A stretch of DNA of 64,000 nucleotides from the NCBI RefSeq assembly GCF_902726645.1, contig NZ_CACVAO010000001.1:2960764-3024763 (forward strand). The letters run 5' to 3'. The position numbers were made by a program, and so were the translations under genes. Under the pieces are notes generated by a model. It made no database searches. It was not told the origin of the DNA and saw nothing but the letters and a program-made list of their open reading frames with translations. Each line of letters starts with the position of its first letter. Position 1 is the stretch's first letter. Source of the stretch: Halobacillus ihumii (GTDB lineage: Bacteria > Bacillota > Bacilli > Bacillales > Halobacillaceae). Shown piece by piece: positions 1 through 64,000 of the stretch.

Positions 1-656
1 CATTAAACGGAGTTTTCTTCCACGCAGGGCAGATCTGTTCCGCTGGTACAAGACTGATTGTAGAAGAAAGCATTCACGATCAATTCGTTCAAGCGCTTGT
101 CGAACGAGTGAAAAAATTCAAGCTGGGAAGCGGATTTGAAGAAGATACTCAAATGGGACCGCTTATTTCAGCTGAACACCTTGCAAAAGTAGAAAAATAT
201 GTAGAAAAAGGAATCGAAGAAGGGGCGACAGTAGCCGTTGGCGGCGGACGCCCAGAAGACCCTGAACTGCAAAAAGGATTTTTCTACCTGCCTACAATCT
301 TCACAGACTGCACAACAGACATGAGCGTCGTTCAAGATGAAGGATTTGGTCCCATTATTACGGTTGAAAAATTCACTGCCGAAAAAGAGGCCATAAAGCT
401 TGCGAATGACTCGATCTATGGACTGGCTGGCGGTGTGTTCACAAATGATATTGCAAAAGCAGAACGCTGTGCAGCGAAGATGCGCATGGGGACGGTTTGG
501 ATTAATGAATTCAACCTTTATTTCCCGCACGCCCCTTGGGGTGGATTTAAGCAGTCTGGTATTGGCCGCGAGCTAGGCAGACTAGGTATGGAAGAATATA
601 CAGAAACAAAGCATATCTACCAAAATCTTAAACCTGAGCCTATCAACTGGTTCTAA
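1..656 (+). CDS. gbsA: Betaine aldehyde dehydrogenase, C-terminal part (gene cut by window start)
   Basis: The reading frame is open from base 3 to the stop at 654-656, so this is the last ~217 residues of an aldehyde dehydrogenase (family length ~490). It oxidises betaine aldehyde to glycine betaine with NAD(P)+ in the cytoplasm. The visible part begins at the catalytic loop, GQICSAGTRL, whose Cys is the nucleophile, and contains the GFGPI and APWGGFKQSGIGRE motifs typical of the GbsA/BetB branch. The neighbour betA, 150 bp downstream on the same strand, makes the aldehyde, so the pair forms a choline-to-betaine route. An internal ATG at base 108 is not the start because homology continues upstream to the edge. 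Confidence 0.9.
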   Translation, partial: LNGVFFHAGQICSAGTRLIVEESIHDQFVQALVERVKKFKLGSGFEEDTQMGPLISAEHLAKVEKYVEKGIEEGATVAVGGGRPEDPELQKGFFYLPTIFTDCTTDMSVVQDEGFGPIITVEKFTAEKEAIKLANDSIYGLAGGVFTNDIAKAERCAAKMRMGTVWINEFNLYFPHAPWGGFKQSGIGRELGRLGMEEYTETKHIYQNLKPEPINWF

Positions 657-734
657 TAGATTCATTTCTATTGAATCAGGCTTTATCAGCTTTAAGAAAT
701 AGTTTTATAGATACACTGACTTGAATCAATACAT

Positions 735-778
735 GAAAGAAGGGCATTGCTGCTCCTATTGTCTGAATCCCTTCTTTC
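735..778 (+). other. Intercistronic hairpin between gbsA and betA
   Basis: A 10-bp perfect inverted repeat (GAAAGAAGGG / CCCTTCTTTC) with a ~24-nt loop lies between the two genes, just before the betA ribosome binding site. No T-run follows, so it is not a classic terminator; a role in transcript processing or differential expression is only a guess. Confidence 0.35.
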
Positions 779-806
779 CATTCTCAACATCAAGGAGGAA
801 CAATAG

Positions 807-2492
807 ATGACTGAAACCTATGACATTGTAATCGTAGGCGGCGGGAGTGCGGGTTCCGTACTCGGTGATCGTCTAAGTGAAGATGGAAAAAAAAGCGTTC
901 TTGTATTAGAGGCTGGACGCAGTGATTATTCATGGGACCTGCTGATCCAAATGCCGGCAGCTTTGCCATTTCCAGCAGGCAAAAGCCTTTACGACTGGAA
1001 ATACGAATCTGATCCTGAGCCATATATGAATGGCCGACGGATCAAGCATGCCCGAGGAAAAGTACTCGGAGGTTCCAGTTCCATCAACGGTATGATTTAT
1101 CAACGCGGAAACCCAATGGACTATGAACGCTGGGGAGCCGATTCAGGTATGGAAACGTGGGATTTTGCGCATTGCCTTCCCTATTTCAAACGTTTGGAAA
1201 ATGCGTTAGGATCACCAGATGATGACCTTCGCGGTCACGACGGGCCGATCAAATTGGAACGCGGTCCAGCTAAAAACCCTTTATTCCAAGCCTTTTTTGA
1301 CTCAGGTGTAGAGGCTGGTTACTCAAGAACCCCTGATGTGAACGGTTTTCGTCAGGAAGGATTCGGGCCGTTTGATAAGCATGTGTACAAAGGCCAGCGA
1401 TTATCCGCTTCACGTGCCTATCTTCACCCGGCCTTGAAACGTGAGAACCTGACAGTGAAGACTCGTGCTTTCGTGACAAGTATCGATTTTGATGGAAAAA
1501 GAGCTAAAGGATTGACCTATCAACGCAATGGACAGACTCATCAAGTTCAAGCAGGTGAAGTAATTCTCTCAGGCGGTGCCATCAATACGCCACAGCTGCT
1601 TCAATTGTCAGGTGTGGGAGATGCTGAACACCTAAGCTCTCTTGGCATTAAACCAGTTGTGAATCTTCCAGGTGTTGGGGAAAACCTTCAAGATCACCTT
1701 GAAGTCTATGTCCAGCACGCTTGTCCAGTTCCCGTTTCCGAACAGCCGAACTTAAGTAAAGCGCGCATGCCTTGGATCGGTTTGCAGTGGATGCTCGGAC
1801 GTACCGGACCGGCAGCCACGAACCATTTCGAAGGCGGAGGTTTCGTCCGTTCAAACGAGGACGTCGACTACCCGAACTTGATGTTCCACTTCCTACCGGT
1901 AGCCGTACGGTATGATGGACAAAAAGCACCAACGGATCACGGATTCCAAGTACACATCGGACCAATGTACTCTGATGCCCGCGGTTCCTTAAAGATTCGC
2001 TCAAAAGATCCGAAAGAACATCCAAACATGGTCTATAACTATCTTTCTACTGAACAAGACAAACGCGAGTGGGTAGAAGCCATCCGAATTACTCGTAACA
2101 TCATGTCTCAACCAGCTATGAAAAAGTACAATGCAGGAGAAATTTCCCCCGGTCCTACCGTTCAAACAGACGAAGAGATTTTAGAATGGGTGAAAGAAGA
2201 TGCTGAGACTGCCCTGCACCCATCTTGTACGGCCAAAATGGGACCAGATTCAGACCCTATGGCAGTCGTAGATCCGCAAACCATGAAGGTTCACGGACTC
2301 GAAAATGTACGAGTGGTCGATGCATCTGCCATGCCTTACGTGACGAACGGCAATATCCATGCACCTGTATTAATGTTAGCTGAGAAGGCAGCAGATCTTA
2401 TCCTTGGCCGTAAACCGCTCGATCCTGATCATGCTGATTACTATCGTCATAGAGTACATTCGGCTGATGAAGCAGGCACAGTATCTAAATAA
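807..2492 (+). CDS. betA: Choline dehydrogenase, GMC flavoprotein
   Basis: This 561-residue protein is a glucose-methanol-choline oxidoreductase and oxidises choline to betaine aldehyde. It starts with the FAD-binding dinucleotide fold ([15 protein letters not shown], residues ~8-22), has the GMC signature [18 protein letters not shown] (~84-101), the second signature [13 protein letters not shown], and near the C terminus the HPSCTAKMG motif holding the catalytic His. Length matches E. coli BetA (~556). An AAGGAGG site lies about 9 nt before the ATG. It follows gbsA and is closed by a bidirectional terminator. Bacillus normally pairs GbsA with the iron-type alcohol dehydrogenase GbsB, so the BetA-type partner is notable. 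Choline oxidase activity (O2 as acceptor) cannot be excluded from sequence. Confidence 0.88.
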
Positions 2493-2513
2493 AATAATTT
2501 TATAAAAAATAAG

Positions 2514-2558
2514 AGCCTCACAGCTGTCTTGAAAAGGATGGCTTGTGAGGCTTTTTTT
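2514..2558. terminator. Bidirectional terminator between betA and the LacI gene
   Basis: A 9-bp perfect stem (AGCCTCACA / TGTGAGGCT) with a 21-nt loop is followed by seven T on the plus strand; A-rich sequence upstream would serve the minus-strand gene that ends at 2557. Confidence 0.75.
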
Positions 2559-3591
2559 ATAACTTTTTCGGAAACGACTGCGTTTTGTACTTTGAACCCT
2601 GGACAGTCCTTGTGGTAGGAATAATAACCTGGCGGCCCGTTGCATCTTCGTTTTTAATAATTTTGAACAGATGTTTTGTTGCCGTTTCTCCAAGCTCGTC
2701 TGTTGGGTTTTCGATCTGGATGATAGATGGAAATAAGAAAGATGTAATCTCTGTATTACTGTAGCCTCCGATAAGAATATCCGATGGTGTCGAAATACCA
2801 TGCTCATCTAAATTCTTATACAAGCTAAGCAGTTTCAGGTCATCTGTAGCAAAAATGGCAGTCGGAAGTCCTTGCCGATCGAAAAGCTGCTGGGAATTTT
2901 GATAAGCTTCGTTCATGGTAAAACCACAGTTGATCATAAGATCATCTCGAACTGGAAGATTGTTATCTTTGAGACATTGCACATAACCCTCTAATCGATC
3001 AATCGACACATGATAATCTTGTGGAGAATACAGGCAGGCAATATCTTTATGCCCTAAATCAATCATATATTGGACAAGGTTATAACTGTCTAAAAAGTTA
3101 TTGGTATCAACAGAGTAGATGTTTTTATACTCTCCAACTACCTTCCCGATCACAATCGTTGGAATGTTAAATTTATCGATTTCTTTAAAATAATCTTCAT
3201 CAGAAGGAGAGCTAAGCATAATGATGCCTTTTACAATTTTGGAAGCTGTTTTGGCTATACAGCGTTTGATTTCTTCCACATCATTCTGAGAGGTTTGGAG
3301 AATGACATCATAATCTTCCTCCTCAGAAAATCTCGATATGACGTGAAGGATCTCAGAGAAGAACGGGTTGTTCTTTGTTGTTGTCGTTGAACGAGAAACG
3401 ACAAGAATAGCATCGAAGCCCGAAGAAAGCCCCCGTGCAATTTTGCTTGGCTGGTAGTTCAACTCTTCAATCGCCTTTTGTACTTTCTCTTTACTTTTAG
3501 CAGATATATTAGGATTATTATTTAAGACTCTGGATACAGTAGACTTTGATACATTCGCCGCTTTTGCTATATCGTAGATCGTCGGATTCAT
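2557..3591 (-). CDS. LacI-family transcriptional regulator of the glycoside operon
   Basis: 344 residues. The N-terminal helix-turn-helix (TIYDIAKAANVSKSTVSRVL, residues 4-23) and hinge helix (~50-57) are standard for LacI/GalR, followed by a periplasmic-binding-protein-like sugar sensor domain with the typical IFATDDL stretch. It lies divergent from, and 336 bp upstream of, an ABC transporter and glycoside-phosphorylase operon, as YcjW does relative to the ycj cluster of E. coli. Two similar palindromes with a central CCG in the intergenic region (3611-3622 and 3838-3849) are plausible operators, one positioned for autoregulation. The inducer is unknown; an alpha-glucoside or related disaccharide is expected from the operon. 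Confidence 0.85.
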   Translation of the reverse strand: MNPTIYDIAKAANVSKSTVSRVLNNNPNISAKSKEKVQKAIEELNYQPSKIARGLSSGFDAILVVSRSTTTTKNNPFFSEILHVISRFSEEEDYDVILQTSQNDVEEIKRCIAKTASKIVKGIIMLSSPSDEDYFKEIDKFNIPTIVIGKVVGEYKNIYSVDTNNFLDSYNLVQYMIDLGHKDIACLYSPQDYHVSIDRLEGYVQCLKDNNLPVRDDLMINCGFTMNEAYQNSQQLFDRQGLPTAIFATDDLKLLSLYKNLDEHGISTPSDILIGGYSNTEITSFLFPSIIQIENPTDELGETATKHLFKIIKNEDATGRQVIIPTTRTVQGSKYKTQSFPKKL

Positions 3592-3610
3592 CGTGATTCA
3601 CCTCACTTTT

Positions 3611-3622
3611 GGTACCGGTTCC
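3611..3622. promoter_or_regulatory. Putative LacI-family operator 1
   Basis: GGTACCGGTTCC is a near-perfect palindrome 20 bp upstream of the regulator start codon. It shares the pattern GGKACCGSTYCC with the site at 3838-3849, which supports it as the operator of the adjacent LacI protein. This is inference from sequence only. Confidence 0.5.
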
Positions 3623-3765
3623 ATTTTATAGTACCAAATATATTAAAATATGTCATTCGATAAATTTTTTCTGAAATTTTTTGAAAAGGAAAAACACTTC
3701 GGATCAGGCAGGGATTATGATGGTTTAAGTTTGCATAAAATAAGGGTTTTGAATGAAAGGTTATG

Positions 3766-3795
3766 TTGACAGCAAAACAAAAGGTATATTATGAT
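3766..3795 (+). promoter_or_regulatory. SigA promoter of the glycoside operon
   Basis: TTGACA at 3766-3771 and TATGAT at 3790-3795 are separated by 18 nt. Transcription would begin near 3802, so the leader is ~125 nt and carries both the cre-like site and operator 2. Confidence 0.65.
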
Positions 3796-3804
3796 CTTCA
3801 CAAA

Positions 3805-3818
3805 TGGTAGCGCTGTCA
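3805..3818 (+). promoter_or_regulatory. cre-like site at the operon transcription start
   Basis: TGGTAGCGCTGTCA fits the CcpA consensus TGWAARCGYTWNCW at 11 of 14 positions and sits right at the predicted +1, a repressing position. A second LacI-type operator is the alternative reading. Confidence 0.5.
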
Positions 3819-3837
3819 AACTTTTTTGAAAACATTT

Positions 3838-3849
3838 GGGACCGCTCCC
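3838..3849. promoter_or_regulatory. Putative LacI-family operator 2
   Basis: GGGACCGCTCCC has GGGA/TCCC half sites and shares the GGKACCGSTYCC pattern with operator 1. It lies ~40 nt downstream of the predicted start site and 79 bp before the binding-protein start codon. Confidence 0.45.
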
Positions 3850-3927
3850 TAAAAGTTCGTTAAATGATAAAAACGACATGGATTCCTTATGGGTAAAGGA
3901 AACAAAAACTATTCGGGAGGCTGACAC

Positions 3928-5223
3928 ATGAATCGAAAATGGTTTGGAATAATGGCTTTCATTATAATGTCTATAGCTGTAGTCGGCTGCTCTAGCGAAA
4001 CCCAGTCAAAGGGTGGGGAAGTAACCATTGAATTTATGCATACTTCTGTAGAGCAGGAACGCCTAAAGGTAGTAAATGGATTAATAGAAGAATTTGAGGA
4101 GGTCAATCCTAACATCAATATTGATCCCGTGGTCGTTGAGGAAGGCAGCATGTCGACCAAAATCATTACCTTAGCTCAGGCAAGCGAGTTACCAGAGGTT
4201 ATTGAGGTGGGGCAGCAGCATGCAAAGATGCTGGATAGAAATGCTCTTGTCGATACGGAAGCTTTGAAAAGCGTCATTCGTGACATTGGGAAAGACGAGT
4301 ATTTTGACGGGGCATTGCGACTCGTACGTACAGAGGATGGGGAAGGTTTTAGAGGCATCCCGATCAGCGGGTGGGTACAAGGCATATGGTACAACAAAGA
4401 AATGCTAGCTTCCAAAGGTTTTGATGAACCACAGAACTGGGAGGAGCTGCTTGAGGTTGCGAAGGCATTTACGGATAAGGCTAATCAGAAGTATGGGATT
4501 GCCATGCCGACTGCAGAGGCCGGAATGTCAGAGCAAGCCTTCTCACAGTTTGCCCTTTCCAATAAAGCCAACATCTTAAATGCTAATGGTGAAATCACGC
4601 TGAACACTCCCGAGATGAAAGAAGCGTTGAAGTATTATAAGAAACTATCGCAATATACGATGCCAGGCTCAAATGGTGTCACTGAGGTAAGAGATGCGTT
4701 CATGAATGGTACAGCCCCAATGGCGATCTATTCTACGTACATTATGCCCGCTGTTTACGCTCAAGGCGATCCTAGTAATCTAGGGTTTGCGATTCCGAAA
4801 AAAGAACAAGAAGCTGTCTTTGGAACAGTTAGTTCTTTAACAATTCCAACGGGGTTAAAAGAACAGCAGAAAGAAGCGGCGCAAAAGTTCATAAAATTCC
4901 TGTCCAAAACCGAAAATGCGACCGAGTGGATTCTCATGGCTCCAGGCGGGGCGCAGCCAGTCCATAAAAGTGTCGTAGCAAGTGAAACCTATCAATCTAA
5001 TAAAGTCATTAATGCCTTTGGTGATTTATCTACCGAGATTGCCGAATCCTTTAATGAAATTCAAGTATTCGGTTTAGTAGGAGATAAGAACTTCGTGAAA
5101 ATGGGCCAAATTTCAAGCTCCAATGCGATCCCTATCATGGTCAACCGCGTAACCGTTGGTGATGCTAGCGTTGAAGAAGGGATAAATGCAGCCCAGGAAC
5201 AGTTGGAGAAGGTTATTGAATAA
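3928..5223 (+). CDS. ABC transporter sugar-binding lipoprotein (YcjN-like)
   Basis: 431 residues. A lipoprotein signal peptide ends in the lipobox VVGC with the acylated Cys at residue 21, so the mature protein is anchored outside the membrane. The rest is a family 1 extracellular solute-binding protein (CUT1 sugar type), with features such as GWVQGIWYNKEML and an internal FMNGTAPMAIYS segment. It is the first gene of the operon and is followed by two permeases. In the E. coli ycj cluster the equivalent is YcjN. The ligand is not known; a disaccharide or glucosyl osmolyte that feeds the downstream phosphorylases is inferred. Confidence 0.85.
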   Translation: MNRKWFGIMAFIIMSIAVVGCSSETQSKGGEVTIEFMHTSVEQERLKVVNGLIEEFEEVNPNINIDPVVVEEGSMSTKIITLAQASELPEVIEVGQQHAKMLDRNALVDTEALKSVIRDIGKDEYFDGALRLVRTEDGEGFRGIPISGWVQGIWYNKEMLASKGFDEPQNWEELLEVAKAFTDKANQKYGIAMPTAEAGMSEQAFSQFALSNKANILNANGEITLNTPEMKEALKYYKKLSQYTMPGSNGVTEVRDAFMNGTAPMAIYSTYIMPAVYAQGDPSNLGFAIPKKEQEAVFGTVSSLTIPTGLKEQQKEAAQKFIKFLSKTENATEWILMAPGGAQPVHKSVVASETYQSNKVINAFGDLSTEIAESFNEIQVFGLVGDKNFVKMGQISSSNAIPIMVNRVTVGDASVEEGINAAQEQLEKVIE

Positions 5224-5302
5224 ATACTATTGCAATAGCTAGCTGCGGGACATTGGTTTCTGCAGCCAGAATTAAACCTTGTTTAGAAAGGTGGTCCCTA
5301 TA

Positions 5303-6184
5303 TTGTTTAAGGTCAAACGAGAAACGTCAGATGGAAAGTTAGCCTTGATTTTATTGTTGCCAAGCTCGCTTTTAATTTTATTGCTAATTGGCTACCCTAT
5401 GCTCTCTAACTTCTATATCAGTTTTTTTGAGCAGCCTATTAACCCTGAGTTTCCTGCAAAGTTTGTAGGGTTTGAAAACTACATAGAAACATTGACGAAT
5501 ATTGATTTTTATAAATCACTTGGCATTACTCTTCTTTACACCTTTTTGGTCGTTGTGGGGAGTACAGCCCTGGGTCTTTATGTAGCCATCATGTTTAATC
5601 GCCCATTTCGATTTAGGAAGGTTGCCCGTTCCCTGATCATTTTATCTTATGTCACTCCGTCCATTTCCCTGATCTTTGTATGGAAATATATGTTCAACAG
5701 TGGATACGGCATCATTAATTATATTGGCAGAGATATTTTGCATCTTTTTGATCGGGCACCTCTCTGGTTTGATGATCCTACCAGTGCTTTCATTCTTGTT
5801 GTGTTGTTTGCGATTTGGAGGTACTTTCCTTACGCCTTTATCGCGTTCTTGGCCATTCTGCAAACGATATCACCTACGTTATATGAAGCAGCCGAAATGG
5901 ATGGCGCAAATATTTGGCAAAAGTTTAAAGCCGTTACGTTACCTGCCATTATGCCGGTCATGCTTACGGTGATCACGCTAAGAACGATTTGGATGTTCTA
6001 TATGTTTGAGGACGTTTATCTATTAACAAATAAAGTGAATGTACTAGGAGTCTATTTATATGAAACCGCATTTGCCTTTAATGACTTAGGGAAAGCATCA
6101 GCGATTTCTGTCATCCTATTCTTAGTGATTAGTACATTAATTATTGCTATTAGGAAGAAGGTGAACTTAAATGCCAGCAGTTAA
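5303..6184 (+). CDS. ABC transporter permease 1 (YcjO-like)
   Basis: 293 residues with six predicted membrane segments and the EAA loop (YEAAEMDGANIWQKFKAVTL) that contacts the ATPase; CUT1 sugar permease of the MalF/UgpA type. The start chosen is TTG at 5303, eight nt after AAAGGTGG; a TTG at 5279 in the same frame has no ribosome site. A 79-bp gap after the binding-protein gene contains a small GCTGC/GCAGC hairpin, a frequent place for 3'-end stabilisation of the more abundant binding-protein mRNA. It overlaps the next permease by 14 bp. No ATPase gene is present in the operon. Confidence 0.85.
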   Translation: MFKVKRETSDGKLALILLLPSSLLILLLIGYPMLSNFYISFFEQPINPEFPAKFVGFENYIETLTNIDFYKSLGITLLYTFLVVVGSTALGLYVAIMFNRPFRFRKVARSLIILSYVTPSISLIFVWKYMFNSGYGIINYIGRDILHLFDRAPLWFDDPTSAFILVVLFAIWRYFPYAFIAFLAILQTISPTLYEAAEMDGANIWQKFKAVTLPAIMPVMLTVITLRTIWMFYMFEDVYLLTNKVNVLGVYLYETAFAFNDLGKASAISVILFLVISTLIIAIRKKVNLNASS

Positions 6185-7025
6185 GACAAGATCATCGAAA
6201 ATGGCCAGAAGAGCTTCCTTTTATTTCGGGGTAATCGCCCTGTTATGCATTTGCTTGTTTCCTTTCTTTATCATGCTGATGACGGCATTTAAAGGTTCCG
6301 AGGAAGCCATTTCAAGAAACCCGACTTTTTTCCCGAAGGATTGGACGCTCCAGCATTTTATTGACATCTTTAATCCAGCGATCTTTCCATACCTTCATTA
6401 TTTACAGAACAGTTTTATTGTTTCCGTAACTGCATCTGTCATCTCTGTCGGGATTGCGATATTCGGAGCTTATGCCCTTTCAAGACTGAACTTCAGAGGG
6501 CGCCTGGCGATCAATGCCAGCTTCTACACCGTTTATATGTTCTCAGGCATTCTGTTAGTTGTTCCATTGTTTAAAGTGATTGCCGGCCTGGGTTTATACG
6601 ATACAAAAACATCACTCATTATCGTGATGATTGTTCAGACTTTGCCGACAGCCATATTGATGCTGAACAGCTATTTTGAAACGATTCCTAAAGATTTAGA
6701 GGAAGCGGCCAAAATAGATGGATTAAATCGAATTAAGGTGATTTTCTATATCATCATTCCGCTCTCTTTTACAGGGATTGTTTCAGTGTTTGTTTATTGC
6801 TTTATGGTCGCTTGGAATGATTTCCTCTTCGCTTCGATTTTCTTCTCAGGCGCAGAGAATTTCACATTACCTGTAGGGTTATATGCCTTATTTAATACCC
6901 CTGATTACGTTTGGGGTAGAATGATGGCCGCGTCGATAATTACCGCACTGCCTGTCGTCATTATGTATGCGATATCAGAGAACTTAATTAAAGGAAACGT
7001 AACAGATGGAGGGGTTAAAGGATGA
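6171..7025 (+). CDS. ABC transporter permease 2 (YcjP-like)
   Basis: 284 residues, MalG/UgpE-type inner-membrane permease with about six hydrophobic segments and the EAA motif EEAAKIDGLNRIKVIFYIII. It begins inside the end of permease 1 and its stop overlaps the ATG of the next gene (ATGA), so the genes are translationally coupled. As usual for CUT1 importers of Bacillaceae, energy is probably supplied by a shared MsmX-type ATPase encoded elsewhere; this is inference. Confidence 0.85.
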   Translation: MPAVKTRSSKMARRASFYFGVIALLCICLFPFFIMLMTAFKGSEEAISRNPTFFPKDWTLQHFIDIFNPAIFPYLHYLQNSFIVSVTASVISVGIAIFGAYALSRLNFRGRLAINASFYTVYMFSGILLVVPLFKVIAGLGLYDTKTSLIIVMIVQTLPTAILMLNSYFETIPKDLEEAAKIDGLNRIKVIFYIIIPLSFTGIVSVFVYCFMVAWNDFLFASIFFSGAENFTLPVGLYALFNTPDYVWGRMMAASIITALPVVIMYAISENLIKGNVTDGGVKG

Positions 7026-8098
7026 TTCAAAATAAAGAACAAATTAAAACACTTGTCGCTACAAAACCACGAGAAGCAGCTTTACTGGATGTGGAGGCAC
7101 CGCACCTAGGGGAAGAAGAAGTGAAAATTAAAGTTGAATTTTCAGCCCCGAAACACGGCACGGAGGTCGTCGACTTTCGAGGAATTACTCCGTTCATGGA
7201 TGAAGAGTTTTCAGAGGAGTGGAGAAGCTTTGTTCCAAGAGAAGATACCTCGGAAAAAGGAATTGTGTTCGGTGAGTTCAAGCTAGGAAATATGATCGTC
7301 GGGGAAATCGTAGAAACAGGCCATAAGGTGACGGATGTTTCGGTAGGAGATCGTGTCTGTACGTATGGACCAATCTCTGAGTACGTCATTGTGAATGCTA
7401 GTAACAACCATAGACTATTAAAAATGCCGGAGCACGGGAAATGGCAAAATGCGGTGTGTTATGACCCTGCCCAGTTTGCACTTGGCGCAGTGAGAGATGC
7501 TCATATTAGACCAGGGGACTGTGTCGCTATTTCGGGCTTAGGAGCGATTGGTCAAATTGCGATTCAACTCGTGAAAAAAATGGGAGCCAGCTTAGTGATA
7601 GGTGTCGATCCGATTGAACATCGAAGAGAGATTGCTAGAGAAGGAGGGGCTGATGTCTGCCTTGATCCAACGAGCTGCGACGCCGGTTTTGAAGTAAAAA
7701 AACTGACGGATAAACAGGGTGTAGATGCCTGGGTCGAGACAAGCGGGATCAGTAGTGCCCTCCAGGATGCTTTGAAAGGAACTGGTTATGCTGGGACGAT
7801 CTCCTATATCGCATTTGCTAAGCCTTTTCCAGAGGGGCTCAATTTTGGACGGGAAGCCCATTTCAACAATGCCAATCTTGTGTTCTCAAGGGTGGGAAGT
7901 GAACCAAATCGTGACTATCCGCGCTGGGATCGGAAGCGGATCGAACGAACGTGCTGGCAGTTACTCATGAACGGTCATCTGGACTGTGAAAAAATAATTG
8001 ATCCGGTTGTAAGCTTTGAAGATAGTGCAGAGGCTTATATGAAATATGTCGATCAATCACCGAACCTTAGTATTAAGCTTGGAGTCCAACACGGATAA
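7022..8098 (+). CDS. ycjQ: 3-keto-guloside dehydrogenase-like MDR oxidoreductase (YcjQ orthologue)
   Basis: 358 residues, medium-chain dehydrogenase/reductase with the Rossmann motif GLGAIGQIAIQL. Segments APKHGTEVVDFRG, AVCYDPAQFA, LNFGREAHFNNA and SEPNRDYPRW agree with my memory of E. coli YcjQ, which was shown to interconvert D-gulosides and 3-keto-D-gulosides with NAD(H). In place of the usual CGVCGSD zinc-ligand stretch the protein has SAPKHGTEVVD, so the classical catalytic zinc Cys is absent. It overlaps the permease gene by 4 bp and precedes ycjR and ycjS. The exact glycoside used by this organism is unknown. Confidence 0.85.
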   Translation: MIQNKEQIKTLVATKPREAALLDVEAPHLGEEEVKIKVEFSAPKHGTEVVDFRGITPFMDEEFSEEWRSFVPREDTSEKGIVFGEFKLGNMIVGEIVETGHKVTDVSVGDRVCTYGPISEYVIVNASNNHRLLKMPEHGKWQNAVCYDPAQFALGAVRDAHIRPGDCVAISGLGAIGQIAIQLVKKMGASLVIGVDPIEHRREIAREGGADVCLDPTSCDAGFEVKKLTDKQGVDAWVETSGISSALQDALKGTGYAGTISYIAFAKPFPEGLNFGREAHFNNANLVFSRVGSEPNRDYPRWDRKRIERTCWQLLMNGHLDCEKIIDPVVSFEDSAEAYMKYVDQSPNLSIKLGVQHG

Positions 8099-8114
8099 AG
8101 AAAGGATGAAGACT

Positions 8115-8912
8115 ATGAAACTCGCAACGCAAAATCAGAGCTTTTTTCCTGAAGCGATCAGCGAGAAATTTCAGTACATTAAAGAGCTCGGCTTTGACGC
8201 GTTTGAGATAGACGGAAAGCTATTAGTGGATCATAAAGAGGAAATTAAAAAGGCCATCGATGAAACAGGCGTTGTCGTCAATGCCGCTTGCGGAGGATAT
8301 GACGGCTGGATTGGTGATTTCTCAGAAGAGAAACGTCAAAATGGGTTAGAGGAAATCACGGAAATCTTAAAAGCTCTTCAATATGTAGGAGGAAAAGGAA
8401 TTGTCGTTCCAGCAGCCTGGGGAATGTTTACGTACCGCTTACCGCCAATGGAGTCACCGCGAAGCCAGGAAGAGGACTGGAAGACAGTTAGTGATTCCCT
8501 GCTTTATTTAGAAAAAGCAGCAGAGGAAACAGGCACAACGATTTTTCTCGAACCACTAAACCGTTATCAAGATCATATGATCAATACGATTGCCGATGCT
8601 AGAGCCTATATTGAAGAGAATGGGTTGCAGCACACAAAGATCATTGGTGACTTTTATCATATGAACATTGAAGAGGACAGTCTCATCGGATCATTGCACG
8701 CCAATCGGGACTTAATCAAACATATTCATATCGCGGATAACCACCGCTACCAGCCAGGAACCGGCTCGATTGATTTCGAGGAATGCTATGCTCAGCTTCG
8801 TGACGACAACTATGCAGGCTATGTAACGATTGAGGGCCGGATCAGAGGCGAGCATCAGGAAGAAGCGTATAAGAAATCGATCGCTTATCTAAAGTCATTA
8901 CTGAATAGCTGA
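8115..8912 (+). CDS. ycjR: 3-ketoglycoside C4-epimerase-like TIM-barrel protein (YcjR orthologue)
   Basis: 265 residues, AP-endonuclease-2/xylose-isomerase-like TIM barrel. ACGGYDGWIGDF, GKGIVVPAAWGMFTYRLPPM, LEPLNRYQDHM and GDFYHMNIEE are metal- and substrate-binding stretches that match remembered E. coli YcjR, a C4 epimerase converting 3-keto-gulosides to 3-keto-glucosides. The ATG at 8115 (MKLATQNQ) is preceded by AAAGG at 9 nt and coincides with the start of the E. coli protein; an upstream in-frame ATG at 8046 lies within ycjQ and is unlikely. It sits between the two dehydrogenases of the same pathway. Confidence 0.85.
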   Translation: MKLATQNQSFFPEAISEKFQYIKELGFDAFEIDGKLLVDHKEEIKKAIDETGVVVNAACGGYDGWIGDFSEEKRQNGLEEITEILKALQYVGGKGIVVPAAWGMFTYRLPPMESPRSQEEDWKTVSDSLLYLEKAAEETGTTIFLEPLNRYQDHMINTIADARAYIEENGLQHTKIIGDFYHMNIEEDSLIGSLHANRDLIKHIHIADNHRYQPGTGSIDFEECYAQLRDDNYAGYVTIEGRIRGEHQEEAYKKSIAYLKSLLNS

Positions 8913-8925
8913 AGGAGGGTATCCA

Positions 8926-9969
8926 TTGAAAACAATGAGGGTCGCGATCATTGGTGGCGGGGATGTAGCCGAGAAGAAACACCTTCCGAATTACCGGAGT
9001 TATGAAGGTGTTGAAGTCGTTGCTGTACTGAACAGAAGGGAAGAGAAGGCTCGTTCATTCGCTGAGCGCAATCAAGTTGCCCATGGCTACACTGACCTGG
9101 AAGAAATGCTAAGTACGGAAAAGCCGGATATCGTCAGTGTTTGTACGCCAAATAAATATCATTACCAACATGTGATGGAAGCTCTGAAAGCAAATTGTCA
9201 TGTGCTTTGTGAGAAACCTCCGAGTATCGCTGCTTCTGAGGCTAAAGAAATGAATGACCTAGCGAAAGAGAAAAACTTGGTGCTGGCTTATAACTTTCAA
9301 CATCGTTTCTCAGAGGAAACAGCTATGCTGCGTAACAAAGTTCAAGAAGGAGTGCTTGGTGACATCTATTACGCCAAGCTCTCTGCTTTAAGAAGGTCCG
9401 GCGTACCAGGCTGGGGGAATTTTATTAGCAAAGACCTCCAGGGGGGCGGCCCATTAATCGATATAGGCATACATATGCTGGATAGCGCGTTTTTCATCAT
9501 GGGATTTCCAGAAGTGAAGAAGGTATCCGCGAACATGTTTCAGAAGATTGGCCCGTATAAATCGGAAGGTTCTTTTGGAAAATGGAATCCTGAAAAATAT
9601 GAGGTAGAAGACTCGCTGTTTGGCACGATTGAACTGAAGAATGGCGGCTTGATTCAAATTGACACTTCCTTTGCGCTTCATATGAAGCAAACGAAAAAGA
9701 TGAATATCGAGTTTGCTGGAGATCAAGCGGGTGCCACCTTGTACCCTTTAGAAATTTATACAGATGAGAAGGGTGAACTCGTAACTTTGTTTGAAAAAGG
9801 CCCTGCCGATACAGATGACCGTGAACGACTTTCGATTCATTCTTTTATTCAAAAATGCTTAGGATCACAGGAAGAATGGATTACAAACGGTGCTGAAGGG
9901 TATGAAATTCAGAAACTTGTTGAGGCGTTATACAGATCTGCTGAAATAGGAGAGAGTATTTATTTATGA
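8926..9969 (+). CDS. ycjS: 3-keto-glucoside dehydrogenase-like Gfo/Idh/MocA oxidoreductase (YcjS orthologue)
   Basis: 347 residues starting with TTG behind GGAGGG. The N-terminal NAD-binding fold shows VAIIGGGDVAEKKHLPNY, the family EKP motif occurs as LCEKPPS (~98), and GGGPLIDIGIHMLD (~168-181) is the substrate-domain signature with the catalytic-type His. In E. coli YcjS reduces 3-keto-glucosides with NADH and can oxidise glucosides at C3. With YcjQ and YcjR it would convert D-gulosides to D-glucosides. The gene overlaps the following GH65 gene by 4 bp, coupling the pathway to phosphorolysis. Confidence 0.82.
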   Translation: MKTMRVAIIGGGDVAEKKHLPNYRSYEGVEVVAVLNRREEKARSFAERNQVAHGYTDLEEMLSTEKPDIVSVCTPNKYHYQHVMEALKANCHVLCEKPPSIAASEAKEMNDLAKEKNLVLAYNFQHRFSEETAMLRNKVQEGVLGDIYYAKLSALRRSGVPGWGNFISKDLQGGGPLIDIGIHMLDSAFFIMGFPEVKKVSANMFQKIGPYKSEGSFGKWNPEKYEVEDSLFGTIELKNGGLIQIDTSFALHMKQTKKMNIEFAGDQAGATLYPLEIYTDEKGELVTLFEKGPADTDDRERLSIHSFIQKCLGSQEEWITNGAEGYEIQKLVEALYRSAEIGESIYL

Positions 9970-12215
9970 GGAATTTGAAGCTTTCCGAAGATCAATTTGA
10001 TCTCAAAAAAATAAACAAATATGCGACGCTCATGACGCTAGGTAATGGATACATGGGAATTCGGGGTGCGCATGAAGAAGACTACCCGATTCAAAAGCGT
10101 GGGTTATTTGTCGCAGGCATTTATAACAATTCGAGCATAGAAGAACCCGAGGAAATAGTGAACCTTCCAGATGTCATGGGGATGGACCTAGAAATTGATG
10201 GAGAAGTCTTTTCTTCATTGAAGGGAAAAACAATTTCTTATGACCGAACCCTTCACATGGACAAAGGAGAACTTACAAAGGATGTGGTCTGGGAAAGAGA
10301 AGATGGATTACGTCTGCAATTTACGTTTCGCAGACTAGCAGCTAAACATGATATCCATGTATTAGCTTCAAAAGTGGGTATTGAAAGTTTGAATAGAGAC
10401 GTCACCATTACGATCAGGACAGGCATTGATGCGCAGCAAACGAACTTTGGCCGCCAGCATTTGCTGGAAGATCATGTTCAAGTCCATGACGAAACCTATA
10501 TGCAAGGTACGTACACAACAACACGATCCCATCAAACCATTGGCTTATTCTCGACATGCACCTATTCAAAGAGCTGTGATGTCCATTTTTTTGCAAAAAA
10601 CCGCCAGCTGCTATGTGAATCTACAGCTGCATTAAAGAGAAACGAACCGTTTCATATGGAAAAACTCAATGCGGTGTACACGAGTATTGATCAAAAAGTT
10701 GATGAGTTAAATGATATCGGCTTAGCGAAGGTAAAACAGTTATCGAAAGAAGGCTATGAACAGATCCTACAACAATCAGAAGGTGCCTGGGAGGATTTCT
10801 GGAAAGAACGGCGAATTGAGATCCATTCCAGCAAACCTATGGATCAGCAGGCGATTGATTTTGCCCGGTATCACTTGGAGATTATGGCTCCGAAGCATAA
10901 CCCTAATCTCAGTGTGGCGGCTAAAGGGTTAACAGGTGAAGGCTATAAAGGGCATGTTTTCTGGGATGCGGAAATTTTTGTCTTACCTTATCATCTTTAC
11001 AATGATCCAAAGGCAGCTAAACAATTGCTGGAATACCGGTATAACAGGCTGCCAGAAGCCAGAGAGCGAGCGAAGGCAAATGGACATGAGGGGGCTCAGT
11101 TCCCGTGGGAGAGCGCACGGACAGGCAAGGAAGAAACACCTGCTTATGCTGCGATCAATATAAAAACCGGCGAAAGGCAAAAAGTAGCCTCAGCCTTAGC
11201 GGAGCATCATATTGTCGCTGATATCGCCTATGCTGTGCTTCGTTATTATCAAGCAACTGATGATCAGGAGTTCATGGCAGCGAAAGGGTTAACGATGCTT
11301 GAAGAAACGAGCAAGTTTTGGCTGAGCCGCACATCAGAACGTGACGGCCAACTGCACCTGTTAAACGTCATCGGGCCAGATGAATATACAGAGTTTATTG
11401 ATAACAATGCTTATACGAATTACATGGCCCATTATATTGTAAAACAAACGCTGCACGTATTGGATAAGTTCAACGAGCTGGATATAGAATTTCAAAAGTC
11501 AGCGGAAGATTTTCTGAACCGGTTGTATTTACCGAAGGAGAATGCTGACCAACTGATTCCCCAGGATGATACATTTTTAGGAAAACCTGCAATTGACTTA
11601 ACTAAATATAAAGAGAACCAAGGCAGCCAGTCGATCTTGCTTGATTACTCCAGAGGCGAAGTAAACGAGATGCAAATCTTGAAGCAAGCGGATGTCGTAA
11701 TGCTGTTGTATCTTTTCCCAGATTTATTCTCTAAAGAGGTCGTCGAGAAGAATTTCAGCTATTATGAAGATAAAACGATCCATGATTCTTCCTTAAGTAA
11801 AGCGATTCATTCCATTTTGGCGATGAGATGTGATCAGGAGGAACTGGCTTACCAGCTCTTCCAGGAAGCGTGCTTAATTGATCTTGGACCGAACCCTCAC
11901 TCTTCAGATGAAGGGATTCATGCGGCATCATTAGGTTCCATCTGGTTGGCCGTCTTTAGTTTCTTGAATCTATCGTTTGAACAGGAAGGAATTAAACTGA
12001 ATCCTACACTTCCTGCAGCATGGTCTTCCTTTAAACTGCCCTTCCATTATAAAGGCAGAGAAATTACGGTGGAGATGGATCAGAATACGTTATGTATTGA
12101 GAAAGTTGGGGGAGACCCGATTGATATCGAAATCGGGAAGCAACATTATCGTTTTATCGATCATCTTGAAATTCCCTTGCATAAGGATAATAAATTTTAC
12201 AAAGAAAGGACTTAA
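9966..12215 (+). CDS. ycjT: Glycoside hydrolase family 65 disaccharide phosphorylase (YcjT-like)
   Basis: 749 residues, the usual length for GH65. It phosphorolyses an alpha-glucoside with inversion to beta-glucose 1-phosphate. The N-terminal beta-sandwich begins with TLGNGYMGIRG; the (alpha/alpha)6 barrel has GHVFWDAEIFVLPY and the catalytic acid Glu473 in IGPDEYTEFIDNNAYTN; the phosphate-binding region is HSSDEGIHAASLGSIW. E. coli YcjT in the equivalent position is a kojibiose phosphorylase. Family members also act on maltose, trehalose, nigerose or glucosylglycerol, so specificity is open; PDEYTE instead of the common PDEYHE may matter. The beta-phosphoglucomutase immediately downstream fits the product. 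Confidence 0.85.
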   Translation: MRNLKLSEDQFDLKKINKYATLMTLGNGYMGIRGAHEEDYPIQKRGLFVAGIYNNSSIEEPEEIVNLPDVMGMDLEIDGEVFSSLKGKTISYDRTLHMDKGELTKDVVWEREDGLRLQFTFRRLAAKHDIHVLASKVGIESLNRDVTITIRTGIDAQQTNFGRQHLLEDHVQVHDETYMQGTYTTTRSHQTIGLFSTCTYSKSCDVHFFAKNRQLLCESTAALKRNEPFHMEKLNAVYTSIDQKVDELNDIGLAKVKQLSKEGYEQILQQSEGAWEDFWKERRIEIHSSKPMDQQAIDFARYHLEIMAPKHNPNLSVAAKGLTGEGYKGHVFWDAEIFVLPYHLYNDPKAAKQLLEYRYNRLPEARERAKANGHEGAQFPWESARTGKEETPAYAAINIKTGERQKVASALAEHHIVADIAYAVLRYYQATDDQEFMAAKGLTMLEETSKFWLSRTSERDGQLHLLNVIGPDEYTEFIDNNAYTNYMAHYIVKQTLHVLDKFNELDIEFQKSAEDFLNRLYLPKENADQLIPQDDTFLGKPAIDLTKYKENQGSQSILLDYSRGEVNEMQILKQADVVMLLYLFPDLFSKEVVEKNFSYYEDKTIHDSSLSKAIHSILAMRCDQEELAYQLFQEACLIDLGPNPHSSDEGIHAASLGSIWLAVFSFLNLSFEQEGIKLNPTLPAAWSSFKLPFHYKGREITVEMDQNTLCIEKVGGDPIDIEIGKQHYRFIDHLEIPLHKDNKFYKERT

Positions 12216-12218
12216 TCG

Positions 12219-12887
12219 ATGAACTCACAACACATAGAAGCCGTCGTTTTTGATCTGGATGGGGTGATAACCGATACTGCCCATTATCATTATTTAGCTT
12301 GGAAGCAGCTGGCCGATGAATTAGGGATTCCTTTTGACGAAAGCTTTAATGAAAACCTTAAAGGTGTAAGCCGGGTTGATTCACTGAAATTGATTCTAGC
12401 GCATGGAAATCAGTCAGACGCTTATACGGATTCAGAAATAGAAGATCTAGCTAGCCAGAAAAATGAGTTCTATAAACAGTTAATCCAACAGCTTACTCCA
12501 GAGGACATTTTACCCGGCATAAAAGAACTTATTGAAGAGATTAGAAGTGAATCCATCCCTGTTGGGTTAGCTTCAGTATCAAAAAATGCCAAAACCGTCC
12601 TGCATGCCTTGGAAATCGAGCACTTATTTGATTACTGTGCGGATGCAGCTAAAATTAAGCAATCGAAACCAGATCCGGAAATTTTCCTAACTGAATGTGA
12701 AGCACTGGGAGCAGACCCTAAGCACTCCATTGGGGTTGAAGATGCAAAGGTTGGGGTTCAGTCGATCCAAGCGAGCAGCATGTTTGCGGTAGGTGTGGGA
12801 TCTTATCTGGACCAAGCGGATTTGATGGTAAACGATACAACAGAGCTTTCCTGGAAACAAATAAAGCGTGCTTATTTACATCAATAG
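12219..12887 (+). CDS. pgmB: Beta-phosphoglucomutase
   Basis: 222 residues, HAD superfamily. It converts beta-glucose 1-phosphate made by the GH65 phosphorylase to glucose 6-phosphate. The nucleophile and acid/base are Asp12 and Asp14 (FDLDGVITDTA), followed by the PGM-specific WKQLADELG cap region, KGVSR, the SVSKN motif II, Lys in KQSKPDPEIF and the metal site GVEDAKVGVQS. Its ATG lies three bases after the GH65 stop, with AAAGAAAGG upstream. Equivalent to YcjU of E. coli. Very confident. Confidence 0.92.
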   Translation: MNSQHIEAVVFDLDGVITDTAHYHYLAWKQLADELGIPFDESFNENLKGVSRVDSLKLILAHGNQSDAYTDSEIEDLASQKNEFYKQLIQQLTPEDILPGIKELIEEIRSESIPVGLASVSKNAKTVLHALEIEHLFDYCADAAKIKQSKPDPEIFLTECEALGADPKHSIGVEDAKVGVQSIQASSMFAVGVGSYLDQADLMVNDTTELSWKQIKRAYLHQ

Positions 12888-12905
12888 TAAAGGGGGGGGA
12901 CTTCT

Positions 12906-14597
12906 ATGAAAGACGAACTCATCGATCAAATTGCCCATCATCTTGAAGACATTTATGGCAAGAGGGATGACGAGGTGATCAATACATTTCAAGAGCTGAT
13001 GGAACAGTGGTCCAAAAAAGAGTGGACGACCCCAGCTGCGCCGACAGAACAGAATATTTATCTCATTACATATGGTGATAGCATATACGAAGAGGGGAAA
13101 CCAACTCTCCCGACATTGCACCAATTTTTGAAGGAAGAAGTCGACGGCATCATTACGGATGTTCATCTCTTACCAATGTTCCCTTACACTTCGGATGATG
13201 GCTTTTCCGTAAGTGACTATAGAAAGATTCATCCAGAGTTAGGGGACTGGAGTGACATTCAGAACTTTTCCAAGTATTATCGGCTGATGTTTGATTTTGT
13301 AGCCAACCATATGTCGCAATCCAGCGAATGGTTTCAAAAGTATCTTGATGATGATCCGACGTATAAAGACTTCTTTATCCCTAAAGATCCAGAGTTTAAT
13401 AGTGAGCATGTAGTCAGACCTAGAACCTCGCCACTCTATCATGAGTACGGCACGGAAGGGAAAACAGCCTGGACAACCTTTAGTAAGGATCAGGTAGACG
13501 TTAACTTTGCGAATCCTGATGTGCTAATGGAAATGACAGATATCCTGCTTTCTTATGCCCATCAAGGCGCAACCAGTATCCGGTTGGATGCGATCGGCTT
13601 TATATGGAAGGAATCAGGCACATCCTGCATTCACTTGCCACAGGCTCATGCCATTATTCAATTATGGAATACGGTCATGAATGCCTTTCAGCCGAATACC
13701 CAGATCATTACAGAGACGAACGTTCCCCATGAAGAAAATATAAGCTACTTTGGAAGCGGAACGAATGAAGCGAACATGGTGTACCAGTTTACGCTGCCTC
13801 CGCTCGTTCTTTATAGTTTTATGAAGCATGATGCATCAAAGCTAACCCAATGGGCTCAAACCATTGAACCCGTATCAGAAGAAGCAACTTACTTTAACTT
13901 CCTGGCCAGTCATGATGGCATAGGCATGCGCCCTACAGAAGGATTGTTGAATGAAGACGAAAAGCAAGAGCTCGTCGATCAAGTAAAAGCAAATGGCGGA
14001 GATGTTTCGTATAAAAGTAATCCAGATGGAAGCCAATCTGTCTATGAGCTAAACATCAACTATTCGGAAGCCTTAAAGAATAAGGAAGAAGACCTTACCG
14101 TAGAAGATGAAGTACAAAAGATGCTAGCAGCCCATTCCGTTCTACTATCCGTCATCGGCGTACCCGCTATTTACTATCATTCCTTATTAGGATCAAAAAA
14201 TGATGAGGGAGGTATGACAGAGTCAGGCATTCCACGACGAATCAATAGAGAAAAGCTAAGTGTTGATACGATTCGTGAAGAACTCCAAACGGATCCGCGT
14301 CGGTCTGGCATTTTTAAAGGGCTTCAAGAAATGATAGAGATTCGTAAAAAAGAAGCAGCCTTTTCACCATATGCCGACCAAGAAGTACTCGATTTAGATC
14401 TGCGCCTTTTTGCCTTAAAGAGAATGGATCCTAATTCAGGGGAGGAAGTTTTCTTTGTTGTTAACACGTCAAAAGGAGAGGTCGAAGTAGCGATACCATT
14501 TAACGGAACGGACTTATTCCATGATAAGAAAGTAGAAGGTTCCGTTGTTCTTTCAGGTTATGGATATATGTGGGTTAAGAAAGAGGGAGACCATTAA
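12906..14597 (+). CDS. ycjM: GH13 subfamily 18 glucoside phosphorylase (sucrose-phosphorylase-like, YcjM-like)
   Basis: 563 residues. A retaining phosphorylase releasing alpha-glucose 1-phosphate is predicted. GH13 regions are visible: DFVANH (region I), IRLDAIGF with nucleophile Asp228, ITETN with acid/base Glu270, and SHDGIGMRP with His336-Asp337. The GIGMRP loop and overall layout are those of subfamily 18, which includes sucrose, sucrose 6-phosphate, glucosylglycerate and glucosylglycerol phosphorylases; E. coli YcjM is a glucosylglycerate phosphorylase. In a halophile a glucosylglycerate or glucosylglycerol substrate is attractive but unproven. AAGGGGGGGG precedes the ATG. It is last in the operon, whereas ycjM is first in E. 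coli. Confidence 0.8.
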   Translation: MKDELIDQIAHHLEDIYGKRDDEVINTFQELMEQWSKKEWTTPAAPTEQNIYLITYGDSIYEEGKPTLPTLHQFLKEEVDGIITDVHLLPMFPYTSDDGFSVSDYRKIHPELGDWSDIQNFSKYYRLMFDFVANHMSQSSEWFQKYLDDDPTYKDFFIPKDPEFNSEHVVRPRTSPLYHEYGTEGKTAWTTFSKDQVDVNFANPDVLMEMTDILLSYAHQGATSIRLDAIGFIWKESGTSCIHLPQAHAIIQLWNTVMNAFQPNTQIITETNVPHEENISYFGSGTNEANMVYQFTLPPLVLYSFMKHDASKLTQWAQTIEPVSEEATYFNFLASHDGIGMRPTEGLLNEDEKQELVDQVKANGGDVSYKSNPDGSQSVYELNINYSEALKNKEEDLTVEDEVQKMLAAHSVLLSVIGVPAIYYHSLLGSKNDEGGMTESGIPRRINREKLSVDTIREELQTDPRRSGIFKGLQEMIEIRKKEAAFSPYADQEVLDLDLRLFALKRMDPNSGEEVFFVVNTSKGEVEVAIPFNGTDLFHDKKVEGSVVLSGYGYMWVKKEGDH

Positions 14598-14667
14598 CAG
14601 TAAAGACGTTGCGACCCATCGTGCGGTCTAGATTCTCTGCACATAACGTCGTCTTTCTAAATGAAAG

Positions 14668-14712
14668 AACCAAGCGCTTGTTCAAAAATTGAACAAGCGT
14701 TTGGTTCTATAT
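14668..14712. terminator. Terminator at the end of the glycoside operon
   Basis: A 16-bp stem with one G.T pair (14668-14683 with 14691-14706, 7-nt loop) is followed by a weak U-run. It lies between two convergent genes and may serve both. Confidence 0.6.
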
Positions 14713-14750
14713 TTGTGGAGTCAATATGGTCTCCAGATTCAACTGATTAT

Positions 14751-16844
14751 TTATGCATACTCAAGGTTCTGCTCATAAGACTGTTTTATCAAGTCCATTA
14801 CTAATTCAGGATCGATATTAGGTGTTACTTTTATCTCTAGTTCGCCATTACCCCGATGTCCAATGTTGGATACATCTTTCGTTAAATGATTAGGATCATG
14901 TAAACTATTTGCCTTCACATTTAACCACAGCTTTAAATGAGCTTTCGCAGGCTCTAAATCAACAAAGTTGTGTCCGTCTGTTTTATAAGCAATATAATAC
15001 TTTTTAAATTCTTCAGTTATACTGGTGTCTAAATTTAATATTTTCATTTTTAATTTTTCATAGATTGCAAGGGTATCTGAACTGAAGGTATCCTCATGGT
15101 ACCTTAATGTGTATCCCTGGTCTGCTTCACTTGGGTCATTTACTCGGTATTTGGCTAATTCTTCTTCACTTAAGTTAGCATATGGCCATATTTGCAAAGC
15201 TCTCCCAGCTAGAATATCAGCTCTTTCTTTAATTGCTGACTCGTCCCACTTTCTACAATTAGCTAAACTACGATTCAGCCATAGTGGACTATCGTTGAAT
15301 CCGCCTTTAAGCTTGGACTTTTCTTCAAAAGAACGGTCGCTTAACTCTGAATTATAACCGGTTAGGGTTAAGTTACCTAGAGTATGAAGGTATTCTTCCT
15401 TGATCTGCTTCCAATCCGGGCCAAGTTCATTTTGCCATGCATCGGACACATTCTTATTCTGGGGCACAATGTGTTCAATGGTATAATTTTCTACGTTAAT
15501 TGGTTCTTTTCTGTTAAAGTTCTCAAGTTTTCGTAATAGGGTGTTACGACTCCTGAAATTATAAACATCCTTCATGACTAACTTGCGTTTAAATTCCTCG
15601 TCAGAAGGAAACCGTCGATAGCCTGTTCGTAACAGCAACGCAGCTTTAATACTCTTAGTATATTCCTCGGAATTAACTTCTCTGATTAATGAAGCAAACG
15701 TCTTGTTAAGAGAATTAGTAGGGATACCACATATTGCTCTACGGAAGACATAGCTGATTACGAGTTCTAATACTTCTGAAAATCCATCCCTATTAAGAAG
15801 GTTACATGTGTAATCCTCATACACTTTGAGAAGAAATGGATATGACACATCTACTTTCAGACTGCGGATCTCTTTAAAGTACCGTTCAAGTAAAGGATCA
15901 TCGTCATGGAAAGTTAAATTAATATAGTAATTGCCATATTTAAATACGTCTTCGATGACTTCCTCAATTGAATCATGAGAATTTTGCTGGACATAACTTT
16001 TGAAAGCTTCGTAGACAACCCCTAATTTTGGTATGGTACCTGTTTTAAGGGTAAGATAATCACGTATAAACCGATCAAAGTAGCGAGTATCTTCTAAATG
16101 TCCAAATCTTTTCTCAAGTTTATACCAATAATTTTTGTATAGTCTCTTCTGGTCCTTTTCTTCTAACCCCATTAAAAAGTAATTTCGAATTAAATCGGCC
16201 TGGGAAAGGTCCAGCCCCGTAGAGTTTAAGCTTTCAAATATCAATTGAGGGTTATCCTTATCTCTGTCTAAAGAAATGTCTACCATAATTAATTTACTAA
16301 TTCCCTCATAGATCTCGTCTAAGGATAAGTCACTCTTTTTCATGGTTTCTTTAAAGAATCCATGATTTTCTACGACTCTATTAGAATGGCCCTTGTCCAG
16401 ATCTCTTCTTTCCAATATGTCAATATAAGTGTTTCTATCTTTTTGCGTCAAAAGAAGTTTATAATGGTCTTCATCTTCTTCATCAGAGTTTAACAAATAA
16501 TAGTTTCTTGCTTTTTTAGCTGTGATCAAAGAAGATTCCTTTTCATTCTCCTCCATCAATTCCGAGAAAGCAGAAAGTATTAGACTGAGGGTAGTTAAAC
16601 GCTGCTGCCCATCGATAACTAATAATCTTGGAACAGAAGTAACATGGTAAAGGCCTTTCTCTACATAAACTACAGATCCCATAAAGTGCCCTGATAAACT
16701 CTCGTCCTCTGCAGCTCGCACAATATCCTGCCAAAGTTGTTCGCACTGTTTCTTCGTCCAACTATATGTACGTTGATAAATAGGAATAACAAATTGCTTG
16801 GGTCCTTTTAGAAATTGTAACAAGTTCGTTTCTGTTGCTTTCAT
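14751..16844 (-). CDS. GmrSD-like DUF262/DUF1524 protein, probable antiphage nuclease
   Basis: 697 residues from ATG 16844, which has GGAGTGG upstream (a GTG at 16853 is a longer alternative). The N-terminal DUF262 (GmrS-like) domain shows IPIYQRTYSW (20-29), the ParB-like NTPase motif DGQQRLTTL (78-86) and FESLNSTGLDLSQADLIRNY. A DUF1524 (GmrD-like) HNH domain follows with IEHIVPQN (His458) and the LGNLTLTGYNSELSDRSFEEK region split around 500. The C-terminal ~110 residues resemble a DUF5655 nucleic-acid-binding module. GmrSD is a type IV restriction enzyme for modified phage DNA. No other restriction or mobility gene is adjacent; an AT-rich 500-bp spacer lies upstream. Confidence 0.78.
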   Translation of the reverse strand: MKATETNLLQFLKGPKQFVIPIYQRTYSWTKKQCEQLWQDIVRAAEDESLSGHFMGSVVYVEKGLYHVTSVPRLLVIDGQQRLTTLSLILSAFSELMEENEKESSLITAKKARNYYLLNSDEEDEDHYKLLLTQKDRNTYIDILERRDLDKGHSNRVVENHGFFKETMKKSDLSLDEIYEGISKLIMVDISLDRDKDNPQLIFESLNSTGLDLSQADLIRNYFLMGLEEKDQKRLYKNYWYKLEKRFGHLEDTRYFDRFIRDYLTLKTGTIPKLGVVYEAFKSYVQQNSHDSIEEVIEDVFKYGNYYINLTFHDDDPLLERYFKEIRSLKVDVSYPFLLKVYEDYTCNLLNRDGFSEVLELVISYVFRRAICGIPTNSLNKTFASLIREVNSEEYTKSIKAALLLRTGYRRFPSDEEFKRKLVMKDVYNFRSRNTLLRKLENFNRKEPINVENYTIEHIVPQNKNVSDAWQNELGPDWKQIKEEYLHTLGNLTLTGYNSELSDRSFEEKSKLKGGFNDSPLWLNRSLANCRKWDESAIKERADILAGRALQIWPYANLSEEELAKYRVNDPSEADQGYTLRYHEDTFSSDTLAIYEKLKMKILNLDTSITEEFKKYYIAYKTDGHNFVDLEPAKAHLKLWLNVKANSLHDPNHLTKDVSNIGHRGNGELEIKVTPNIDPELVMDLIKQSYEQNLEYA

Positions 16845-16861
16845 TTGAACCACTCCATAAG

Positions 16862-17340
16862 ATTTATTATGCAGATCATATCATAATTTTCCTATCAAGG
16901 GTGTAATAGGAAATCTAAAGACACCATATAGATAGTGTATTATCGTGATGAAATATGAACTTAAGGGGTTTTTTAAGCAGAGACTTAATAACTTATCAGG
17001 CTAATAGAGGAGTATAGAAAGTATTGGTATCTTATATTGGAGATTATTCCTCTTTAGTTATGTTACGGTGAGCCTTATCATAAATTAAAAGAAGTATGAT
17101 AGCTGCTCCTTTAATAAAATATATTCTTTTAAGTTACTACTACCTTCGAACAAACATCTCATTGGGTTTTATTATCGCCTATAACGATTATATAAGGGTA
17201 AATATATAATTTTAATTTTCAAATCAATAGTGATACACTAGGAGATAGTGAGTCAAAAAAGATATGTGTGATTAGGTTGCTCCCTGGATGATTGTGAAGC
17301 CTAAGTAGGAGCGCCTATATACTTTTGCTTTTACAAATCT
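16862..17340. other. AT-rich spacer without a recognised gene
   Basis: About 480 bp between the divergent DUF262 gene and mqo. I see no ORF with a ribosome site, no riboswitch and no clear operator; it probably holds both promoters. Its base composition is more AT-rich than the flanking mqo gene, as expected beside an acquired defence gene. Confidence 0.4.
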
Positions 17341-17361
17341 TAGTGAATAAGGATGGGAAAA

Positions 17362-18897
17362 ATGAGCAACAGCCAGAGTAAAACAGACGTTATTTTAATT
17401 GGTGCAGGAATTATGAGTGCAACGCTTGGAGCATTGTTGAAAGAACTAGTGCCGGACTGGAATATTCGCGTGTTTGAAAGGCTTGATAGTGGAGGGGAAG
17501 AAAGTTCAAACGTGTGGAATAATGCGGGTACGGGACATGCTGCTCTGTGTGAGCTGAACTACACGAAGGAACAGCCGGACGGTTCGATCGACATGTCTAA
17601 AGCTACAAAAGTGAATGAACAATTCCAGGTTTCAAAGCAATTTTGGACTTATCTTGTAAACAGTAATCTGATTCGTAATCCTCAAGAGTTCATTAAACCA
17701 TTGCCTCATATGAGTTTGGTGCAAGGGGAACAGAATGTTAAATTTCTAAGAAAGCGTTTCAAAACAATGGTGGACAACCCTTTATTTGATGCGATGGAAT
17801 TTTCCGATGATCCGGAAACACTGAAAGAATGGATTCCACTGATCATGAAAGACCGGGCCTCAAATGAAGCGATCGCAGCTACAAAAATCGATGCGGGAAC
17901 AGATGTTAACTTTGGGGTGTTAACTCGTAAAATGTTTGACACCTTGGAAAGTACGGACATTGATGTTAATTACCAGCATAGTGTGAAGGATATTAAGCGG
18001 ACCAGCGACGGTGCATGGGAAGTGAAGGTGCAGGACCTCGAGCACGATAAACTTGAGACCCATACGTCTGACTTCGTCTTTATCGGCGGTGGAGGCGGAA
18101 GCCTGCACTTGCTGCAAAAGACTGGCATTCCTGAAGCTAAACATATCGGAGGCTTCCCAGTTAGCGGACAATTTATGGTGTGTAACAATCCGGAAGTGAT
18201 CGAACAGCATCATGCTAAAGTGTACGGTAAAGCCAAGGTGGGAGCTCCGCCAATGTCTGTGCCGCACTTAGATACACGTTATATCGACAGCAAAACATCG
18301 CTGCTATTCGGACCGTTTGCCGGCTTTTCACCGAAGTTTTTAAAAACGGGGTCCTTGCTTGATTTGATCACATCCGTACGTAAGGATAATCTCTTTACGA
18401 TGATCGCGGCAGGCGTGAAAAACGCTTCGTTGACGAAATACTTGATTGAACAAGTGATTTTATCTAAAGAAAAACGTATGGAACAGTTACGTGAATTTAT
18501 TCCAACCGCCAAGAGCGAGGATTGGGATTTAGTCACAGCGGGTCAACGTGTGCAAGTGATCAAAGATACGAAAGAAGGCGGCAAAGGAACCCTTCAATTT
18601 GGTACAGAACTTGTCCATTCTGCTGACGGCTCGATCGCGGCTTTACTCGGTGCCTCTCCAGGTGCTTCTACGGCCGTTTCTGTCATGCTTGAATTAATGG
18701 AAAAATGCTTTCCTCAGCATATCAAAGAATGGGAGCCGAAAATTAAAGAAATGATCCCTTCTTATGGCAAGAAGCTAGTGGAAAACCCTGAACTAATTAA
18801 AGAAATTCATACTTCCACAGCGGAAGCGTTGAACTTAGTTGATCAAAAAAAAAATGAATCTGCGGAAAGCGATTCGCGTGTCTTACAAGAAGCATAA
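17362..18897 (+). CDS. mqo: Malate:quinone oxidoreductase
   Basis: 511 residues. Membrane-associated FAD enzyme that oxidises malate to oxaloacetate and passes electrons to quinone, an alternative to NAD-dependent malate dehydrogenase. The N-terminal FAD motif is [14 protein letters not shown], followed by [30 protein letters not shown], a hallmark of Mqo, and a C-terminal [26 protein letters not shown] FAD contact (described in part). ATG 17362 follows AAGGATGGG at 4-5 nt and gives MSNSQSK; an ATG nine bases earlier lies within that site. It is transcribed alone and closed by a strong terminator. Confidence 0.93.
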
Positions 18898-18929
18898 ATA
18901 GCCGTTTTGGCTGTTTATGCTTCTTTTTT
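18887..18929 (+). terminator. Terminator of mqo
   Basis: A 17-nt arm (18887-18903) pairs with 18909-18925 around a 5-nt loop and runs into six T. The stem starts inside the last codons of mqo. Confidence 0.8.
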
Positions 18930-18930
18930 A

Positions 18931-19066
18931 GGAAAAAAATAACCACCCATAGGCCTGGCAAGCATGTGGGTAGTTATTTCTAAAAACTCTATGTGAGCCG
19001 CCCCTTTGAAGGGCTATTGTACCTGACCGTTGGTGTTGACTGCACCACGGTCTTCTTTAGTATTGC
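18931..19066 (-). ncRNA. Candidate structured small RNA with own promoter and terminator
   Basis: Read on the minus strand, a perfect TATAAT (19078-19073) is followed by a ~135-nt stretch with two hairpins (GACCGT-GGTG / CACC-A-CGGTC at 19025-19052; CCCTTTGAAGGGC-type around 19000) and a terminator (AAATAACTACCCA / TGGGTGGTTATTT plus U-run, ending near 18931). No open reading frame with a ribosome site is inside. The layout resembles, from memory, the 3' part of transcripts for short holin-like type I toxins of Firmicutes, but the toxin ORF is not visible here. The -35 box is weak. Confidence 0.4.
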
Positions 19067-19183
19067 ATCTACATTATACCCTATTGTTGTGACATTGTGA
19101 TCCGTTTTTTATTGACAGATAGTGTTTCTTGCAAATATGACTAATGGGACAGTAGAGATATTAACTTCGGCACATTAAAATAA

Positions 19184-20566
19184 TCACGTTAACGAATATC
19201 TATATTGACTGCCGGGATGATCCTCAGGCAGTACACTTTCCCCATGTGGAAACAGCTTTTCCCTTAATGTACCTTCCTGATAATCCTTCTTATACAATCC
19301 GCGATCTTGCAATTCAGGTATCACCAGCTCCACAAAATCCTCAAGGTCTCCTGGAGTCACTAAATGGTTTAAGTTAAAGCCATCCACCCCTGACTCTTCA
19401 AACTGAAATTGAATCGCGTCGGCCACTTCTTTCGGATTTCCGACAATAATGCTATTACGGTCTGGTGATTCAAAGCGGTTCAGTACTTCACCGACGGTTA
19501 GTTTTTTAGGAGCATCCTTCGTTAGCGTGGCCGCTTTATAGTGACCGCCTTCCGTAGACTTCGTGTATTCAAAAGGAAGATCGGGATCCATTTCTTCATA
19601 CTCGCCAATGTCGTACCCGCTTGCTCCGTACTGGGCTTTCGCGGCGTCCGGACTCCAGTGGCGTGCATATTCTTCAAACTTTTGCTCCGCTTCCTCAGTC
19701 GTTTCGCCAACAATCACACTAAGGAAGGAGAAGATTTTAATGTTGTCTGGATTACGGCCGTGGTTTTCCGCACGCTTGCGAATATCATCGGCATAGTAGC
19801 GAATTCGCTCGGGTGTCGGACCACCGACAAAGATGCACTCGGCGTGCTTAGAGGCGAATTCGCGTCCTCGTTCGGATGTGCCGGCTTGATAGATGACAGG
19901 TGTCCGCTGTAAGGAGGGTTCACTTAGGTGCGGTCCTTCTACGGAAAAGTATTTTCCTTGGTGATTAATTTCATGAACTTTTTCTGGATCAACGAGTGTG
20001 TTGTTTTCGGCATCTTCCACAAACGCGTCATCTTCCCAGCTCGTTTCCCAGAGTTTATAAGACACATCGAGATATTCATCGGCAATATCGTAGCGTTCAT
20101 CGTGCTTGATCATATTCTCTAAGCCAAAATTGCGTGCCGCATTTGGCAGGTAAGAGGTCACTACGTTCCAAGCGACTCGCCCTTTTGTCAGGTGATCGAG
20201 AGTAGAGAAACGACGGGCATTTCCAAATGGCGCTTCATAAGTCGTACTGACCGTCATCGCAAAGGACAAATGCTTCGTCACGCTGGCCATCGCCGGGATC
20301 ACGAGGGCAGGATCATTTAACGGCACCTGCAGCCCATCGCGGATCGAGGGATCTTTACTTTTTTTATACACGTCATAGATTCCCAGCACATCGGCGAGGA
20401 ACACGGCATCAAATTTGCCTCTTTCTAATAGTTTTGCTAAGTCCATCCAATAATCTAAGTCTTTATAACGGCGGTGGCGCTGACTTCTTGGATGTTTCCA
20501 CAATCCGTGGGAATTGTGCATCGCGCTATTCATTTCAAAGGCATTTAGGATAATTTGTTTCGTCAT
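19184..20566 (-). CDS. LLM-class flavin-dependent monooxygenase (NtaA/SnaA/DszA type), SAM-riboswitch controlled
   Basis: 460 residues, bacterial-luciferase-like TIM barrel of the NtaA/SnaA/SoxA/DszA group: opening LNAFEMNSAMHNSHGLWKHP, FDAVFLADVLG, LVIPAMASVTKHL, RVAWNVVTSYL and QAGTSERGREFASKHAE are group signatures. Such enzymes use FMNH2 from a separate reductase and O2 to oxidise sulfur- or nitrogen-containing organics (for example dibenzothiophene sulfone or dimethyl sulfide). AAGGAGG precedes the ATG. The leader on the same strand (20783-20618) is a SAM-I riboswitch, so expression rises when SAM is low; a role in obtaining sulfur or methionine from an organic sulfur compound is inferred. 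The substrate is unknown. Confidence 0.85.
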   Translation of the reverse strand: MTKQIILNAFEMNSAMHNSHGLWKHPRSQRHRRYKDLDYWMDLAKLLERGKFDAVFLADVLGIYDVYKKSKDPSIRDGLQVPLNDPALVIPAMASVTKHLSFAMTVSTTYEAPFGNARRFSTLDHLTKGRVAWNVVTSYLPNAARNFGLENMIKHDERYDIADEYLDVSYKLWETSWEDDAFVEDAENNTLVDPEKVHEINHQGKYFSVEGPHLSEPSLQRTPVIYQAGTSERGREFASKHAECIFVGGPTPERIRYYADDIRKRAENHGRNPDNIKIFSFLSVIVGETTEEAEQKFEEYARHWSPDAAKAQYGASGYDIGEYEEMDPDLPFEYTKSTEGGHYKAATLTKDAPKKLTVGEVLNRFESPDRNSIIVGNPKEVADAIQFQFEESGVDGFNLNHLVTPGDLEDFVELVIPELQDRGLYKKDYQEGTLREKLFPHGESVLPEDHPGSQYRYSLT

Positions 20567-20617
20567 TGTGATTCCTCCTTAAGTTCTTGCGCTATGTAAA
20601 TTTGCTTCAAGTACATG

Positions 20618-20783
20618 AAAAAGCCTCTTCTTTTAAAAGAAAAAGAAGAGGCTGATAACCGTACATGTATGAGAGCTCTTCCTTATCTTTCAAGCGTTCC
20701 CGCTTGCTGGAATTGGCACAGTACTTGATGCAGTCTGTTGCCGAGGTTTCAAAGGGCCAGTCCCTCCACCTCTCGGGATAAGA
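20618..20783 (-). promoter_or_regulatory. SAM-I riboswitch (S box) of the monooxygenase gene
   Basis: On the minus strand: CTTATC at the P1 stem, GAGGTGGAGGGACTGGCCC, AAACCTCGGCAAC, and the closing GATAAGG at ~20681, the conserved S-box core. It is followed by a Rho-independent terminator (AGCCTCTTC / GAAGAGGCT with A/T-rich loop region, 20653-20622 and U-run). With SAM bound, transcription stops before the monooxygenase start at 20566. Confidence 0.92.
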
Positions 20784-20811
20784 AATATCAATAACTATTA
20801 AGTTGATACAA

Positions 20812-20840
20812 AATATACAGCATAACGGAAAAGGTGTCAA
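20812..20840 (-). promoter_or_regulatory. SigA promoter of the minus-strand SAM riboswitch
   Basis: On the minus strand TTGACA (20840-20835) and TATATT (20817-20812) are spaced by 17 nt, placing the transcript start near 20805, shortly before the aptamer. Confidence 0.65.
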
Positions 20841-20911
20841 TAACGTTTTAGAAATATTCTGTACTTTACCTTACAGGCATGGGGATTATGGAAATTTTAA
20901 AAAATAAGTGA

Positions 20912-20941
20912 TTGACAGGGAATTCTTACCTCTGCTATGAT
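20912..20941 (+). promoter_or_regulatory. SigA promoter of the plus-strand SAM riboswitch
   Basis: TTGACA (20912-20917) and TATGAT (20936-20941) are spaced by 18 nt, about 40 nt upstream of the aptamer. Confidence 0.7.
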
Positions 20942-20983
20942 GCTGGTTATCAGATTATTTGAACTAATTTCATAACGAATTCA

Positions 20984-21144
20984 CTCTTATCAAGAGTTGG
21001 CTGAGGGATTTGGCCCTATGACGCCCGGCAACCACCCTATTAGGGGAACGGTGCTACTTCCAACAGACAGATGGATGTCTGGAAGATAAGAGGTTGGAGC
21101 AGTCTACATATTTCAGCCTCTTTCTTTTGAAAGGGGCTTTTTTA
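20984..21144 (+). promoter_or_regulatory. SAM-I riboswitch (S box) of the symporter operon
   Basis: Canonical S box: CTCTTATCAAGAG, GGCTGAGGGA, GGCCCTATGA, CCCGGCAACC and the closing ATAAGAG at 21086-21092. The terminator AGCCTCTTTC / GAAAGGGGCT plus T-run spans 21115-21143. It controls the small peptide, symporter and dehydrogenase genes that follow. Confidence 0.95.
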
Positions 21145-21212
21145 TTTGGTCCCGGAAAAAAAGATGTTGCGTAACAGATGAATTTTATGATCAGTGAAAA
21201 GGAGAGAAGAAC

Positions 21213-21314
21213 ATGTTTACCATCTATTGGATCGCCTTAGCAGCTTTCTGGGGAATTGGATTACTAATTTGGAATCGAAGCTACCAAAAATCTACGAAAG
21301 GGGGACATCACTAA
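21213..21314 (+). CDS. 33-residue symporter small accessory membrane peptide
   Basis: ATG at 21213 follows AAGGAGAGAAG and encodes one hydrophobic helix (IYWIALAAFWGIGLLIW) with a short basic tail. Its TAA overlaps the ATG of the symporter by one base, so the two are coupled. Small single-helix proteins of this kind precede many sodium:solute symporter genes (annotated as symporter small accessory protein). It is below the usual ORF cutoff and easily missed, because the symporter frame can be extended upstream over it. Confidence 0.75.
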   Translation: MFTIYWIALAAFWGIGLLIWNRSYQKSTKGGHH

Positions 21315-22816
21315 TGCAGCTCATTACGGGACCACTGTTCTGGACGCTTGTTAGTCTACTAGTCTTGTATTTCATTTTTGTCACATGGATTGGGAAAAAG
21401 GGGAATAAATTTAGTAAATCGATGAACGGGTTTGCTACAGCGAGAGGAAAGGTAAACCCGTGGCTGGTCGGGGCAAGCTATGCCGCGAGCTTTGCCAGTG
21501 CCAATTTGTTTATTGGAGTGCCTGGGCTTGCTTATGAGCATGGTGTGGCCGTGTTATGGTACACACTTGGCGGCTTTGGCGCTGGCTGGATCGCGCTGTT
21601 GCTTTTTGCCAAAAAGTTCTGGAGATATGGCAAGAAGTTCGGCGGAGTGTCGACACTTCCTGAATGGCTCGGAAGGAGATACAACAGCAAAACCTTGCAA
21701 GTTCTTGTTACGTTTCTAGTACTGTTTAATGTGTACTACATTGTCGGGCAGAATGTCGGGTTAGCGACGATCTTTGAAACGGTCCTCGGCATTCCGTACT
21801 TCTGGGGGATTCTCGCCGGGGTAACAATTACGATTCTCTATATTGGCCTTGGCGGCGCTTTTGCTCAAATCGTCACGGATGGGATTCAAGGGGCTCTGAT
21901 GGTGATTACATCGCTTCTAATCTTTGCCTCATTATTCTGGACGATTGGCGGGGGACTGAATTTATTTGGCGAGCTTTCCTCCCAGTTGAAAGCGATCGAT
22001 CCAGAACTCGTCGCTCCGTTAAATGGACCGTACAACAGTGTGCTGGCCATATTGTCGGTACAGTTTTTACATATCAGCTTTGTGGTTATGCCGCATTTGC
22101 TGAATAAGGTATTGTCCCTGGAAACGGAGGAGCAGCTGCGGCCGTTTACACTGTCGGCTGGGCTTGGCATGTTCTTCATTACCGTTTTGATGGTCTTAGG
22201 TGGTCTGGCGGCTCGCGTGATCGCACCCTCCCTTGGCAGTGCGGACTCGGCCATTCCGGCTTATGTATTAGAAGCGTTTCCGCCGATCATTGGTGCGATT
22301 ATTATCGTTGGAATCATTTCTGCGATTTTATCGAGTACTGACAGCTTGTATTTAAGCATCACTTCAAGCATCGGCAACGATCTTTACAAGGTGCTTGCAC
22401 CGATTTTGTCAAAAACAAAGCTATCTCAACATGCGCTCGATTTGCGTTCTGTCAAAGTGGCAAAAGGCTCGCTCGTGTTCGTTGGATTGGTCACCTTTTA
22501 CCTCTCGCTCGATCGGCCGGATTCGCTTGCGATTCTGATACAGTTCAGTTTCTCAGCGATTATTAGCGGCTTGCTGGCACCGATCGTTCTCGGCTATCTT
22601 TGGGAAAAGTCGAACGGCTACGGTGCGATCGCCTCACTGCTTTCAGGGACGGGACTGTATGTAGTGTTCACAAGTTTGAACGTATTCGAAAATATTTATA
22701 TTTCCTTGTTCCTGGCTGCAGCAGCTGGATTCGTGGTGATGATCGTAACTTGTCTGCTTACGACAGCTAAAGTGACTGAGGAACAACGAGATGTTTTCTT
22801 AAAAGATGTACTATAA
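21314..22816 (+). CDS. Sodium:solute symporter (SSS family) under SAM-riboswitch control
   Basis: 500 residues from ATG 21314, coupled to the preceding peptide. A hydrophobic protein with about 13 membrane segments, SSS features GASYAASFASANLFIG (first helix region) and IIGAIIIVGIISAILSSTDS with the Na+-site Ser/Asp stretch. It probably imports a small solute with Na+. The S-box leader upstream suggests that the solute supplies methionine or sulfur, for instance methionine itself or a methylated sulfur compound, but the family also carries sugars, proline and carboxylates. The downstream dehydrogenase is only 41 bp away. Confidence 0.85.
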   Translation: MQLITGPLFWTLVSLLVLYFIFVTWIGKKGNKFSKSMNGFATARGKVNPWLVGASYAASFASANLFIGVPGLAYEHGVAVLWYTLGGFGAGWIALLLFAKKFWRYGKKFGGVSTLPEWLGRRYNSKTLQVLVTFLVLFNVYYIVGQNVGLATIFETVLGIPYFWGILAGVTITILYIGLGGAFAQIVTDGIQGALMVITSLLIFASLFWTIGGGLNLFGELSSQLKAIDPELVAPLNGPYNSVLAILSVQFLHISFVVMPHLLNKVLSLETEEQLRPFTLSAGLGMFFITVLMVLGGLAARVIAPSLGSADSAIPAYVLEAFPPIIGAIIIVGIISAILSSTDSLYLSITSSIGNDLYKVLAPILSKTKLSQHALDLRSVKVAKGSLVFVGLVTFYLSLDRPDSLAILIQFSFSAIISGLLAPIVLGYLWEKSNGYGAIASLLSGTGLYVVFTSLNVFENIYISLFLAAAAGFVVMIVTCLLTTAKVTEEQRDVFLKDVL

Positions 22817-22857
22817 GGCAGTAAACCAGACAAATTAGTTGAAGGAGGATGAGAGTT

Positions 22858-24318
22858 TTGACACAAACAGAAGTAAAGTCCATTCAGAATTATGTAGGTG
22901 GAAAATGGATTACACCGAAATCAGAGCAAACGGAAGAGGTGCTGAATCCCGCTGCAGGGGAAGTGATCGCCCGTGTCCCGATTTCGTCAGACGAGGACGT
23001 TGACAATGCTGTAGAAGCAGCAGCTGTAGCTTTTGAAACATGGAAGGAGGTAGCTATTCCAAAGCGGGCGCGTATTTTATTTAAATACCAGCAATTGCTC
23101 GTCGACCATTGGGATGAGCTGGCCGAGCTGATTACCATTGAAAACGGAAAAAGCTTTAAAGAGGCTTATGGAGAGGTTCAGCGCGGGATTGAATGTGTGG
23201 AGTTTGCGGCCGGGGCTCCGACATTAACGATGGGCTCCCAACTGCCATCGATTGCGTCAGGGCTGGAGTCCGGGGTTTACCGTTACCCTATTGGCGTGGT
23301 AGGCGGGATTACTCCGTTCAACTTTCCGATGATGGTTCCAGCCTGGATGTTCCCACTGGCGATTGTGACAGGAAATACGTTTGTGCTGAAGCCGTCGGAA
23401 CGTACACCATTACTGGCCAATCGTCTGGCGGAACTTTTTGAAGAGGCTGGGCTGCCTGAAGGGGTGCTGAACATTGTTCACGGCGCTCATGATGTCGTCA
23501 ATGGCTTATTAGATCATCCAAAAGTTGCGGCGATTTCCTTTGTTGGCTCGCAGCCTGTTGCTGAGTATGTGTATAAACGAGGAACACAAAATTTAAAGCG
23601 TGTGCAGGCATTGTCTGGCGCGAAAAACCATTCGATCGTGTTGCGAGATGCTAACATTGAAAATGCGGTCGACCAAATTATCGCAGCAGCCTTCGGGTCA
23701 GCAGGGGAACGCTGTATGGCCTGTTCTGTAGTAGCTGTGGAGCATTCCATCGCTGACCAAGTAGTAGAGGGGCTTGTCCGCAGAGCCAATGAACTTAAAA
23801 TCGTCAATGGACTAGACGAAGACGTCTTCTTAGGGCCTGTGATTCGTGATCAGCATAAAGAACGCACACTGCAGTACATTGAAACAGGCGAAAATGAAGG
23901 AGCCAAATTGGTACGCGATGGTCGGGAAGATCAGAACATCCCGGATGCTGGCTATTTTGTAGGGCCGACGATTTTTGATAACGTAACGAGCGAAATGAAA
24001 ATTTGGCAGGATGAAATTTTCGCGCCAGTACTGTCGATCAGTCGGGTGGAAAATCTGGAAGAAGCGGTAGAGCTGACGAATCAGTCTCAGTTTGCTAACG
24101 GGGCTTGTCTGTTTACGAATGAAGGCGGTCATGTCCGGACGTTCCGGGAAACAATTGATGCTGGGATGCTTGGTGTCAATATTGGTGTACCCGCGCCGAT
24201 GGCTTTCTTTCCGTTCTCGGGCTGGAAGGATTCCTTCTACGGTGATCTTCATGTGAACGGCCAGGATGGGGTAGAGTTTTATACACGTAAGAAAGTGATC
24301 ACTTCTCGTTGGGTATAA
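22858..24318 (+). CDS. CoA-acylating methylmalonate/malonate semialdehyde dehydrogenase-like protein
   Basis: 486 residues from TTG 22858 (GAAGGAGG nine nt upstream; the ATG at 22849 abuts that site). Aldehyde dehydrogenase of the IolA/MmsA branch: [14 protein letters not shown], catalytic Cys286 in [10 protein letters not shown], and the family-typical end [19 protein letters not shown]. IolA-type enzymes convert malonate or methylmalonate semialdehyde to acetyl- or propionyl-CoA. Here the gene shares the SAM-riboswitch transcript with a symporter, not an inositol or valine cluster, so its true aldehyde may derive from the imported compound; a homologue acts as malonate semialdehyde dehydrogenase in DMSP breakdown. 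An extra Cys289 sits three residues after the nucleophile. Confidence 0.82.
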
Positions 24319-24327
24319 AGGGAGAGA

Positions 24328-24362
24328 CCCCTGGCGCGTTATTAACGCGCCGGGGTTTTTTT
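24328..24362 (+). terminator. Terminator after the semialdehyde dehydrogenase gene
   Basis: GC-rich hairpin built of CCCC-T-GGCGCGTT / AACGCGCC-GGGG with a minimal loop, followed by seven T. Confidence 0.85.
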
Positions 24363-24592
24363 AATGTGCGGGATCATTCCAACTATAGATATCTGGCAGA
24401 ATTGCTCGATCAGTCCAGGTTAGGATATTCTTGCTTTTCACCGTTACTAAGATAGAGCCGATTCTATTATTCTCCTAGTATTTACTTAACTGTGATGGGG
24501 GATTTTAGAAATCTTTACATCGGTTTATCAGAGGTTTTACATGGCTTTGTTACCTTTTCTTTGTAATGAAAATACGGAGGAGGTCGTTCAAA

Positions 24593-25501
24593 GTGAGGAA
24601 AGTATGGAATGTTTTAATTTTACTGCCAGTTTTATTTATGATGGTCGGCAGCTTACTATCCAGTCCACTAGAGGCTTTTGCTTCTGAAAAAAGTAGTCAA
24701 GCTGCTGAAACAGAGTTAAGAGTGATGACGTTCAATTTAAGATATTTAAATGATAGTGATCCCTCTCCCCATACGTGGGAGGAAAGACGTTCAACAGTGC
24801 GCCAGGTCATCAGAATGGAACAACCTGGTATCATTGGGACACAAGAGGCTGTCTATCAACAGGTTCAACATGTTGGTTCTGATTTAGCGAACTATAAATG
24901 GATTGGGCTAGGCAGAGAGGGAGGCAGCAAGGGAGAATTTATGGCAGTATATTATAATGAGAACCGGTTTACGCCACTGGAATACGACCATTATTGGTTA
25001 TCAGATACTCCACATATTGTTGGTTCTACTTCTTGGGGAAATACGATTCCACGGATGGTTACATGGGTGAAATTTCACGATACCAAAACAGATCAATCAT
25101 TTTATTTTGTTAACACACACTTTGACCACATATCTGAGGAAGCGAGAGAGAAGAGTGCAGCATTAATCAATCAAAAAGTAAAAGAGTTCGACTCTGAGCT
25201 CCCTGTTATCTTAACGGGAGATTTTAATGCCAGTCCTAGTAGTAAGCCTTACGAAATCCTTACAAATGAGGGGCCATTTGTGGATACTTGGACTGCAGCA
25301 GATACGAGAATTAACGAACATCTAGGCACATTTAATGGATTTAATGATCCTACCGGCGGAGGACCGGACAAGCGGATTGACTGGATTCTATCAACTGAGA
25401 ATGTAACAACCCAATCCAGTGAAATTGTGAACTTCCGAAAGAGCGGCCAATACCCTAGTGACCATTACCCTGTTATTTCAGATTTGACTCTACAATACTA
25501 G
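24593..25501 (+). CDS. Secreted endonuclease/exonuclease/phosphatase-fold protein
   Basis: 302 residues from GTG 24593, eight nt after GGAGGAGGT; the upstream ATG at 24566 lacks a site. A signal peptide with a hydrophobic core (WNVLILLPVLFMMVGSLL) ends near AFA-S, so the enzyme is exported. The DNase I-like fold is clear: MTFNLRYLN, GTQEAV (metal Glu), NTHFDH, LTGDFNA, DKRIDWIL and the terminal SDHYPV with catalytic Asp-His. Related proteins cleave DNA, phospholipids or sugar phosphates; the substrate cannot be told. Monocistronic, with a terminator shared with the convergent lectin-like gene. Confidence 0.8.
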   Translation: MRKVWNVLILLPVLFMMVGSLLSSPLEAFASEKSSQAAETELRVMTFNLRYLNDSDPSPHTWEERRSTVRQVIRMEQPGIIGTQEAVYQQVQHVGSDLANYKWIGLGREGGSKGEFMAVYYNENRFTPLEYDHYWLSDTPHIVGSTSWGNTIPRMVTWVKFHDTKTDQSFYFVNTHFDHISEEAREKSAALINQKVKEFDSELPVILTGDFNASPSSKPYEILTNEGPFVDTWTAADTRINEHLGTFNGFNDPTGGGPDKRIDWILSTENVTTQSSEIVNFRKSGQYPSDHYPVISDLTLQY

Positions 25502-25510
25502 AAAAATTTT

Positions 25511-25544
25511 GGGCAGCTTTTTTACATTAAAAAAAGCTGCCCTT
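25511..25544. terminator. Bidirectional terminator
   Basis: GGGCAGC and GCTGCCC flank an A/T-rich inner stem (TTTTTT / AAAAAA), giving a U-run in either direction between the two convergent genes. Confidence 0.7.
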
Positions 25545-25564
25545 CGTTATTTTATTTTATAAAA

Positions 25565-26779
25565 TTACTGCCCACGATAAATGTGGATCAGTTCACGATT
25601 ATCTCCTCGCGCAAATACATCAGTCCGGTTTGGCCCCCAGGATACCGCTGCTGGCTCCGAATTCAGTGATCCGCCAAGGTTTTGCCAGTTCGACCACATC
25701 GAACCGTTCCATGTGCGCATATAAAGGTTTCGGTTCGTGCCACGGACGAAAACTTGCAGTTGATTTGGGCGTGTGGAGGAAACGGCAGGGCCTGATGTCA
25801 AGGTGCCGCCAAGGCTCTCCCAGTTACTCCAGTTGGAGCCGTTCCACCATTTGTGGATTAAATTTTGATTTTGGCCTCTGGCGAAGACGTCAATTCGGTT
25901 CGGTCCCCAAGATACGGCTGCTGGTGCTGATGATAGGGAGCCGCCAAGGTCTTCCCAATCTTCCCAGCGCGACCCGTTCCACGTTTTCTTGTACAGGCGA
26001 TTGTTAGTTCCTCTGACAAACACATCTAGCTGGTTTGAACGACGAGAAGAAACAGCAGGGGCACTCGTTAACGTACCGCCGAGGCTTTCCCAATCGCTCC
26101 ACTGACTGCCATTCCACCATTTGTGGTAGAGAGTATCATCGGTACCTCTTGCGAACACATCGATTCGGTTCGGTCCCCAGGACACGGCTGCTGGTGCTGA
26201 TGTTAACGTGCCGCCAAGATTCTCCCAGTCGCTCCACTGACGGCCGTTCCACCATTTGTGATACAAACGATCGCTCGTTCCTCTGGCGAATACATCAAGT
26301 CGATTTGGCTGCCACGAAGCTGCCGCAGGTCCTGATGTCAGTGTTCCCCCTAAGCTTTCCCAGTTGGACCAGCCTTGGCCCGGGCCTGGCTGCGGCTGGC
26401 CTCCGCCGCCTCCAATCGCATCCAGAGTGATTTGAATGACGCGGGTCAAAATTCGCTGGGCGACATTTGGAGTAATCCCAAATTGTCTGAAGAACAGGTT
26501 CAGCCATGGAATTCTTGATTGAAATTGGCTGTAGATTTGGCTGGCGGATTGGTTGGTGTCAGCCTGGTTAAGTGTGAAACTGACTGCAAGTGAAAATACA
26601 TAATCAATAATACCGCGGTTCATCCCGGCTTGCTCGAGCTGGGTATATAAGTTGTTGTGCTGCGTACGAAGCAGCTGCATCATTTCCTGTAAACTCGGTT
26701 GCTGGCGCGTATAGGTTTGAGGCGGGGCGTAGTAGTAAGCTGGCATGTATGGGGGCTGCTCATATGGATGTCTAAACAT
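25565..26779 (-). CDS. Six-repeat beta-propeller lectin-like protein (PLL/DUF346-like)
   Basis: 404 residues from ATG 26779, preceded by AAAGGAGGT. Residues 1-30 are Tyr/Pro/Gln-rich, 30-122 appear helical, a [13 protein letters not shown] linker follows, and from ~137 there are six ~45-residue repeats with the pattern W-x2-W-E-x-LGG-x-L-x-S-x-PA...N-x-x-DVFARG...LYHKWWNG. These resemble blades of the Photorhabdus fucose lectin PLL and tectonin-type propellers. Repeats 2, 4 and 6 share AAVSWGPNR while 3 and 5 share PAVSSxRxNQ, showing growth by two-blade duplication. No signal peptide is visible. Surface or spore attachment, or sugar binding, is inferred. Confidence 0.72.
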
Positions 26780-26909
26780 GGATCTACCTCCTTTATTCAT
26801 ACAAAATCAGTATATGCAGAAGTGGGCGGATGTGGGAATCAGCTGCCTGGCATTGTGCTCATATTGCGAATCAGCAGCGATTGTGATAAAATAAAGCTAT
26901 AACATTTTC

Positions 26910-26915
26910 TATAAT
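26910..26915 (+). promoter_or_regulatory. -10 box upstream of the yybP-ykoY riboswitch
   Basis: A perfect TATAAT lies ~15 nt before the aptamer. The -35 is poor (GATAAA at 19 nt). Confidence 0.45.
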
Positions 26916-26928
26916 TCACCTATGTATA

Positions 26929-27068
26929 TAAGGGGAGTAGCATTGGAGTTGGAAAGTTCAGCTCCAAAATAAAGTCGTCATGACATGGTTTGATCACCAT
27001 CGGCTTTATTGACAAGCGATTGTTCAGCGAGACCTTTGCCCATCAGCGGCAAAGGTCTCGCTTTTTTT
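26929..27068 (+). promoter_or_regulatory. yybP-ykoY manganese riboswitch with terminator
   Basis: The conserved opening AAGGGGAGTAGC, a small hairpin, AAAGTCGTCA, a hairpin (ATGGT / ACCAT), the partner CGGCTTTATTGACA, then CAGCGAGACCTTTGCC match the yybP-ykoY consensus. The last element folds with GGCAAAGGTCTCGC into a terminator followed by seven T (27027-27068). Members of this class bind Mn2+ and turn on genes for Mn export or related functions. Here it stands 35 bp before a 50-residue ORF and a small membrane protein gene. Confidence 0.85.
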
Positions 27069-27102
27069 AACTAAAAAATGACTATAATGGAGAGATGCTA
27101 CA

Positions 27103-27255
27103 GTGAAAGTGAATCAATTATCTCTAGAAAAAATGAAGCAGTTTGCTGCGATGTTGCAAAAGCAGGGAGTAAAAGTTGAACTTTGCAAGAAACCGAAATC
27201 TTTTACTGTTTTTCAAAAGGAGCAATTGACTGTCATGATAGATCCAAAGTCATAA
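27103..27255 (+). CDS. 50-residue hypothetical protein downstream of the Mn riboswitch
   Basis: GTG at 27103 with GGAGAG eight nt upstream; reads MKVNQLSLEKMKQ, then a basic stretch around KVELCKKPKS with one Cys (residue ~33), ending VMIDPKS. No membrane helix and no recognised family. It is the first ORF after the riboswitch terminator and there is no terminator before the next gene (53 bp), so both are probably co-transcribed. Confidence 0.55.
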   Translation: MKVNQLSLEKMKQFAAMLQKQGVKVELCKKPKSFTVFQKEQLTVMIDPKS

Positions 27256-27308
27256 TAACTTATAACGATAGACAGTTTTTGTATATCACTTAATAAAGGA
27301 AGGATCCT

Positions 27309-27749
27309 ATGAAACTTATCAAAACGGATATGCCGGGTTTCATCAATAAAGAATTGGAACAACTGCAGAAAACCGTAGCGCCTTTTATGAAGAAAATGTC
27401 TAAGTACACGTTGTTCTCGCTGCCGTTCATTGCCGTTTCACTCATAAATTTAGTTTATGTACTCTTTGTTGTGCCAAGCCACACGAGCTCGCTGTTTACG
27501 ATCGGATTTTATGCACTGCTTGGAGCTATCGGCCTCGCACTATCAAAAGAGGCCAGGTTTCAGAAGAAAGAAATGGCCAAACGGAGCAAAGAATACATCA
27601 TCGAGCGTATTCATAAAAGTGAAGTGATGTCTGAGCACAGCAAAAAGGAATATGTGTCGCTCATTAAAGGCCAGCCTTTTCATACCATGAATTATTTTAT
27701 TAAATTCTTGGAAGAGGAGAATCGGGAAAGCAGATTACAAGCCTATTAG
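27309..27749 (+). CDS. Small membrane protein, DUF5392/YwnF-like
   Basis: 146 residues. Two hydrophobic segments (~37-58 and ~65-82) are followed by a basic, helical cytoplasmic tail. It reminds me of the Bacillus DUF5392 family (YwnF); a relation to the riboswitch-controlled YybP protein is an alternative I cannot exclude. AAAGGAAGG precedes the ATG. The position behind a yybP-ykoY riboswitch suggests a function in manganese or metal stress. A terminator closes the unit. Confidence 0.65.
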   Translation: MKLIKTDMPGFINKELEQLQKTVAPFMKKMSKYTLFSLPFIAVSLINLVYVLFVVPSHTSSLFTIGFYALLGAIGLALSKEARFQKKEMAKRSKEYIIERIHKSEVMSEHSKKEYVSLIKGQPFHTMNYFIKFLEEENRESRLQAY

Positions 27750-27759
27750 CAGGAGAAAA

Positions 27760-27790
27760 GGACCCAGAGAATGCTCTGGGTCCTTTTTTT
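27760..27790 (+). terminator. Terminator
   Basis: AGGACCCAGAG / CTCTGGGTCCT with a 4-nt loop followed by eight T. Confidence 0.85.
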
Positions 27791-27894
27791 TATGGCAGGA
27801 AATCCAATGTTCTACCTAGAAAGGGCAATTTTTTCAACTTAATGTATAAATATAAATAAAATTAAATTTTTATAAACTATTTGAATTTATCGAA

Positions 27895-27939
27895 TTTTGC
27901 GGTAGAATGTAATACATGCTTCAAAATTACCGCGGAAAT
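27895..27939. promoter_or_regulatory. Inverted repeat upstream of the sigma-54 activator gene
   Basis: TTTTGCGGTA and TACCGCGGAAA form an imperfect inverted repeat around a TGTAATACAT core palindrome, ~120 bp before the activator start. It could be an autoregulatory site or the activator's own recognition sequence; not tested. Confidence 0.35.
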
Positions 27940-28055
27940 TCAAAAATGAATATATGCCAGGAAATGAGTCATACAAGCAATTTCATCCTATAGACAAGTC
28001 ATTCTATTCAATTATGAATAATTCTGCTCGTGTAAGATTCATGGGAGGGAAATAC

Positions 28056-29426
28056 GTGGGGACAGATACTTGGAATGAATATCAAGCCATTCTTCATTCA
28101 TTGAAAGATGACATTATCGTCACGAAGCCGGACGGAACGATCATGATTGCAAGTGAGACTGCAGGAGAAATCTACGGGATGGAGGCCGATCATTTAGCTG
28201 GGCTGTCGGTGTTTGATTTAGAAAAAGAGGGAGTGTTTACACCGCTTGCGACGCCGATGGTATTACGGATGAAAAAGCGCGTCACCTTCATTCAAACAGC
28301 TGCAAGTGGAAAGAAGTTGATGGTCACGGCGCTTCCTGTACAGGGTCCTGATGGGGAGATCACACGTGTTGTGAGTTATTCGCATGACATCACCGAGCTG
28401 AAGGAATTGAAGTCTTACATTGCCGATATGGAAGATGAAATGAAGCATGTACAGAACGAACTCGACCGTGTGAAACAAAAACAGCTTTTCAAAGAAGGCA
28501 TTGTGTCAAAGAGTCACAAAATGCAGCAGATCATTCAAACCGCCGATCAGGTTGCGGATGTTGATGTGAATGTGCTGCTGCTTGGAGAGTCGGGTGTCGG
28601 AAAATCATCGCTCGCCCAATTTATCCATAATCGAAGTTCGCGTAAGGCGGGGCCATTTGTTGAGATCAATGCAGGGGCGATTTCTGAATCGTTGTTTGAG
28701 GCTGAGCTGTTCGGATATGTAGATGGAGCATTTACAGGAGCTAAAAAAGGCGGCAGTAAAGGATTTGCTGAACTGGCTGAAGGAGGAACGTTGTTTATCG
28801 ATGAAATCGGTGAACTATCCCAGCACAATCAGGTCAAACTATTAAAGCTGATTCAGGAGAAGCAATTTTACCGGGTTGGCGGGCGCGAGTTAAGGACAGC
28901 TGATTTCCGTTTAATTACCGCTACCAATAAAGATCTATCGGATTCGATTGCTAAACATGAGTTTCGTGAAGATCTCTATTTCCGTATCAACGTGGTTCCG
29001 ATTCATATTCCGCCACTGCGGGAGCGCCCTGACGATATTCCTGCACTGATTGATCATATGATGGAGAGCGTTTCTGATAAATATCGGAAGAAGAAAGTCC
29101 TCGACGGGGTAGTGTGGCAGGAACTGCTGCTGAATCGATGGACAGGTAACGTTCGTGAGTTGATTAATGTCATCGAACGCCTTGTAGTTACGTCTATCGG
29201 GGAAGTGATTACGTTAGAGGATTTGCCGGCCGAGTATTGTAACAACACAGCGGTACGATTTGATAAACAGCCGGAGGAAGCATTGCCAGACACATTGGCT
29301 CGTGTTGAGAAGCAAATTTTATTAGAAGCGAAGCAGCGTTATAAATCAACCGTAAAGATGGCGGAGTACCTGGGGATTAGTCAACCATCTGTATTTAGAA
29401 AATTGCGAAAACATGGAATAAACTAA
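28056..29426 (+). CDS. Sigma-54-dependent transcriptional activator (PAS-AAA+-HTH)
   Basis: 456 residues from GTG 28056, six nt after GGGAGGG; an ATG at 27954 extends the frame without a site. A PAS domain (~10-115, with VTKPDGTIMIASE and VVSYSHDITELKEL) is followed by a coiled coil (~120-150) and the AAA+ domain: Walker A GESGVGKSS, the sigma-54 contact loop GAFTGAKKGG, Walker B TLFIDEIGEL and R-finger region. A Fis-type HTH ends the protein (MAEYLGISQPSVFRKLRKHG). It activates RpoN polymerase on a sensed metabolite. The perfect -24/-12 promoter five bases after its stop marks the transporter-aminotransferase pair as target. Confidence 0.9.
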   Translation: MGTDTWNEYQAILHSLKDDIIVTKPDGTIMIASETAGEIYGMEADHLAGLSVFDLEKEGVFTPLATPMVLRMKKRVTFIQTAASGKKLMVTALPVQGPDGEITRVVSYSHDITELKELKSYIADMEDEMKHVQNELDRVKQKQLFKEGIVSKSHKMQQIIQTADQVADVDVNVLLLGESGVGKSSLAQFIHNRSSRKAGPFVEINAGAISESLFEAELFGYVDGAFTGAKKGGSKGFAELAEGGTLFIDEIGELSQHNQVKLLKLIQEKQFYRVGGRELRTADFRLITATNKDLSDSIAKHEFREDLYFRINVVPIHIPPLRERPDDIPALIDHMMESVSDKYRKKKVLDGVVWQELLLNRWTGNVRELINVIERLVVTSIGEVITLEDLPAEYCNNTAVRFDKQPEEALPDTLARVEKQILLEAKQRYKSTVKMAEYLGISQPSVFRKLRKHGIN

Positions 29427-29430
29427 AAGG

Positions 29431-29447
29431 TTGGCACGATAATTGCA
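29431..29447 (+). promoter_or_regulatory. Sigma-54 (-24/-12) promoter
   Basis: TTGGCACGATAATTGCA matches the RpoN consensus TGGCAC-N5-TTGCW exactly. It lies directly after the activator gene and ~135 bp before the transporter start. Confidence 0.88.
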
Positions 29448-29581
29448 CTATTATAGGGGGAGTACTTTTTATCAGACTGCTGAAGCAGGCGGCGATGATC
29501 GCACACACTGCTGTGGCAGGGCTGATCATGGTTTATTCAAAAGTGAATAGCCGGATTACAAAAATGGGGAGGGAGTTTGTT

Positions 29582-30958
29582 ATGGAACCAAAAAGAAATA
29601 CTTTGATGCCAGAAGAACCTGCCGTAAGAAGAGCAGATATGTGGAAGTTTATCATTCCATCACTGCTCGGGGTGCTGCTTTTTCTCATTCCGATTCCGTT
29701 TGGGGGGAAGATTACGATCGGGGTCGGCGTATTTGCTGAAACGTTTCAGGGCGCGTTTGAAAATTATCTCGTTGAAACGATGACCTTCGTACTAGTCCTG
29801 TCAGCGGTTGGGGCTTTGTTCGCGAAGCTTGCCCAGCCTGCCTTTATTGTGGCCAGGCCCTTTATGAAAGGATTGTTTGACATTGGCTGGGGCTGGGTGA
29901 TCACACGGATTGTTGCTGCAATTTTTGCGATCTTAACTCTATTCCAACTTGGTCCGAGTGTGATTCATTCAGACTTAACCGGTGGTACGGTGTTGTACTC
30001 TTTAATTCCCGTATTGACGACCTGGTTCTTATTTGCAGGATTTCTCATGCCTTTACTCATGGATTTTGGTTTGATGGATTTTTTCGGAACGATGTGTAGG
30101 AAAGTCATGCGTCCGTTATTCAGAGTGCCGGGACGTTCATCGATTGATGCCCTTGCTTCGTGGATGGGCGCTGGTACTGTCGGTGTCTTGATTACCACAC
30201 AGCAGTATGAAAGCGGCTATTACACGAAACGGGAAGCATCGATCATCGCCACGAACTTTTCGATCAACTCGATTGCCTTCAGTTTGGTTGTGATTAGTTT
30301 TATCGGACTGGAAGATATGTTCGTGCCCTTCTATCTGACGGTTGCGTTCTCAAGTATCATAGCGGCGATTATCTGCCCGCGTATCCCGCCTCTTTCGAGA
30401 AAAGAGGATACGTATTATGAGGGAACAGGCCAGCAGATTTCTGAAGATATGCCTGAGGATACTTCACACGTGAAGTGGGGTTTTCAAAAAGCTGTTGAGC
30501 AGGCTTCTAAGGTTAAAAGTGGTAGTGATGTTGTAAAAAGCGGTGTGAAGACAGTGGCCGATATTTACTTAGGATTGCTGCCGCTCGTTATGGCTCTTGG
30601 AACACTGGCTTTAATCATCGCGGAATTTACACCGATCTTTGATTATATTTCCTATCCGCTTATTCCAGTTCTCGAGTTCATGCAAATTCCTCAAGCGGCT
30701 GAGGCGGCACCAGCGATGCTCGTTGGATTTGCTGACATGTTCCTGCCGGCCGTTATTGGTGCAGGAATTGAAGCAGAATTGACGAAATTCGTTATCGCCT
30801 GTATTTCTTTAACCCAGCTGATTTATATGTCGGAAATCGGTATGCTGCTGATTAAATCAGAAATTCCGATTACCGTCGGCGAACTGTTCATCATTTTTCT
30901 ACAGAGAACCGTTATTACACTGCCAATCATCGTAGCCATTGCTCATATAATTTTTTAA
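29582..30958 (+). CDS. YjiH-type membrane transporter (nucleoside-recognition/gate domain)
   Basis: 458 residues from ATG 29582 with GGGGAGGG eight nt upstream. About ten hydrophobic segments; the halves carrying FGLMDFFGTMCRKVMRPLF and PSIxA-like GRSSIDALASWMGAGTVGVL match the nucleoside-recognition Gate family seen in YjiH proteins. It would move a small metabolite across the membrane. It is under the sigma-54 promoter and is followed after 18 bp by a class III aminotransferase, so the substrate is probably an amino compound with an omega-amino group. No experimental substrate for YjiH is known to me. Confidence 0.8.
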   Translation: MEPKRNTLMPEEPAVRRADMWKFIIPSLLGVLLFLIPIPFGGKITIGVGVFAETFQGAFENYLVETMTFVLVLSAVGALFAKLAQPAFIVARPFMKGLFDIGWGWVITRIVAAIFAILTLFQLGPSVIHSDLTGGTVLYSLIPVLTTWFLFAGFLMPLLMDFGLMDFFGTMCRKVMRPLFRVPGRSSIDALASWMGAGTVGVLITTQQYESGYYTKREASIIATNFSINSIAFSLVVISFIGLEDMFVPFYLTVAFSSIIAAIICPRIPPLSRKEDTYYEGTGQQISEDMPEDTSHVKWGFQKAVEQASKVKSGSDVVKSGVKTVADIYLGLLPLVMALGTLALIIAEFTPIFDYISYPLIPVLEFMQIPQAAEAAPAMLVGFADMFLPAVIGAGIEAELTKFVIACISLTQLIYMSEIGMLLIKSEIPITVGELFIIFLQRTVITLPIIVAIAHIIF

Positions 30959-30976
30959 AAAGGATGGATGTTCAAC

Positions 30977-32281
30977 ATGTCTACTAAACTGAAAGAATTA
31001 TTCCCGCAAATGTCCAACTTGCTTGCCCCAAGCATGGCAAAAGATCATCCGAATCTGCCGGTTGTTGAAGAAGAAGGCTGCTATTATTACGGAGAAGACG
31101 GCAAGGAGTATCTTGATTTCACATCAGGGATTGCCGTAACCAACGTCGGTCACCGTCATCCTAAAGTGGTCCAGGCGATTAAGGACGGTGCTGATCAGCT
31201 GACACATGGACCGTCTGGTGTGATTATGTATGAGTCGATTCTTGAGCTGTCCAAACGGCTGGGGGAGAGGCTGCCTGGTGAACTGGATTGTTTCTTTTAT
31301 GGAAATAGCGGGGCTGAAGCTATTGAAGGAGCTCTTAAGTTGGCACGTCACGTAACAGAGCGTCCTTATGCGGTCTCATTTACCGGAGGATTCCACGGTC
31401 GTTCCATGGGGGCTCTCAGTGTCAGTACATCAAAAAGCAAATATCGCAAATTTCAGCAGCCGAACGGGCTGACTTATCAAATTCCGTATGCTGAGCCTAA
31501 GGATGGTACTGAATCAGAGTGTATCAAGCAGCTTGAAGCGGATTTCGAGCGTTTGTTTGATCATCAGGTGACCCCGGAGGAAGTGGCTTGTGTCATTGTC
31601 GAACCGGTACTCGGCGAAGGTGGTTATGTTGTCCCTCCGGCTGGCTGGTTGAAAAAAGTCCGCGAAATTTGTGATACACACGGTATTCTGTTGATTTTTG
31701 ATGAGGTGCAGACAGGGTTTGGTCGTACCGGAGAATGGTTCGCGGCCCAGACCTTCGGGGTCACACCTGATATCATGGCGATTGCCAAAGGGATCGCAAG
31801 TGGGATGCCGCTCAGCGCTACCGTGGCCTCAAAGGAACTTATGTCTCAGTGGCCGCTCGGCAGCCATGCGACAACGTTTGGCGGTAATCCGATCGCCTGT
31901 GCGGCTGCGCTCGCTACGCTTGATGTTATTGAGGAAGAAGACCTGCTCGACAATGCCCGCACTCAGGGAGCCTACGCCATCGGAAAACTGCGTGAACTCA
32001 AGCAGAAGTATTCATGTATTGGCGGCGTTCGCGGTGTCGGTCTGATGATCGGCTTCGATATTGTCGATCCGGAAACAGGAAAGCCTGACAGTGACGGGAT
32101 GATGAATATTCTTAATCTTGCGCTGGAAAAAGGGGTCTTGTTTTACCTTGGAGGAAAGTATGCGAACGTGATTCGGATGATTCCGCCGTTGATTGTGACG
32201 AGGGATCAGATTGATCAAGGGCTGCAGGCTTTGGAGGAAGCGGTTATTGCGCATGAGAAGGAGTTAGTAATGAATAAATAA
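30977..32281 (+). CDS. Class III PLP aminotransferase (GABA/omega-amino acid type)
   Basis: 434 residues from ATG 30977 (AAAAAGGATGG upstream; ATG 30968 abuts it). Fold-type I omega-aminotransferase: [16 protein letters not shown] (phosphate cup), [33 protein letters not shown] (Asp contacting the pyridine N) and [12 protein letters not shown] with the Schiff-base Lys271. It resembles 4-aminobutyrate aminotransferases. Together with the upstream transporter and the PAS-containing sigma-54 activator it forms a substrate-induced uptake and transamination unit. GABA, beta-alanine and diamine derivatives are all possible. Confidence 0.87.
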
Positions 32282-32324
32282 CGCATAACCATTAATTTTT
32301 CTAATTGAGATTTGGGGTGTTCAG

Positions 32325-33455
32325 TTGGTTAATCATCTTTCGGAAAATGATACTTCTTTGCTTGAAAATTCGTTTGAGGAATGGGAAGAGAATGCAGAAA
32401 AATGCCTAAGAAATGAAGCCTTTGATTATATTGCAAGAGGATCGGGAGCGGAGGTAACGATGAAGGCCAATGTTGAGGCGTTTCAAAAATGGAGAATTCG
32501 TCCTCGTGTATTGCGGGATGTGTCTGAAAGAGATTTATCCGTATCTTTATTTGGTCATACTTTTTCCTCCCCTCTTTTGTTCGCACCCATCGGTGTTCAG
32601 GCAATCGTTTATCCGCAAGGAGAGTTGGCTTCTGCAAAGGCTGCCTCAGAAATGGGGTCGTTATTCATTACGAGCAGTGCTTCTTCTTTTTCAATGGAGG
32701 AAATCGCCGCTGAGATGGAGGACAGCCCCAGGTGGTTTCAGCTGTATTGCTCCCTTGATGATAGCGTGACAAAAAGCTTGGTTCAACGGGCGGAAGCATG
32801 CGGGTATTCTGCGATTGTAATTACTGTTGATACACCGATGCTTGGGTTTCGCGAAGCGGATCTTAGAAATGGCTACTCTCCGCTTGAGGAAGCGAAAGGG
32901 ATTGGCAACTATATAACGGATCCTGCCTTTTGCAAACTGTTAACGAAATTCCCCCAAGAGGATTTATCTGAAGCAATCCAAAAACAAGTCGACATCATCG
33001 ACAAACCAGGGCTTACGTGGAAGGATATTGAGAAAGTAAGAACCTACACACGTCTGCCCATCTTACTAAAAGGCATTGTCCATCCCTACGATGCCAAATT
33101 GGCTTTGGACTATAATGTTGATGGTCTCATTGTTTCCAATCACGGTGGTCGCCAGCTTGACAGCGCTATTTCTTCACTGGATGCACTCGTTGAAATACAA
33201 AAGGTGATAGACGGCAGAATTCCTGTATTAGTGGATGGAGGAGTTCGACGGGGAACTGATGTAATTAAAGCACTTGCCTTAGGGGCCAAGGCCGTACTAG
33301 TAGGACGACCTTATGTTTATGGATTAACAAAAGGAAAAACGGGGGTTAAGCGAGTCATTCAGCATATTCTTGATGAAACAGATGTTACAATGGCGCTTTC
33401 GGGTACACGATCTGTGGAAGAAATAGATTCTTCTTTACTTGTAAAAGTGAATTAG
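32325..33455 (+). CDS. FMN-dependent alpha-hydroxy-acid oxidase (lactate 2-monooxygenase-like)
   Basis: 376 residues from TTG with GGGGTG upstream. FMN_dh TIM barrel: PLLFAPIGVQ, ITSSASS, RWFQLYC, VITVDTPMLGFREADLRNGY, the catalytic His273 in SNHGGRQLD and the phosphate site DGGVRRGTDVIKALALGAKAV. It oxidises an L-2-hydroxy acid such as lactate; the branch with an N-terminal WEENAEKCLRNEAFDYI segment is often annotated lactate 2-monooxygenase or alpha-hydroxy-acid oxidase. It points toward a GlcD-type D-2-hydroxy-acid dehydrogenase gene, so both lactate isomers may be covered. Confidence 0.85.
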   Translation: MVNHLSENDTSLLENSFEEWEENAEKCLRNEAFDYIARGSGAEVTMKANVEAFQKWRIRPRVLRDVSERDLSVSLFGHTFSSPLLFAPIGVQAIVYPQGELASAKAASEMGSLFITSSASSFSMEEIAAEMEDSPRWFQLYCSLDDSVTKSLVQRAEACGYSAIVITVDTPMLGFREADLRNGYSPLEEAKGIGNYITDPAFCKLLTKFPQEDLSEAIQKQVDIIDKPGLTWKDIEKVRTYTRLPILLKGIVHPYDAKLALDYNVDGLIVSNHGGRQLDSAISSLDALVEIQKVIDGRIPVLVDGGVRRGTDVIKALALGAKAVLVGRPYVYGLTKGKTGVKRVIQHILDETDVTMALSGTRSVEEIDSSLLVKVN

Positions 33456-33472
33456 AAGATGTAGGGGAAAAA

Positions 33473-33707
33473 CGAGGCTGGGACCTAACTAAACTTCTTG
33501 AATGAAAAGATGAACGATATGCAATTTAGCGGAGAAAATATACGTAGACTCCTGCGGGAGGAAAGGCCTAGGTGAGACCCCGCAGTGCGTCAGCACAAGG
33601 AGACTCAACAGCTGCCTGCGGAAAGCGAAGTATATTTTCGTAGCGTGTTATATGCATGAATCATAGTTCGGATTTTTACTTGATATATTGTTCCAGCCTC
33701 GTTTTTT
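33473..33707. repeat. Dispersed long-hairpin repeat, copy 1
   Basis: Ends CGAGGCTGGGA and TCCAGCCTCG are inverted, and inner arms AAAATATACG / TATATTTT flank a core that starts GTAGACTCCTGCGGGA (33544-33559) and ends GGAAAGCGAAG. The second copy at 60981-61232 has the same ends and core borders. A T-run follows the outer stem, so it may double as a terminator between the two convergent genes. Similar GGCTGGGACATAA elements are common in Bacillaceae genomes from memory; function unknown. Confidence 0.75.
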
Positions 33708-33749
33708 AAAAAGCTATTATAAACTGTTATTGACTGCCTTCTAGAGATT

Positions 33750-35144
33750 TCATAAACCCCTCTTTTTCTGATGGACTAACTTGTGAGGATTAAGGATTTC
33801 TTTCTCATCCAAAGCTGCTTTTATTTTTTCCATGACTCGTAACGCTTCGCCATGTTCTCTTTGCTGGTATTTCATTTTGCCAATACCTACTCCATGTTCA
33901 CCCGTACAAGTGCCACCCCTTTGTAAAGCATAGTCAACGATTTGCTCATTTAACTGTTCAGCTTTTTTCACTTCATTTGGGTCATCCATATCCATCATAA
34001 GCAGAATATGATAGTTTCCATCACCGACATGACCAGTAATGCCTCCGTTAAGCTCAAGTTCATTCACTTTTTCTCTGGCGTGCTCAATCGCACCGGCAAG
34101 CTCAGAGATAGGAACACAAACATCTGTCACCATTAATTTTTTACCTGGGTTTCCATGTACATAAGCGTAGGCAAGATTGTGTCTTGCTTCCCATAAGCGA
34201 TTCCTCGCTGCATTATCTTTTTCAAAAAGAATCTCTTCACACTGATGGTCTGCAACGATTTCTTTCGTAAATTCTACATCGTAATTAAGTCCTGCTTCAT
34301 TTCCGTGGAATTCTAAAAATAAGGCAGGCTGCTCTTTATAATTCGTTTCACTAAACAGGTTTACCTGCTTCATGGATGGCTCATCGACCAACTCCACTCT
34401 CGCAATCGGCACACCAGCCTGCAAAATAGATACAACGGCTTCCACTGCATTATTTACACTTGGAAAGGAAGCTCTCGCTGCAACAATATGCTCGGGAATT
34501 CCGTACACCTTTAACGTTAGTTCTGTAATACAGCCTAACGTACCCTCTGAACCTACAAAGAGACTGTTTAAGTTGTAGCCTGATGAGGACTTTTGTGCCA
34601 AGCTGCCTGTATGAATGATTTCCCCATCAGCAAGAACGACTTCTGCATCACGCACTTGATCCCGCATCACCCCATATTTTACCGACGTCGTGCCACTGGC
34701 GTTGGTCGCAGCCATACCGCCTAACGTAGCATCCGCCCCTGGGTCAACAGAGAAGAAAAGCCCGTATTTTTTCAGCTCTTTATTCAATTGTGAACGCGTG
34801 ACACCTGGCTGCACTTTCACGAGGAAGTCTTTCTCCCGGACCTCAAGGACTTTATTCATTTGCGAAAAATCGATCGTAATTCCGCGATCATAAGGAATGA
34901 CATGACCCTCTAAACTCGTTCCCAGTCCATAAGGAATGATCGGGGTCTGATAAGCATTTGCGACCTTCACAACTGCGCTTACTTCGTCAGTACTCTCTGG
35001 AAACACAACCAAATCTGGTGCACTGGGTTTATGATAGGATTCGTCGTGACTATGCTGTTCGATTTGAGTTTCATTTGTTGATACTTGATGGTCTTGTAAA
35101 AATGCTCTTAATTCCTCGTATAAGTTACTCTCTGTTAGGTTCAT
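33750..35144 (-). CDS. GlcD-type FAD-linked D-2-hydroxy-acid dehydrogenase/oxidase
   Basis: 464 residues from ATG 35144 (AAGGGGA upstream; a start 14 codons earlier lacks a site). FAD_binding_4 domain with VVKVANAYQTPIIPYGLGTS and GADATLGGMAATNASGTTSVKYGVM, then the FAD-oxidase C domain with ITGHVGDGNYH and GGTCTGEHGVGIGK (metal/substrate His). Oxidises D-lactate or glycolate, passing electrons to quinone or cytochrome. No GlcE/GlcF partner is adjacent, which favours the single-subunit D-lactate dehydrogenase type. Convergent with the L-type oxidase across the repeat. Confidence 0.87.
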   Translation of the reverse strand: MNLTESNLYEELRAFLQDHQVSTNETQIEQHSHDESYHKPSAPDLVVFPESTDEVSAVVKVANAYQTPIIPYGLGTSLEGHVIPYDRGITIDFSQMNKVLEVREKDFLVKVQPGVTRSQLNKELKKYGLFFSVDPGADATLGGMAATNASGTTSVKYGVMRDQVRDAEVVLADGEIIHTGSLAQKSSSGYNLNSLFVGSEGTLGCITELTLKVYGIPEHIVAARASFPSVNNAVEAVVSILQAGVPIARVELVDEPSMKQVNLFSETNYKEQPALFLEFHGNEAGLNYDVEFTKEIVADHQCEEILFEKDNAARNRLWEARHNLAYAYVHGNPGKKLMVTDVCVPISELAGAIEHAREKVNELELNGGITGHVGDGNYHILLMMDMDDPNEVKKAEQLNEQIVDYALQRGGTCTGEHGVGIGKMKYQQREHGEALRVMEKIKAALDEKEILNPHKLVHQKKRGL

Positions 35145-35413
35145 ATGGAAGTCCCCTTCTAAAAAATATGATAATCCATTCTGCAATAAGGTCTATTAGA
35201 TGCAATTATACTAAATAGTCGAAAGATTACAATGAATGGGGGAGGCGGTGTGTTTGGAATTTTGTCACGCTGAGGTCCAATCCCCTTTTTCGATGAAATT
35301 CCACGAACAGCGATTTTTTTCGTCGATCTTAGGAAGGCTAATGAATAGTATCGTAACGAATAACGCAATATTACAGTCATAAAAAAGTTCTGAATTCTGA
35401 AAGGAGTATAACC

Positions 35414-36388
35414 ATGGCGGAGTTCCTTGGGTTATTGAAAAAAGGAAATAGATCTGCTCTAATGGCGAGCATTATGAATGCGATTATTGCTGTCATCAAA
35501 GCTATAGCCTTTTTTATAACCGGCAATGTGGCCATGTTTGCTGAGATGATGCACAGTATTGGCGATACAGCTAACCAATCTTTCGTATTTATTGGATCTG
35601 CTTTAAGTAAAAAAGCTCCAACTGATCGTTTTCCGGGTGGCTTTGCGCGACTAGTGAACTTAGTATTACTTGGGGCAGTATTGATTGTCGGCATTTTAGC
35701 GTATGAAACAGTAAAAGAAGGAATCCACCATATTATCGATCCTCCTGAATCCGATTCATGGTTTTGGTTAAATATAGCTGTCCTGGGGGTCGCGGCTATC
35801 TTAGAATCTGTCGTTTTGGTTAAAGCGATGAAAGAAATAACCGCAGACATGGCAGGTGAAAAAATAAAGGGATTTAGAGTTGTCATAGAGAGTTTCAAAA
35901 ATATTGGTGATGCAAAACCAGCCACTAAGCTTGTGTTTTTAGAAGATATGGTAGCTACAGGCGGTGCGCTCATCGCCATCCTATCAATTGTTATTGGAAC
36001 CTATACACCCTTTCATGAAGCAGAAGGGTATGCGTCAGTCATTATTGGATTAATGTTGTTTTACGTCGTGGGACGAGTTTTTCTTGATAACGCTGCAGGT
36101 GTGTTAGGCGTTTCTGACCAAGAAATGGAGGAAAAAATAGGTGAGCTTGTATTTGCAGAAACTCATGTAAAAGATATACAAGAGTTAATGGTTATTAAAG
36201 AAGGGGAAGAATTGCATGTTGAACTAAAGATAGAATTCGATCCAGACATGTCAATCGCAAAGGCTGCCGATATTCTTGATAACATTGAGGAAAAGATTAT
36301 GAATGAGAAGGGTGTAACAGAGGTAATCATTGAGTCTGATCAGGATGATAAGGTTCAGAGTTGGAATAATCGAGAAAAAGACACGTAA
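35414..36388 (+). CDS. Cation diffusion facilitator family transporter
   Basis: 324 residues. Five to six membrane helices with the first CDF metal motif as HSIGD (His47-Asp51), PGGFARLVNLVLLGAV, and a second region ALESV/VVIES-type; the usual second HxxxD site is not obvious (LEDMVATGG instead). A cytoplasmic ferredoxin-like domain (residues ~230-315) is typical for these divalent-metal/H+ antiporters. The protein resembles the YeaB/YdbO-like subgroup with an extra loop. AAAGGAG precedes the ATG. Metal (Zn, Co, Fe or Mn) is unresolved. Confidence 0.82.
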   Translation: MAEFLGLLKKGNRSALMASIMNAIIAVIKAIAFFITGNVAMFAEMMHSIGDTANQSFVFIGSALSKKAPTDRFPGGFARLVNLVLLGAVLIVGILAYETVKEGIHHIIDPPESDSWFWLNIAVLGVAAILESVVLVKAMKEITADMAGEKIKGFRVVIESFKNIGDAKPATKLVFLEDMVATGGALIAILSIVIGTYTPFHEAEGYASVIIGLMLFYVVGRVFLDNAAGVLGVSDQEMEEKIGELVFAETHVKDIQELMVIKEGEELHVELKIEFDPDMSIAKAADILDNIEEKIMNEKGVTEVIIESDQDDKVQSWNNREKDT

Positions 36389-36694
36389 TATCAGAGGGGG
36401 TTATGATGGAGATGTCGTTTCGAAGTTAAATGATAACAGCCGTTTGTTAGGCAGAAATAAAAAAACTGCTTAACATGAACATATTCAAAAATCTAATAAA
36501 TACTGAATTTCCTAACTTTTCACACAAAAAACCTTTAACCTCTGTGAGCTTTCTGCTAAGATTATCAGAATAGAGAAGGCAGAAGTAATACTTTCAATAG
36601 TAACCTCCCCTGGAAACTTAATGGTATATAACTTCTCCTTCTCTATTCAATTCCCTATTTTAGCACCATACAGAAAAATACCTTTAACAATTTT

Positions 36695-36722
36695 GGTGCC
36701 GGCACCGCCTACGCCGGACACC
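36695..36722. repeat. Short GC-rich palindromic element
   Basis: GGTGCCGGCACC is a perfect 12-bp palindrome, followed closely by CGCCGGACACC, within an otherwise AT-rich 500-bp spacer. It resembles short GGTGCC-type dispersed palindromes of Bacillus genomes. The rest of the spacer 36389-36892 shows only the cre box. Confidence 0.4.
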
Positions 36723-36763
36723 CTAACAACCACTTATGTTGTTCAACCTTTTATCATCATAAT

Positions 36764-36777
36764 TGAAAACGCTTACA
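36764..36777 (+). promoter_or_regulatory. Perfect cre box (CcpA site)
   Basis: TGAAAACGCTTACA fits TGWAARCGYTWNCW at all 14 positions. It lies 116 bp upstream of the RraA-like gene, implying carbon catabolite control of that gene. Confidence 0.7.
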
Positions 36778-36892
36778 AAATCAACCCGAAAATTCTTTTT
36801 ACTTTAAAGTGTATATAAGATAGTTGAATATCATAGGTCGTTAGAATACAATCGTGTTAACAATTAAAACGAATCTGGAGGAAGGGATATCG

Positions 36893-37372
36893 ATGAGCAT
36901 TCAAACAGCAGATATTTGTGATACTCACCGTGAAAAAGTTGAAGTAGCAGATGGATTGTTTAATCACTTTGGGAAAGTAAAATCCTTTTCTGGACCTATT
37001 CATACCGTTAAAGTTTACGAAGATAATGTTCTTGTGAAAAAAGCGCTGCAAACCATACCTGAAGGAAGCGTATTAGTTGTTGACGGAGGCGGTTCCCGCA
37101 AGTGTGCACTACTAGGGGACAACTTGGCACAGATAGCCGTTACTCGAAAGCTTGCTGGTATTATCGTTTATGGGTGCATAAGGGACAGCGCTCAGATCAA
37201 TGGAATGGACATAGGGATTTTTGCGCTAGGTACGAACCCATTGAAGAGCAACAAACAAGGTAAAGGTCAGGAAAATGTTCCTGTACAATTTGCCGGCGTA
37301 AACATAGAACCTGGTTTTCATCTTTATGGGGATGAAGATGGGATATTAATTTCTGAAGATCAATTATTTTGA
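36893..37372 (+). CDS. RraA-like / 4-hydroxy-4-methyl-2-oxoglutarate aldolase family protein
   Basis: 159 residues from ATG 36893 behind GGAGGAAGGG, equal to the RraA family length. TADICDTH opening, VLVVDGGGSRKCALLGDNLAQIA and GIIVYGCIRDSAQI hold the Asp/Arg pair of the class II HMG/CHA aldolases. In E. coli RraA restrains RNase E, but Firmicute members are more likely pyruvate aldolases or oxaloacetate decarboxylases. The perfect cre box upstream favours a catabolic role. Confidence 0.8.
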   Translation: MSIQTADICDTHREKVEVADGLFNHFGKVKSFSGPIHTVKVYEDNVLVKKALQTIPEGSVLVVDGGGSRKCALLGDNLAQIAVTRKLAGIIVYGCIRDSAQINGMDIGIFALGTNPLKSNKQGKGQENVPVQFAGVNIEPGFHLYGDEDGILISEDQLF

Positions 37373-37412
37373 TGTTGGAAAGTGATTACTTTTCTGGCTG
37401 AAATAACGATAT

Positions 37413-37459
37413 AAAAAGCCGAAATTCTCTTTATAAACAAAAGAGAATTTCGGCTTTTA
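37413..37459. terminator. Bidirectional terminator
   Basis: Long stem AAAAGCCGAAATTCTCTTT / AAAGAGAATTTCGGCTTTT (one irregularity, short loop) between convergent genes, with A-run before and T-run after. Confidence 0.8.
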
Positions 37460-37514
37460 CTATATTTTTCTCTTTTGCAATTTTATGATGCCTATTGGTA
37501 ATGGGTAGCTTCAA

Positions 37515-38186
37515 TTATTGCACGTCTTCTTTAGCCGAATAACGATCATCAATATCATCAATGCGCAGCAGAACCTGATCGCGCCCATGATAAATATGCT
37601 CATGCATCGCTACACGCGCTCTCTCCGTATCCTGCTCCTCAATCGCTTTCAAAATAACTTTATGCACATCAAGCGAATGCCTTAACTGGTATTCATCAAA
37701 CCAGTAGAAAGAGCGAAAAATTAACGGCACCACGACTACCTTTGATATGTGGGAATGGATGTGTTGATTTTGCGAAGCTTTTATTACAGCGTCATGAAAT
37801 CCGTGGTTGATCTCTAAGATGTATTCAATGGTTGCTTCACCAGATTCGAGATAGCTATTGATTGCCTGCTCATACCTTTTATTGGCTGATTTCATTTCAG
37901 CAATGTCGTTATCAGTGCGATGGGTGGCGGCTTGAGCTGCAGCATACCCCTCTAACAATGTCCGTAAATCGTAAATTTGCTGAATGTCTTGCTTGGTAAA
38001 ATGACGGACGCGAACGCCTCGTTTCATTGACACCGTAAGTCCTTCTGATTCCAGTTGTTTTAGAGCCTCACGGATCGGCGTACGGCTGATCTGTAATTTG
38101 TTTGCTAAAAATTCTTCAGTGAGCCGCATTTTTGGCGGGAATTCTCCGTGCAGGATTGCTTTTTTAATATATTCATATGCATTCAT
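37515..38186 (-). CDS. GntR-family regulator (FadR/FCD subfamily)
   Basis: 223 residues. Winged HTH: LTEEFLANKLQISRTPIREALKQLESEGLT; then the all-helical FCD ligand domain with the metal residues expected around DLRTLLEGYAA, NHGFHDAVIKAS and HSLDVHKVILKAI/AMHEHI. It is divergent from the CoA-transferase operon, and three 10-bp GTATAC-core palindromes between them are good operator candidates, two of them immediately upstream of its own start. Ligand is probably an organic acid used by the operon. Confidence 0.87.
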   Translation of the reverse strand: MNAYEYIKKAILHGEFPPKMRLTEEFLANKLQISRTPIREALKQLESEGLTVSMKRGVRVRHFTKQDIQQIYDLRTLLEGYAAAQAATHRTDNDIAEMKSANKRYEQAINSYLESGEATIEYILEINHGFHDAVIKASQNQHIHSHISKVVVVPLIFRSFYWFDEYQLRHSLDVHKVILKAIEEQDTERARVAMHEHIYHGRDQVLLRIDDIDDRYSAKEDVQ

Positions 38187-38207
38187 CGTCGCAACACCTC
38201 CTCTTTA

Positions 38208-38332
38208 TTGTATACAAATGGAAAGAATGATTCAATGTGGATTGTCTCTTTGTATACAAATCCCTTATTATCAATGGTAAAATGTGCTGTTTTTTAGCTT
38301 TTTATGATTGTGGGTTGATTTACTGTATACAG
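38208..38332. promoter_or_regulatory. Three GTATAC-core operators
   Basis: TTGTATACAA at 38208-38217 and 38250-38259, and CTGTATACAG at 38323-38332. Identical palindromes in one short intergenic region beside a GntR gene are strong candidate binding sites for that regulator, acting on both directions. Confidence 0.7.
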
Positions 38333-38450
38333 AGTGCTACTATTAACGCAAGATTCAGAAATTTAAGCATACAACAAAAAGTGCTGAGGAAAATTGGCTG
38401 TTCGCTTTAGCACAAGGTGAGAAAAAAGTGCTTTTTATTAGTGTGAAAAA

Positions 38451-38464
38451 AGAAAGCGTTGTCA
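38451..38464 (+). promoter_or_regulatory. cre-like site upstream of the CoA-transferase operon
   Basis: AGAAAGCGTTGTCA fits the cre consensus at 12 of 14 positions, 93 bp before the start codon. Confidence 0.45.
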
Positions 38465-38556
38465 AACTGGATTGATTTCATCCTTCAGATTAAGGAAACT
38501 AGAATGATGGAAAAGCATTGATCTGCTTAACAAACTAGTACAAGAGGTGAAGTCGT

Positions 38557-39753
38557 ATGGGTCAAAGCTTAGAAGGAGTTAAAGTTTTGGAGTTAGGAAG
38601 CTTAATTGCTGGTCCGTTTGCGGGGAGGCTGATGGCTGAATTTGGGGCAGATGTGATCAAAGTAGAGCCGCCGAAGAAAGGCGATCCGCTCCGCGATTGG
38701 CGTCATATTTACGAAGGAACGTCGCTCTGGTGGCGTCTTCAGTCCCGGAACAAAAAGTCTATTACCGTTGATTTAAAAAGTGAGGAAGGTCAGGAGATTA
38801 TTAAATCACTGGTTCAAGAATGTGATATTCTCATCGAAAACTTCCGGCCGGGAACTTTAGAGAAATGGAACCTTGGTTATGAGGAATTATCTTCGATTAA
38901 TCCGGGGCTTGTCATGGTAAGGGTGTCTGGCTACGGGCAAACCGGCCCTTACCGCGATAAGGCTGGATTTGGCAGCATCGGAGAATCGATGGGCGGGCTT
39001 CGTCATATCACAGGGAATCCCGAGCTCCCGCCAACGAGGGTCGGTGTCAGCCTTGGCGATTCGCTTGCGGCGATGTATTCGGTGATCGGGGCCATGATGG
39101 CGATCTATCATCGTGATGTAAAAGGTACTGGAAAAGGACAGGTTATTGATGTTGCCCTTTATGAAGCTGTCTTTAGTTTAATGGAAGGGTCGCTTCCTGA
39201 GTTTGATAAACTTGGAGCCGTGCGAGAGCGAACGGGATCTGCGCTGCCGGGAATTGCTCCATCTAACACCTATCAATGTCGTGATGGGAAATACGTAGTC
39301 ATTGGCGGCAATGGCGATGCGATTTTCAAACGATTAATGAATGCAATTGGGCATCCGGAATTGGCAGAGGACGAACGGTTTCAGACGAACAGCGGTCGTG
39401 CCAATCATGCAGATTATTTGGATGAAACGATTGAGGACTGGACGAAAACGGTGGATTTTGAAACGGCTTTACAAACGCTTGATGAGGCACGCGTGCCGGC
39501 AGGTCCGATTTACAGTATTGAAGACATCGTTAAAGATCCGCATTACTTGAGCAGGGAAATGATCCAGAATTTCAAACTCAACGAAGAAGAATCACTTAAA
39601 ATCCCGGGAGTAGTGCCGAAGATGAGTGAAACGCCAGGGGAGACGAAGTGGCTTGGACCAGAACTCGGACAGCATACTGATGAAGTGATGCGCAGCTGGT
39701 TGACGTATGACGATGAAAAGATTCAGCAGTTGAAAGAAAAAGGAATCATCTAG
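38557..39753 (+). CDS. Class III (CaiB/BaiF) CoA-transferase
   Basis: 398 residues. Family signatures: LELGSLIAGPFAGRLMAEFGADVIKVEPP, NKKSITVDLK, ENFRPGTLEKW, and the catalytic Asp168 in GVSLGDSLAAMY, which forms the acyl anhydride with the carboxylate. It moves CoA from a donor such as succinyl-CoA to a carboxylic acid. Twenty-six bp downstream begins an HMG-CoA-lyase-like gene, so the acid is probably a 3-hydroxy-3-methyl dicarboxylate or citramalate-like compound that is then cleaved. First gene of the GntR-controlled operon. Confidence 0.88.
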   Translation: MGQSLEGVKVLELGSLIAGPFAGRLMAEFGADVIKVEPPKKGDPLRDWRHIYEGTSLWWRLQSRNKKSITVDLKSEEGQEIIKSLVQECDILIENFRPGTLEKWNLGYEELSSINPGLVMVRVSGYGQTGPYRDKAGFGSIGESMGGLRHITGNPELPPTRVGVSLGDSLAAMYSVIGAMMAIYHRDVKGTGKGQVIDVALYEAVFSLMEGSLPEFDKLGAVRERTGSALPGIAPSNTYQCRDGKYVVIGGNGDAIFKRLMNAIGHPELAEDERFQTNSGRANHADYLDETIEDWTKTVDFETALQTLDEARVPAGPIYSIEDIVKDPHYLSREMIQNFKLNEEESLKIPGVVPKMSETPGETKWLGPELGQHTDEVMRSWLTYDDEKIQQLKEKGII

Positions 39754-39779
39754 CCAGGCTTGAAAGGGAGGGAATGGTT

Positions 39780-40694
39780 GTGCAGCGAATTTATATTCAA
39801 GAAGTCGCGACGAGAGACGGATTTCAAATTGAAGAACAGTTCGTTCCGACAGAAAAGAAGATTGAGTTGATTAATAAGCTGGGTGCAGCCGGAGTCGATA
39901 AAATTGAAGTAACATCATTTGTGTCGCCAAAGGCGGTGCCTAACTTAAGGGATGCCGAGGAAGTCATGAACGGCATTGATCGCAAGCCGGGTGTCACCTA
40001 TACAACCTTAATTCCCAATGCAAAAGGTGCCGAACGTGCAGCAGCTTGTGAGGCAGACGAAGTCAATTTGGTCGTATCCGTCAGTGAAACACACAACATG
40101 AAAAATGTTCGCCGGACGGTGGATCAATCGTTTGCTGATTTTAACAACATTGCAAACGTGCTATCTGGGACGGATATCCAGATAAACGGAACGCTGGCGA
40201 CTACGTTTGGCTGTCCATTTGAAGGAAATATCGATGAAAACCGAGTGATGACCTTGATTGAACACTATCTTGACCTTGGCGCGAACGGAATTACACTTGC
40301 GGACACGACTGGCATGGCAACGCCTAAGCAAGTCTATCAATTGTGTGAGCAGGTACTTGTTCGCTGGCCGGACTTGCCAGTGACCTTACATTTTCATAAC
40401 ACAAGAGGTATGGGCCTCGCTAATGTGATGGAAGGGATCCGTGCAGGGGTCACGCGCTATGATGCCTCTTTAGGTGGGCTTGGCGGTTGTCCTTTTGCGC
40501 CAGGAGCAACCGGCAATATTTGTACTGAGGATCTCGTTCACATGCTGAGCTTTATGGATTACGAGATGAACGCAGATCTAGACCAGTTAATCGCAGCCTC
40601 CAAGGATCTTGAGACGATTTTACAACGAGAAGTGCCTGGGCAAATCATCAAAGCTGGCAAAATCACCGATCTGCATGCCGTATCCTCTTCATAG
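39780..40694 (+). CDS. Hydroxymethylglutaryl-CoA lyase-like protein
   Basis: 304 residues from GTG 39780, seven nt after AAAGGGAGGG (the ATG at 39774 is too close). DRE-TIM lyase: EVATRDGFQ with catalytic Arg12 and metal Asp13, LHFHNTRG with the metal His pair, and the HMG-CoA lyase loop GGLGGCPFAPGATGN with Cys237. Cleaves HMG-CoA to acetoacetate and acetyl-CoA, or a close analogue. In leucine pathways it travels with biotin carboxylases; here it is paired with a CoA-transferase and a symporter, so the substrate is likely imported and activated. Confidence 0.87.
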   Translation: MQRIYIQEVATRDGFQIEEQFVPTEKKIELINKLGAAGVDKIEVTSFVSPKAVPNLRDAEEVMNGIDRKPGVTYTTLIPNAKGAERAAACEADEVNLVVSVSETHNMKNVRRTVDQSFADFNNIANVLSGTDIQINGTLATTFGCPFEGNIDENRVMTLIEHYLDLGANGITLADTTGMATPKQVYQLCEQVLVRWPDLPVTLHFHNTRGMGLANVMEGIRAGVTRYDASLGGLGGCPFAPGATGNICTEDLVHMLSFMDYEMNADLDQLIAASKDLETILQREVPGQIIKAGKITDLHAVSSS

Positions 40695-40782
40695 AAACGT
40701 GATCGTTTATTCGGAGGATCAATCGTGGACGTTTTTTTATTATTTTTTGTCTGAATATTGGGAATAGAAGGAGGTTGTAAGT

Positions 40783-41028
40783 ATGAGTAAACCGAAGAAA
40801 GAACCGATCAAGAATGGTAAGCTATGGATCATTTTTGGAATTCTATTTGCATTAATTAATCCGTGGTATTTCCCGGAAGGTTCCTATCAGCCGCTGTTCT
40901 GGGGGATTCCGTACTGGGCGCTTATTATCATTGGTGCCTCGCTCTTGTTGTCGGCGTTTATCTCCTACGTAATCAAGTACCAATGGCAGCTGGAAGAAGA
41001 AGAGGAAGAAAAGAAGGAGGCGAAGTAA
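40783..41028 (+). CDS. DUF3311-like small symporter-associated membrane protein
   Basis: 81 residues with two hydrophobic segments (WIIFGILFALINPWYF and YWALIIIGASLLLSAF) and a very acidic/basic tail of repeated Glu and Lys. The gene ends 3 bp before the symporter ATG and has GGAGG upstream. DUF3311-type proteins regularly precede PanF-like SSS genes and are thought to assist them. Confidence 0.8.
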   Translation: MSKPKKEPIKNGKLWIIFGILFALINPWYFPEGSYQPLFWGIPYWALIIIGASLLLSAFISYVIKYQWQLEEEEEEKKEAK

Positions 41029-41031
41029 CCC

Positions 41032-42519
41032 ATGGAATTAGCATTTGCTGGCTGGTCTGGGATCTTAATTTTATTAATGTATGGTGTCATTATGCTCGGA
41101 GTCGGGGTCGCCACCTATTGGAAGAACAGGAATGTCCACGAAAGCCTTGATGAGTATTATCTTGGCGGCCGCGGACTCGGGGTCATGGTCCTGTTCTTTA
41201 CGTTCTTCGCTACCCAATATAGTGGAAATACAGTCATCGGATATCCTCCAACAGCTTACCGGATGGGTTATGAGTATCTCGTATCTGTTCCTTATTTCAT
41301 TTTGATTATTATGGTGTATTTATTGTTCGCACCAAGGATGTATTTGATGGGGAAAAAGTACAAACTGCTTACACCTGTCGATTGGATTGAGAAGCGATTT
41401 AAGTCGAAACCGGTATCGATACTGGCTGCCATTCTTATGCTGTATGCGTTAGGCAATTATTTATTAGAGCAGTTTGTAGCGATTGGTCAAGGCGTGGCTG
41501 GTTTAACCGGTGGGACGATTCCTTATCAAGTCGGTGTTGTATTCTTCATTGTCATTATGTTAATTTACGGCTGGCTTGGCGGGATGCGCTCCGTTGCCTA
41601 CACGGATACTATGCAGGGGATCGCCTTATTGTTCGGTGTGTTCATGCTCCTCATTGGTTCCATCATCTACTTTGGCGGATTGCCGAATGCCGCTGATTAT
41701 ATGCAAGCCTACTCTCCTGAGAAATTAGGTGTGCCGGACGGACCTGGTGCCGTCAACTGGTTCAGTTTGTTAGTTCTGGTCGGCATTGGTGCTGCTGTTT
41801 ATCCGCATGCGATTCAGAGAATTTTTTCAGCCAAAAGTGAAAAAACGTTAAAGAAGTCTTTTACACAGATGGCATGGATGCCTTTCCTTACAGCAGGGGT
41901 TGTCTTTATTGTCGGAATTATCGGGATTGCTGCTTTTCCGGATTTATCAACAGCCGAATCAGAGAAACTGGTTGGGATGTTAGCAAGTGCCATTGCTAAT
42001 CAAAACGTCATTTTCTATTGGGCGATGGTTCTGTTGTTTGGCGGGGTAATCGCAGCGATTGTCTCAACTGCTGACTCCGTATTGCTGACATTCTCATCGA
42101 TTGTTTCCAATGATCTATATGGGCGATACATTAACCCAGAAGCTTCCGAGAATAAAAAGATTTTAGTTGGTAAACTTGTCGGGGTAGCGGCTGTGGTGCT
42201 GCTGGTGATTATTGCCTGGTTCCCGCCGGCAACTTTATATCAAATTTTCGTACTAAAATTCGAACTGTTAATTCAAGTGGCTCCGGCCTTGATTCTTGGA
42301 TTATATTGGAACCGTCTTCATCCGAAAGCTGTGTTTACAGGGATGCTTGTCGGTACGGTCTTTGCTTCATTTATGACGTTTGCCAATATCACTCCTTTAG
42401 GCATATTTAGCGGATTATGGGGGCTGCTTGTCAATCTCTTGATTTGTGTGATTGGCAGTCTGTTTATGAGTGTATCTGTTGCAGAAAAGGAAGAAGCAGA
42501 TCAAGTTGTAGGGATGTAA
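41032..42519 (+). CDS. Sodium:solute symporter (PanF-like SSS)
   Basis: 495 residues, about 13 membrane helices. DEYYLGGRGLGVMVLFFTFFATQYSG and YGWLGGMRSVAYTDTMQG are SSS landmarks, and VIAAIVSTADSVLLTFSSIVSND holds the Na+-binding Ser/Asp region. Belongs to the group with a DUF3311 partner. As the last gene of the GntR/CoA-transferase/lyase operon it likely imports the carboxylic acid that those enzymes degrade. A weak hairpin (AACCAGTCAATC / GATTGGCTGGTT, 42528-42556) follows. Confidence 0.87.
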   Translation: MELAFAGWSGILILLMYGVIMLGVGVATYWKNRNVHESLDEYYLGGRGLGVMVLFFTFFATQYSGNTVIGYPPTAYRMGYEYLVSVPYFILIIMVYLLFAPRMYLMGKKYKLLTPVDWIEKRFKSKPVSILAAILMLYALGNYLLEQFVAIGQGVAGLTGGTIPYQVGVVFFIVIMLIYGWLGGMRSVAYTDTMQGIALLFGVFMLLIGSIIYFGGLPNAADYMQAYSPEKLGVPDGPGAVNWFSLLVLVGIGAAVYPHAIQRIFSAKSEKTLKKSFTQMAWMPFLTAGVVFIVGIIGIAAFPDLSTAESEKLVGMLASAIANQNVIFYWAMVLLFGGVIAAIVSTADSVLLTFSSIVSNDLYGRYINPEASENKKILVGKLVGVAAVVLLVIIAWFPPATLYQIFVLKFELLIQVAPALILGLYWNRLHPKAVFTGMLVGTVFASFMTFANITPLGIFSGLWGLLVNLLICVIGSLFMSVSVAEKEEADQVVGM

Positions 42520-42527
42520 GCCATAGT

Positions 42528-42556
42528 AACCAGTCAATCAGTGGATTGGCTGGTTT
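42528..42556 (+). terminator. Probable terminator of the CoA-transferase operon
   Basis: 12-bp stem with a 4-nt loop; the T-run is short (TTTGTC), so efficiency may be moderate. Confidence 0.5.
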
Positions 42557-42731
42557 GTCTATGAGTTGTGGTAACATTATTTAGTGAATCCTGAAGTGAA
42601 TTAGATAGTTTAGTAGTTGCTGGAAAAAAACAGGAGTCGTTAAGGTACTCACCCTTTGACTTTATTGCGGAGATCATCCGTATAGGTCTTCATTTTTGTA
42701 GAATACTAGTTTAGAAAAGAGATGTCATAAT

Positions 42732-43979
42732 ATGAGAACAGTTGCAGTAAGTCCTACATCGGCAAATATGGCAAGTCCGTGGAAAATGCTTCTATGGCTG
42801 CTGATGGCCCAAATTATGGTCGCCTTTATTGGACGCAGTCTTGGACCACTTGGCGTGTTAATCGAAGAAGACTTATCGTTGTCGAAGGCTCAAGTGGGAC
42901 TGTTGCCATCAGCGCTATTTATGGGACAGGCACTGGCCTCTATTCCGGCCGGATTCATAACGGATCGAGTTGGCTCAAGACCCTTGTTGCTCGTGTTATC
43001 CCTATGCCTTGGCACAAGCTTCCTCATTATGACACTACAATCTGCTTTTGGGCTTGTGCTTCTCTTGGTGATGATTGGCGGACTGGGGTATGGCGGCATG
43101 CACCCTACCACCAATCGAGGAATTATCTATTGGTTTTCACAGAAACAGCGTGGAACCGCGATGGGGATTAAACAAATGGGGATCACGTTTGGTTCAGCTC
43201 TCTCAGCAATTTTGTTGTTGCCGCTGGCTGCTTCCTATGGCTGGAGACCTGTTGTTTTCATCGCCTGTTTAGGTTTAGTTATAATAGGTTTGATAGCATT
43301 TTTGCTCTATCGTGATCCGTCCCAGCAAGCTGTGCAAAAAGAGAAGCCGACGTTTCGATCGGTTTATTCATCCATTCTAAGTATGGTTAAAAATAAAGCT
43401 TTATTACTCATCAGCTTCAGTGCCATGGGGGTTAACGGCTCACAGATGTGCTTAAATACTTATCTTGTGCTGTTTGCCTATGAACAGTTGGGCCTTAGCA
43501 TCTTATTAGCAGGAATGCTGCTCGTTGTGTCGGAAGTCGGCGGATCGCTAGGCAGAGTAGGGTGGGGAGTGATCAGTGACCGTCTATTTGATGGAAAACG
43601 ACTGATTATTCTCGTTTTCATTGCTTGCATCACCCTGGTTGCAAGTGTCGTCGTAGCATTTATTCCGGCTGGAACACCATTTTGGCTGCTGGTTCCCATT
43701 TTTCTCGTGTTTGGCTTCTCGGTTTCCGGGTTTAATGGCATCTGGATGAATCTGGCCTCAGAACTCGTTCCTAAGGAGCAGGCAGGGTTATCAAGCGGGT
43801 TCAGTATTACCCTCGGTTCAATCGGAGTGATTCTCATCCCGCCCATGTTCGGTGTACTAGTTGATCAACAACAGAGTTACACATTCGGCTGGCTGTTGAT
43901 TTCTGGGATTATGGTAGTCGTGCTATTGATTTTAGCAAGTTTGTATTTTGTGAAAAAAGAAAATGCACCTTCTAATTGA
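42732..43979 (+). CDS. MFS transporter
   Basis: 415 residues, 12 hydrophobic segments. The loop 2-3 motif is present as GFITDRVGSRPLL and GYGGMHPTTNRGIIYWF is a typical stretch of NNP/OFA-like carboxylate MFS carriers. The substrate is unknown. It stands 212 bp behind the symporter operon and 29 bp before a flavin reductase gene, with which it probably forms a unit. No drug-efflux signature is obvious. Confidence 0.8.
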   Translation: MRTVAVSPTSANMASPWKMLLWLLMAQIMVAFIGRSLGPLGVLIEEDLSLSKAQVGLLPSALFMGQALASIPAGFITDRVGSRPLLLVLSLCLGTSFLIMTLQSAFGLVLLLVMIGGLGYGGMHPTTNRGIIYWFSQKQRGTAMGIKQMGITFGSALSAILLLPLAASYGWRPVVFIACLGLVIIGLIAFLLYRDPSQQAVQKEKPTFRSVYSSILSMVKNKALLLISFSAMGVNGSQMCLNTYLVLFAYEQLGLSILLAGMLLVVSEVGGSLGRVGWGVISDRLFDGKRLIILVFIACITLVASVVVAFIPAGTPFWLLVPIFLVFGFSVSGFNGIWMNLASELVPKEQAGLSSGFSITLGSIGVILIPPMFGVLVDQQQSYTFGWLLISGIMVVVLLILASLYFVKKENAPSN

Positions 43980-44008
43980 TTTATTTTTGCAAAAAGGAGA
44001 TAGAAGAT

Positions 44009-44617
44009 ATGAGGTTTGACCCTTCAGAACATGAGACGAAAAATATTTATAAATTGTTATCAGGATCTGTAGTTCCCCGGCCGATTGCCTGGGTTTCCAC
44101 GATATCCGACAGCGGGATTCGCAACTTGGCACCATTTAGCTTTTTTACTGTTGCTTCAAGACAGCCGCCGATGCTCTGCATCTCAATAGGACCAGGGGTC
44201 GGACCTAGAAAAGGAACCGTTAAAGACACCCTTGAGAATATACGTACAGGGAAAGAGTTTGTCATAAATATCTCATCCACCCCGTTAGGCAATGAGATGC
44301 AAAAAACTTCTGAGAACCTGGCACGCGAGGTAGATGAGTTTGAGGAAGCGGGGCTTACCCCGATTTCAAGTGAAAAGGTCAGACCGATGAGAGTCAAAGA
44401 AGCTCCAATTCATATGGAGTGTAAACTGAACCAGATCGTTGAGCTCGGCAGTGACCATTTAATTATCGGTGAATTGGTGCTCTATCATATTCAGGAAGAG
44501 TACTATATGGAGGAATACAAGGTGAACTTTGAAAAGCTGCGACCGTTAGGAAGGCTGGCAGCGAGCTTTAGTGAAAGCCGGGACTTTTTCTCGTTACCGA
44601 AGAAAGACCTTAAATAA
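44009..44617 (+). CDS. Flavin reductase-like domain protein
   Basis: 202 residues from ATG 44009 (AAGGAG upstream; the frame opens earlier at 43976). FMN-binding split barrel: SGSVVPRPIAWVSTIS, NLAPFSFFTVASRQPPML, KDTLENIRTGKEFVINI. Such proteins reduce FMN with NAD(P)H for two-component monooxygenases or act as flavoproteins themselves. It might serve the LLM monooxygenase at 19-20.5 kb, but distance makes that only a possibility. Strong terminator downstream. Confidence 0.83.
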   Translation: MRFDPSEHETKNIYKLLSGSVVPRPIAWVSTISDSGIRNLAPFSFFTVASRQPPMLCISIGPGVGPRKGTVKDTLENIRTGKEFVINISSTPLGNEMQKTSENLAREVDEFEEAGLTPISSEKVRPMRVKEAPIHMECKLNQIVELGSDHLIIGELVLYHIQEEYYMEEYKVNFEKLRPLGRLAASFSESRDFFSLPKKDLK

Positions 44618-44627
44618 ACCGTGTTGA

Positions 44628-44677
44628 CATCCGCGTTAAAAGCTTATTTAAAAGCTTTTAACGCGGATGTTTTTTTA
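44628..44677 (+). terminator. Terminator
   Basis: ACATCCGCGTTAAAAGCTT pairs with AAGCTTTTAACGCGGATGT and is followed by seven T. Confidence 0.88.
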
Positions 44678-44724
44678 TGCAATCACCTGCTTTTGTATGT
44701 TAATTATCATTTGAAATAATAAAT

Positions 44725-44753
44725 TGACAGTAGACAATCAAAGTGTTATATTT
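44725..44753 (+). promoter_or_regulatory. SigA promoter of the nan operon
   Basis: TTGACA (44725-44730) and TATATT (44748-44753) with 17-nt spacing; a cre-like box follows immediately. Confidence 0.65.
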
Positions 44754-44755
44754 CA

Positions 44756-44769
44756 TGAAAGCGCTTTTC
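44756..44769 (+). promoter_or_regulatory. cre-like site in front of the nan operon
   Basis: TGAAAGCGCTTTTC agrees with the CcpA consensus at 12 of 14 positions and overlaps the predicted transcription start. Confidence 0.6.
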
Positions 44770-44809
44770 CATTTAGCTATTTGGAGTATGAACAGTAAGG
44801 AGATTCGTT

Positions 44810-45496
44810 ATGAGCATTTTGGAACAACTCAACAAAAGATTAATTGTTTCCTGTCAGGCTTTAGAAGATGAACCGCTCCACGGTTCCTATATTATGAGCA
44901 AGATGGCCCTGGCTGCGAAACAGGGTGGAGCGTCTGGTATCCGGGCCAATACGGTAGTTGATATTCAGGCGATCAAAAAAGAAGTCGATCTTCCGATTAT
45001 CGGAATTATTAAGAAGGATTTTCCGAACAGCAAGGTATACATCACACCAACGATTTCTGAGGTGGAGGCTCTCTATCAGGAGGGAGTGGATATCATTGCG
45101 TTTGATGCAACGAATCAGCAGCGTCCTGATGGAAAAAGCCTTCCGGAATTCTTTACAGAAGTGAAGGCTAACTACCCGGATCAGCTTTTTATGGCGGATG
45201 TTTCAACTCTTGAAGAAGGGGTGGAAGCAGAAAGAGCCGGGGTCGATATCGTTGCCCCAACTCTGGCCGGTTACACTTCTTACTCTCAAGGAGCTGTACC
45301 GCTTGAGTTAGTCAGGCAGCTGGTGGCGGGGCTATCGGTTCCTGTCATTGCTGAAGGTAATTTTGACACACCGGAAAAAGCGAAACAGGCACTAGAGTTA
45401 GGCGCACATGCCGTAGTCGTTGGCAGTGCGATTACCCGCCCGCAATTGATAACAGAAAAATTTGCCGGAGCGGTAAAAGAAAAAACTTATAAATAG
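44810..45496 (+). CDS. nanE: N-acetylmannosamine-6-phosphate 2-epimerase
   Basis: 228 residues, TIM barrel. Converts ManNAc-6-P to GlcNAc-6-P, the last specific step of sialic acid use. Typical stretches: [62 protein letters not shown] and the phosphate site [25 protein letters not shown] with catalytic Lys in the IIKKD region. TAAGGAG precedes the ATG. First gene of a six-gene nan operon. Confidence 0.93.
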
Positions 45497-45509
45497 AAAG
45501 GTGATCAGG

Positions 45510-46376
45510 ATGAAAGGATTATATTCAGCACTTATGTGTTCGTTTGACGAACAGGGACAGGTGAACGAACAAGGATTGAGGGAGATAATTAGATACAATA
45601 TCGACGTTTCCAAGGTTGATGGGCTTTATGTTAACGGCAGTACAGGCGAAAACTTCCTCATTTCTACAGATCAGAAGAAGCAGATTTTTAACATTGTAAA
45701 AGATGAGGCAGGAAATGACGTGAAGCTGATTGCGCAAATTGGCGCATTAAATATTGATGAAGCTGTGGACCTGGGTCAATTTGCAACAAAGCTCGGGTAT
45801 GATGCGATCTCTGCAGTGACGCCGTTCTATTACAAGTTTGATTTTGAAGAGGTAAAGGATTACTATACGACGATTTTAGAACATGTAGAGAATGACTTAA
45901 TTATCTATTCCATTCCTGCTTTAACAGGAGTGAATATAAATTTAGAACAATTCGGCGAACTGTTCAATCATGAAAAAGTTATCGGAGTGAAGTTCACAGC
46001 ACCGGATTTCTTTCTTCTTGAGAGAATCAGACATGCTTATCCTGACAAACTGATTTATTCAGGTTTCGATGAAATGCTGCTTTCTGCGAGTGTGTTGAAT
46101 GTTGATGGGGCGATTGGAAGTACGTTCAATGTTAATGGCCAGCGTGCCAAGCAGATTTTTCAATTAGCACAAAGTGGTCAGATTAAGGAAGCGCGCGAGG
46201 TGCAAAAAGTGACCAATGACTTAATTGGGGAAATTCTTGATAACGGTCTTTATCAAACGATTAAAGAAATCTTGAAACATAAAGGCGTAGATGCTGGAAC
46301 TTGCAGGAAACCAATGAAATCGCTTACGGATGATGGCGTCTTAAGGGCTAAGCAGATGGCCGAGAAGTATCTGTAA
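45510..46376 (+). CDS. nanA: N-acetylneuraminate lyase
   Basis: 288 residues from ATG 45510 (AAAGGTG upstream; GTG 45501 is part of that site). Class I aldolase that splits Neu5Ac into ManNAc and pyruvate. GSTGE (43-47) binds the carboxylate, Tyr133 and Schiff-base Lys161 (GVKFTAPD) keep the 28-residue spacing of the E. coli enzyme. Follows nanE by 13 bp. Confidence 0.92.
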
Positions 46377-46401
46377 TTAATCAATAGGGGGATTGGTTGA
46401 T

Positions 46402-47925
46402 ATGACGGGAACTTTTGCAGTAATTGATTATATTATTTTATTCGCATACTTGTTATTCATCCTGTATGTCGGGATAGCTGTAGGAAAGAAAGGAATGAAA
46501 GGGAAAGAGTTCTTTAAAGGAGATGGAACGATCCCTTGGTGGGTGACATCTGTCAGTCTATTTGCCACATTGCTGAGTCCGATTTCATTCTTATCTTTAG
46601 CTGGGAATTCATACGCTGACTCCTGGCAGCTATGGGTAGCTCAATTAGGTCTTTTTATTGCAGTGCCTGTTGCTATTTTTATCTTCCTGCCAGTTTATCG
46701 GAATTTAAATCTCGATACAGCCTATGAGTACCTTGAGAGAAGATTTGATAAAAATCTCCGTATGCTGGGAAGTGTACTGTTTATTGTGTATCAAGTCGGC
46801 AGAATGTCGATCATCATGTACCTGCCGTCAATCGCTTTATCTGCTGTAACCGGAATCAATGCAGTGGCTATTATTATTTTTATGGGAGTTATTGCCACTA
46901 TCTATTCCTCATTCGGTGGTATCAAATCAGTACTTTGGACAGATTTTATTCAAGGTGTTGTCTTAATTGGCGGCGGTGTGTTTGCTCTAATTATGCTAAT
47001 TATCTCTATTGATGGAGGGGTAGGAGAAATCTTCCAAACCGGGATTGAGGATAATAAATTCTTCAGTAATGAAGTGATTTTTGACCCGAATATTCTTAAC
47101 GACAGCTTATTCATTATTATTTTAGGTGCTGGGTTATCAACCGCCTTTTCTTATATTTCCAGTCAAGACATGGTTCAGCGCTATTTGACAACGAATGATT
47201 TGAAGCAAATGAACAAAATGACGATTGGAAATGGAGTGCTCTCCATTGGAACAGCTACTCTGTTCTTCTTTATCGGTACAGCCATGTATGTGTTTTATAT
47301 GCAAAATTCTGGAGATAGTATTCCAAGCGGAAACTCGGATTTGATTTTTGCTAACTTTATTGTCAGCGAGCTGCCGGCAGGAATTTCCGGGTTGTTAATC
47401 GCTGGTTTATTTGCAGCGGGTCAATCTACGCTTTCTACGGGATTGAACAGTGTTGCGACAAGTTGGACATTGGATATCCAAAAAATCTTGAAGCCAGGTA
47501 TGAGTGATGAAAAGAGTACTAAAACCGCTAGAAATGTATCGACGTTCGTTGGTATTCTGTCGATTGCCTTTGCCATTGCTCTCGTTTATTCAGACATAAG
47601 TTCAGCATATGAGTGGTTCAATGGATTGATGGGATTAGTGCTGGGTATCATTGGAGGAACCTTTACACTTGGTGTCTTAACGAAGAAAGCGAATGCGAAA
47701 GGTGCCATGGTTGGCTTTATCGCTACTTCGGCGGTTGCCATCTATGTGTCCTACTTCACAGACACTACCTTATGGGCTTACTCTCTCATTAATCTAGTTT
47801 GTTCGCTTGTATTTGGTTATCTGTTTAGCTTAGTTTTCAGCGGAAAAAGTAAGGCAGAGGATGCCGATTTAGAACTTACCTTATATGATCAGAAAAAAGA
47901 GCTGAATAACAAAAAAATCGTGTAA
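46402..47925 (+). CDS. Sodium:sialic acid symporter-like SSS protein
   Basis: 507 residues from ATG 46402 (AGGGGGA upstream; the TTG at 46393 abuts it). About 13 helices, with SSS hallmarks KEFFKGDGTIPWWVTSVSLF, YSSFGGIKSVLWTDFIQG, SSQDMVQRY and LFAAGQSTLSTGLNSVATSW holding the Na+-site residues. By position in the nan operon it is the sialic acid importer, comparable to SiaT symporters of other bacteria; there is no TRAP or ABC alternative here. Confidence 0.87.
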   Translation: MTGTFAVIDYIILFAYLLFILYVGIAVGKKGMKGKEFFKGDGTIPWWVTSVSLFATLLSPISFLSLAGNSYADSWQLWVAQLGLFIAVPVAIFIFLPVYRNLNLDTAYEYLERRFDKNLRMLGSVLFIVYQVGRMSIIMYLPSIALSAVTGINAVAIIIFMGVIATIYSSFGGIKSVLWTDFIQGVVLIGGGVFALIMLIISIDGGVGEIFQTGIEDNKFFSNEVIFDPNILNDSLFIIILGAGLSTAFSYISSQDMVQRYLTTNDLKQMNKMTIGNGVLSIGTATLFFFIGTAMYVFYMQNSGDSIPSGNSDLIFANFIVSELPAGISGLLIAGLFAAGQSTLSTGLNSVATSWTLDIQKILKPGMSDEKSTKTARNVSTFVGILSIAFAIALVYSDISSAYEWFNGLMGLVLGIIGGTFTLGVLTKKANAKGAMVGFIATSAVAIYVSYFTDTTLWAYSLINLVCSLVFGYLFSLVFSGKSKAEDADLELTLYDQKKELNNKKIV

Positions 47926-47943
47926 TTCAGGTGGGTTGTGAAC

Positions 47944-49620
47944 GTGAACATCAATAGAAAAATCACAACAGACGTATTGGTTGTCGGCAGTGGTTTGTCC
48001 GGGATTAAAGCCAGTCAGGAACTTGCTGCTGCCAGCCATGACGTGTTAATGGTTACGAAAACGAAATTGGCTTCGGGATCAAGTTTTTATCCGTTAAAAG
48101 CTTCCCTTGGGACACAGGTGACGAAGGATGAGGATGATAAGGGAGATTTTCTTAAAGATATAGAGGACCTGAGCCGCGGCATGCATAGACAGGATCTGGC
48201 AGAAGTGTACGTGAATGATATTCCCGAGCGAGTACAAGAATACGAGGATATCGGTGTTCATGCTAAGAAGTTAGAAGGTGAAAGAAAAGCTTGCTTTGCG
48301 AGTCATTCCCGGGACATCTACTTGCTCAGTGACTGGGATCAAATTCGGGAAAATGTCCGGGAGATTTTTAACACTTATGACAATCTGCAGCTGATGCAGA
48401 AGACAGTTGTCGTTTCTCTTATGAAAAAAGGCAGCCAGATAGTTGGGGCTCTGCTTCTAGATGAGGATAATGCATTTGTTTTTGTCGAATGCAAAGCGGT
48501 CGTGCTGGCTACAGGTGGTTTTGGCAGCATCTTTAAACACAATCTTAACCCGGCAGATGTAGACGGATCTGGACACGTTTTGGCGCTTGAAGCGGGGGCC
48601 AGCCTGGTTAATATGGAGTTTATTCAATTTATTCCCGGGATTACAACCCCTCGTTATAAAACATTGTTCGGGGAGCACACATTGATGTATTGCCGGGATA
48701 TTGTGGATGACAACGGTGACAGCTTGCTGGATGCTCATTTGACTGAGGGTGTGTCCAAGAAGGAATGTCTGGAAATTCGCAGCACACACGGACCGTTCAC
48801 CCATTCACTTGAATCAAAGTATTTTGATATTGCGATGATGAAGAACATTATAGCTTCTAAAGATGAACGTGGTTTTACGTTGTTATATGACGAAGAACTT
48901 TACGATAATAAAGAGGAATTCTACACGGTCTATTTGGATTGGCTAAAAGGAAAAAACGTTCACCTTACTGAAGATGAAGTAAAAATTGCTCCGTTTGCTC
49001 ATGCAAGCAATGGCGGGGTGTTCATAGACACTTATGGTCGAACCGGTGTTGACGGGTTATATGCAATTGGTGAACTCTCGTCTAACATAGAAGGGGCCAA
49101 CAGACTCGGCGGTAACTCAACAGGGGCTTGTCTTGTGTTCGGTAAACGTGCGGCAGCGGATTGTAACAAGTATGTGAGCAGCCGGACTCCTTGTCAAATC
49201 AGTGAGGAGGAAGCAAATCAGTTTTTGCAGACATTTTCGGTGGATGCGGGAGCTGGTGAAGAAAAAGATGTTCATGTCAATCAGATGATCAATCAAATTA
49301 AGGAGATCATGTGGTATAGTGGAAATGTCGTACGGTCTGAACAACAGTTACTGAATGCATTAAATGAGATAAAGGAAATGGAAACAGCGTATTCTTTTGC
49401 CACATTAATGGAACATCAACATTCGCGGAAGCTGGCCGTCAAAGCCAGAAACTTTATTAAACTATCACAAATTCTGCTGCAGGCTATGCTTGAGAGAAAA
49501 GAAAGCCGCGGAGCACATTATCGTGAGGATTATCCCGATGAAAATCAGAACTATAACGACCGGTTATTTGTTTCACAACGTAACGATCAATCGATAATCT
49601 TTGAATTTTATAATAAGTAA
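47944..49620 (+). CDS. FAD-dependent oxidoreductase (fumarate reductase/L-aspartate oxidase-like) in the nan operon
   Basis: 558 residues from GTG 47944, eight nt after AGGTGGG. FAD motif VLVVGSGLSGIKASQELAA (11-29), the AVVLATGGFGSIF strand, THGPFTHSLESKYFD in the catalytic cap region, and NGGVFIDTYGRTGVDGLYAIGE followed by EGANRLGGNSTGACLVFGKRAA, the SdhA/FrdA/NadB C-terminal FAD site (usual HGANRL here EGANRL). A helical C-terminal domain ends the protein. No iron-sulfur or membrane subunit is near. Its place between the sialic acid symporter and nanK suggests oxidation or reduction of a sialic acid derivative, but no such role is established. Confidence 0.75.
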   Translation: MNINRKITTDVLVVGSGLSGIKASQELAAASHDVLMVTKTKLASGSSFYPLKASLGTQVTKDEDDKGDFLKDIEDLSRGMHRQDLAEVYVNDIPERVQEYEDIGVHAKKLEGERKACFASHSRDIYLLSDWDQIRENVREIFNTYDNLQLMQKTVVVSLMKKGSQIVGALLLDEDNAFVFVECKAVVLATGGFGSIFKHNLNPADVDGSGHVLALEAGASLVNMEFIQFIPGITTPRYKTLFGEHTLMYCRDIVDDNGDSLLDAHLTEGVSKKECLEIRSTHGPFTHSLESKYFDIAMMKNIIASKDERGFTLLYDEELYDNKEEFYTVYLDWLKGKNVHLTEDEVKIAPFAHASNGGVFIDTYGRTGVDGLYAIGELSSNIEGANRLGGNSTGACLVFGKRAAADCNKYVSSRTPCQISEEEANQFLQTFSVDAGAGEEKDVHVNQMINQIKEIMWYSGNVVRSEQQLLNALNEIKEMETAYSFATLMEHQHSRKLAVKARNFIKLSQILLQAMLERKESRGAHYREDYPDENQNYNDRLFVSQRNDQSIIFEFYNK

Positions 49621-49624
49621 TGTT

Positions 49625-49662
49625 GAGAGAAAAACCTTGAACAGGGGTTTTTCTCTTTTTTA
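49625..49662 (+). terminator. Internal hairpin/terminator before nanK
   Basis: GAGAAAAACC / GGTTTTTCTC with a loop of about 9 nt and six T. It would reduce readthrough into nanK and the regulator. Confidence 0.65.
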
Positions 49663-49682
49663 AGAGAAAGGGGTTAACTAGG

Positions 49683-50582
49683 ATGCAAATTGGTGCAATC
49701 GATATTGGGGGAACGTCAATTAAGTTTGGCGTAGTTAATGAGAAAGGTGAACTGTCTTTCCACAATGCTGTTCCCACCGACGCTCATTTAGGTGGACCCG
49801 AAGTGATAAGGAAGGTCAATCAACTGTGTGATCAACTTATGAATGCTTTTCAAATTGACGGAATTTCCATTAGTTCTGCTGGTCAAATTGACAGTGGGAA
49901 TGGCAAAGTAGTGTTTGCCACCGATAACATTCCTAACTTTACGGGAGTACAGATTGAAGATATGGTAAGGAATCATACAGGTATGCCTGTTAAGGTAGAA
50001 AATGACGTGAACTGTACCGCACTCGGTGAATACTGGCAAGGAGCGGCTGTCGAGGTAGATGACTTTCTATGTGTTACGATTGGTACAGGTATTGGTGGTG
50101 CTTTGTTTTTAGATGGTAAACTATATACGGGTGCACGTTTTTCGGCAGGGGAACTTGGGCATATTCATCTTTATCCAGATGGGAAGCCGTGCACGTGCGG
50201 CAATCAAGGATGCTTTGAAAAGTATGCCTCAAGTTCAGCCTTAGAGGAGATGGTCACATCAGCATTTGGGCACGACGTTAATGTGAAATCATACTTCTCA
50301 TTAGTGAAACAGGGGGACGCGGCAGCCTTAAAGATATTTGACCGCTGGATCAGCGACCTGACCATGGGGCTGTGCTCTCTTGTTCATATTTTTAACCCAG
50401 AGCTTATTGTGATAGGCGGCGGGATTACTGCTCAGGGAGAGTTTTTGCGAAGTGCTATTGAAGATTCACTTTTACCACAAATCATGCCGAATCACCGTCG
50501 TTCATTACAAGTGAAACTTGCTGAACATTATAACCAAGCGAATTTATTGGGAGCTGCCAAGCATTTCTTGATGACTCGATAA
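49683..50582 (+). CDS. nanK: ROK-family N-acetylmannosamine kinase
   Basis: 299 residues. ATP-dependent phosphorylation of ManNAc to ManNAc-6-P. ATP motif AIDIGGTSIKFG (Asp7), catalytic Asp108 in VENDVNCTALGE, ELGH (157-160) and the ROK zinc motif CTCGNQGCFE (Cys170, 172, 177). The gene follows a hairpin that lies after the flavoprotein gene and is 24 bp before the RpiR regulator. Glucokinase activity is the alternative, but the nan context is decisive. Confidence 0.87.
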   Translation: MQIGAIDIGGTSIKFGVVNEKGELSFHNAVPTDAHLGGPEVIRKVNQLCDQLMNAFQIDGISISSAGQIDSGNGKVVFATDNIPNFTGVQIEDMVRNHTGMPVKVENDVNCTALGEYWQGAAVEVDDFLCVTIGTGIGGALFLDGKLYTGARFSAGELGHIHLYPDGKPCTCGNQGCFEKYASSSALEEMVTSAFGHDVNVKSYFSLVKQGDAAALKIFDRWISDLTMGLCSLVHIFNPELIVIGGGITAQGEFLRSAIEDSLLPQIMPNHRRSLQVKLAEHYNQANLLGAAKHFLMTR

Positions 50583-50606
50583 AGGAGAAAGGGGCAAGTA
50601 GCAAAG

Positions 50607-51446
50607 GTGGAGAATACACAACGAAACGGGATTAAACCTTCGATCATAATGGAACAAAATAAACAGACTTTCACGAAATCTGAACATAAAATCTATGACT
50701 ATATTCAATCCAGCAAACAGCAGGTGATCTACCATTCATTAACGGAACTATCCGAAGCCTGCGGGGTAGCTGAAGCCACAGTTCTGCGTTTCTTCCGGAA
50801 GCTTGGCTTCAAAGGCTTCCAAGATTTCAAATTCTTGTTTGCTCAGGAAGTATCATTGGAATCTAGTCCTAATCATGACGAAACGTTTATTGAAAAGATT
50901 AGAAATAATATTGTCGGAGCCGTCGAAGACTCTTATGACATTGTAGACACGCAGGAATTGAATGCGGTTATTGATGCCATTGATGCAGCAGATGATGTTG
51001 TAGTATTCGGAATCGGTTCATCAGGAATCGCCGGACTGGATATGCAAAACCGACTGATGAGAATCGGCAAACAAGTCAGTGTTGTAACCGATCCGCACTT
51101 TCAGGTTATGCGTGCTTCCTCTATGGATGAAAACACAGTAGTGATAGCCATCAGTTTAACCGGAAGCACCAAGGACATTATCGACACCGTAAAAATTGCC
51201 AGGGAGAAAAAAGCTACCGTTATAGCATTAAGTAATTATACTAAATCACCATTAACCAAGTTTGCTGATCATGTGCTACTTTCATCAGCTAAGGAAAGTC
51301 CACTTGATAGTGGTTCACTGGTGTCTAAAATTACCCAGCTGTTTTTGATCGATTTGATTTGTACAGGTTTGACGATGAAGGATTATGATGGGGCTGAAAA
51401 GGTTAAAATGGATATTACTGAAAACATAGCCACTAAGTTATATTAA
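50607..51446 (+). CDS. RpiR/MurR-family regulator of the nan operon
   Basis: 279 residues from GTG 50607 with AAGGAGAAAGGGG upstream. N-terminal RpiR HTH (TFTKSEHKIYDYI ... LSEACGVAEATVLRFFRKLG), then a SIS sugar-phosphate-binding domain (VVVFGIGSSGIAGLDMQNRL, VIAISLTGSTKDIIDTVKIA). Sialic acid operons of Firmicutes and Vibrio (NanR) are often controlled by RpiR proteins that bind ManNAc-6-P or GlcNAc-6-P. Last gene of the operon; a terminator follows. Confidence 0.87.
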   Translation: MENTQRNGIKPSIIMEQNKQTFTKSEHKIYDYIQSSKQQVIYHSLTELSEACGVAEATVLRFFRKLGFKGFQDFKFLFAQEVSLESSPNHDETFIEKIRNNIVGAVEDSYDIVDTQELNAVIDAIDAADDVVVFGIGSSGIAGLDMQNRLMRIGKQVSVVTDPHFQVMRASSMDENTVVIAISLTGSTKDIIDTVKIAREKKATVIALSNYTKSPLTKFADHVLLSSAKESPLDSGSLVSKITQLFLIDLICTGLTMKDYDGAEKVKMDITENIATKLY

Positions 51447-51448
51447 GA

Positions 51449-51496
51449 AAAAGGATTCTTCCAATTATTGTTCAGGTATGGAAGAGTCCTTTTTTG
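51449..51496 (+). terminator. Terminator of the nan operon
   Basis: AAAAAGGATTCTTCCA / TGGAAGAGTCCTTTTTT with a 14-15-nt loop. Confidence 0.8.
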
Positions 51497-51642
51497 TATA
51501 GGAACTATGATGGTATATCGTTGAATTCGGTCGAATTTATGATTATAGTTAAGGTGGATAAGTAAACTTTATCTGGAAATATCTCCTTATAGTTATCCTA
51601 GTAAGGGAAGAATTTTGATATTTTTGTGGAGGGTTATATTCA

Positions 51643-52989
51643 TTGACGATTGCCATAGGTACGCTTGTTATATTGATTATTTTAAACGGTTTTTTCGCTG
51701 CATCTGAAATTGCCTTGATCTCACTGAATGACAAGAAAGTGAAGCGCATGGCTGACAGTGGTGATAAAAAAGCGAAGAAATTGTACAATCTTATATCTGA
51801 ACCAAGCCGTTTTTTATCAACCATTCAAATCGGCATTACACTGGCTGGGTTTCTAGCGAGTGCATTCGCCGCTGATTTTTTTGCCGGACCGTTAGCGGAA
51901 GCGCTATATAACGCAGGGGTTCCCTTGTCTCAGGCTCTGCTTGAAACGGTTTCAGTGGTCTTGATAACGATTGTGTTATCTTACTTCACCCTGGTGTTTG
52001 GAGAGCTAGTACCTAAGCAACTCGCATTGCAAAAGTACGAGTTGATCTCGAACATTGCCGTTACACCTCTTTCTTGGTTATTTAAAATCTGTTTACCAGT
52101 TGTTAAGCTGCTTACCTTTTCCACCGATAATACGGTCCGTTTATTTGGAGTGGATCCAAATGCTGAGAACCAAGAGGCCACAGAAGAAGATATTCGAATG
52201 ATGGTCGATGAAGGGGAAGAAAAGGGTACGATTGAAAAAGCTGAACGATTTATGATCAATAATATCTTTGAATTTAATGATAAATCGGTTTCCGATATTA
52301 TGACACACCGCACAGACATGTCCGTTCTAGATGTGGAGAGCAGTTTGCAGGAAACGGTGCAGTTAGTGAATGAAGAAAAGTATACACGATTCCCTGTATA
52401 TGAAGAGGGAATCGATAATATTATTGGTGTGCTGCACACAAAAGATTTGATTCAATTTGTAGAGCGTAAGGATAATGACGGTTTTAATGTAAAAGAAATG
52501 ATTCGCAAACCATACTACGTGCTGGAAACCCAGCGTGTGGATGTAGTATTTCGTGATATGCAAAAGAACAATATGCATATTGCCATCGTTCTTGATGAAT
52601 TTGGAGGAACCGAGGGCATGATCACGATTGAGGATGTGATTGAGGAAATCGTTGGAGAGATTTTCAGCGAAAATATAGGACCTGAAATTAATGATGAAGA
52701 AATCACTATGATTGAGCCAGGTAAGTATTCTGTTGCCGGGATTGCTCGGCTGTATCAGCTTCAGGATGTGCTAAGCATTGACTTCCCTGAGGAAGAGTTT
52801 GATACGTTAAATGGTTTTCTAATTGATCAAATTGGTTACGTACCTTCTGTGGGCGAAAAGCCTGTGATTCGATTTAAGCAGATCCTCTTTGAAGTGACCG
52901 AAGTAACAGAATACCGAATCGAAAAAGTTATCGTAACGATTGATGTGGGGGAGGAAACAAGTGAACAACCCTCGCAGGAAAATAGTTAA
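51643..52989 (+). CDS. CNNM/HlyC-CorC family membrane protein (DUF21-CBS-CorC)
   Basis: 448 residues from TTG with GGAGGG upstream. DUF21/CNNM transmembrane domain (four hydrophobic segments; LNGFFAASEIALISL, TLAGFLASAFAADFFAGPLAE, FGELVPKQLAL), two CBS motifs (SDIMTHRTDMSVLD, VLDEFGGTEGMITIEDVIEEIVGEI) and the C-terminal CorC_HlyC domain. Relatives such as Bacillus YhdP/MpfA are magnesium exporters; older names say hemolysin. Monocistronic or with the following YkvA-like gene, 100 bp downstream. Confidence 0.87.
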   Translation: MTIAIGTLVILIILNGFFAASEIALISLNDKKVKRMADSGDKKAKKLYNLISEPSRFLSTIQIGITLAGFLASAFAADFFAGPLAEALYNAGVPLSQALLETVSVVLITIVLSYFTLVFGELVPKQLALQKYELISNIAVTPLSWLFKICLPVVKLLTFSTDNTVRLFGVDPNAENQEATEEDIRMMVDEGEEKGTIEKAERFMINNIFEFNDKSVSDIMTHRTDMSVLDVESSLQETVQLVNEEKYTRFPVYEEGIDNIIGVLHTKDLIQFVERKDNDGFNVKEMIRKPYYVLETQRVDVVFRDMQKNNMHIAIVLDEFGGTEGMITIEDVIEEIVGEIFSENIGPEINDEEITMIEPGKYSVAGIARLYQLQDVLSIDFPEEEFDTLNGFLIDQIGYVPSVGEKPVIRFKQILFEVTEVTEYRIEKVIVTIDVGEETSEQPSQENS

Positions 52990-53088
52990 TTCTGCTGGTG
53001 TTTTTGCCACAGAAGATGAGGTTAGGTATAATTGGACCAGCCCCGAAGAGAGCAGAACAACTTAGGGGTGAACAAGGAGGAGATATAC

Positions 53089-53535
53089 GTGTCAACAGAA
53101 AAAGACTATGATAAGAAATTAGACAACTTTGATTCTTCAGAAGCCATTAAAGGGAAAGAAAAGCATTTCTCTGAAAATAAATACTTAGCCAAACTGCTTA
53201 AGTATGCTAAGAAAATGGGAGTGAAAATCTCCTATTACAGCTTGCTGTTATTCTATACGTTCAAAAGCCCGGAAACTCCTAAATCAGTGAAGGTGACAAT
53301 TGCAGGTGCCTTAGGATATTTGATTCTTCCGCTTGATATTGTGCCTGACTTTATCCCGGTTCTAGGGTTCGCCGACGATTTGATGGTTGTCCTATATGCT
53401 CTGAACAAAGTCAAAGGGCATATTACGGATTCGATTAAGGAGCAGGCCCATGAACGTATGAAGCGCATTTTTGGTGTGAATTATGATGGCAAGAACGAAA
53501 TAGACGCTAATCTGAAACCTCAGCAAGAGGACTAA
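53089..53535 (+). CDS. YkvA/DUF1232 family protein
   Basis: 148 residues from GTG 53089 behind AAGGAGGAG; an upstream ATG at 53032 lacks a site. DUF1232 core: ALGYLILPLDIVPDFIPVLGFADDLMVVLYALNKVKG read in part, with the PxDxxPDxxPxxGxxDD signature. Charged N-terminal ~45 residues precede a hydrophobic helix. Function of the family is unknown. Confidence 0.85.
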   Translation: MSTEKDYDKKLDNFDSSEAIKGKEKHFSENKYLAKLLKYAKKMGVKISYYSLLLFYTFKSPETPKSVKVTIAGALGYLILPLDIVPDFIPVLGFADDLMVVLYALNKVKGHITDSIKEQAHERMKRIFGVNYDGKNEIDANLKPQQED

Positions 53536-53550
53536 TTCCTGCCTGCGAAA

Positions 53551-53603
53551 TAAAAAGAAGCCTGATTTCCCTGTGTATTCAGGGGAAATCAGGCTTCTTT
53601 TCT
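53551..53603. terminator. Terminator
   Basis: AAAGAAGCCTGATTTCCC / GGGAAATCAGGCTTCTTTT with a ~10-nt loop; symmetric enough to work for both flanking genes. Confidence 0.85.
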
Positions 53604-53701
53604 GTAGGAATGGAGTTTTACTTAAGAATCATGAGTGTTGAAAAAAGAAACGAACTTAGAGACTGATTCGTATGGTATATAGACTTCTGTTCGGATATGG
53701 C

Positions 53702-54016
53702 TTAGTTCGTGCTTTGTAACTCTTCTTTTGTAATTTCATGCCAACCGTTATCTGCAAGCTTTTTTAAATAGGTTTCTATCTTAATTTCCTCGTTTTCTAT
53801 CGCCAGGGGTGCAAGAGAAACCCAGCATTCATCAGAAGCATAATTGATTGTAACTTTTACCACTTCATATCCATTGTGGAAGCCTGGATGAAATCCTGGG
53901 TCATCTATTATATCCCCTTGGACAGGTCGGAATGTAGATTCAAATGTTTTAATCAACGCTGCATGTTCGTCTGGATCATTTGCAGAGGATATAAACAGCA
54001 ATAAATTTATTTTCAT
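53702..54016 (-). CDS. Hypothetical protein, 104 residues
   Basis: AAAGGAGAG precedes the ATG, and the composition is that of a soluble, acidic protein: INLLLFISSANDPDEHAALI, a central EVVKVTINYASDECWVSL strand region and an acidic C terminus. No family recognised. Confidence 0.7.
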   Translation of the reverse strand: MKINLLLFISSANDPDEHAALIKTFESTFRPVQGDIIDDPGFHPGFHNGYEVVKVTINYASDECWVSLAPLAIENEEIKIETYLKKLADNGWHEITKEELQSTN

Positions 54017-54098
54017 GCGACTCTCCTTTTTATATAAGTATAGCTCATAGGGGAAAATTAAAGCAATTCATTACAAGCCATAAAGGAGGGGATTAAGA

Positions 54099-54644
54099 AT
54101 GAAGATTAATGAAAAAGAGTTTCACAAGAGCAATTTATCTTACATTGTTAGACCGGCCATAGACGAGGATGCGGAAACCCTGTCCAAAGTTAGAGTGGAG
54201 ATAGACGGTGAGACAGAAAATCTTGATCGAGAGAAGGGCGAAGATTACATAGATGATTCAAGTTTTAGAAAAATTATTAAAGAGGATACAGATGGTAATC
54301 ATAACTTGTTTTTAGTTGCTGAAGTTAATGGGAAAATTGTAGGTTTCTCAAGGTGTGAAGGAAGCAACTTGAAAAGACTTTCTCATAAAGTAGAGTTTGG
54401 AGTCTGTGTCTTAAAAGAATATTGGGGATATGGGATAGGAAAGAATCTTTTGCAGGAATCAGTTTGTTGGGCAGATTCAACTGAAATAAAGAAAATAGCC
54501 CTGACTGTACTCGAAACCAATGTTAAAGCTATAGAACTTTATAAAAAATTCGGTTTTGAAGTAGAAGGTATTTTAAAAAAGGACAAATTCCTTTCAGACG
54601 GGAATTATTATAATACAGTATTGATGGCGCGGTTAAACCATTAG
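54099..54644 (+). CDS. GNAT-family N-acetyltransferase
   Basis: 181 residues. Acetyl-CoA motif as EYWGYGIGKNLLQESVCWAD (motif A, R/QxxGxG/A-type), preceded by a VAEVNGKIVGF beta-strand and followed by LTVLETNVKAIELYKKFGFEVEG, typical of RimI/YhhY-like enzymes. Substrate unknown. AAAGGAGGGG upstream of the ATG. Confidence 0.85.
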   Translation: MKINEKEFHKSNLSYIVRPAIDEDAETLSKVRVEIDGETENLDREKGEDYIDDSSFRKIIKEDTDGNHNLFLVAEVNGKIVGFSRCEGSNLKRLSHKVEFGVCVLKEYWGYGIGKNLLQESVCWADSTEIKKIALTVLETNVKAIELYKKFGFEVEGILKKDKFLSDGNYYNTVLMARLNH

Positions 54645-54745
54645 CGTCTAATGGAGTATGTACATATTATAGAAACATTAAAGGTTAATTTCATAAGCGT
54701 ATAGAAGGATTAATTAGACGATCACAATAACAGGGGAGGTAAAAG

Positions 54746-55150
54746 ATGAGTATTGAAAATGAAGTAGCGACTCGAGTGTATCGAATGCGAGAATTGCACG
54801 AAGATTTTTCAAAAGGCAGATTCGATGAAATGAATGAATACTATTCTAAGGAATTTCAGGGATATCTTTATATGCCTGATCAGGATCAAGTAGAATTATT
54901 CAACTGGGAACAGATTAAGGAGGGAAATGAAAGTGCAGCAGCACATTATAAAGGAAAAGATATTAGATTTATCTATTCTGGATTAACGATTCTCCCTCAG
55001 TCTGATACCCAGGCCGCTGTTTCCTACGAAATCACCCATAAATATAAAGAAAAGATGGTTCGAGCTTTATCGCTTGAAGTATGGCGGAAAGAGTCCGATG
55101 GAAAGTGGAGAATGCTCAGGTGGTACGAAGAAAAGGGATCAGTATCTTGA
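54746..55150 (+). CDS. NTF2-like (SnoaL/DUF4440-type) small protein
   Basis: 134 residues. The pattern of an N-terminal helix pair, YYSKEFQGYLY and a C-terminal strand WRKESDGKWRMLRWYEEKG is characteristic of NTF2-fold proteins. Catalytic residues cannot be assigned. GGGGAGG precedes the ATG. Confidence 0.6.
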   Translation: MSIENEVATRVYRMRELHEDFSKGRFDEMNEYYSKEFQGYLYMPDQDQVELFNWEQIKEGNESAAAHYKGKDIRFIYSGLTILPQSDTQAAVSYEITHKYKEKMVRALSLEVWRKESDGKWRMLRWYEEKGSVS

Positions 55151-55200
55151 ATATGTATTGATGCAGTGCCTGGAGAATAGCAAGGTTGGAGGGTGAAATA

Positions 55201-55425
55201 GTGGTCAAAACAATGTTTCTATTTTTACTGTCTTTCATAATGATAAGCGGTTTACTTTTGGTGGTTGGCTATACGTTTGATTTCAAATTATTGATGTTTC
55301 GCTTTTACAAGGAGACTTCAAACGGATTTGAGGCGAGTAGTTCAGTAATCCCTTTTATAATTGGGATATTTTGTAGTTATGTTATCGGGAAATACTATTA
55401 TCATAAGAGAATAGTTAGAGAGTAA
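55201..55425 (+). CDS. Small membrane protein, 74 residues
   Basis: GTG 55201 with TTGGAGGGTG upstream. Two hydrophobic segments (residues ~4-24 and ~46-62) joined by a polar loop; basic C terminus. No family recognised. Confidence 0.6.
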   Translation: MVKTMFLFLLSFIMISGLLLVVGYTFDFKLLMFRFYKETSNGFEASSSVIPFIIGIFCSYVIGKYYYHKRIVRE

Positions 55426-55479
55426 AAGAAACGTATTTTTATAAAACAGTGAGTATATGTAGAAGGGAGGGGAGGCTGG

Positions 55480-56055
55480 GTGGAGTTAGTTTTTGTTAGA
55501 CATGGTCAAGCGGAACATACCTTAAATGTACCTGAAAGCTTGCATCTTTTAGATCCGGCTTTAACGGAGAATGGAATTATTCAAGCTGAATCTTTAAGAA
55601 ACCAATGGCCTTTATCAGATACAGATATAATTGTGATTAGTCCTATAAGAAGAGCTTTGCAAACAGCTGAAATTTGGAGTGAGAAGATAAAGTGTCAAAC
55701 GTTAGTTAGTCCATTAGTTTCTCCCAGGATGTTCCCTCAAAAGCAAGCATCACAGACATTACCTTGCGATAAAATTTTGACAAAAGAGCAAATAATGAAT
55801 GAATTTTCTAGTTTTACTATAGATGATCAGGTGCCGCATAGGATATGGGTAGAGGGAATAAATACTTTACCTGATCATGAGTTCAGGTTCTTGGCCATCG
55901 TCTTTCTGAACTGGTGCCGACAGCAGAGGTATAACAGAATATACATTGTTTCACATGATGGAACGATTACTTCTTATAGACAATTATGTAGTAGACAGAA
56001 ACTTACACGGAATGACTTTCCTAAAGAGACTGGGTGGTGCAAATTAGATTGTTAG
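55480..56055 (+). CDS. Histidine phosphatase family protein
   Basis: 191 residues from GTG with GGGAGGGGAGG upstream. Phosphoglycerate-mutase-like fold: VRHGQAEHT with phosphohistidine His8, DPALTENGIIQAESLR, ISPIRRALQTAEIW and the second catalytic His in IVSHDGTITSYRQ. Broad phosphatase; substrate unknown. Confidence 0.85.
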   Translation: MELVFVRHGQAEHTLNVPESLHLLDPALTENGIIQAESLRNQWPLSDTDIIVISPIRRALQTAEIWSEKIKCQTLVSPLVSPRMFPQKQASQTLPCDKILTKEQIMNEFSSFTIDDQVPHRIWVEGINTLPDHEFRFLAIVFLNWCRQQRYNRIYIVSHDGTITSYRQLCSRQKLTRNDFPKETGWCKLDC

Positions 56056-56149
56056 GCAACAGTTTGCAGTGATTACAGTATAATATGAAACAAATGGAAG
56101 GTGTAAATCGTATAGTTACTAATACTTCTTGTAAAGGAGCGATTTATGT

Positions 56150-56371
56150 ATGTCAGGTATATTGACCATTCTGGGAATTATCGTGCTGCTGGCATCTCCA
56201 AGTTTAGTAGGAATGTTTCGCAAACGTTCCTCACGCTCTAGGTCTAAGTATAGCAATGATTTTGGAGACAGGTTAAGGAATGCGAAAACAGGATCTCGCG
56301 CCCAATCAGAAGCTAGAATAAAAATTAGTGCGGAAGCAAACAGGAATTCTGGCGGCGGTCCTGGCTTCTAG
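56150..56371 (+). CDS. Small membrane-anchored hypothetical protein, 73 residues
   Basis: AAAGGAG precedes the ATG. One N-terminal helix (ILTILGIIVLLASPSLVGMF) is followed by a Ser/Arg-rich basic tail ending in NSGGGPGF. No family recognised. Confidence 0.6.
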   Translation: MSGILTILGIIVLLASPSLVGMFRKRSSRSRSKYSNDFGDRLRNAKTGSRAQSEARIKISAEANRNSGGGPGF

Positions 56372-56414
56372 AAGAAAGGTTAATTAATGAAACCTTCTGG
56401 CCTTCTTTTAATGG

Positions 56415-56505
56415 AAAGAGACGCGCTGGATTCTAAAGAATCCAAACACGTCTCTGAATAGTAGAGTCTTCTGTTTGCTATTAAACTAGGAGACTCTCTC
56501 TTTTA
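56415..56505 (+). terminator. Two tandem hairpins, probable terminators
   Basis: AGAGACG...GGATTCT / AGAATCC...CGTCTCT (56418-56456) and AGAGTCT / AGACTCT (56462-56499) followed by CTCTTTT. They lie between convergent genes. Confidence 0.5.
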
Positions 56506-56522
56506 ATGGAAGGAGTTTTAAT

Positions 56523-56759
56523 CTAGTACCAAAAATCCCATCCACGACGTCGATGATGTTTACAACAACATCTATGATTACGATCTTCTGCACCGCCAAC
56601 CATATCGTCTCGTAGACATCGGTTTACGGCACGACAGAAATCCTCGCCGTCAATATAAGATCTTACTGGAACTTTAAAATCTGAAGCACCAGCTACGTTG
56701 TTACCACAGTGCCTTCTATTAGAAGCACCGCCTACATTATTATTACCACAGCATCCCAT
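56523..56759 (-). CDS. Cys/His/Arg-rich small protein, possibly spore-coat or metal related
   Basis: 78 residues with AAGGAGATG before the ATG. It starts MGCCGNNNVGGASNRRHCG, repeats the GGAS/AGAS pattern, has a central DGEDFCRAVNRCLRDD helix, and ends RCCCKHHRRRGWDFWY. Seven Cys and several His suggest metal binding or disulfide cross-linking as in coat proteins. The repeated G-N-N-x-GAS motif is unusual. No family assigned. Confidence 0.65.
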   Translation of the reverse strand: MGCCGNNNVGGASNRRHCGNNVAGASDFKVPVRSYIDGEDFCRAVNRCLRDDMVGGAEDRNHRCCCKHHRRRGWDFWY

Positions 56760-56982
56760 AGTAATTTCATCTCCTTTCCTACTGAATTGGTCTTACACGG
56801 TATCTTATGTAAGATAGAGGTAGTTGTTCAGACAACCCCCCACCTAGTCAGTAAAATGTGTTATAGCTTACTAGATACGTTCACTAGGATTATGGAGTAG
56901 GAGTAATTGTTATAGCGAATTTATTGTAGGTTTTAGCGAGGTCGCTTAAATAGTTTTTACAAAAAATAAAAGGGGAAATTGT

Positions 56983-57486
56983 ATGGTTGTCATAAGGAGG
57001 GCATCTTCCGAGCATGTTGAGGGAATTTCCAGGGTTTGTTCAGAAGGGTGTATGGATACTTACAAAGGGATTAGAAGTAAGGAAAACATAATGAGAAATA
57101 ATAAGATTTTCTACAACTATGATCGTATCGATCGTGAATTAGAGGAAGCAGAAGGTTGGGACGGTTATATTGTGGCGCTTGAGGATGAGGAAGTGGTGGG
57201 CGCTATCGGTGGAGGGATGATCGATCGTGATGAAAGTGAGATATACGTTTTATATCTGGCCCCTAAACGTCGAGGAGAAGGAATAGGTACTCAACTGTTA
57301 GATTACATAACCAGTGTGCAAATTGAAAAAGGATCAAAAGAACAATGGGTATCTGTACAAAAGGGAAACCATAAAGGAATTCCGTTCTATGAAGCCAGAG
57401 GATTTACTAAGAACTCTGAGAAATTAGCTCATTCAAATGCTTCTGATGAGGAGTATATCTCCTTGAGAATGGTGAGGGGGATTTAA
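56983..57486 (+). CDS. GNAT-family N-acetyltransferase
   Basis: 167 residues. VVGAIGGGMIDRDESEIYVLYLAPKRRGEGIGTQLLDYI carries the acetyl-CoA loop RRGEGIGTQLL; the end GIPFYEARGFTKNSE is the usual motif B. Substrate unknown. Confidence 0.85.
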   Translation: MVVIRRASSEHVEGISRVCSEGCMDTYKGIRSKENIMRNNKIFYNYDRIDRELEEAEGWDGYIVALEDEEVVGAIGGGMIDRDESEIYVLYLAPKRRGEGIGTQLLDYITSVQIEKGSKEQWVSVQKGNHKGIPFYEARGFTKNSEKLAHSNASDEEYISLRMVRGI

Positions 57487-57529
57487 TTTTATCTATGAAA
57501 GCAGGCTATTCTATAAAGAGAGGAGAAGA

Positions 57530-57778
57530 ATGGTGACGTTGCTAAGAAAAGTGAACCTGATAATTTCTACTGTAGTACTTGGATATATAGGATGGCTTAT
57601 CTTGGGAGGTGGTTTCGATCTGCCTACTGACCTAGTCTTTTCTCTTTTGGCTTTGATGTATTTGCTGATGGGCATAGAAGATGTTAGGGACAGAAAAGAG
57701 AAGTTTGGGTATCTTTATCTGCTAACTTCTTTAGTAATCTTCTTAATGTTATTTGGCGACTGGTTGAACATAATTTGA
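57530..57778 (+). CDS. Small membrane protein, 82 residues (DUF3953-like)
   Basis: GAGAGGAGAAG precedes the ATG. Three hydrophobic segments with the DVRDRKEKFGYLYLLTSL loop; similar in layout to DUF3953 proteins of Bacilli, from memory and unverified. Confidence 0.6.
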   Translation: MVTLLRKVNLIISTVVLGYIGWLILGGGFDLPTDLVFSLLALMYLLMGIEDVRDRKEKFGYLYLLTSLVIFLMLFGDWLNII

Positions 57779-57870
57779 AGTACGATTCTAAGCTAAAAAT
57801 TTTTTTAATCACGAAAAAATGATTATCAAGGAATTTACAGGTAGTTTTAGGCAAAAAGAATTATACATAA

Positions 57871-57898
57871 ATGGCCAGCTGGTATATCAGCTGGCCTA
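57871..57898. terminator. Hairpin, probable terminator of the TetR gene
   Basis: GGCCAGCTG / CAGCTGGCC, with a short TATAT loop, just beyond the TetR stop; no clear U-run on either side. Confidence 0.45.
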
Positions 57899-58537
57899 AT
57901 CTTGTTGGTCTTGTATATCTTTGGTTAATCCTTTCCAAAAAAAGTCAACGATTGATCTGGCAGCTTCTCGTGCAGAAGAGAAAATCGTGTGGTCATCGGC
58001 ATTCTTATAATTACCTGTATTTAACAAAGAAATATATCCGTGCACAGCAAAGGTGGGGTTGATGGGGGAGATGAGACCTTGATCGATCGCTTCTCGAAAG
58101 GATTCCTCCATCGACGTATACATCTCTTCTTCTGCTTGTTGAATCGATATCAATTGCTCCTTCGAAAGCATGTTCTTGGCACCATGAATAAAACGCTCTG
58201 TATCTAAATCAACCGACACAGATAAATAAGCCTCCGCTACATTCAGCAGTCTCGTTCGAAAAGGCTTGTCTTCACTCAAGAGTTGAAGCGTCAGGTTTCG
58301 AATCCGGTGCATCAGCCTAATCATCGTCTCTGTATAAAGCTCAGATTTGGTTTTGTAATAATAGTACACCGATGCTTTCGTCACATCACAAGCCTTAGCT
58401 ACATCATCCATCGATACATCTTGATAGCTATTCTCGAGGAAAAGCTGTGATGCCTTGCTTAGGATGAGTTCATTTGTTGGCCGTTTGTCTTTATGGTGGG
58501 GAGGACGTCCTGGGGAACGATTCGTTTGTTTCTCCAT
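57896..58537 (-). CDS. TetR-family repressor, probably of the MMPL gene
   Basis: 213 residues. N-terminal HTH (VSMDDVAKACDVTKASVYYYY) after a basic PGRPPHHKDKRP arm; ligand domain without recognised features. Divergent from the MMPL transporter with 164 bp between, the usual layout for a local repressor. The spacer holds an ACTAG ... CTAGT inverted repeat (near 58597-58628), a possible operator. Confidence 0.85.
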   Translation of the reverse strand: MEKQTNRSPGRPPHHKDKRPTNELILSKASQLFLENSYQDVSMDDVAKACDVTKASVYYYYKTKSELYTETMIRLMHRIRNLTLQLLSEDKPFRTRLLNVAEAYLSVSVDLDTERFIHGAKNMLSKEQLISIQQAEEEMYTSMEESFREAIDQGLISPINPTFAVHGYISLLNTGNYKNADDHTIFSSAREAARSIVDFFWKGLTKDIQDQQD

Positions 58538-58701
58538 CTTTAATCTCCTTATACGGAAGGTCAGGTTTAGTATAACACACGAGGTTCGTTGAAAAGAACT
58601 AGCAAACTTTTGATAATTAACTGTCTAGTATATATAATTTAGGGTACACATATATAATTTAAAAATACATTTGGATATGGTAAAAAGAGAGGAAGATTCT
58701 T

Positions 58702-60954
58702 TTGAAAAAATCACTTATCACCCAGTGGGGTCAAATCGTGGCTGGTTCGAAAACTCGTTGGCTGACGATCATGATTTGGCTGCTGCTGGTTGTTGTTTTA
58801 TCGTTTGTCTGGCCGCAAGTTAATCAGGAAGAAACCAATTCAAGCCAATTGCTGCCTGATGATGCCATGTCGGTTGTGGCTTCTGGTATTTCATCTGAAC
58901 AGTTTTCTAATGATTCTGGTGTGCCCCTGTTAGTCGTTTGGCACCGGGATGGGGGACTTGAGAAAAAGGATTATGAAACGATTCAGAACATATATGCAAG
59001 TCTGGAAGACGATCCGGTAAGCGAACAGAAGCTGATCCCGCCGTTTGCGAAGGCCCCTCCGCAAGCGCTGATGGGAGCAAGTTCTGAAGACGGGGCAGCG
59101 CTGACAACTCCGGTCTTTTTTGAAAAAGGGGCGTCGACGGAATCCTTACAGCATGCTCTGGATCAATTACAAGAGAGAATTATCGATCAAACCGGGAAGG
59201 CGGCTTTTCAAGAGGATCTCTCGGAAGATGGCCTCCACGTACGTTTTACAGGGCCAGTGGGCATTCAGACTGATGCTACAGAGTTATTTAGTAATGCTGA
59301 TGTGACGCTGTTAATTGCCACTGTCGGATTAGTTTTAGGGCTGTTGATTATTTTATATCGCTCCCCGATCCTTGCACTGGTTCCTCTTGTTGCTGTAGGG
59401 GCAGCTTATGGTTTAATCAGTCCATTACTAGGATTTATGGCTGATCAGGGATGGATTGTTGTAGATTCCCAGGCCATTTCGATTATGACTGTCCTATTAT
59501 TTGGGGCGGGGACAGACTACTGCTTGTTTCTGATCTCCCGTTATCGTGATGAATTACGTATTGAAGCAGATAAAAATATTGCCTTGCAAAAAGCGGTTAG
59601 CGGGTCAGGAGGCGCGATTATGGTCAGTGCCTTAACAACGCTCACTGGACTGTTAACGTTAGGGTTAGCTTACTATGCTTCTTATGATCGCTTTGCCGTG
59701 CCATTTAGTTTATCGATCCTGGTGATTGGTATTGCAGCCTTAACATTGCTGCCGGCAATTTTAGCTATTTTAGGCAGGGTGGCCTTTGTACCGTTTATCC
59801 CTCGTACGGAAGAAATGATTCAGAAGCGGGAACGCAAGAAAGGGAAGTCCCTGCGCCGCCCTCAATCAACTGGTCCTATTAACCGGGCAATTGGGCGCTG
59901 GGCCACAGATAAACCATGGATCATTATCATTTCATGTACGGTTTTGTTAGGGGGGCTGGCGCTGTTTGTACCTAAAATCGATTATACGTATGGCTTGCTG
60001 GATTCTTTCCCGGAGGATATGCCTTCACGTGAAGGATTCTCCATCATTGCCGATCATTATTCACCTGGGGAGGTGGCCCCTGCCGAAGTGATTGTTGAGA
60101 CAGAAGGGGAAGGGGCAAATGTGAAAGAGACATTGAGCTCGCTTTCTGTTGTGGGTTCGGTTAGTGACCCGGTGGAAGGATCGGAGAATTCATCCTTACT
60201 GAAATACGAAGTCACCTTATCCACTGATCCCTACTCGGAAACAGCTATTGAGGCGATTCCGGATATGAAGAGCGAGGTAGCAGCTGCTCTTGAGGAAGCA
60301 GGGGTAGAGAATGCCGCCAATAACGTGTGGATTGGAGGGGAAACGGCTGGACTTTATGATACGAAACAAATAACGAAGCGAGACCAATCCGTAATCATCC
60401 CGGCTGTGTTGATCATCATAGCATTGCTGCTGCTCGTTTATCTGCGCTCGATTGTAGCCATGATCTATTTACTAGCAACCGTAGTGTTATCATATCTCGG
60501 TGCTTTAGGATTAGGATGGCTGATTATCGATTACGTTTACGGAGCAGATGGGATGTCAGGATTAATCCCACTTTATGCATTCGTATTTCTAGTGGCCCTG
60601 GGCGAAGACTATAACATATTTATGGTCTCAAGCATTTGGAAAAAACGCCGTCACATGCCGCTTAAACGGGCTATACGTGAAGGGGTAAGTGAGACGAGCG
60701 GCGTTATAGGTTCAGCAGGACTCATTTTGGCAGGCACATTTTCGGTGCTTGCTGTACTGCCGCTTCAAGTTTTGGTTCAATTTGGGACAGTGACGGCTAT
60801 TGGCGTTCTCCTGGATACGTTTATTGTCAGACCATTACTGGTTCCTTCTCTCACCGCTGTATTAGGAAGGTTCTCATTCTGGCCGGGTAAACTGTGGAAG
60901 TTGAAGGATCATAAAGATAACCTGGTTCAAAAAGAGGGAGAAGTTAAGGAGTAA
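58702..60954 (+). CDS. MMPL-family RND transporter
   Basis: 750 residues from TTG with AGAGAGGAAG upstream. Two repeats, each with one helix, a large extracellular loop and five helices, total 11-12 segments. FGAGTDYCLFLISRYRDEL and LGEDYNIFMVSSIWKKRR carry the helix-4/10 D-Y residues of proton-driven MMPL pumps; similar to Bacillus YdfJ. Exports lipids, peptides or toxic compounds; regulated by the divergent TetR. Confidence 0.9.
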   Translation: MKKSLITQWGQIVAGSKTRWLTIMIWLLLVVVLSFVWPQVNQEETNSSQLLPDDAMSVVASGISSEQFSNDSGVPLLVVWHRDGGLEKKDYETIQNIYASLEDDPVSEQKLIPPFAKAPPQALMGASSEDGAALTTPVFFEKGASTESLQHALDQLQERIIDQTGKAAFQEDLSEDGLHVRFTGPVGIQTDATELFSNADVTLLIATVGLVLGLLIILYRSPILALVPLVAVGAAYGLISPLLGFMADQGWIVVDSQAISIMTVLLFGAGTDYCLFLISRYRDELRIEADKNIALQKAVSGSGGAIMVSALTTLTGLLTLGLAYYASYDRFAVPFSLSILVIGIAALTLLPAILAILGRVAFVPFIPRTEEMIQKRERKKGKSLRRPQSTGPINRAIGRWATDKPWIIIISCTVLLGGLALFVPKIDYTYGLLDSFPEDMPSREGFSIIADHYSPGEVAPAEVIVETEGEGANVKETLSSLSVVGSVSDPVEGSENSSLLKYEVTLSTDPYSETAIEAIPDMKSEVAAALEEAGVENAANNVWIGGETAGLYDTKQITKRDQSVIIPAVLIIIALLLLVYLRSIVAMIYLLATVVLSYLGALGLGWLIIDYVYGADGMSGLIPLYAFVFLVALGEDYNIFMVSSIWKKRRHMPLKRAIREGVSETSGVIGSAGLILAGTFSVLAVLPLQVLVQFGTVTAIGVLLDTFIVRPLLVPSLTAVLGRFSFWPGKLWKLKDHKDNLVQKEGEVKE

Positions 60955-60980
60955 AAAGACGTCAGAATGCTTAATCCTTA

Positions 60981-61232
60981 CAGGCTGGGACATAAGTAAA
61001 GCAATGATTCCAAAAAAAGAACATTAAAAAATAAATCGTATAAACGCCGAAAATTAGCGCAGTCAAAATGTGTAGACTCCTGCGGGAACAGCGCGAGCCG
61101 AAGATCCCACAGGAAAGCGAAGCATTTTGACGGAGCGATGGTAGAATCCTTTCTTGGTATGCAAATAATCCGGACAAATTCAAATAAAATTGTCCGGATT
61201 ATTTTATGCATTATTTAGTTTTGTCCCGGACT
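60981..61232. repeat. Dispersed long-hairpin repeat, copy 2
   Basis: Begins CAGGCTGGGACATAA and ends TTTGTCCCGGA; inner arms TCAAAATG / CATTTTGA flank a core opening GTAGACTCCTGCGGGA (61072-61087) and closing GGAAAGCGAAG. A second inverted pair, AATAATCCGGACAA / TTGTCCGGATTATT, lies at its right end. Shares the ends and both core borders with copy 1, but the core is about 40 bp shorter. Confidence 0.75.
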
Positions 61233-61452
61233 TATTATTTTGCAACAGCTAAAAATGTCAAAAGTTGTCGTACACACACGATAGTATTCTGAATTTTCTG
61301 CATTAATTGTAGTTAATTATAATAATTTGTGATAAAATGAGAAAGTAAATATTGATTAGGAAATACTGAAAGGCAGTTGAAACGACTTTTCCATCCTCCA
61401 TTTTATAGAGATGACTCAGCTTTTCTGATTCCAATAAGGGAGGGAACTTACA

Positions 61453-61695
61453 ATGAGTTTCAGAGTGATCGCATGGTATAATGAAAGAACAGAAATAACC
61501 TTTCTGCAAAGCTCTGGTGAGTATAGGAATGAAGTACGTTTTGAAACTAAGGAAGATGCTGAGGTATTCATCCAGCTCATAAAAAACAATGGATTTTCCC
61601 GTGAAAATTTCCGCTTTAAAATCAAACCATATGAGCAGAACTTTTTTATAAAAAAAGGCGAAAAGTATCGGGAAAAGTTTAAGCCATTGCTGTAA
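61453..61695 (+). CDS. Hypothetical protein, 80 residues
   Basis: AAGGGAGGG precedes the ATG. Soluble alpha/beta composition with basic C-terminal half (YREKFKPLL end). No family recognised. An antisense ORF over it has no ribosome site. Confidence 0.6.
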   Translation: MSFRVIAWYNERTEITFLQSSGEYRNEVRFETKEDAEVFIQLIKNNGFSRENFRFKIKPYEQNFFIKKGEKYREKFKPLL

Positions 61696-61724
61696 AGTCT
61701 CGTAAGAAGAAAAATCTCAAGGGT

Positions 61725-61937
61725 TTAAGTATGCAGAAGGAAATAGGTATCTTCCATGCCTTTAAATGTGTAGACAAGCTTACGATGACTAGGATGGTAA
61801 TATACAATCATATAATCTCCATCATAAGGATCCACTATCTTTTTACCTTTAGGTAAGTGTGACAGTTCAGTGATTGCTACCTCATGAACATTAATGAAGT
61901 CTTTGAGGGCATGTGACATTTGTTGTGTTAAGTTCAA
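61725..61937 (-). CDS. Hypothetical protein, ~70 residues
   Basis: TTG at 61937 seven nt after AAAGGTGAT (an in-frame GTG at 61946 is within that site). Sequence includes KGKKIVDPYDGDYMIVYYHP; no family recognised. Confidence 0.5.
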   Translation of the reverse strand: MNLTQQMSHALKDFINVHEVAITELSHLPKGKKIVDPYDGDYMIVYYHPSHRKLVYTFKGMEDTYFLLHT

Positions 61938-61975
61938 GATTATCACCTTTTACTAATAAGTTAATCAATCATTCA

Positions 61976-62047
61976 TCATGTTCCCGGCGTATCGTCTTTG
62001 CGTGATGTGCCATCTTTCTTCAAATCTGTCGTATTCATAGGTAACAT
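61976..62047 (-). CDS. Possible 23-residue peptide
   Basis: ATG at 62047 preceded by a strong GAGGAGG site encodes MLPMNTTDLKKDGTSRKDD and ends PGT-stop. Very polar. The ribosome site is better than those of many nearby genes, which is the sole support. Confidence 0.35.
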   Translation of the reverse strand: MLPMNTTDLKKDGTSRKDDTPGT

Positions 62048-62247
62048 TGATGACCTCCTCTTTCCTCCGTTTTAGAACCGCGATTTCAACAGTAGTGTAA
62101 CGCCAGCATGAAAGCTATTTACTGTATTCCCGTTCCATTTTGTTATAAACCCATTACAAGAGAGAGGACATTAACATCTCATTGAGTTTCTATAGAAGCC
62201 AACGAAGCCGCAGGTCAATAACCTTACGTAATGATCAGGGAGGTGAT

Positions 62248-62694
62248 ATGTTGACATTTCGATCTGAAATAGATTCGTTGTTTGCAGCGATCACAACGGT
62301 AGTCCTTCTTATCATTGGAATTATCTTTTTGGTTCCATATGTCTTCGATGAATCCACGCATACCTTTACTTTTACCTTAGTATGGTTATCATTATTTTTT
62401 CTTACCATGGCGTTTATTTTATGGGTCTCTTTTTCTATAAAATATATATTTCATGATGATTATTTGTATGTGAAAGGCGGGCCATTCTTTAGCAAAATTC
62501 CTTATGGCGAGATTACCAGAGCAGCCCCTACGAAAGATATATACACAGGGTATCGAATATTGTCTTCCAGTAATGGGCTTGAAGTCCATTATAAATCTGG
62601 AGTCCTCGGGAGTGTGAAGATTTCTCCGAGAGATAGACATAGGTTTCTTTCTGAGCTCAGGAAGCATTGTCCCGAGGCTGATATTTATGATTAA
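62248..62694 (+). CDS. PH-domain-like membrane protein (YyaB-type)
   Basis: 148 residues from ATG 62248, just after GGGAGGTG (a TTG at 62251 is equally spaced). Two hydrophobic segments (~13-33 and ~45-65) are followed by a bacterial PH-like domain: YLYVKGGPFFSKIPYGEITRAAP and SGVLGSVKISPRDRHRFL. Similar small proteins are annotated PH domain-containing; function unknown. Confidence 0.7.
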   Translation: MLTFRSEIDSLFAAITTVVLLIIGIIFLVPYVFDESTHTFTFTLVWLSLFFLTMAFILWVSFSIKYIFHDDYLYVKGGPFFSKIPYGEITRAAPTKDIYTGYRILSSSNGLEVHYKSGVLGSVKISPRDRHRFLSELRKHCPEADIYD

Positions 62695-62829
62695 TAAAAC
62701 CGGATTTGCAGTCAATGAGACTAATCTATTGTATTGGATATCCGCCTTTGCTAAAATAAATGAATTCGAATGAAAATAGGTATTTATAGATCTTAGAAAC
62801 AGATCGCCAGGAAAGGTGTTTGAGGATTC

Positions 62830-64000
62830 ATGCTGCATAATCCAACAGGAAAAGAACGCATAGGGTTGGCCTTGCTTCTCGGTATGCTTGGGATATTAGG
62901 TCCCCTTAATATTGATATGTATTTACCAAGCTTCCCGGCGATTGCTGAAGACTTTGGGGCTAGCGCTTCACTTGTTCAGCTCAGTTTAACTGCCTGTTTG
63001 ATCGGGCTTGCAGTCGGTCAGTTGGTCGTTGGTCCTATAAGTGATGCACAGGGCCGAAGGAAACCGCTCATGATTTTCATTTTCTTATTTGCGTTAGCAT
63101 CTCTTTTCTGTGCGTTGGCACCGAATATTATTACGTTAGTGGCAGCCCGCTTCCTGCAGGGCTTCACGGCTTCAGCAGGGGTGGTTCTTTCTCGTGCTGT
63201 CGTTCGCGATGTGTTTAGCGGAAGAGAGCTTACGAAGTTCTTTGCACTGTTAATGGTGATCAATGCAACGGCTCCAATGATTGCCCCCATGACCGGTGGA
63301 GCCATCTTGCTTTTACCATTCGCTACATGGAATACGATTTTTTACTTTTTATGCATTCTTGGATTGATCATTGTTTCAGTCATTGCTTTAAAATTACCCG
63401 AAACCTTACCATCTGAGAAGAGAATTCCAAGCTCGATTGGTCATTCTTTCCGTACTATTGGCAGTTTACTAAAAGATCGTTCGTTTATCGGCTACGCCTT
63501 GACGATTGGCTTTATTCACGGCGGCAGCTTTGCTTATGTTTCAGGAACGCCTTTTGTCTACCAGGGGATATATGACGTGTCGCCCCAAGTATTTAGTATT
63601 CTATTTGGTATTAATGGCCTGGCGATCATTAGCGGGAGTTTTATCATCGGACGCATGGGAGGAATCATTCATGAGCGCAGTTTGCTAAGGACAGCTGTCA
63701 TTATAGCTGTGAGTGCTACCTTCTTCCTGCTTATTATGACGATCATTGAAGGACCGTTAGCCATGCTTGTGATTCCGATTTTCATTTACATGACGTCTAT
63801 GGGAATGATTCTTACAAGTACCTTCACACTTGCCATGGAAAAACAGGGATATAGGGCAGGAAGTGCAAGTGCTGTTTTAGGGATGCTTCCGTTACTATTT
63901 GGGTCGATGGTTTCTCCACTTGTCGGCATCGATGAAACGACAGCTGTACCGATGGGAGCCGCTTTATTTATTACGGCATCCATAGGTTCTGTAGCCTTTT
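62830..64000 (+). CDS. Bcr/CflA-family drug-resistance MFS transporter (cut by window end)
   Basis: The frame is open from ATG 62830 to the window edge, giving the first ~390 residues of a ~400-residue protein. LGPLNIDMYLPSFPAIAEDF is the DHA1 opening typical of Bcr/CflA, GPISDAQGRRKPL is motif A, and AARFLQGFTASAGVVLSRAVVRD matches motif B/C regions. About eleven of twelve helices are visible. Probable H+-driven drug or sulfonamide/bicyclomycin exporter. Confidence 0.87.
   Translation, partial: MLHNPTGKERIGLALLLGMLGILGPLNIDMYLPSFPAIAEDFGASASLVQLSLTACLIGLAVGQLVVGPISDAQGRRKPLMIFIFLFALASLFCALAPNIITLVAARFLQGFTASAGVVLSRAVVRDVFSGRELTKFFALLMVINATAPMIAPMTGGAILLLPFATWNTIFYFLCILGLIIVSVIALKLPETLPSEKRIPSSIGHSFRTIGSLLKDRSFIGYALTIGFIHGGSFAYVSGTPFVYQGIYDVSPQVFSILFGINGLAIISGSFIIGRMGGIIHERSLLRTAVIIAVSATFFLLIMTIIEGPLAMLVIPIFIYMTSMGMILTSTFTLAMEKQGYRAGSASAVLGMLPLLFGSMVSPLVGIDETTAVPMGAALFITASIGSVAF

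Follow-up and report, generated by a model that had tools for sequence, protein, structure and literature searches.

A complete ycj-type operon in Halobacillus ihumii, and a clue from its relatives to a possible glycerate-linked substrate

The activities of the ycj enzymes of Escherichia coli are known in vitro; no physiological substrate is established in the accessible part of PMC11543891, where a ligand screen of the binding protein YcjN found no ligand either. In published tables (PMC8950772, accessible part), kojibiose is given as the substrate of E. coli YcjT and glucosylglycerate, separately, as that of YcjM. It has been reported that kojibiose disrupts binding of YcjW to DNA in vitro, and that E. 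coli does not grow with kojibiose as sole carbon source (PMC6599011, accessible part). Gram-positive copies of the ycj genes have already been noted in the literature. The operon described here, from a probable halophile, is of this known kind, and its relatives hint at the diet of ycj operons: a sugar joined to glycerate. The exchange of its GH13_18 gene and the linkage of related clusters to glycerate kinase are the points corrected or added.

In this study, a complete ycj-type operon was found at positions 2557-14597 of the window (the whole 64-kb stretch of Halobacillus ihumii DNA analysed), where all ten genes named in the preliminary description were present. In BLASTP comparison with the ten E. 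coli K-12 ycj proteins, the namesake was the best match for each window protein (41-69% identity), and Pfam and NCBIfam assignments agreed with the expected ycj families. The features are:

2557..3591, minus strand: LacI-family repressor, YcjW ortholog (52% identity to E. coli YcjW; LacI domain)
3610..3623, plus strand: YcjW-type operator-like site 1, TGGTACCGGTTCCA (2 mismatches to TGGGASCGSTCCCA)
3805..3818, plus strand: YcjW-type operator-like site 2, TGGTAGCGCTGTCA (3 mismatches to TGGGASCGSTCCCA; the weakest of the three)
3837..3850, plus strand: YcjW-type operator-like site 3, TGGGACCGCTCCCT (1 mismatch to TGGGASCGSTCCCA)
3928..5223, plus strand: ABC sugar-binding protein, YcjN ortholog (50%; SBP_bac_1)
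5279..6184, plus strand: ABC permease, YcjO ortholog, TTG start (68%)
6171..7025, plus strand: ABC permease, YcjP ortholog (66%)
7022..8098, plus strand: YcjQ ortholog, predicted guloside 3-dehydrogenase of the ADH family (64%; activity from the E. coli annotation)
8115..8912, plus strand: YcjR ortholog, predicted 3-keto-glycoside C4-epimerase (69%)
8926..9969, plus strand: YcjS ortholog, predicted glucoside 3-dehydrogenase, Gfo/Idh/MocA family, TTG start (52%)
9966..12215, plus strand: GH65 phosphorylase, YcjT ortholog, kojibiose-type with altered loop 3 (47% over 728 aa)
12219..12887, plus strand: beta-phosphoglucomutase, YcjU ortholog (49%; TIGR01990 272.7 bits, cut-off 189.4)
12906..14597, plus strand: GH13_18, predicted glucosylglycerate-phosphorylase type, xenolog replacing YcjM (motifs, tree, AU test)

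Gene content and one-to-one orthology agree with the earlier proposal that a single E. coli ycj-type operon serves import, epimerisation and phosphorolysis. The YcjQ, YcjR and YcjS orthologs are contiguous in this order; the high YcjQ and YcjR identities put forward in the preliminary description are real (64 and 69%), and with YcjS at 52% the low identity named as a refuting outcome did not occur. Nor do the phosphorylases appear to be of sucrose or trehalose type: GH65 carries the kojibiose residues EEAP and GH13_18 the glucosylglycerate signatures. A halophilic host fits, the nearest GH13_18 being that of Halobacillus naozhouensis (93%). The operon does lack an ATPase gene, as had been noted, but this is no difference from E. 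coli K-12, whose ycjV carries a pseudogene annotation. In each of four related genomes, one UgpC-type ATPase above the family cut-off was found away from the cluster. Although the YcjR open reading frame had been listed with a start at 8046, its true start is probably 8115, where the alignment to E. coli YcjR begins. The protein scored 411 bits to 6wn6 ("3-keto-D-glucoside 4-epimerase"), and four putative metal-site residues, which we take to be metal ligands, were kept in 93 of 93 sequences. Conversion of D-gulosides to D-glucosides in the window is predicted by analogy, carried over from published E. coli enzymology via annotation and summary. Beside the operon lie genes for a GMC oxidoreductase and for an aldehyde dehydrogenase whose type presumably serves betaine synthesis.

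The E. coli K-12 locus, ycjMNOPQRSTU(V)-ompG / ycjW, shares with the window nine orthologs and a GH13_18 family member, the identical N-O-P-Q-R-S-T-U order, a conserved operator sequence and the lack of an intact ATPase gene. In contrast to E. coli, the window has a GH13_18 of another lineage at its 3' end, no ompG, and a divergent repressor gene upstream. Three predicted YcjW-type operators precede the operon. The operator pattern was derived from palindromes of related operons and then recovered the E. coli sites, which a strict palindrome search had missed. It was picked after the window gap had been inspected, so that the window matches are no independent test, whereas the E. coli positions are. 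Seven matches, by sequence only, were found in the window, three of them inside the 336-bp gap; 3.67 are expected in 64 kb, and seven or more were reached by 10 of 100 shuffles. Both E. coli matches coincide with the two YcjW ChIP peaks given in the accessible part of the published work, although their number (2, with 1.85 expected) is no excess over chance. Site 3 differs at 2 positions from the E. coli sites under these peaks.

The ycj block, whole or partial, was found in 80 further loci from Bacillales and enterobacteria, 30 of them in Bacillota and 50 in other groups; a complete set in a halophile is thus nothing out of the ordinary. The system is sporadic. A draw across Bacillota gave matches in 2 of 398 genomes, one being the centre genome and the other a distant match (36%), a class-wide draw in 14 of 398 (seven at 52% or more, centre included), and the Halobacillus family in 6 of 44. 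Gram-positive clusters (Listeria, Bacillus, Fictibacillus, Peribacillus and others) have the same block with a divergent LacI gene upstream; unlike the window, most have YcjM first and an adjoining glycerate kinase, often between T and U. The ten-gene layout of the window, W-N-O-P-Q-R-S-T-U-M, recurs in L083 and L135-L137, which comprise a Pseudalkalibacillus hwajinpoensis plasmid (NZ_CP156675) and Halobacillus-family copies (in L135 the repressor lies beyond the stretch fetched), with 71-89% identity between L083 and window proteins. The genes flanking the plasmid copy are unrelated to those of the window, so all ten genes can move together.

It had been suggested that the GH13_18 gene was moved to the operon end. 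Instead, another lineage replaces YcjM: the window-group proteins fall outside the YcjM clade in the tree, and their union with YcjM was rejected (AU p 4.5e-55, for test groups defined after the tree had been viewed). The window enzyme, 41% identical to YcjM by BLASTP, nests among the GH13_18 proteins of mng-like clusters of the Halobacillus family. These enzymes (EC 2.4.1.352 type) are 65-75% identical to it with the same motifs and lie beside a mannosylglycerate-type PTS and a GH38 hydrolase (best families, but below curated cut-offs); a glycerate kinase is present in five of the nine clusters. By motifs and phylogeny, the window gene is a xenolog, a predicted glucosylglycerate-phosphorylase-type lineage standing in for YcjM. 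Both signatures of such enzymes, the (T/S)ETN motif (IITETN) and the Glu in loop A (VYELN), were detected in it and in all 90 GH13_18 proteins of ycj loci, and its functional class appears to be the same as that of YcjM. Bacillus SA1-12 and Thalassobacillus represent separate exchanges. Among the halophiles, the replacement in the window group came from relatives in mannosylglycerate-type PTS/hydrolase clusters, that in Thalassobacillus from relatives in CdaR/glycerate-kinase/symporter clusters. The swap of one glucosylglycerate-phosphorylase-type enzyme for another suggests that this activity is indispensable to the pathway. The alternation RPxEG/NPxRG directly after SHDG was considered as specificity loop A and rejected: by comparison with sucrose phosphorylase we judged its position not to be that of loop A, whose YE motif is present in both types. 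It is a clade marker only.

The window GH65 has E, E, A and P at CsKP positions 64/392/394/402, the residues of kojibiose phosphorylase, and its loop 3 reads AINIKTGERQKVASA. Like CsKP (3wiq), it keeps W391 and E392 of the WET triad; T417 is replaced by Ser, as in E. coli YcjT. Among the GH65 proteins of ycj loci, which differ from CsKP in these respects, W416 is replaced by Ala in 85 of 88 and T417 by Ser in 87 of 88, and loop 3 has a 2-residue insertion with conserved Arg and Lys. Only two of 88 loci, both contig-cut, have ycjT without GH13_18. Glucosylglycerol in place of glycerate as the acceptor was considered, since B. selenitireducens has a GH65 (4ktp) that acts as glucosylglycerol phosphorylase. 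It was rejected because the window GH65 is nearer to CsKP (384 bits, vs 300 bits to 4ktp), keeps EEAP and is a YcjT ortholog (47%), and because GH13_18 has VYE, not the VGAIYQ loop published for glucosylglycerol phosphorylases.

A glycerate kinase adjoins ycj genes (within 100 bp of one on the same strand, measured between match ends) in 26 of the 30 Bacillota loci, in 16 of these between ycjT and ycjU, but in only one of the 50 others. In L. monocytogenes, PGAP annotates a glycerate kinase at the same place. Six gains or losses are needed to account for the ycj label in the phylogeny of the kinases, at least four of them forced by starred branches, and the count was unchanged after relabelling the non-adjacent L024; the linkage has thus been gained or lost at least four times. 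One reference kinase as query (E up to 1) found no match in the 64-kb window, and the three closest relatives (L135-L137) and two plasmid copies (L083, L181) likewise lack an in-cluster kinase. A glycerate kinase outside the ycj cluster was found in all six genomes tested, and three close relatives of the window have one elsewhere. Since a review already describes glycerate kinase genes as frequent companions of glucosylglycerate phosphorylases in general (PMC7178133, accessible part), the linkage may be informative about GH13_18 only. No kinase is mentioned in the JBC 2024 text, and a literature search found no paper joining any two of lmo2836, lmo2834 and "glycerate kinase".

On balance, we consider it somewhat more probable than not that this LacI-repressed, catabolic operon has a glycerate heteroside as its physiological substrate, most likely an alpha-D-gulosyl (or glucosyl) unit, alone or on alpha-(1->2)-linked glucose, joined to D-glycerate. 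The preliminary description had left the substrate as an unspecified gulose- or glucose-containing disaccharide or osmolyte; its import, epimerisation and phosphorolysis are supported, but the kinase linkage and reduced clusters make a glycerate heteroside the more likely compound. YcjN/O/P would import it using a shared ATPase. YcjQ would oxidise the gulosyl unit at C3, YcjR epimerise C4 and YcjS reduce C3, giving a glucosyl unit. GH65 would release a terminal alpha-1,2-glucosyl unit as beta-G1P for conversion by YcjU to G6P, and GH13_18 would split the remaining glucosylglycerate into alpha-G1P and glycerate, to be phosphorylated by glycerate kinase, in the window's case one from elsewhere in the genome. 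Enzyme activities are taken from the published E. coli work, while genes, orthology, operator-like sites, linkage and the YcjM replacement come from this analysis; that one imported molecule passes all steps, and in what order, we infer.

The glycerate heteroside is favoured because the kinase linkage recurs in Bacillota, because three of four reduced clusters retain the importer, Q, R and GH13_18 (L120, L156 and L158, without S, T and U; L156 with a glycerate kinase), and because GH13_18 exchanges stay among glucosylglycerate-type enzymes. It is weakened by the lack of an in-cluster kinase in the window and the five other loci named above, by the rarity of the linkage outside Bacillota, by the missing YcjS for 3-keto reduction in L120, L156 and L158, and by the response of E. 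coli YcjW to kojibiose (accessible data), which also suits a plain disaccharide. The fourth reduced cluster, L157, weakens it too, with importer, Q and R but no GH13_18, GH65 or kinase across 19.5 kb. The kinase set repeatedly beside Gram-positive ycj genes is a clue to the E. coli substrate too; with glycerate heterosides as the compounds to look for, the question can be put to a direct test. A bolder form of the proposal, which we regard as rather unlikely, is that an undescribed natural alpha-D-gulosyl-(1->2)-D-glycerate or alpha-D-gulosyl-(1->2)-alpha-D-glucosyl-(1->2)-D-glycerate exists, with the ycj operon, that of E. coli included, as its dedicated catabolic pathway and importer-Q-R-glycerate kinase-GH13_18 as the minimal form. 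Q/R(/S) would turn gulo to gluco, GH65 remove the outer glucose, and GH13_18 and glycerate kinase finish glucosylglycerate. We know of no natural gulosyl-glycerate, and no paper joining "kojibiosyl" with "glycerate" was found in the literature searched.

Alternatively, though this is doubtful, one importer and repressor may serve two substrates, a gulosyl-glucose or kojibiose-type disaccharide via Q/R/S, GH65 and beta-PGM, and glucosylglycerate via GH13_18 and glycerate kinase. The separate listing of YcjT and YcjM substrates (PMC8950772), the general company of kinase and phosphorylase (PMC7178133; both in part), the exchange of GH13_18 as a unit, its enterobacterial position at the opposite operon end from T, and Q and R without a phosphorylase in L157 are consistent with such a division. 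Against it, Q and R are retained alongside GH13_18 in three of the four reduced clusters and alongside GH65 in none; this links the epimerase with the branch that handles glycerate. A glycerate-free gulose-containing disaccharide or osmolyte, as first described, is improbable: it suits the EEAP residues and the effect of kojibiose on YcjW, but kojibiose did not support growth (PMC6599011, accessible part), and the repeated kinase linkage and the confinement of GH13_18 exchanges to glucosylglycerate-type enzymes are left unexplained. Salvage of the cell's own salt-made glucosylglycerate by GH13_18 in halophiles, the rest being incidental, suits the Halobacillus-like host and the betaine-type neighbours but is very improbable, as the importer and LacI repressor are retained in nearly all loci, pointing to uptake, and the majority of the 80 loci belong to genera that are not known to be halophilic (e.g. 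Listeria, Citrobacter, Enterobacter).

The GC content of the cluster was 42.2%, compared with 42.6% for the rest, a difference uninformative on horizontal transfer.

The operon in the window (2557-14597) consists of a divergent LacI repressor gene and nine + strand genes with short or overlapping junctions. BLASTP against the E. coli K-12 ycj set gave the namesake as top match for each window protein. The preliminary description of the gene content as E. coli ycj type was borne out, all ten proteins pairing with their namesakes at 41-69% identity:

Operon and flanking genes, in window order, with E. coli namesake and identity
108-2492 (+): aldehyde dehydrogenase (C-terminal part alone read as ORF) and GMC oxidoreductase, just 5' of the operon
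2557-14597, divergent: LacI repressor (YcjW, 52%)
+: binding protein (YcjN, 50%)
+: two permeases (YcjO, 68%; YcjP, 66%)
+: YcjQ-like (YcjQ, 64%)
+: YcjR-like (YcjR, 69%)
+: YcjS-like (YcjS, 52%)
+: GH65 (YcjT, 47%)
+: beta-phosphoglucomutase (YcjU, 49%)
+: GH13_18 (YcjM, 41%)
14751-16853 (-): GmrSD-type restriction endonuclease (GmrSD_N, GmrSD_C, DUF5655), directly 3' of the operon

The 5' flanking pair probably serves glycine-betaine synthesis. The window YcjR matched the solved 3-keto-D-glucoside 4-epimerase 6wn6, which we take to be E. coli YcjR, at 411 bits (second match, 87), and residues E146, D179, H205 and E240 (E. coli YcjR numbering), presumably the metal ligands of the fold, were conserved in 93 of 93 sequences compared. 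The GH13_18 of H. naozhouensis is 93% identical to that of the window, as would suit a Halobacillus-like host.

A glycerate heteroside would be imported and converted from the gulo to the gluco form; GH65 would then take off an alpha-1,2-glucosyl unit, and GH13_18 would split glucosylglycerate into alpha-G1P and glycerate. We lean slightly toward this glycerate-heteroside route. If YcjQ, R, S, T, M and U act as summaries and annotation of published E. coli work state, it would account for every gene, the recurrent linkage of a glycerate kinase and the choice of replacement enzymes. The main rival, in which one importer serves two substrates, is less likely. The bolder form of the glycerate-heteroside reading, with a natural gulosyl(-glucosyl)-glycerate as the substrate, is unlikely.

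A YcjR scan of one genome per species yielded 137 relatives. The best 80 among them, used for the comparison, comprised, going by record titles, 30 Bacillota, 49 Enterobacterales and one labelled Chryseobacterium. The neighborhood check in Firmicutes suggested earlier found ycj genes in the 30 Bacillota loci among these 80. Among the 82 loci comprising these 80, E. coli and the window, the order M-N-O-P-Q-R-S-T-U-w was found in 47 and w-M-N-O-P-Q-R-S-T-U in 17 (w, YcjW-type LacI gene); the remaining 18 were variants, such as L005 without T, U and W, or cut by contig ends. The cluster is sporadic in the Halobacillus family (6 of 44 genomes) and also occurs on plasmids. Gram-positive copies are already in print: Firmicutes were placed in a YcjN group with the same neighbors in the 2024 JBC study of YcjN (PMC11543891), and a Listeria study names YcjP, Q, R and S (PMC5808219). 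YcjR homologs were also found on many large Enterobacter plasmids (55 of 64 matching plasmid records; conjugative typing in 56 of 64). The locus labelled Chryseobacterium sp. 18061 (L030) carries an enterobacterial-type cluster close to that of Citrobacter sp. 18056 (L035) and is probably a mislabelled or mixed assembly. In L137, a close relative of the window (G033:C1), ycjR is apparently broken, matching in two pieces, with the genome match spanning residues 60-265 only; ycjQ of the divergent locus L160 (10448-11471) was also matched as two pieces and may be interrupted.

A glycerate kinase (PF02595/TIGR00045, checked on two representatives) was scored as linked when within 100 bp of a ycj gene on the same strand, distances being measured between match ends. 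Among the best 80 of the 137 relatives, it was linked in 26 of 30 Bacillota loci and in 1 of 50 others (Limnobaculum L072, between T and U). Its place in the 26 was between T and U (16), after T with no U following (6), after U (2) or after GH13_18 (2). The four Bacillota loci without linkage were L011, L041, L063 and L024, the last with a kinase farther away beside a CdaR-like gene. Four more divergent loci (L155, L156, L159, L160) also have the kinase, and the same gene in L. monocytogenes is annotated as glycerate kinase by NCBI. NCBI annotation of a Priestia plasmid copy of the ycj cluster shows no glycerate kinase there, and none was found in the ycj cluster of the window and its closest relatives; at least one lies outside the cluster in 6 of 6 genomes tested, three close relatives among them. 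On the kinase tree, the ycj label requires six gains or losses, at least four forced by the starred branches, with the same counts when L024 is scored as unlinked. Glucosylglycerate phosphorylases in general are often accompanied by a glycerate kinase, as already published (PMC7178133); new here is the place of the kinase within ycj clusters.

The GH13_18 gene had been described as moved to the end of the operon; it was instead exchanged. Among the loci compared, it lies 3', after T or U, in the window, Halobacillus dabanensis L004, Thalassobacillus devorans L003, Bacillus SA1-12 L041, the Pseudalkalibacillus hwajinpoensis plasmid copy L083 and L135-L137, and in divergent L155, where T and the kinase both precede it, it is 3'-terminal. 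A tree of 61 rows places the window group (window, L004, L083, L135-L137) outside YcjM, nested within GH13_18 of Halobacillus-family clusters encoding a mannosylglycerate-type PTS and GH38 (the GH38 mannosylglycerate-hydrolase-like; both best families, below curated cut-offs), 5 of 9 of which carry a glycerate kinase. L041 clusters with a Paenibacillus enzyme, and L003 joins enzymes of CdaR-like regulator/glycerate kinase/sodium symporter clusters (90-92% support). AU tests rejected union of the window group with YcjM (p 4.5e-55), with L041 and L003 (p 4.2e-54) and with L041 (p 5e-4), p-values that flatter because the groups were picked after tree inspection. A joined Q, R and T tree placed L041 with L014 and L019, which carry ordinary YcjM, and gathered the others in one halophile clade. 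Judged from these trees and tests, three separate exchanges are the simplest account. The kinases of L003 and L004 fall with the CdaR and mannosylglycerate-type clusters, respectively, matching their GH13_18. The published glucosylglycerate signatures, (T/S)ETN and the loop-A Glu, were both kept in 90 of 90 GH13_18 proteins compared. The window GH13_18 looks to be part of a ten-gene unit: in plasmid copy L083 all ten recur, with flanking genes unrelated to those of the window. L003 has no ycjU match, and combines a third GH13_18 lineage with a glycerate kinase.

Three clusters lack S, T and U: L156 (W-N-O-P-Q-R-kinase-GH13_18), L120 (W-N-O-P-Q-R-GH13_18) and L158 (W-GH13_18-N-O-P-Q-R). Only two of 88 T-bearing loci are without GH13_18, both cut by contig ends. 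Because reduced clusters keep GH13_18 without T, and T without GH13_18 is seen only in cut loci, the glycerate branch (GH13_18 and glycerate kinase) looks like the core and GH65 an extension; L157 is an exception, its N-O-P-Q-R block (9400-14316) having no GH13_18, GH65 or kinase across 19.5 kb. Farther out, L157 has a LacI gene and encodes a Gfo/Idh protein that is 35% like YcjS, and L158 has a short-chain dehydrogenase gene two genes on; no YcjS substitute was found among two annotated neighbors each of L156 and L120. L159 (9307-12513) has genes of the PEP-mutase/isocitrate-lyase, PrpF and aconitase types, and after them R- and S-like genes and a glycerate kinase. This stretch lacks Q, T and GH13_18 and fits neither the full nor the reduced cluster form; R and S would serve another purpose there.

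The window GH65 has the kojibiose residues EEAP. In these loci, loop 3 of GH65, a lining element of the acceptor site (PMC8537180), carries a two-residue insertion, with W416 replaced by Ala in 85 of 88 proteins and T417 by Ser in 87, and with an almost invariant Arg (86 of 88) and a Lys/Arg kept in all 88. These changes give a hint, and no more, of a natural acceptor other than free glucose; a carboxylate would suit.

The operator pattern TGGGASCGSTCCCA was derived from palindromes preceding related operons, with up to 3 mismatches allowed, and was chosen after the repressor-operon gap of the window had been inspected. It matched 7 times in the window (3.67 expected; 7 reached by 10 of 100 shuffles). 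The clustering of three matches in the 336-bp gap (3610, 3805 and 3837, putative operators), rather than their number, stands out. In 16.5 kb of E. coli, two matches were found against 1.85 expected, so that count is uninformative. Both are TGGGACCGCTACCA, one just before ycjM and the other at the ycjT/ycjU junction within the end of ycjT, the places to which ChIP mapped YcjW (PMC6599011).
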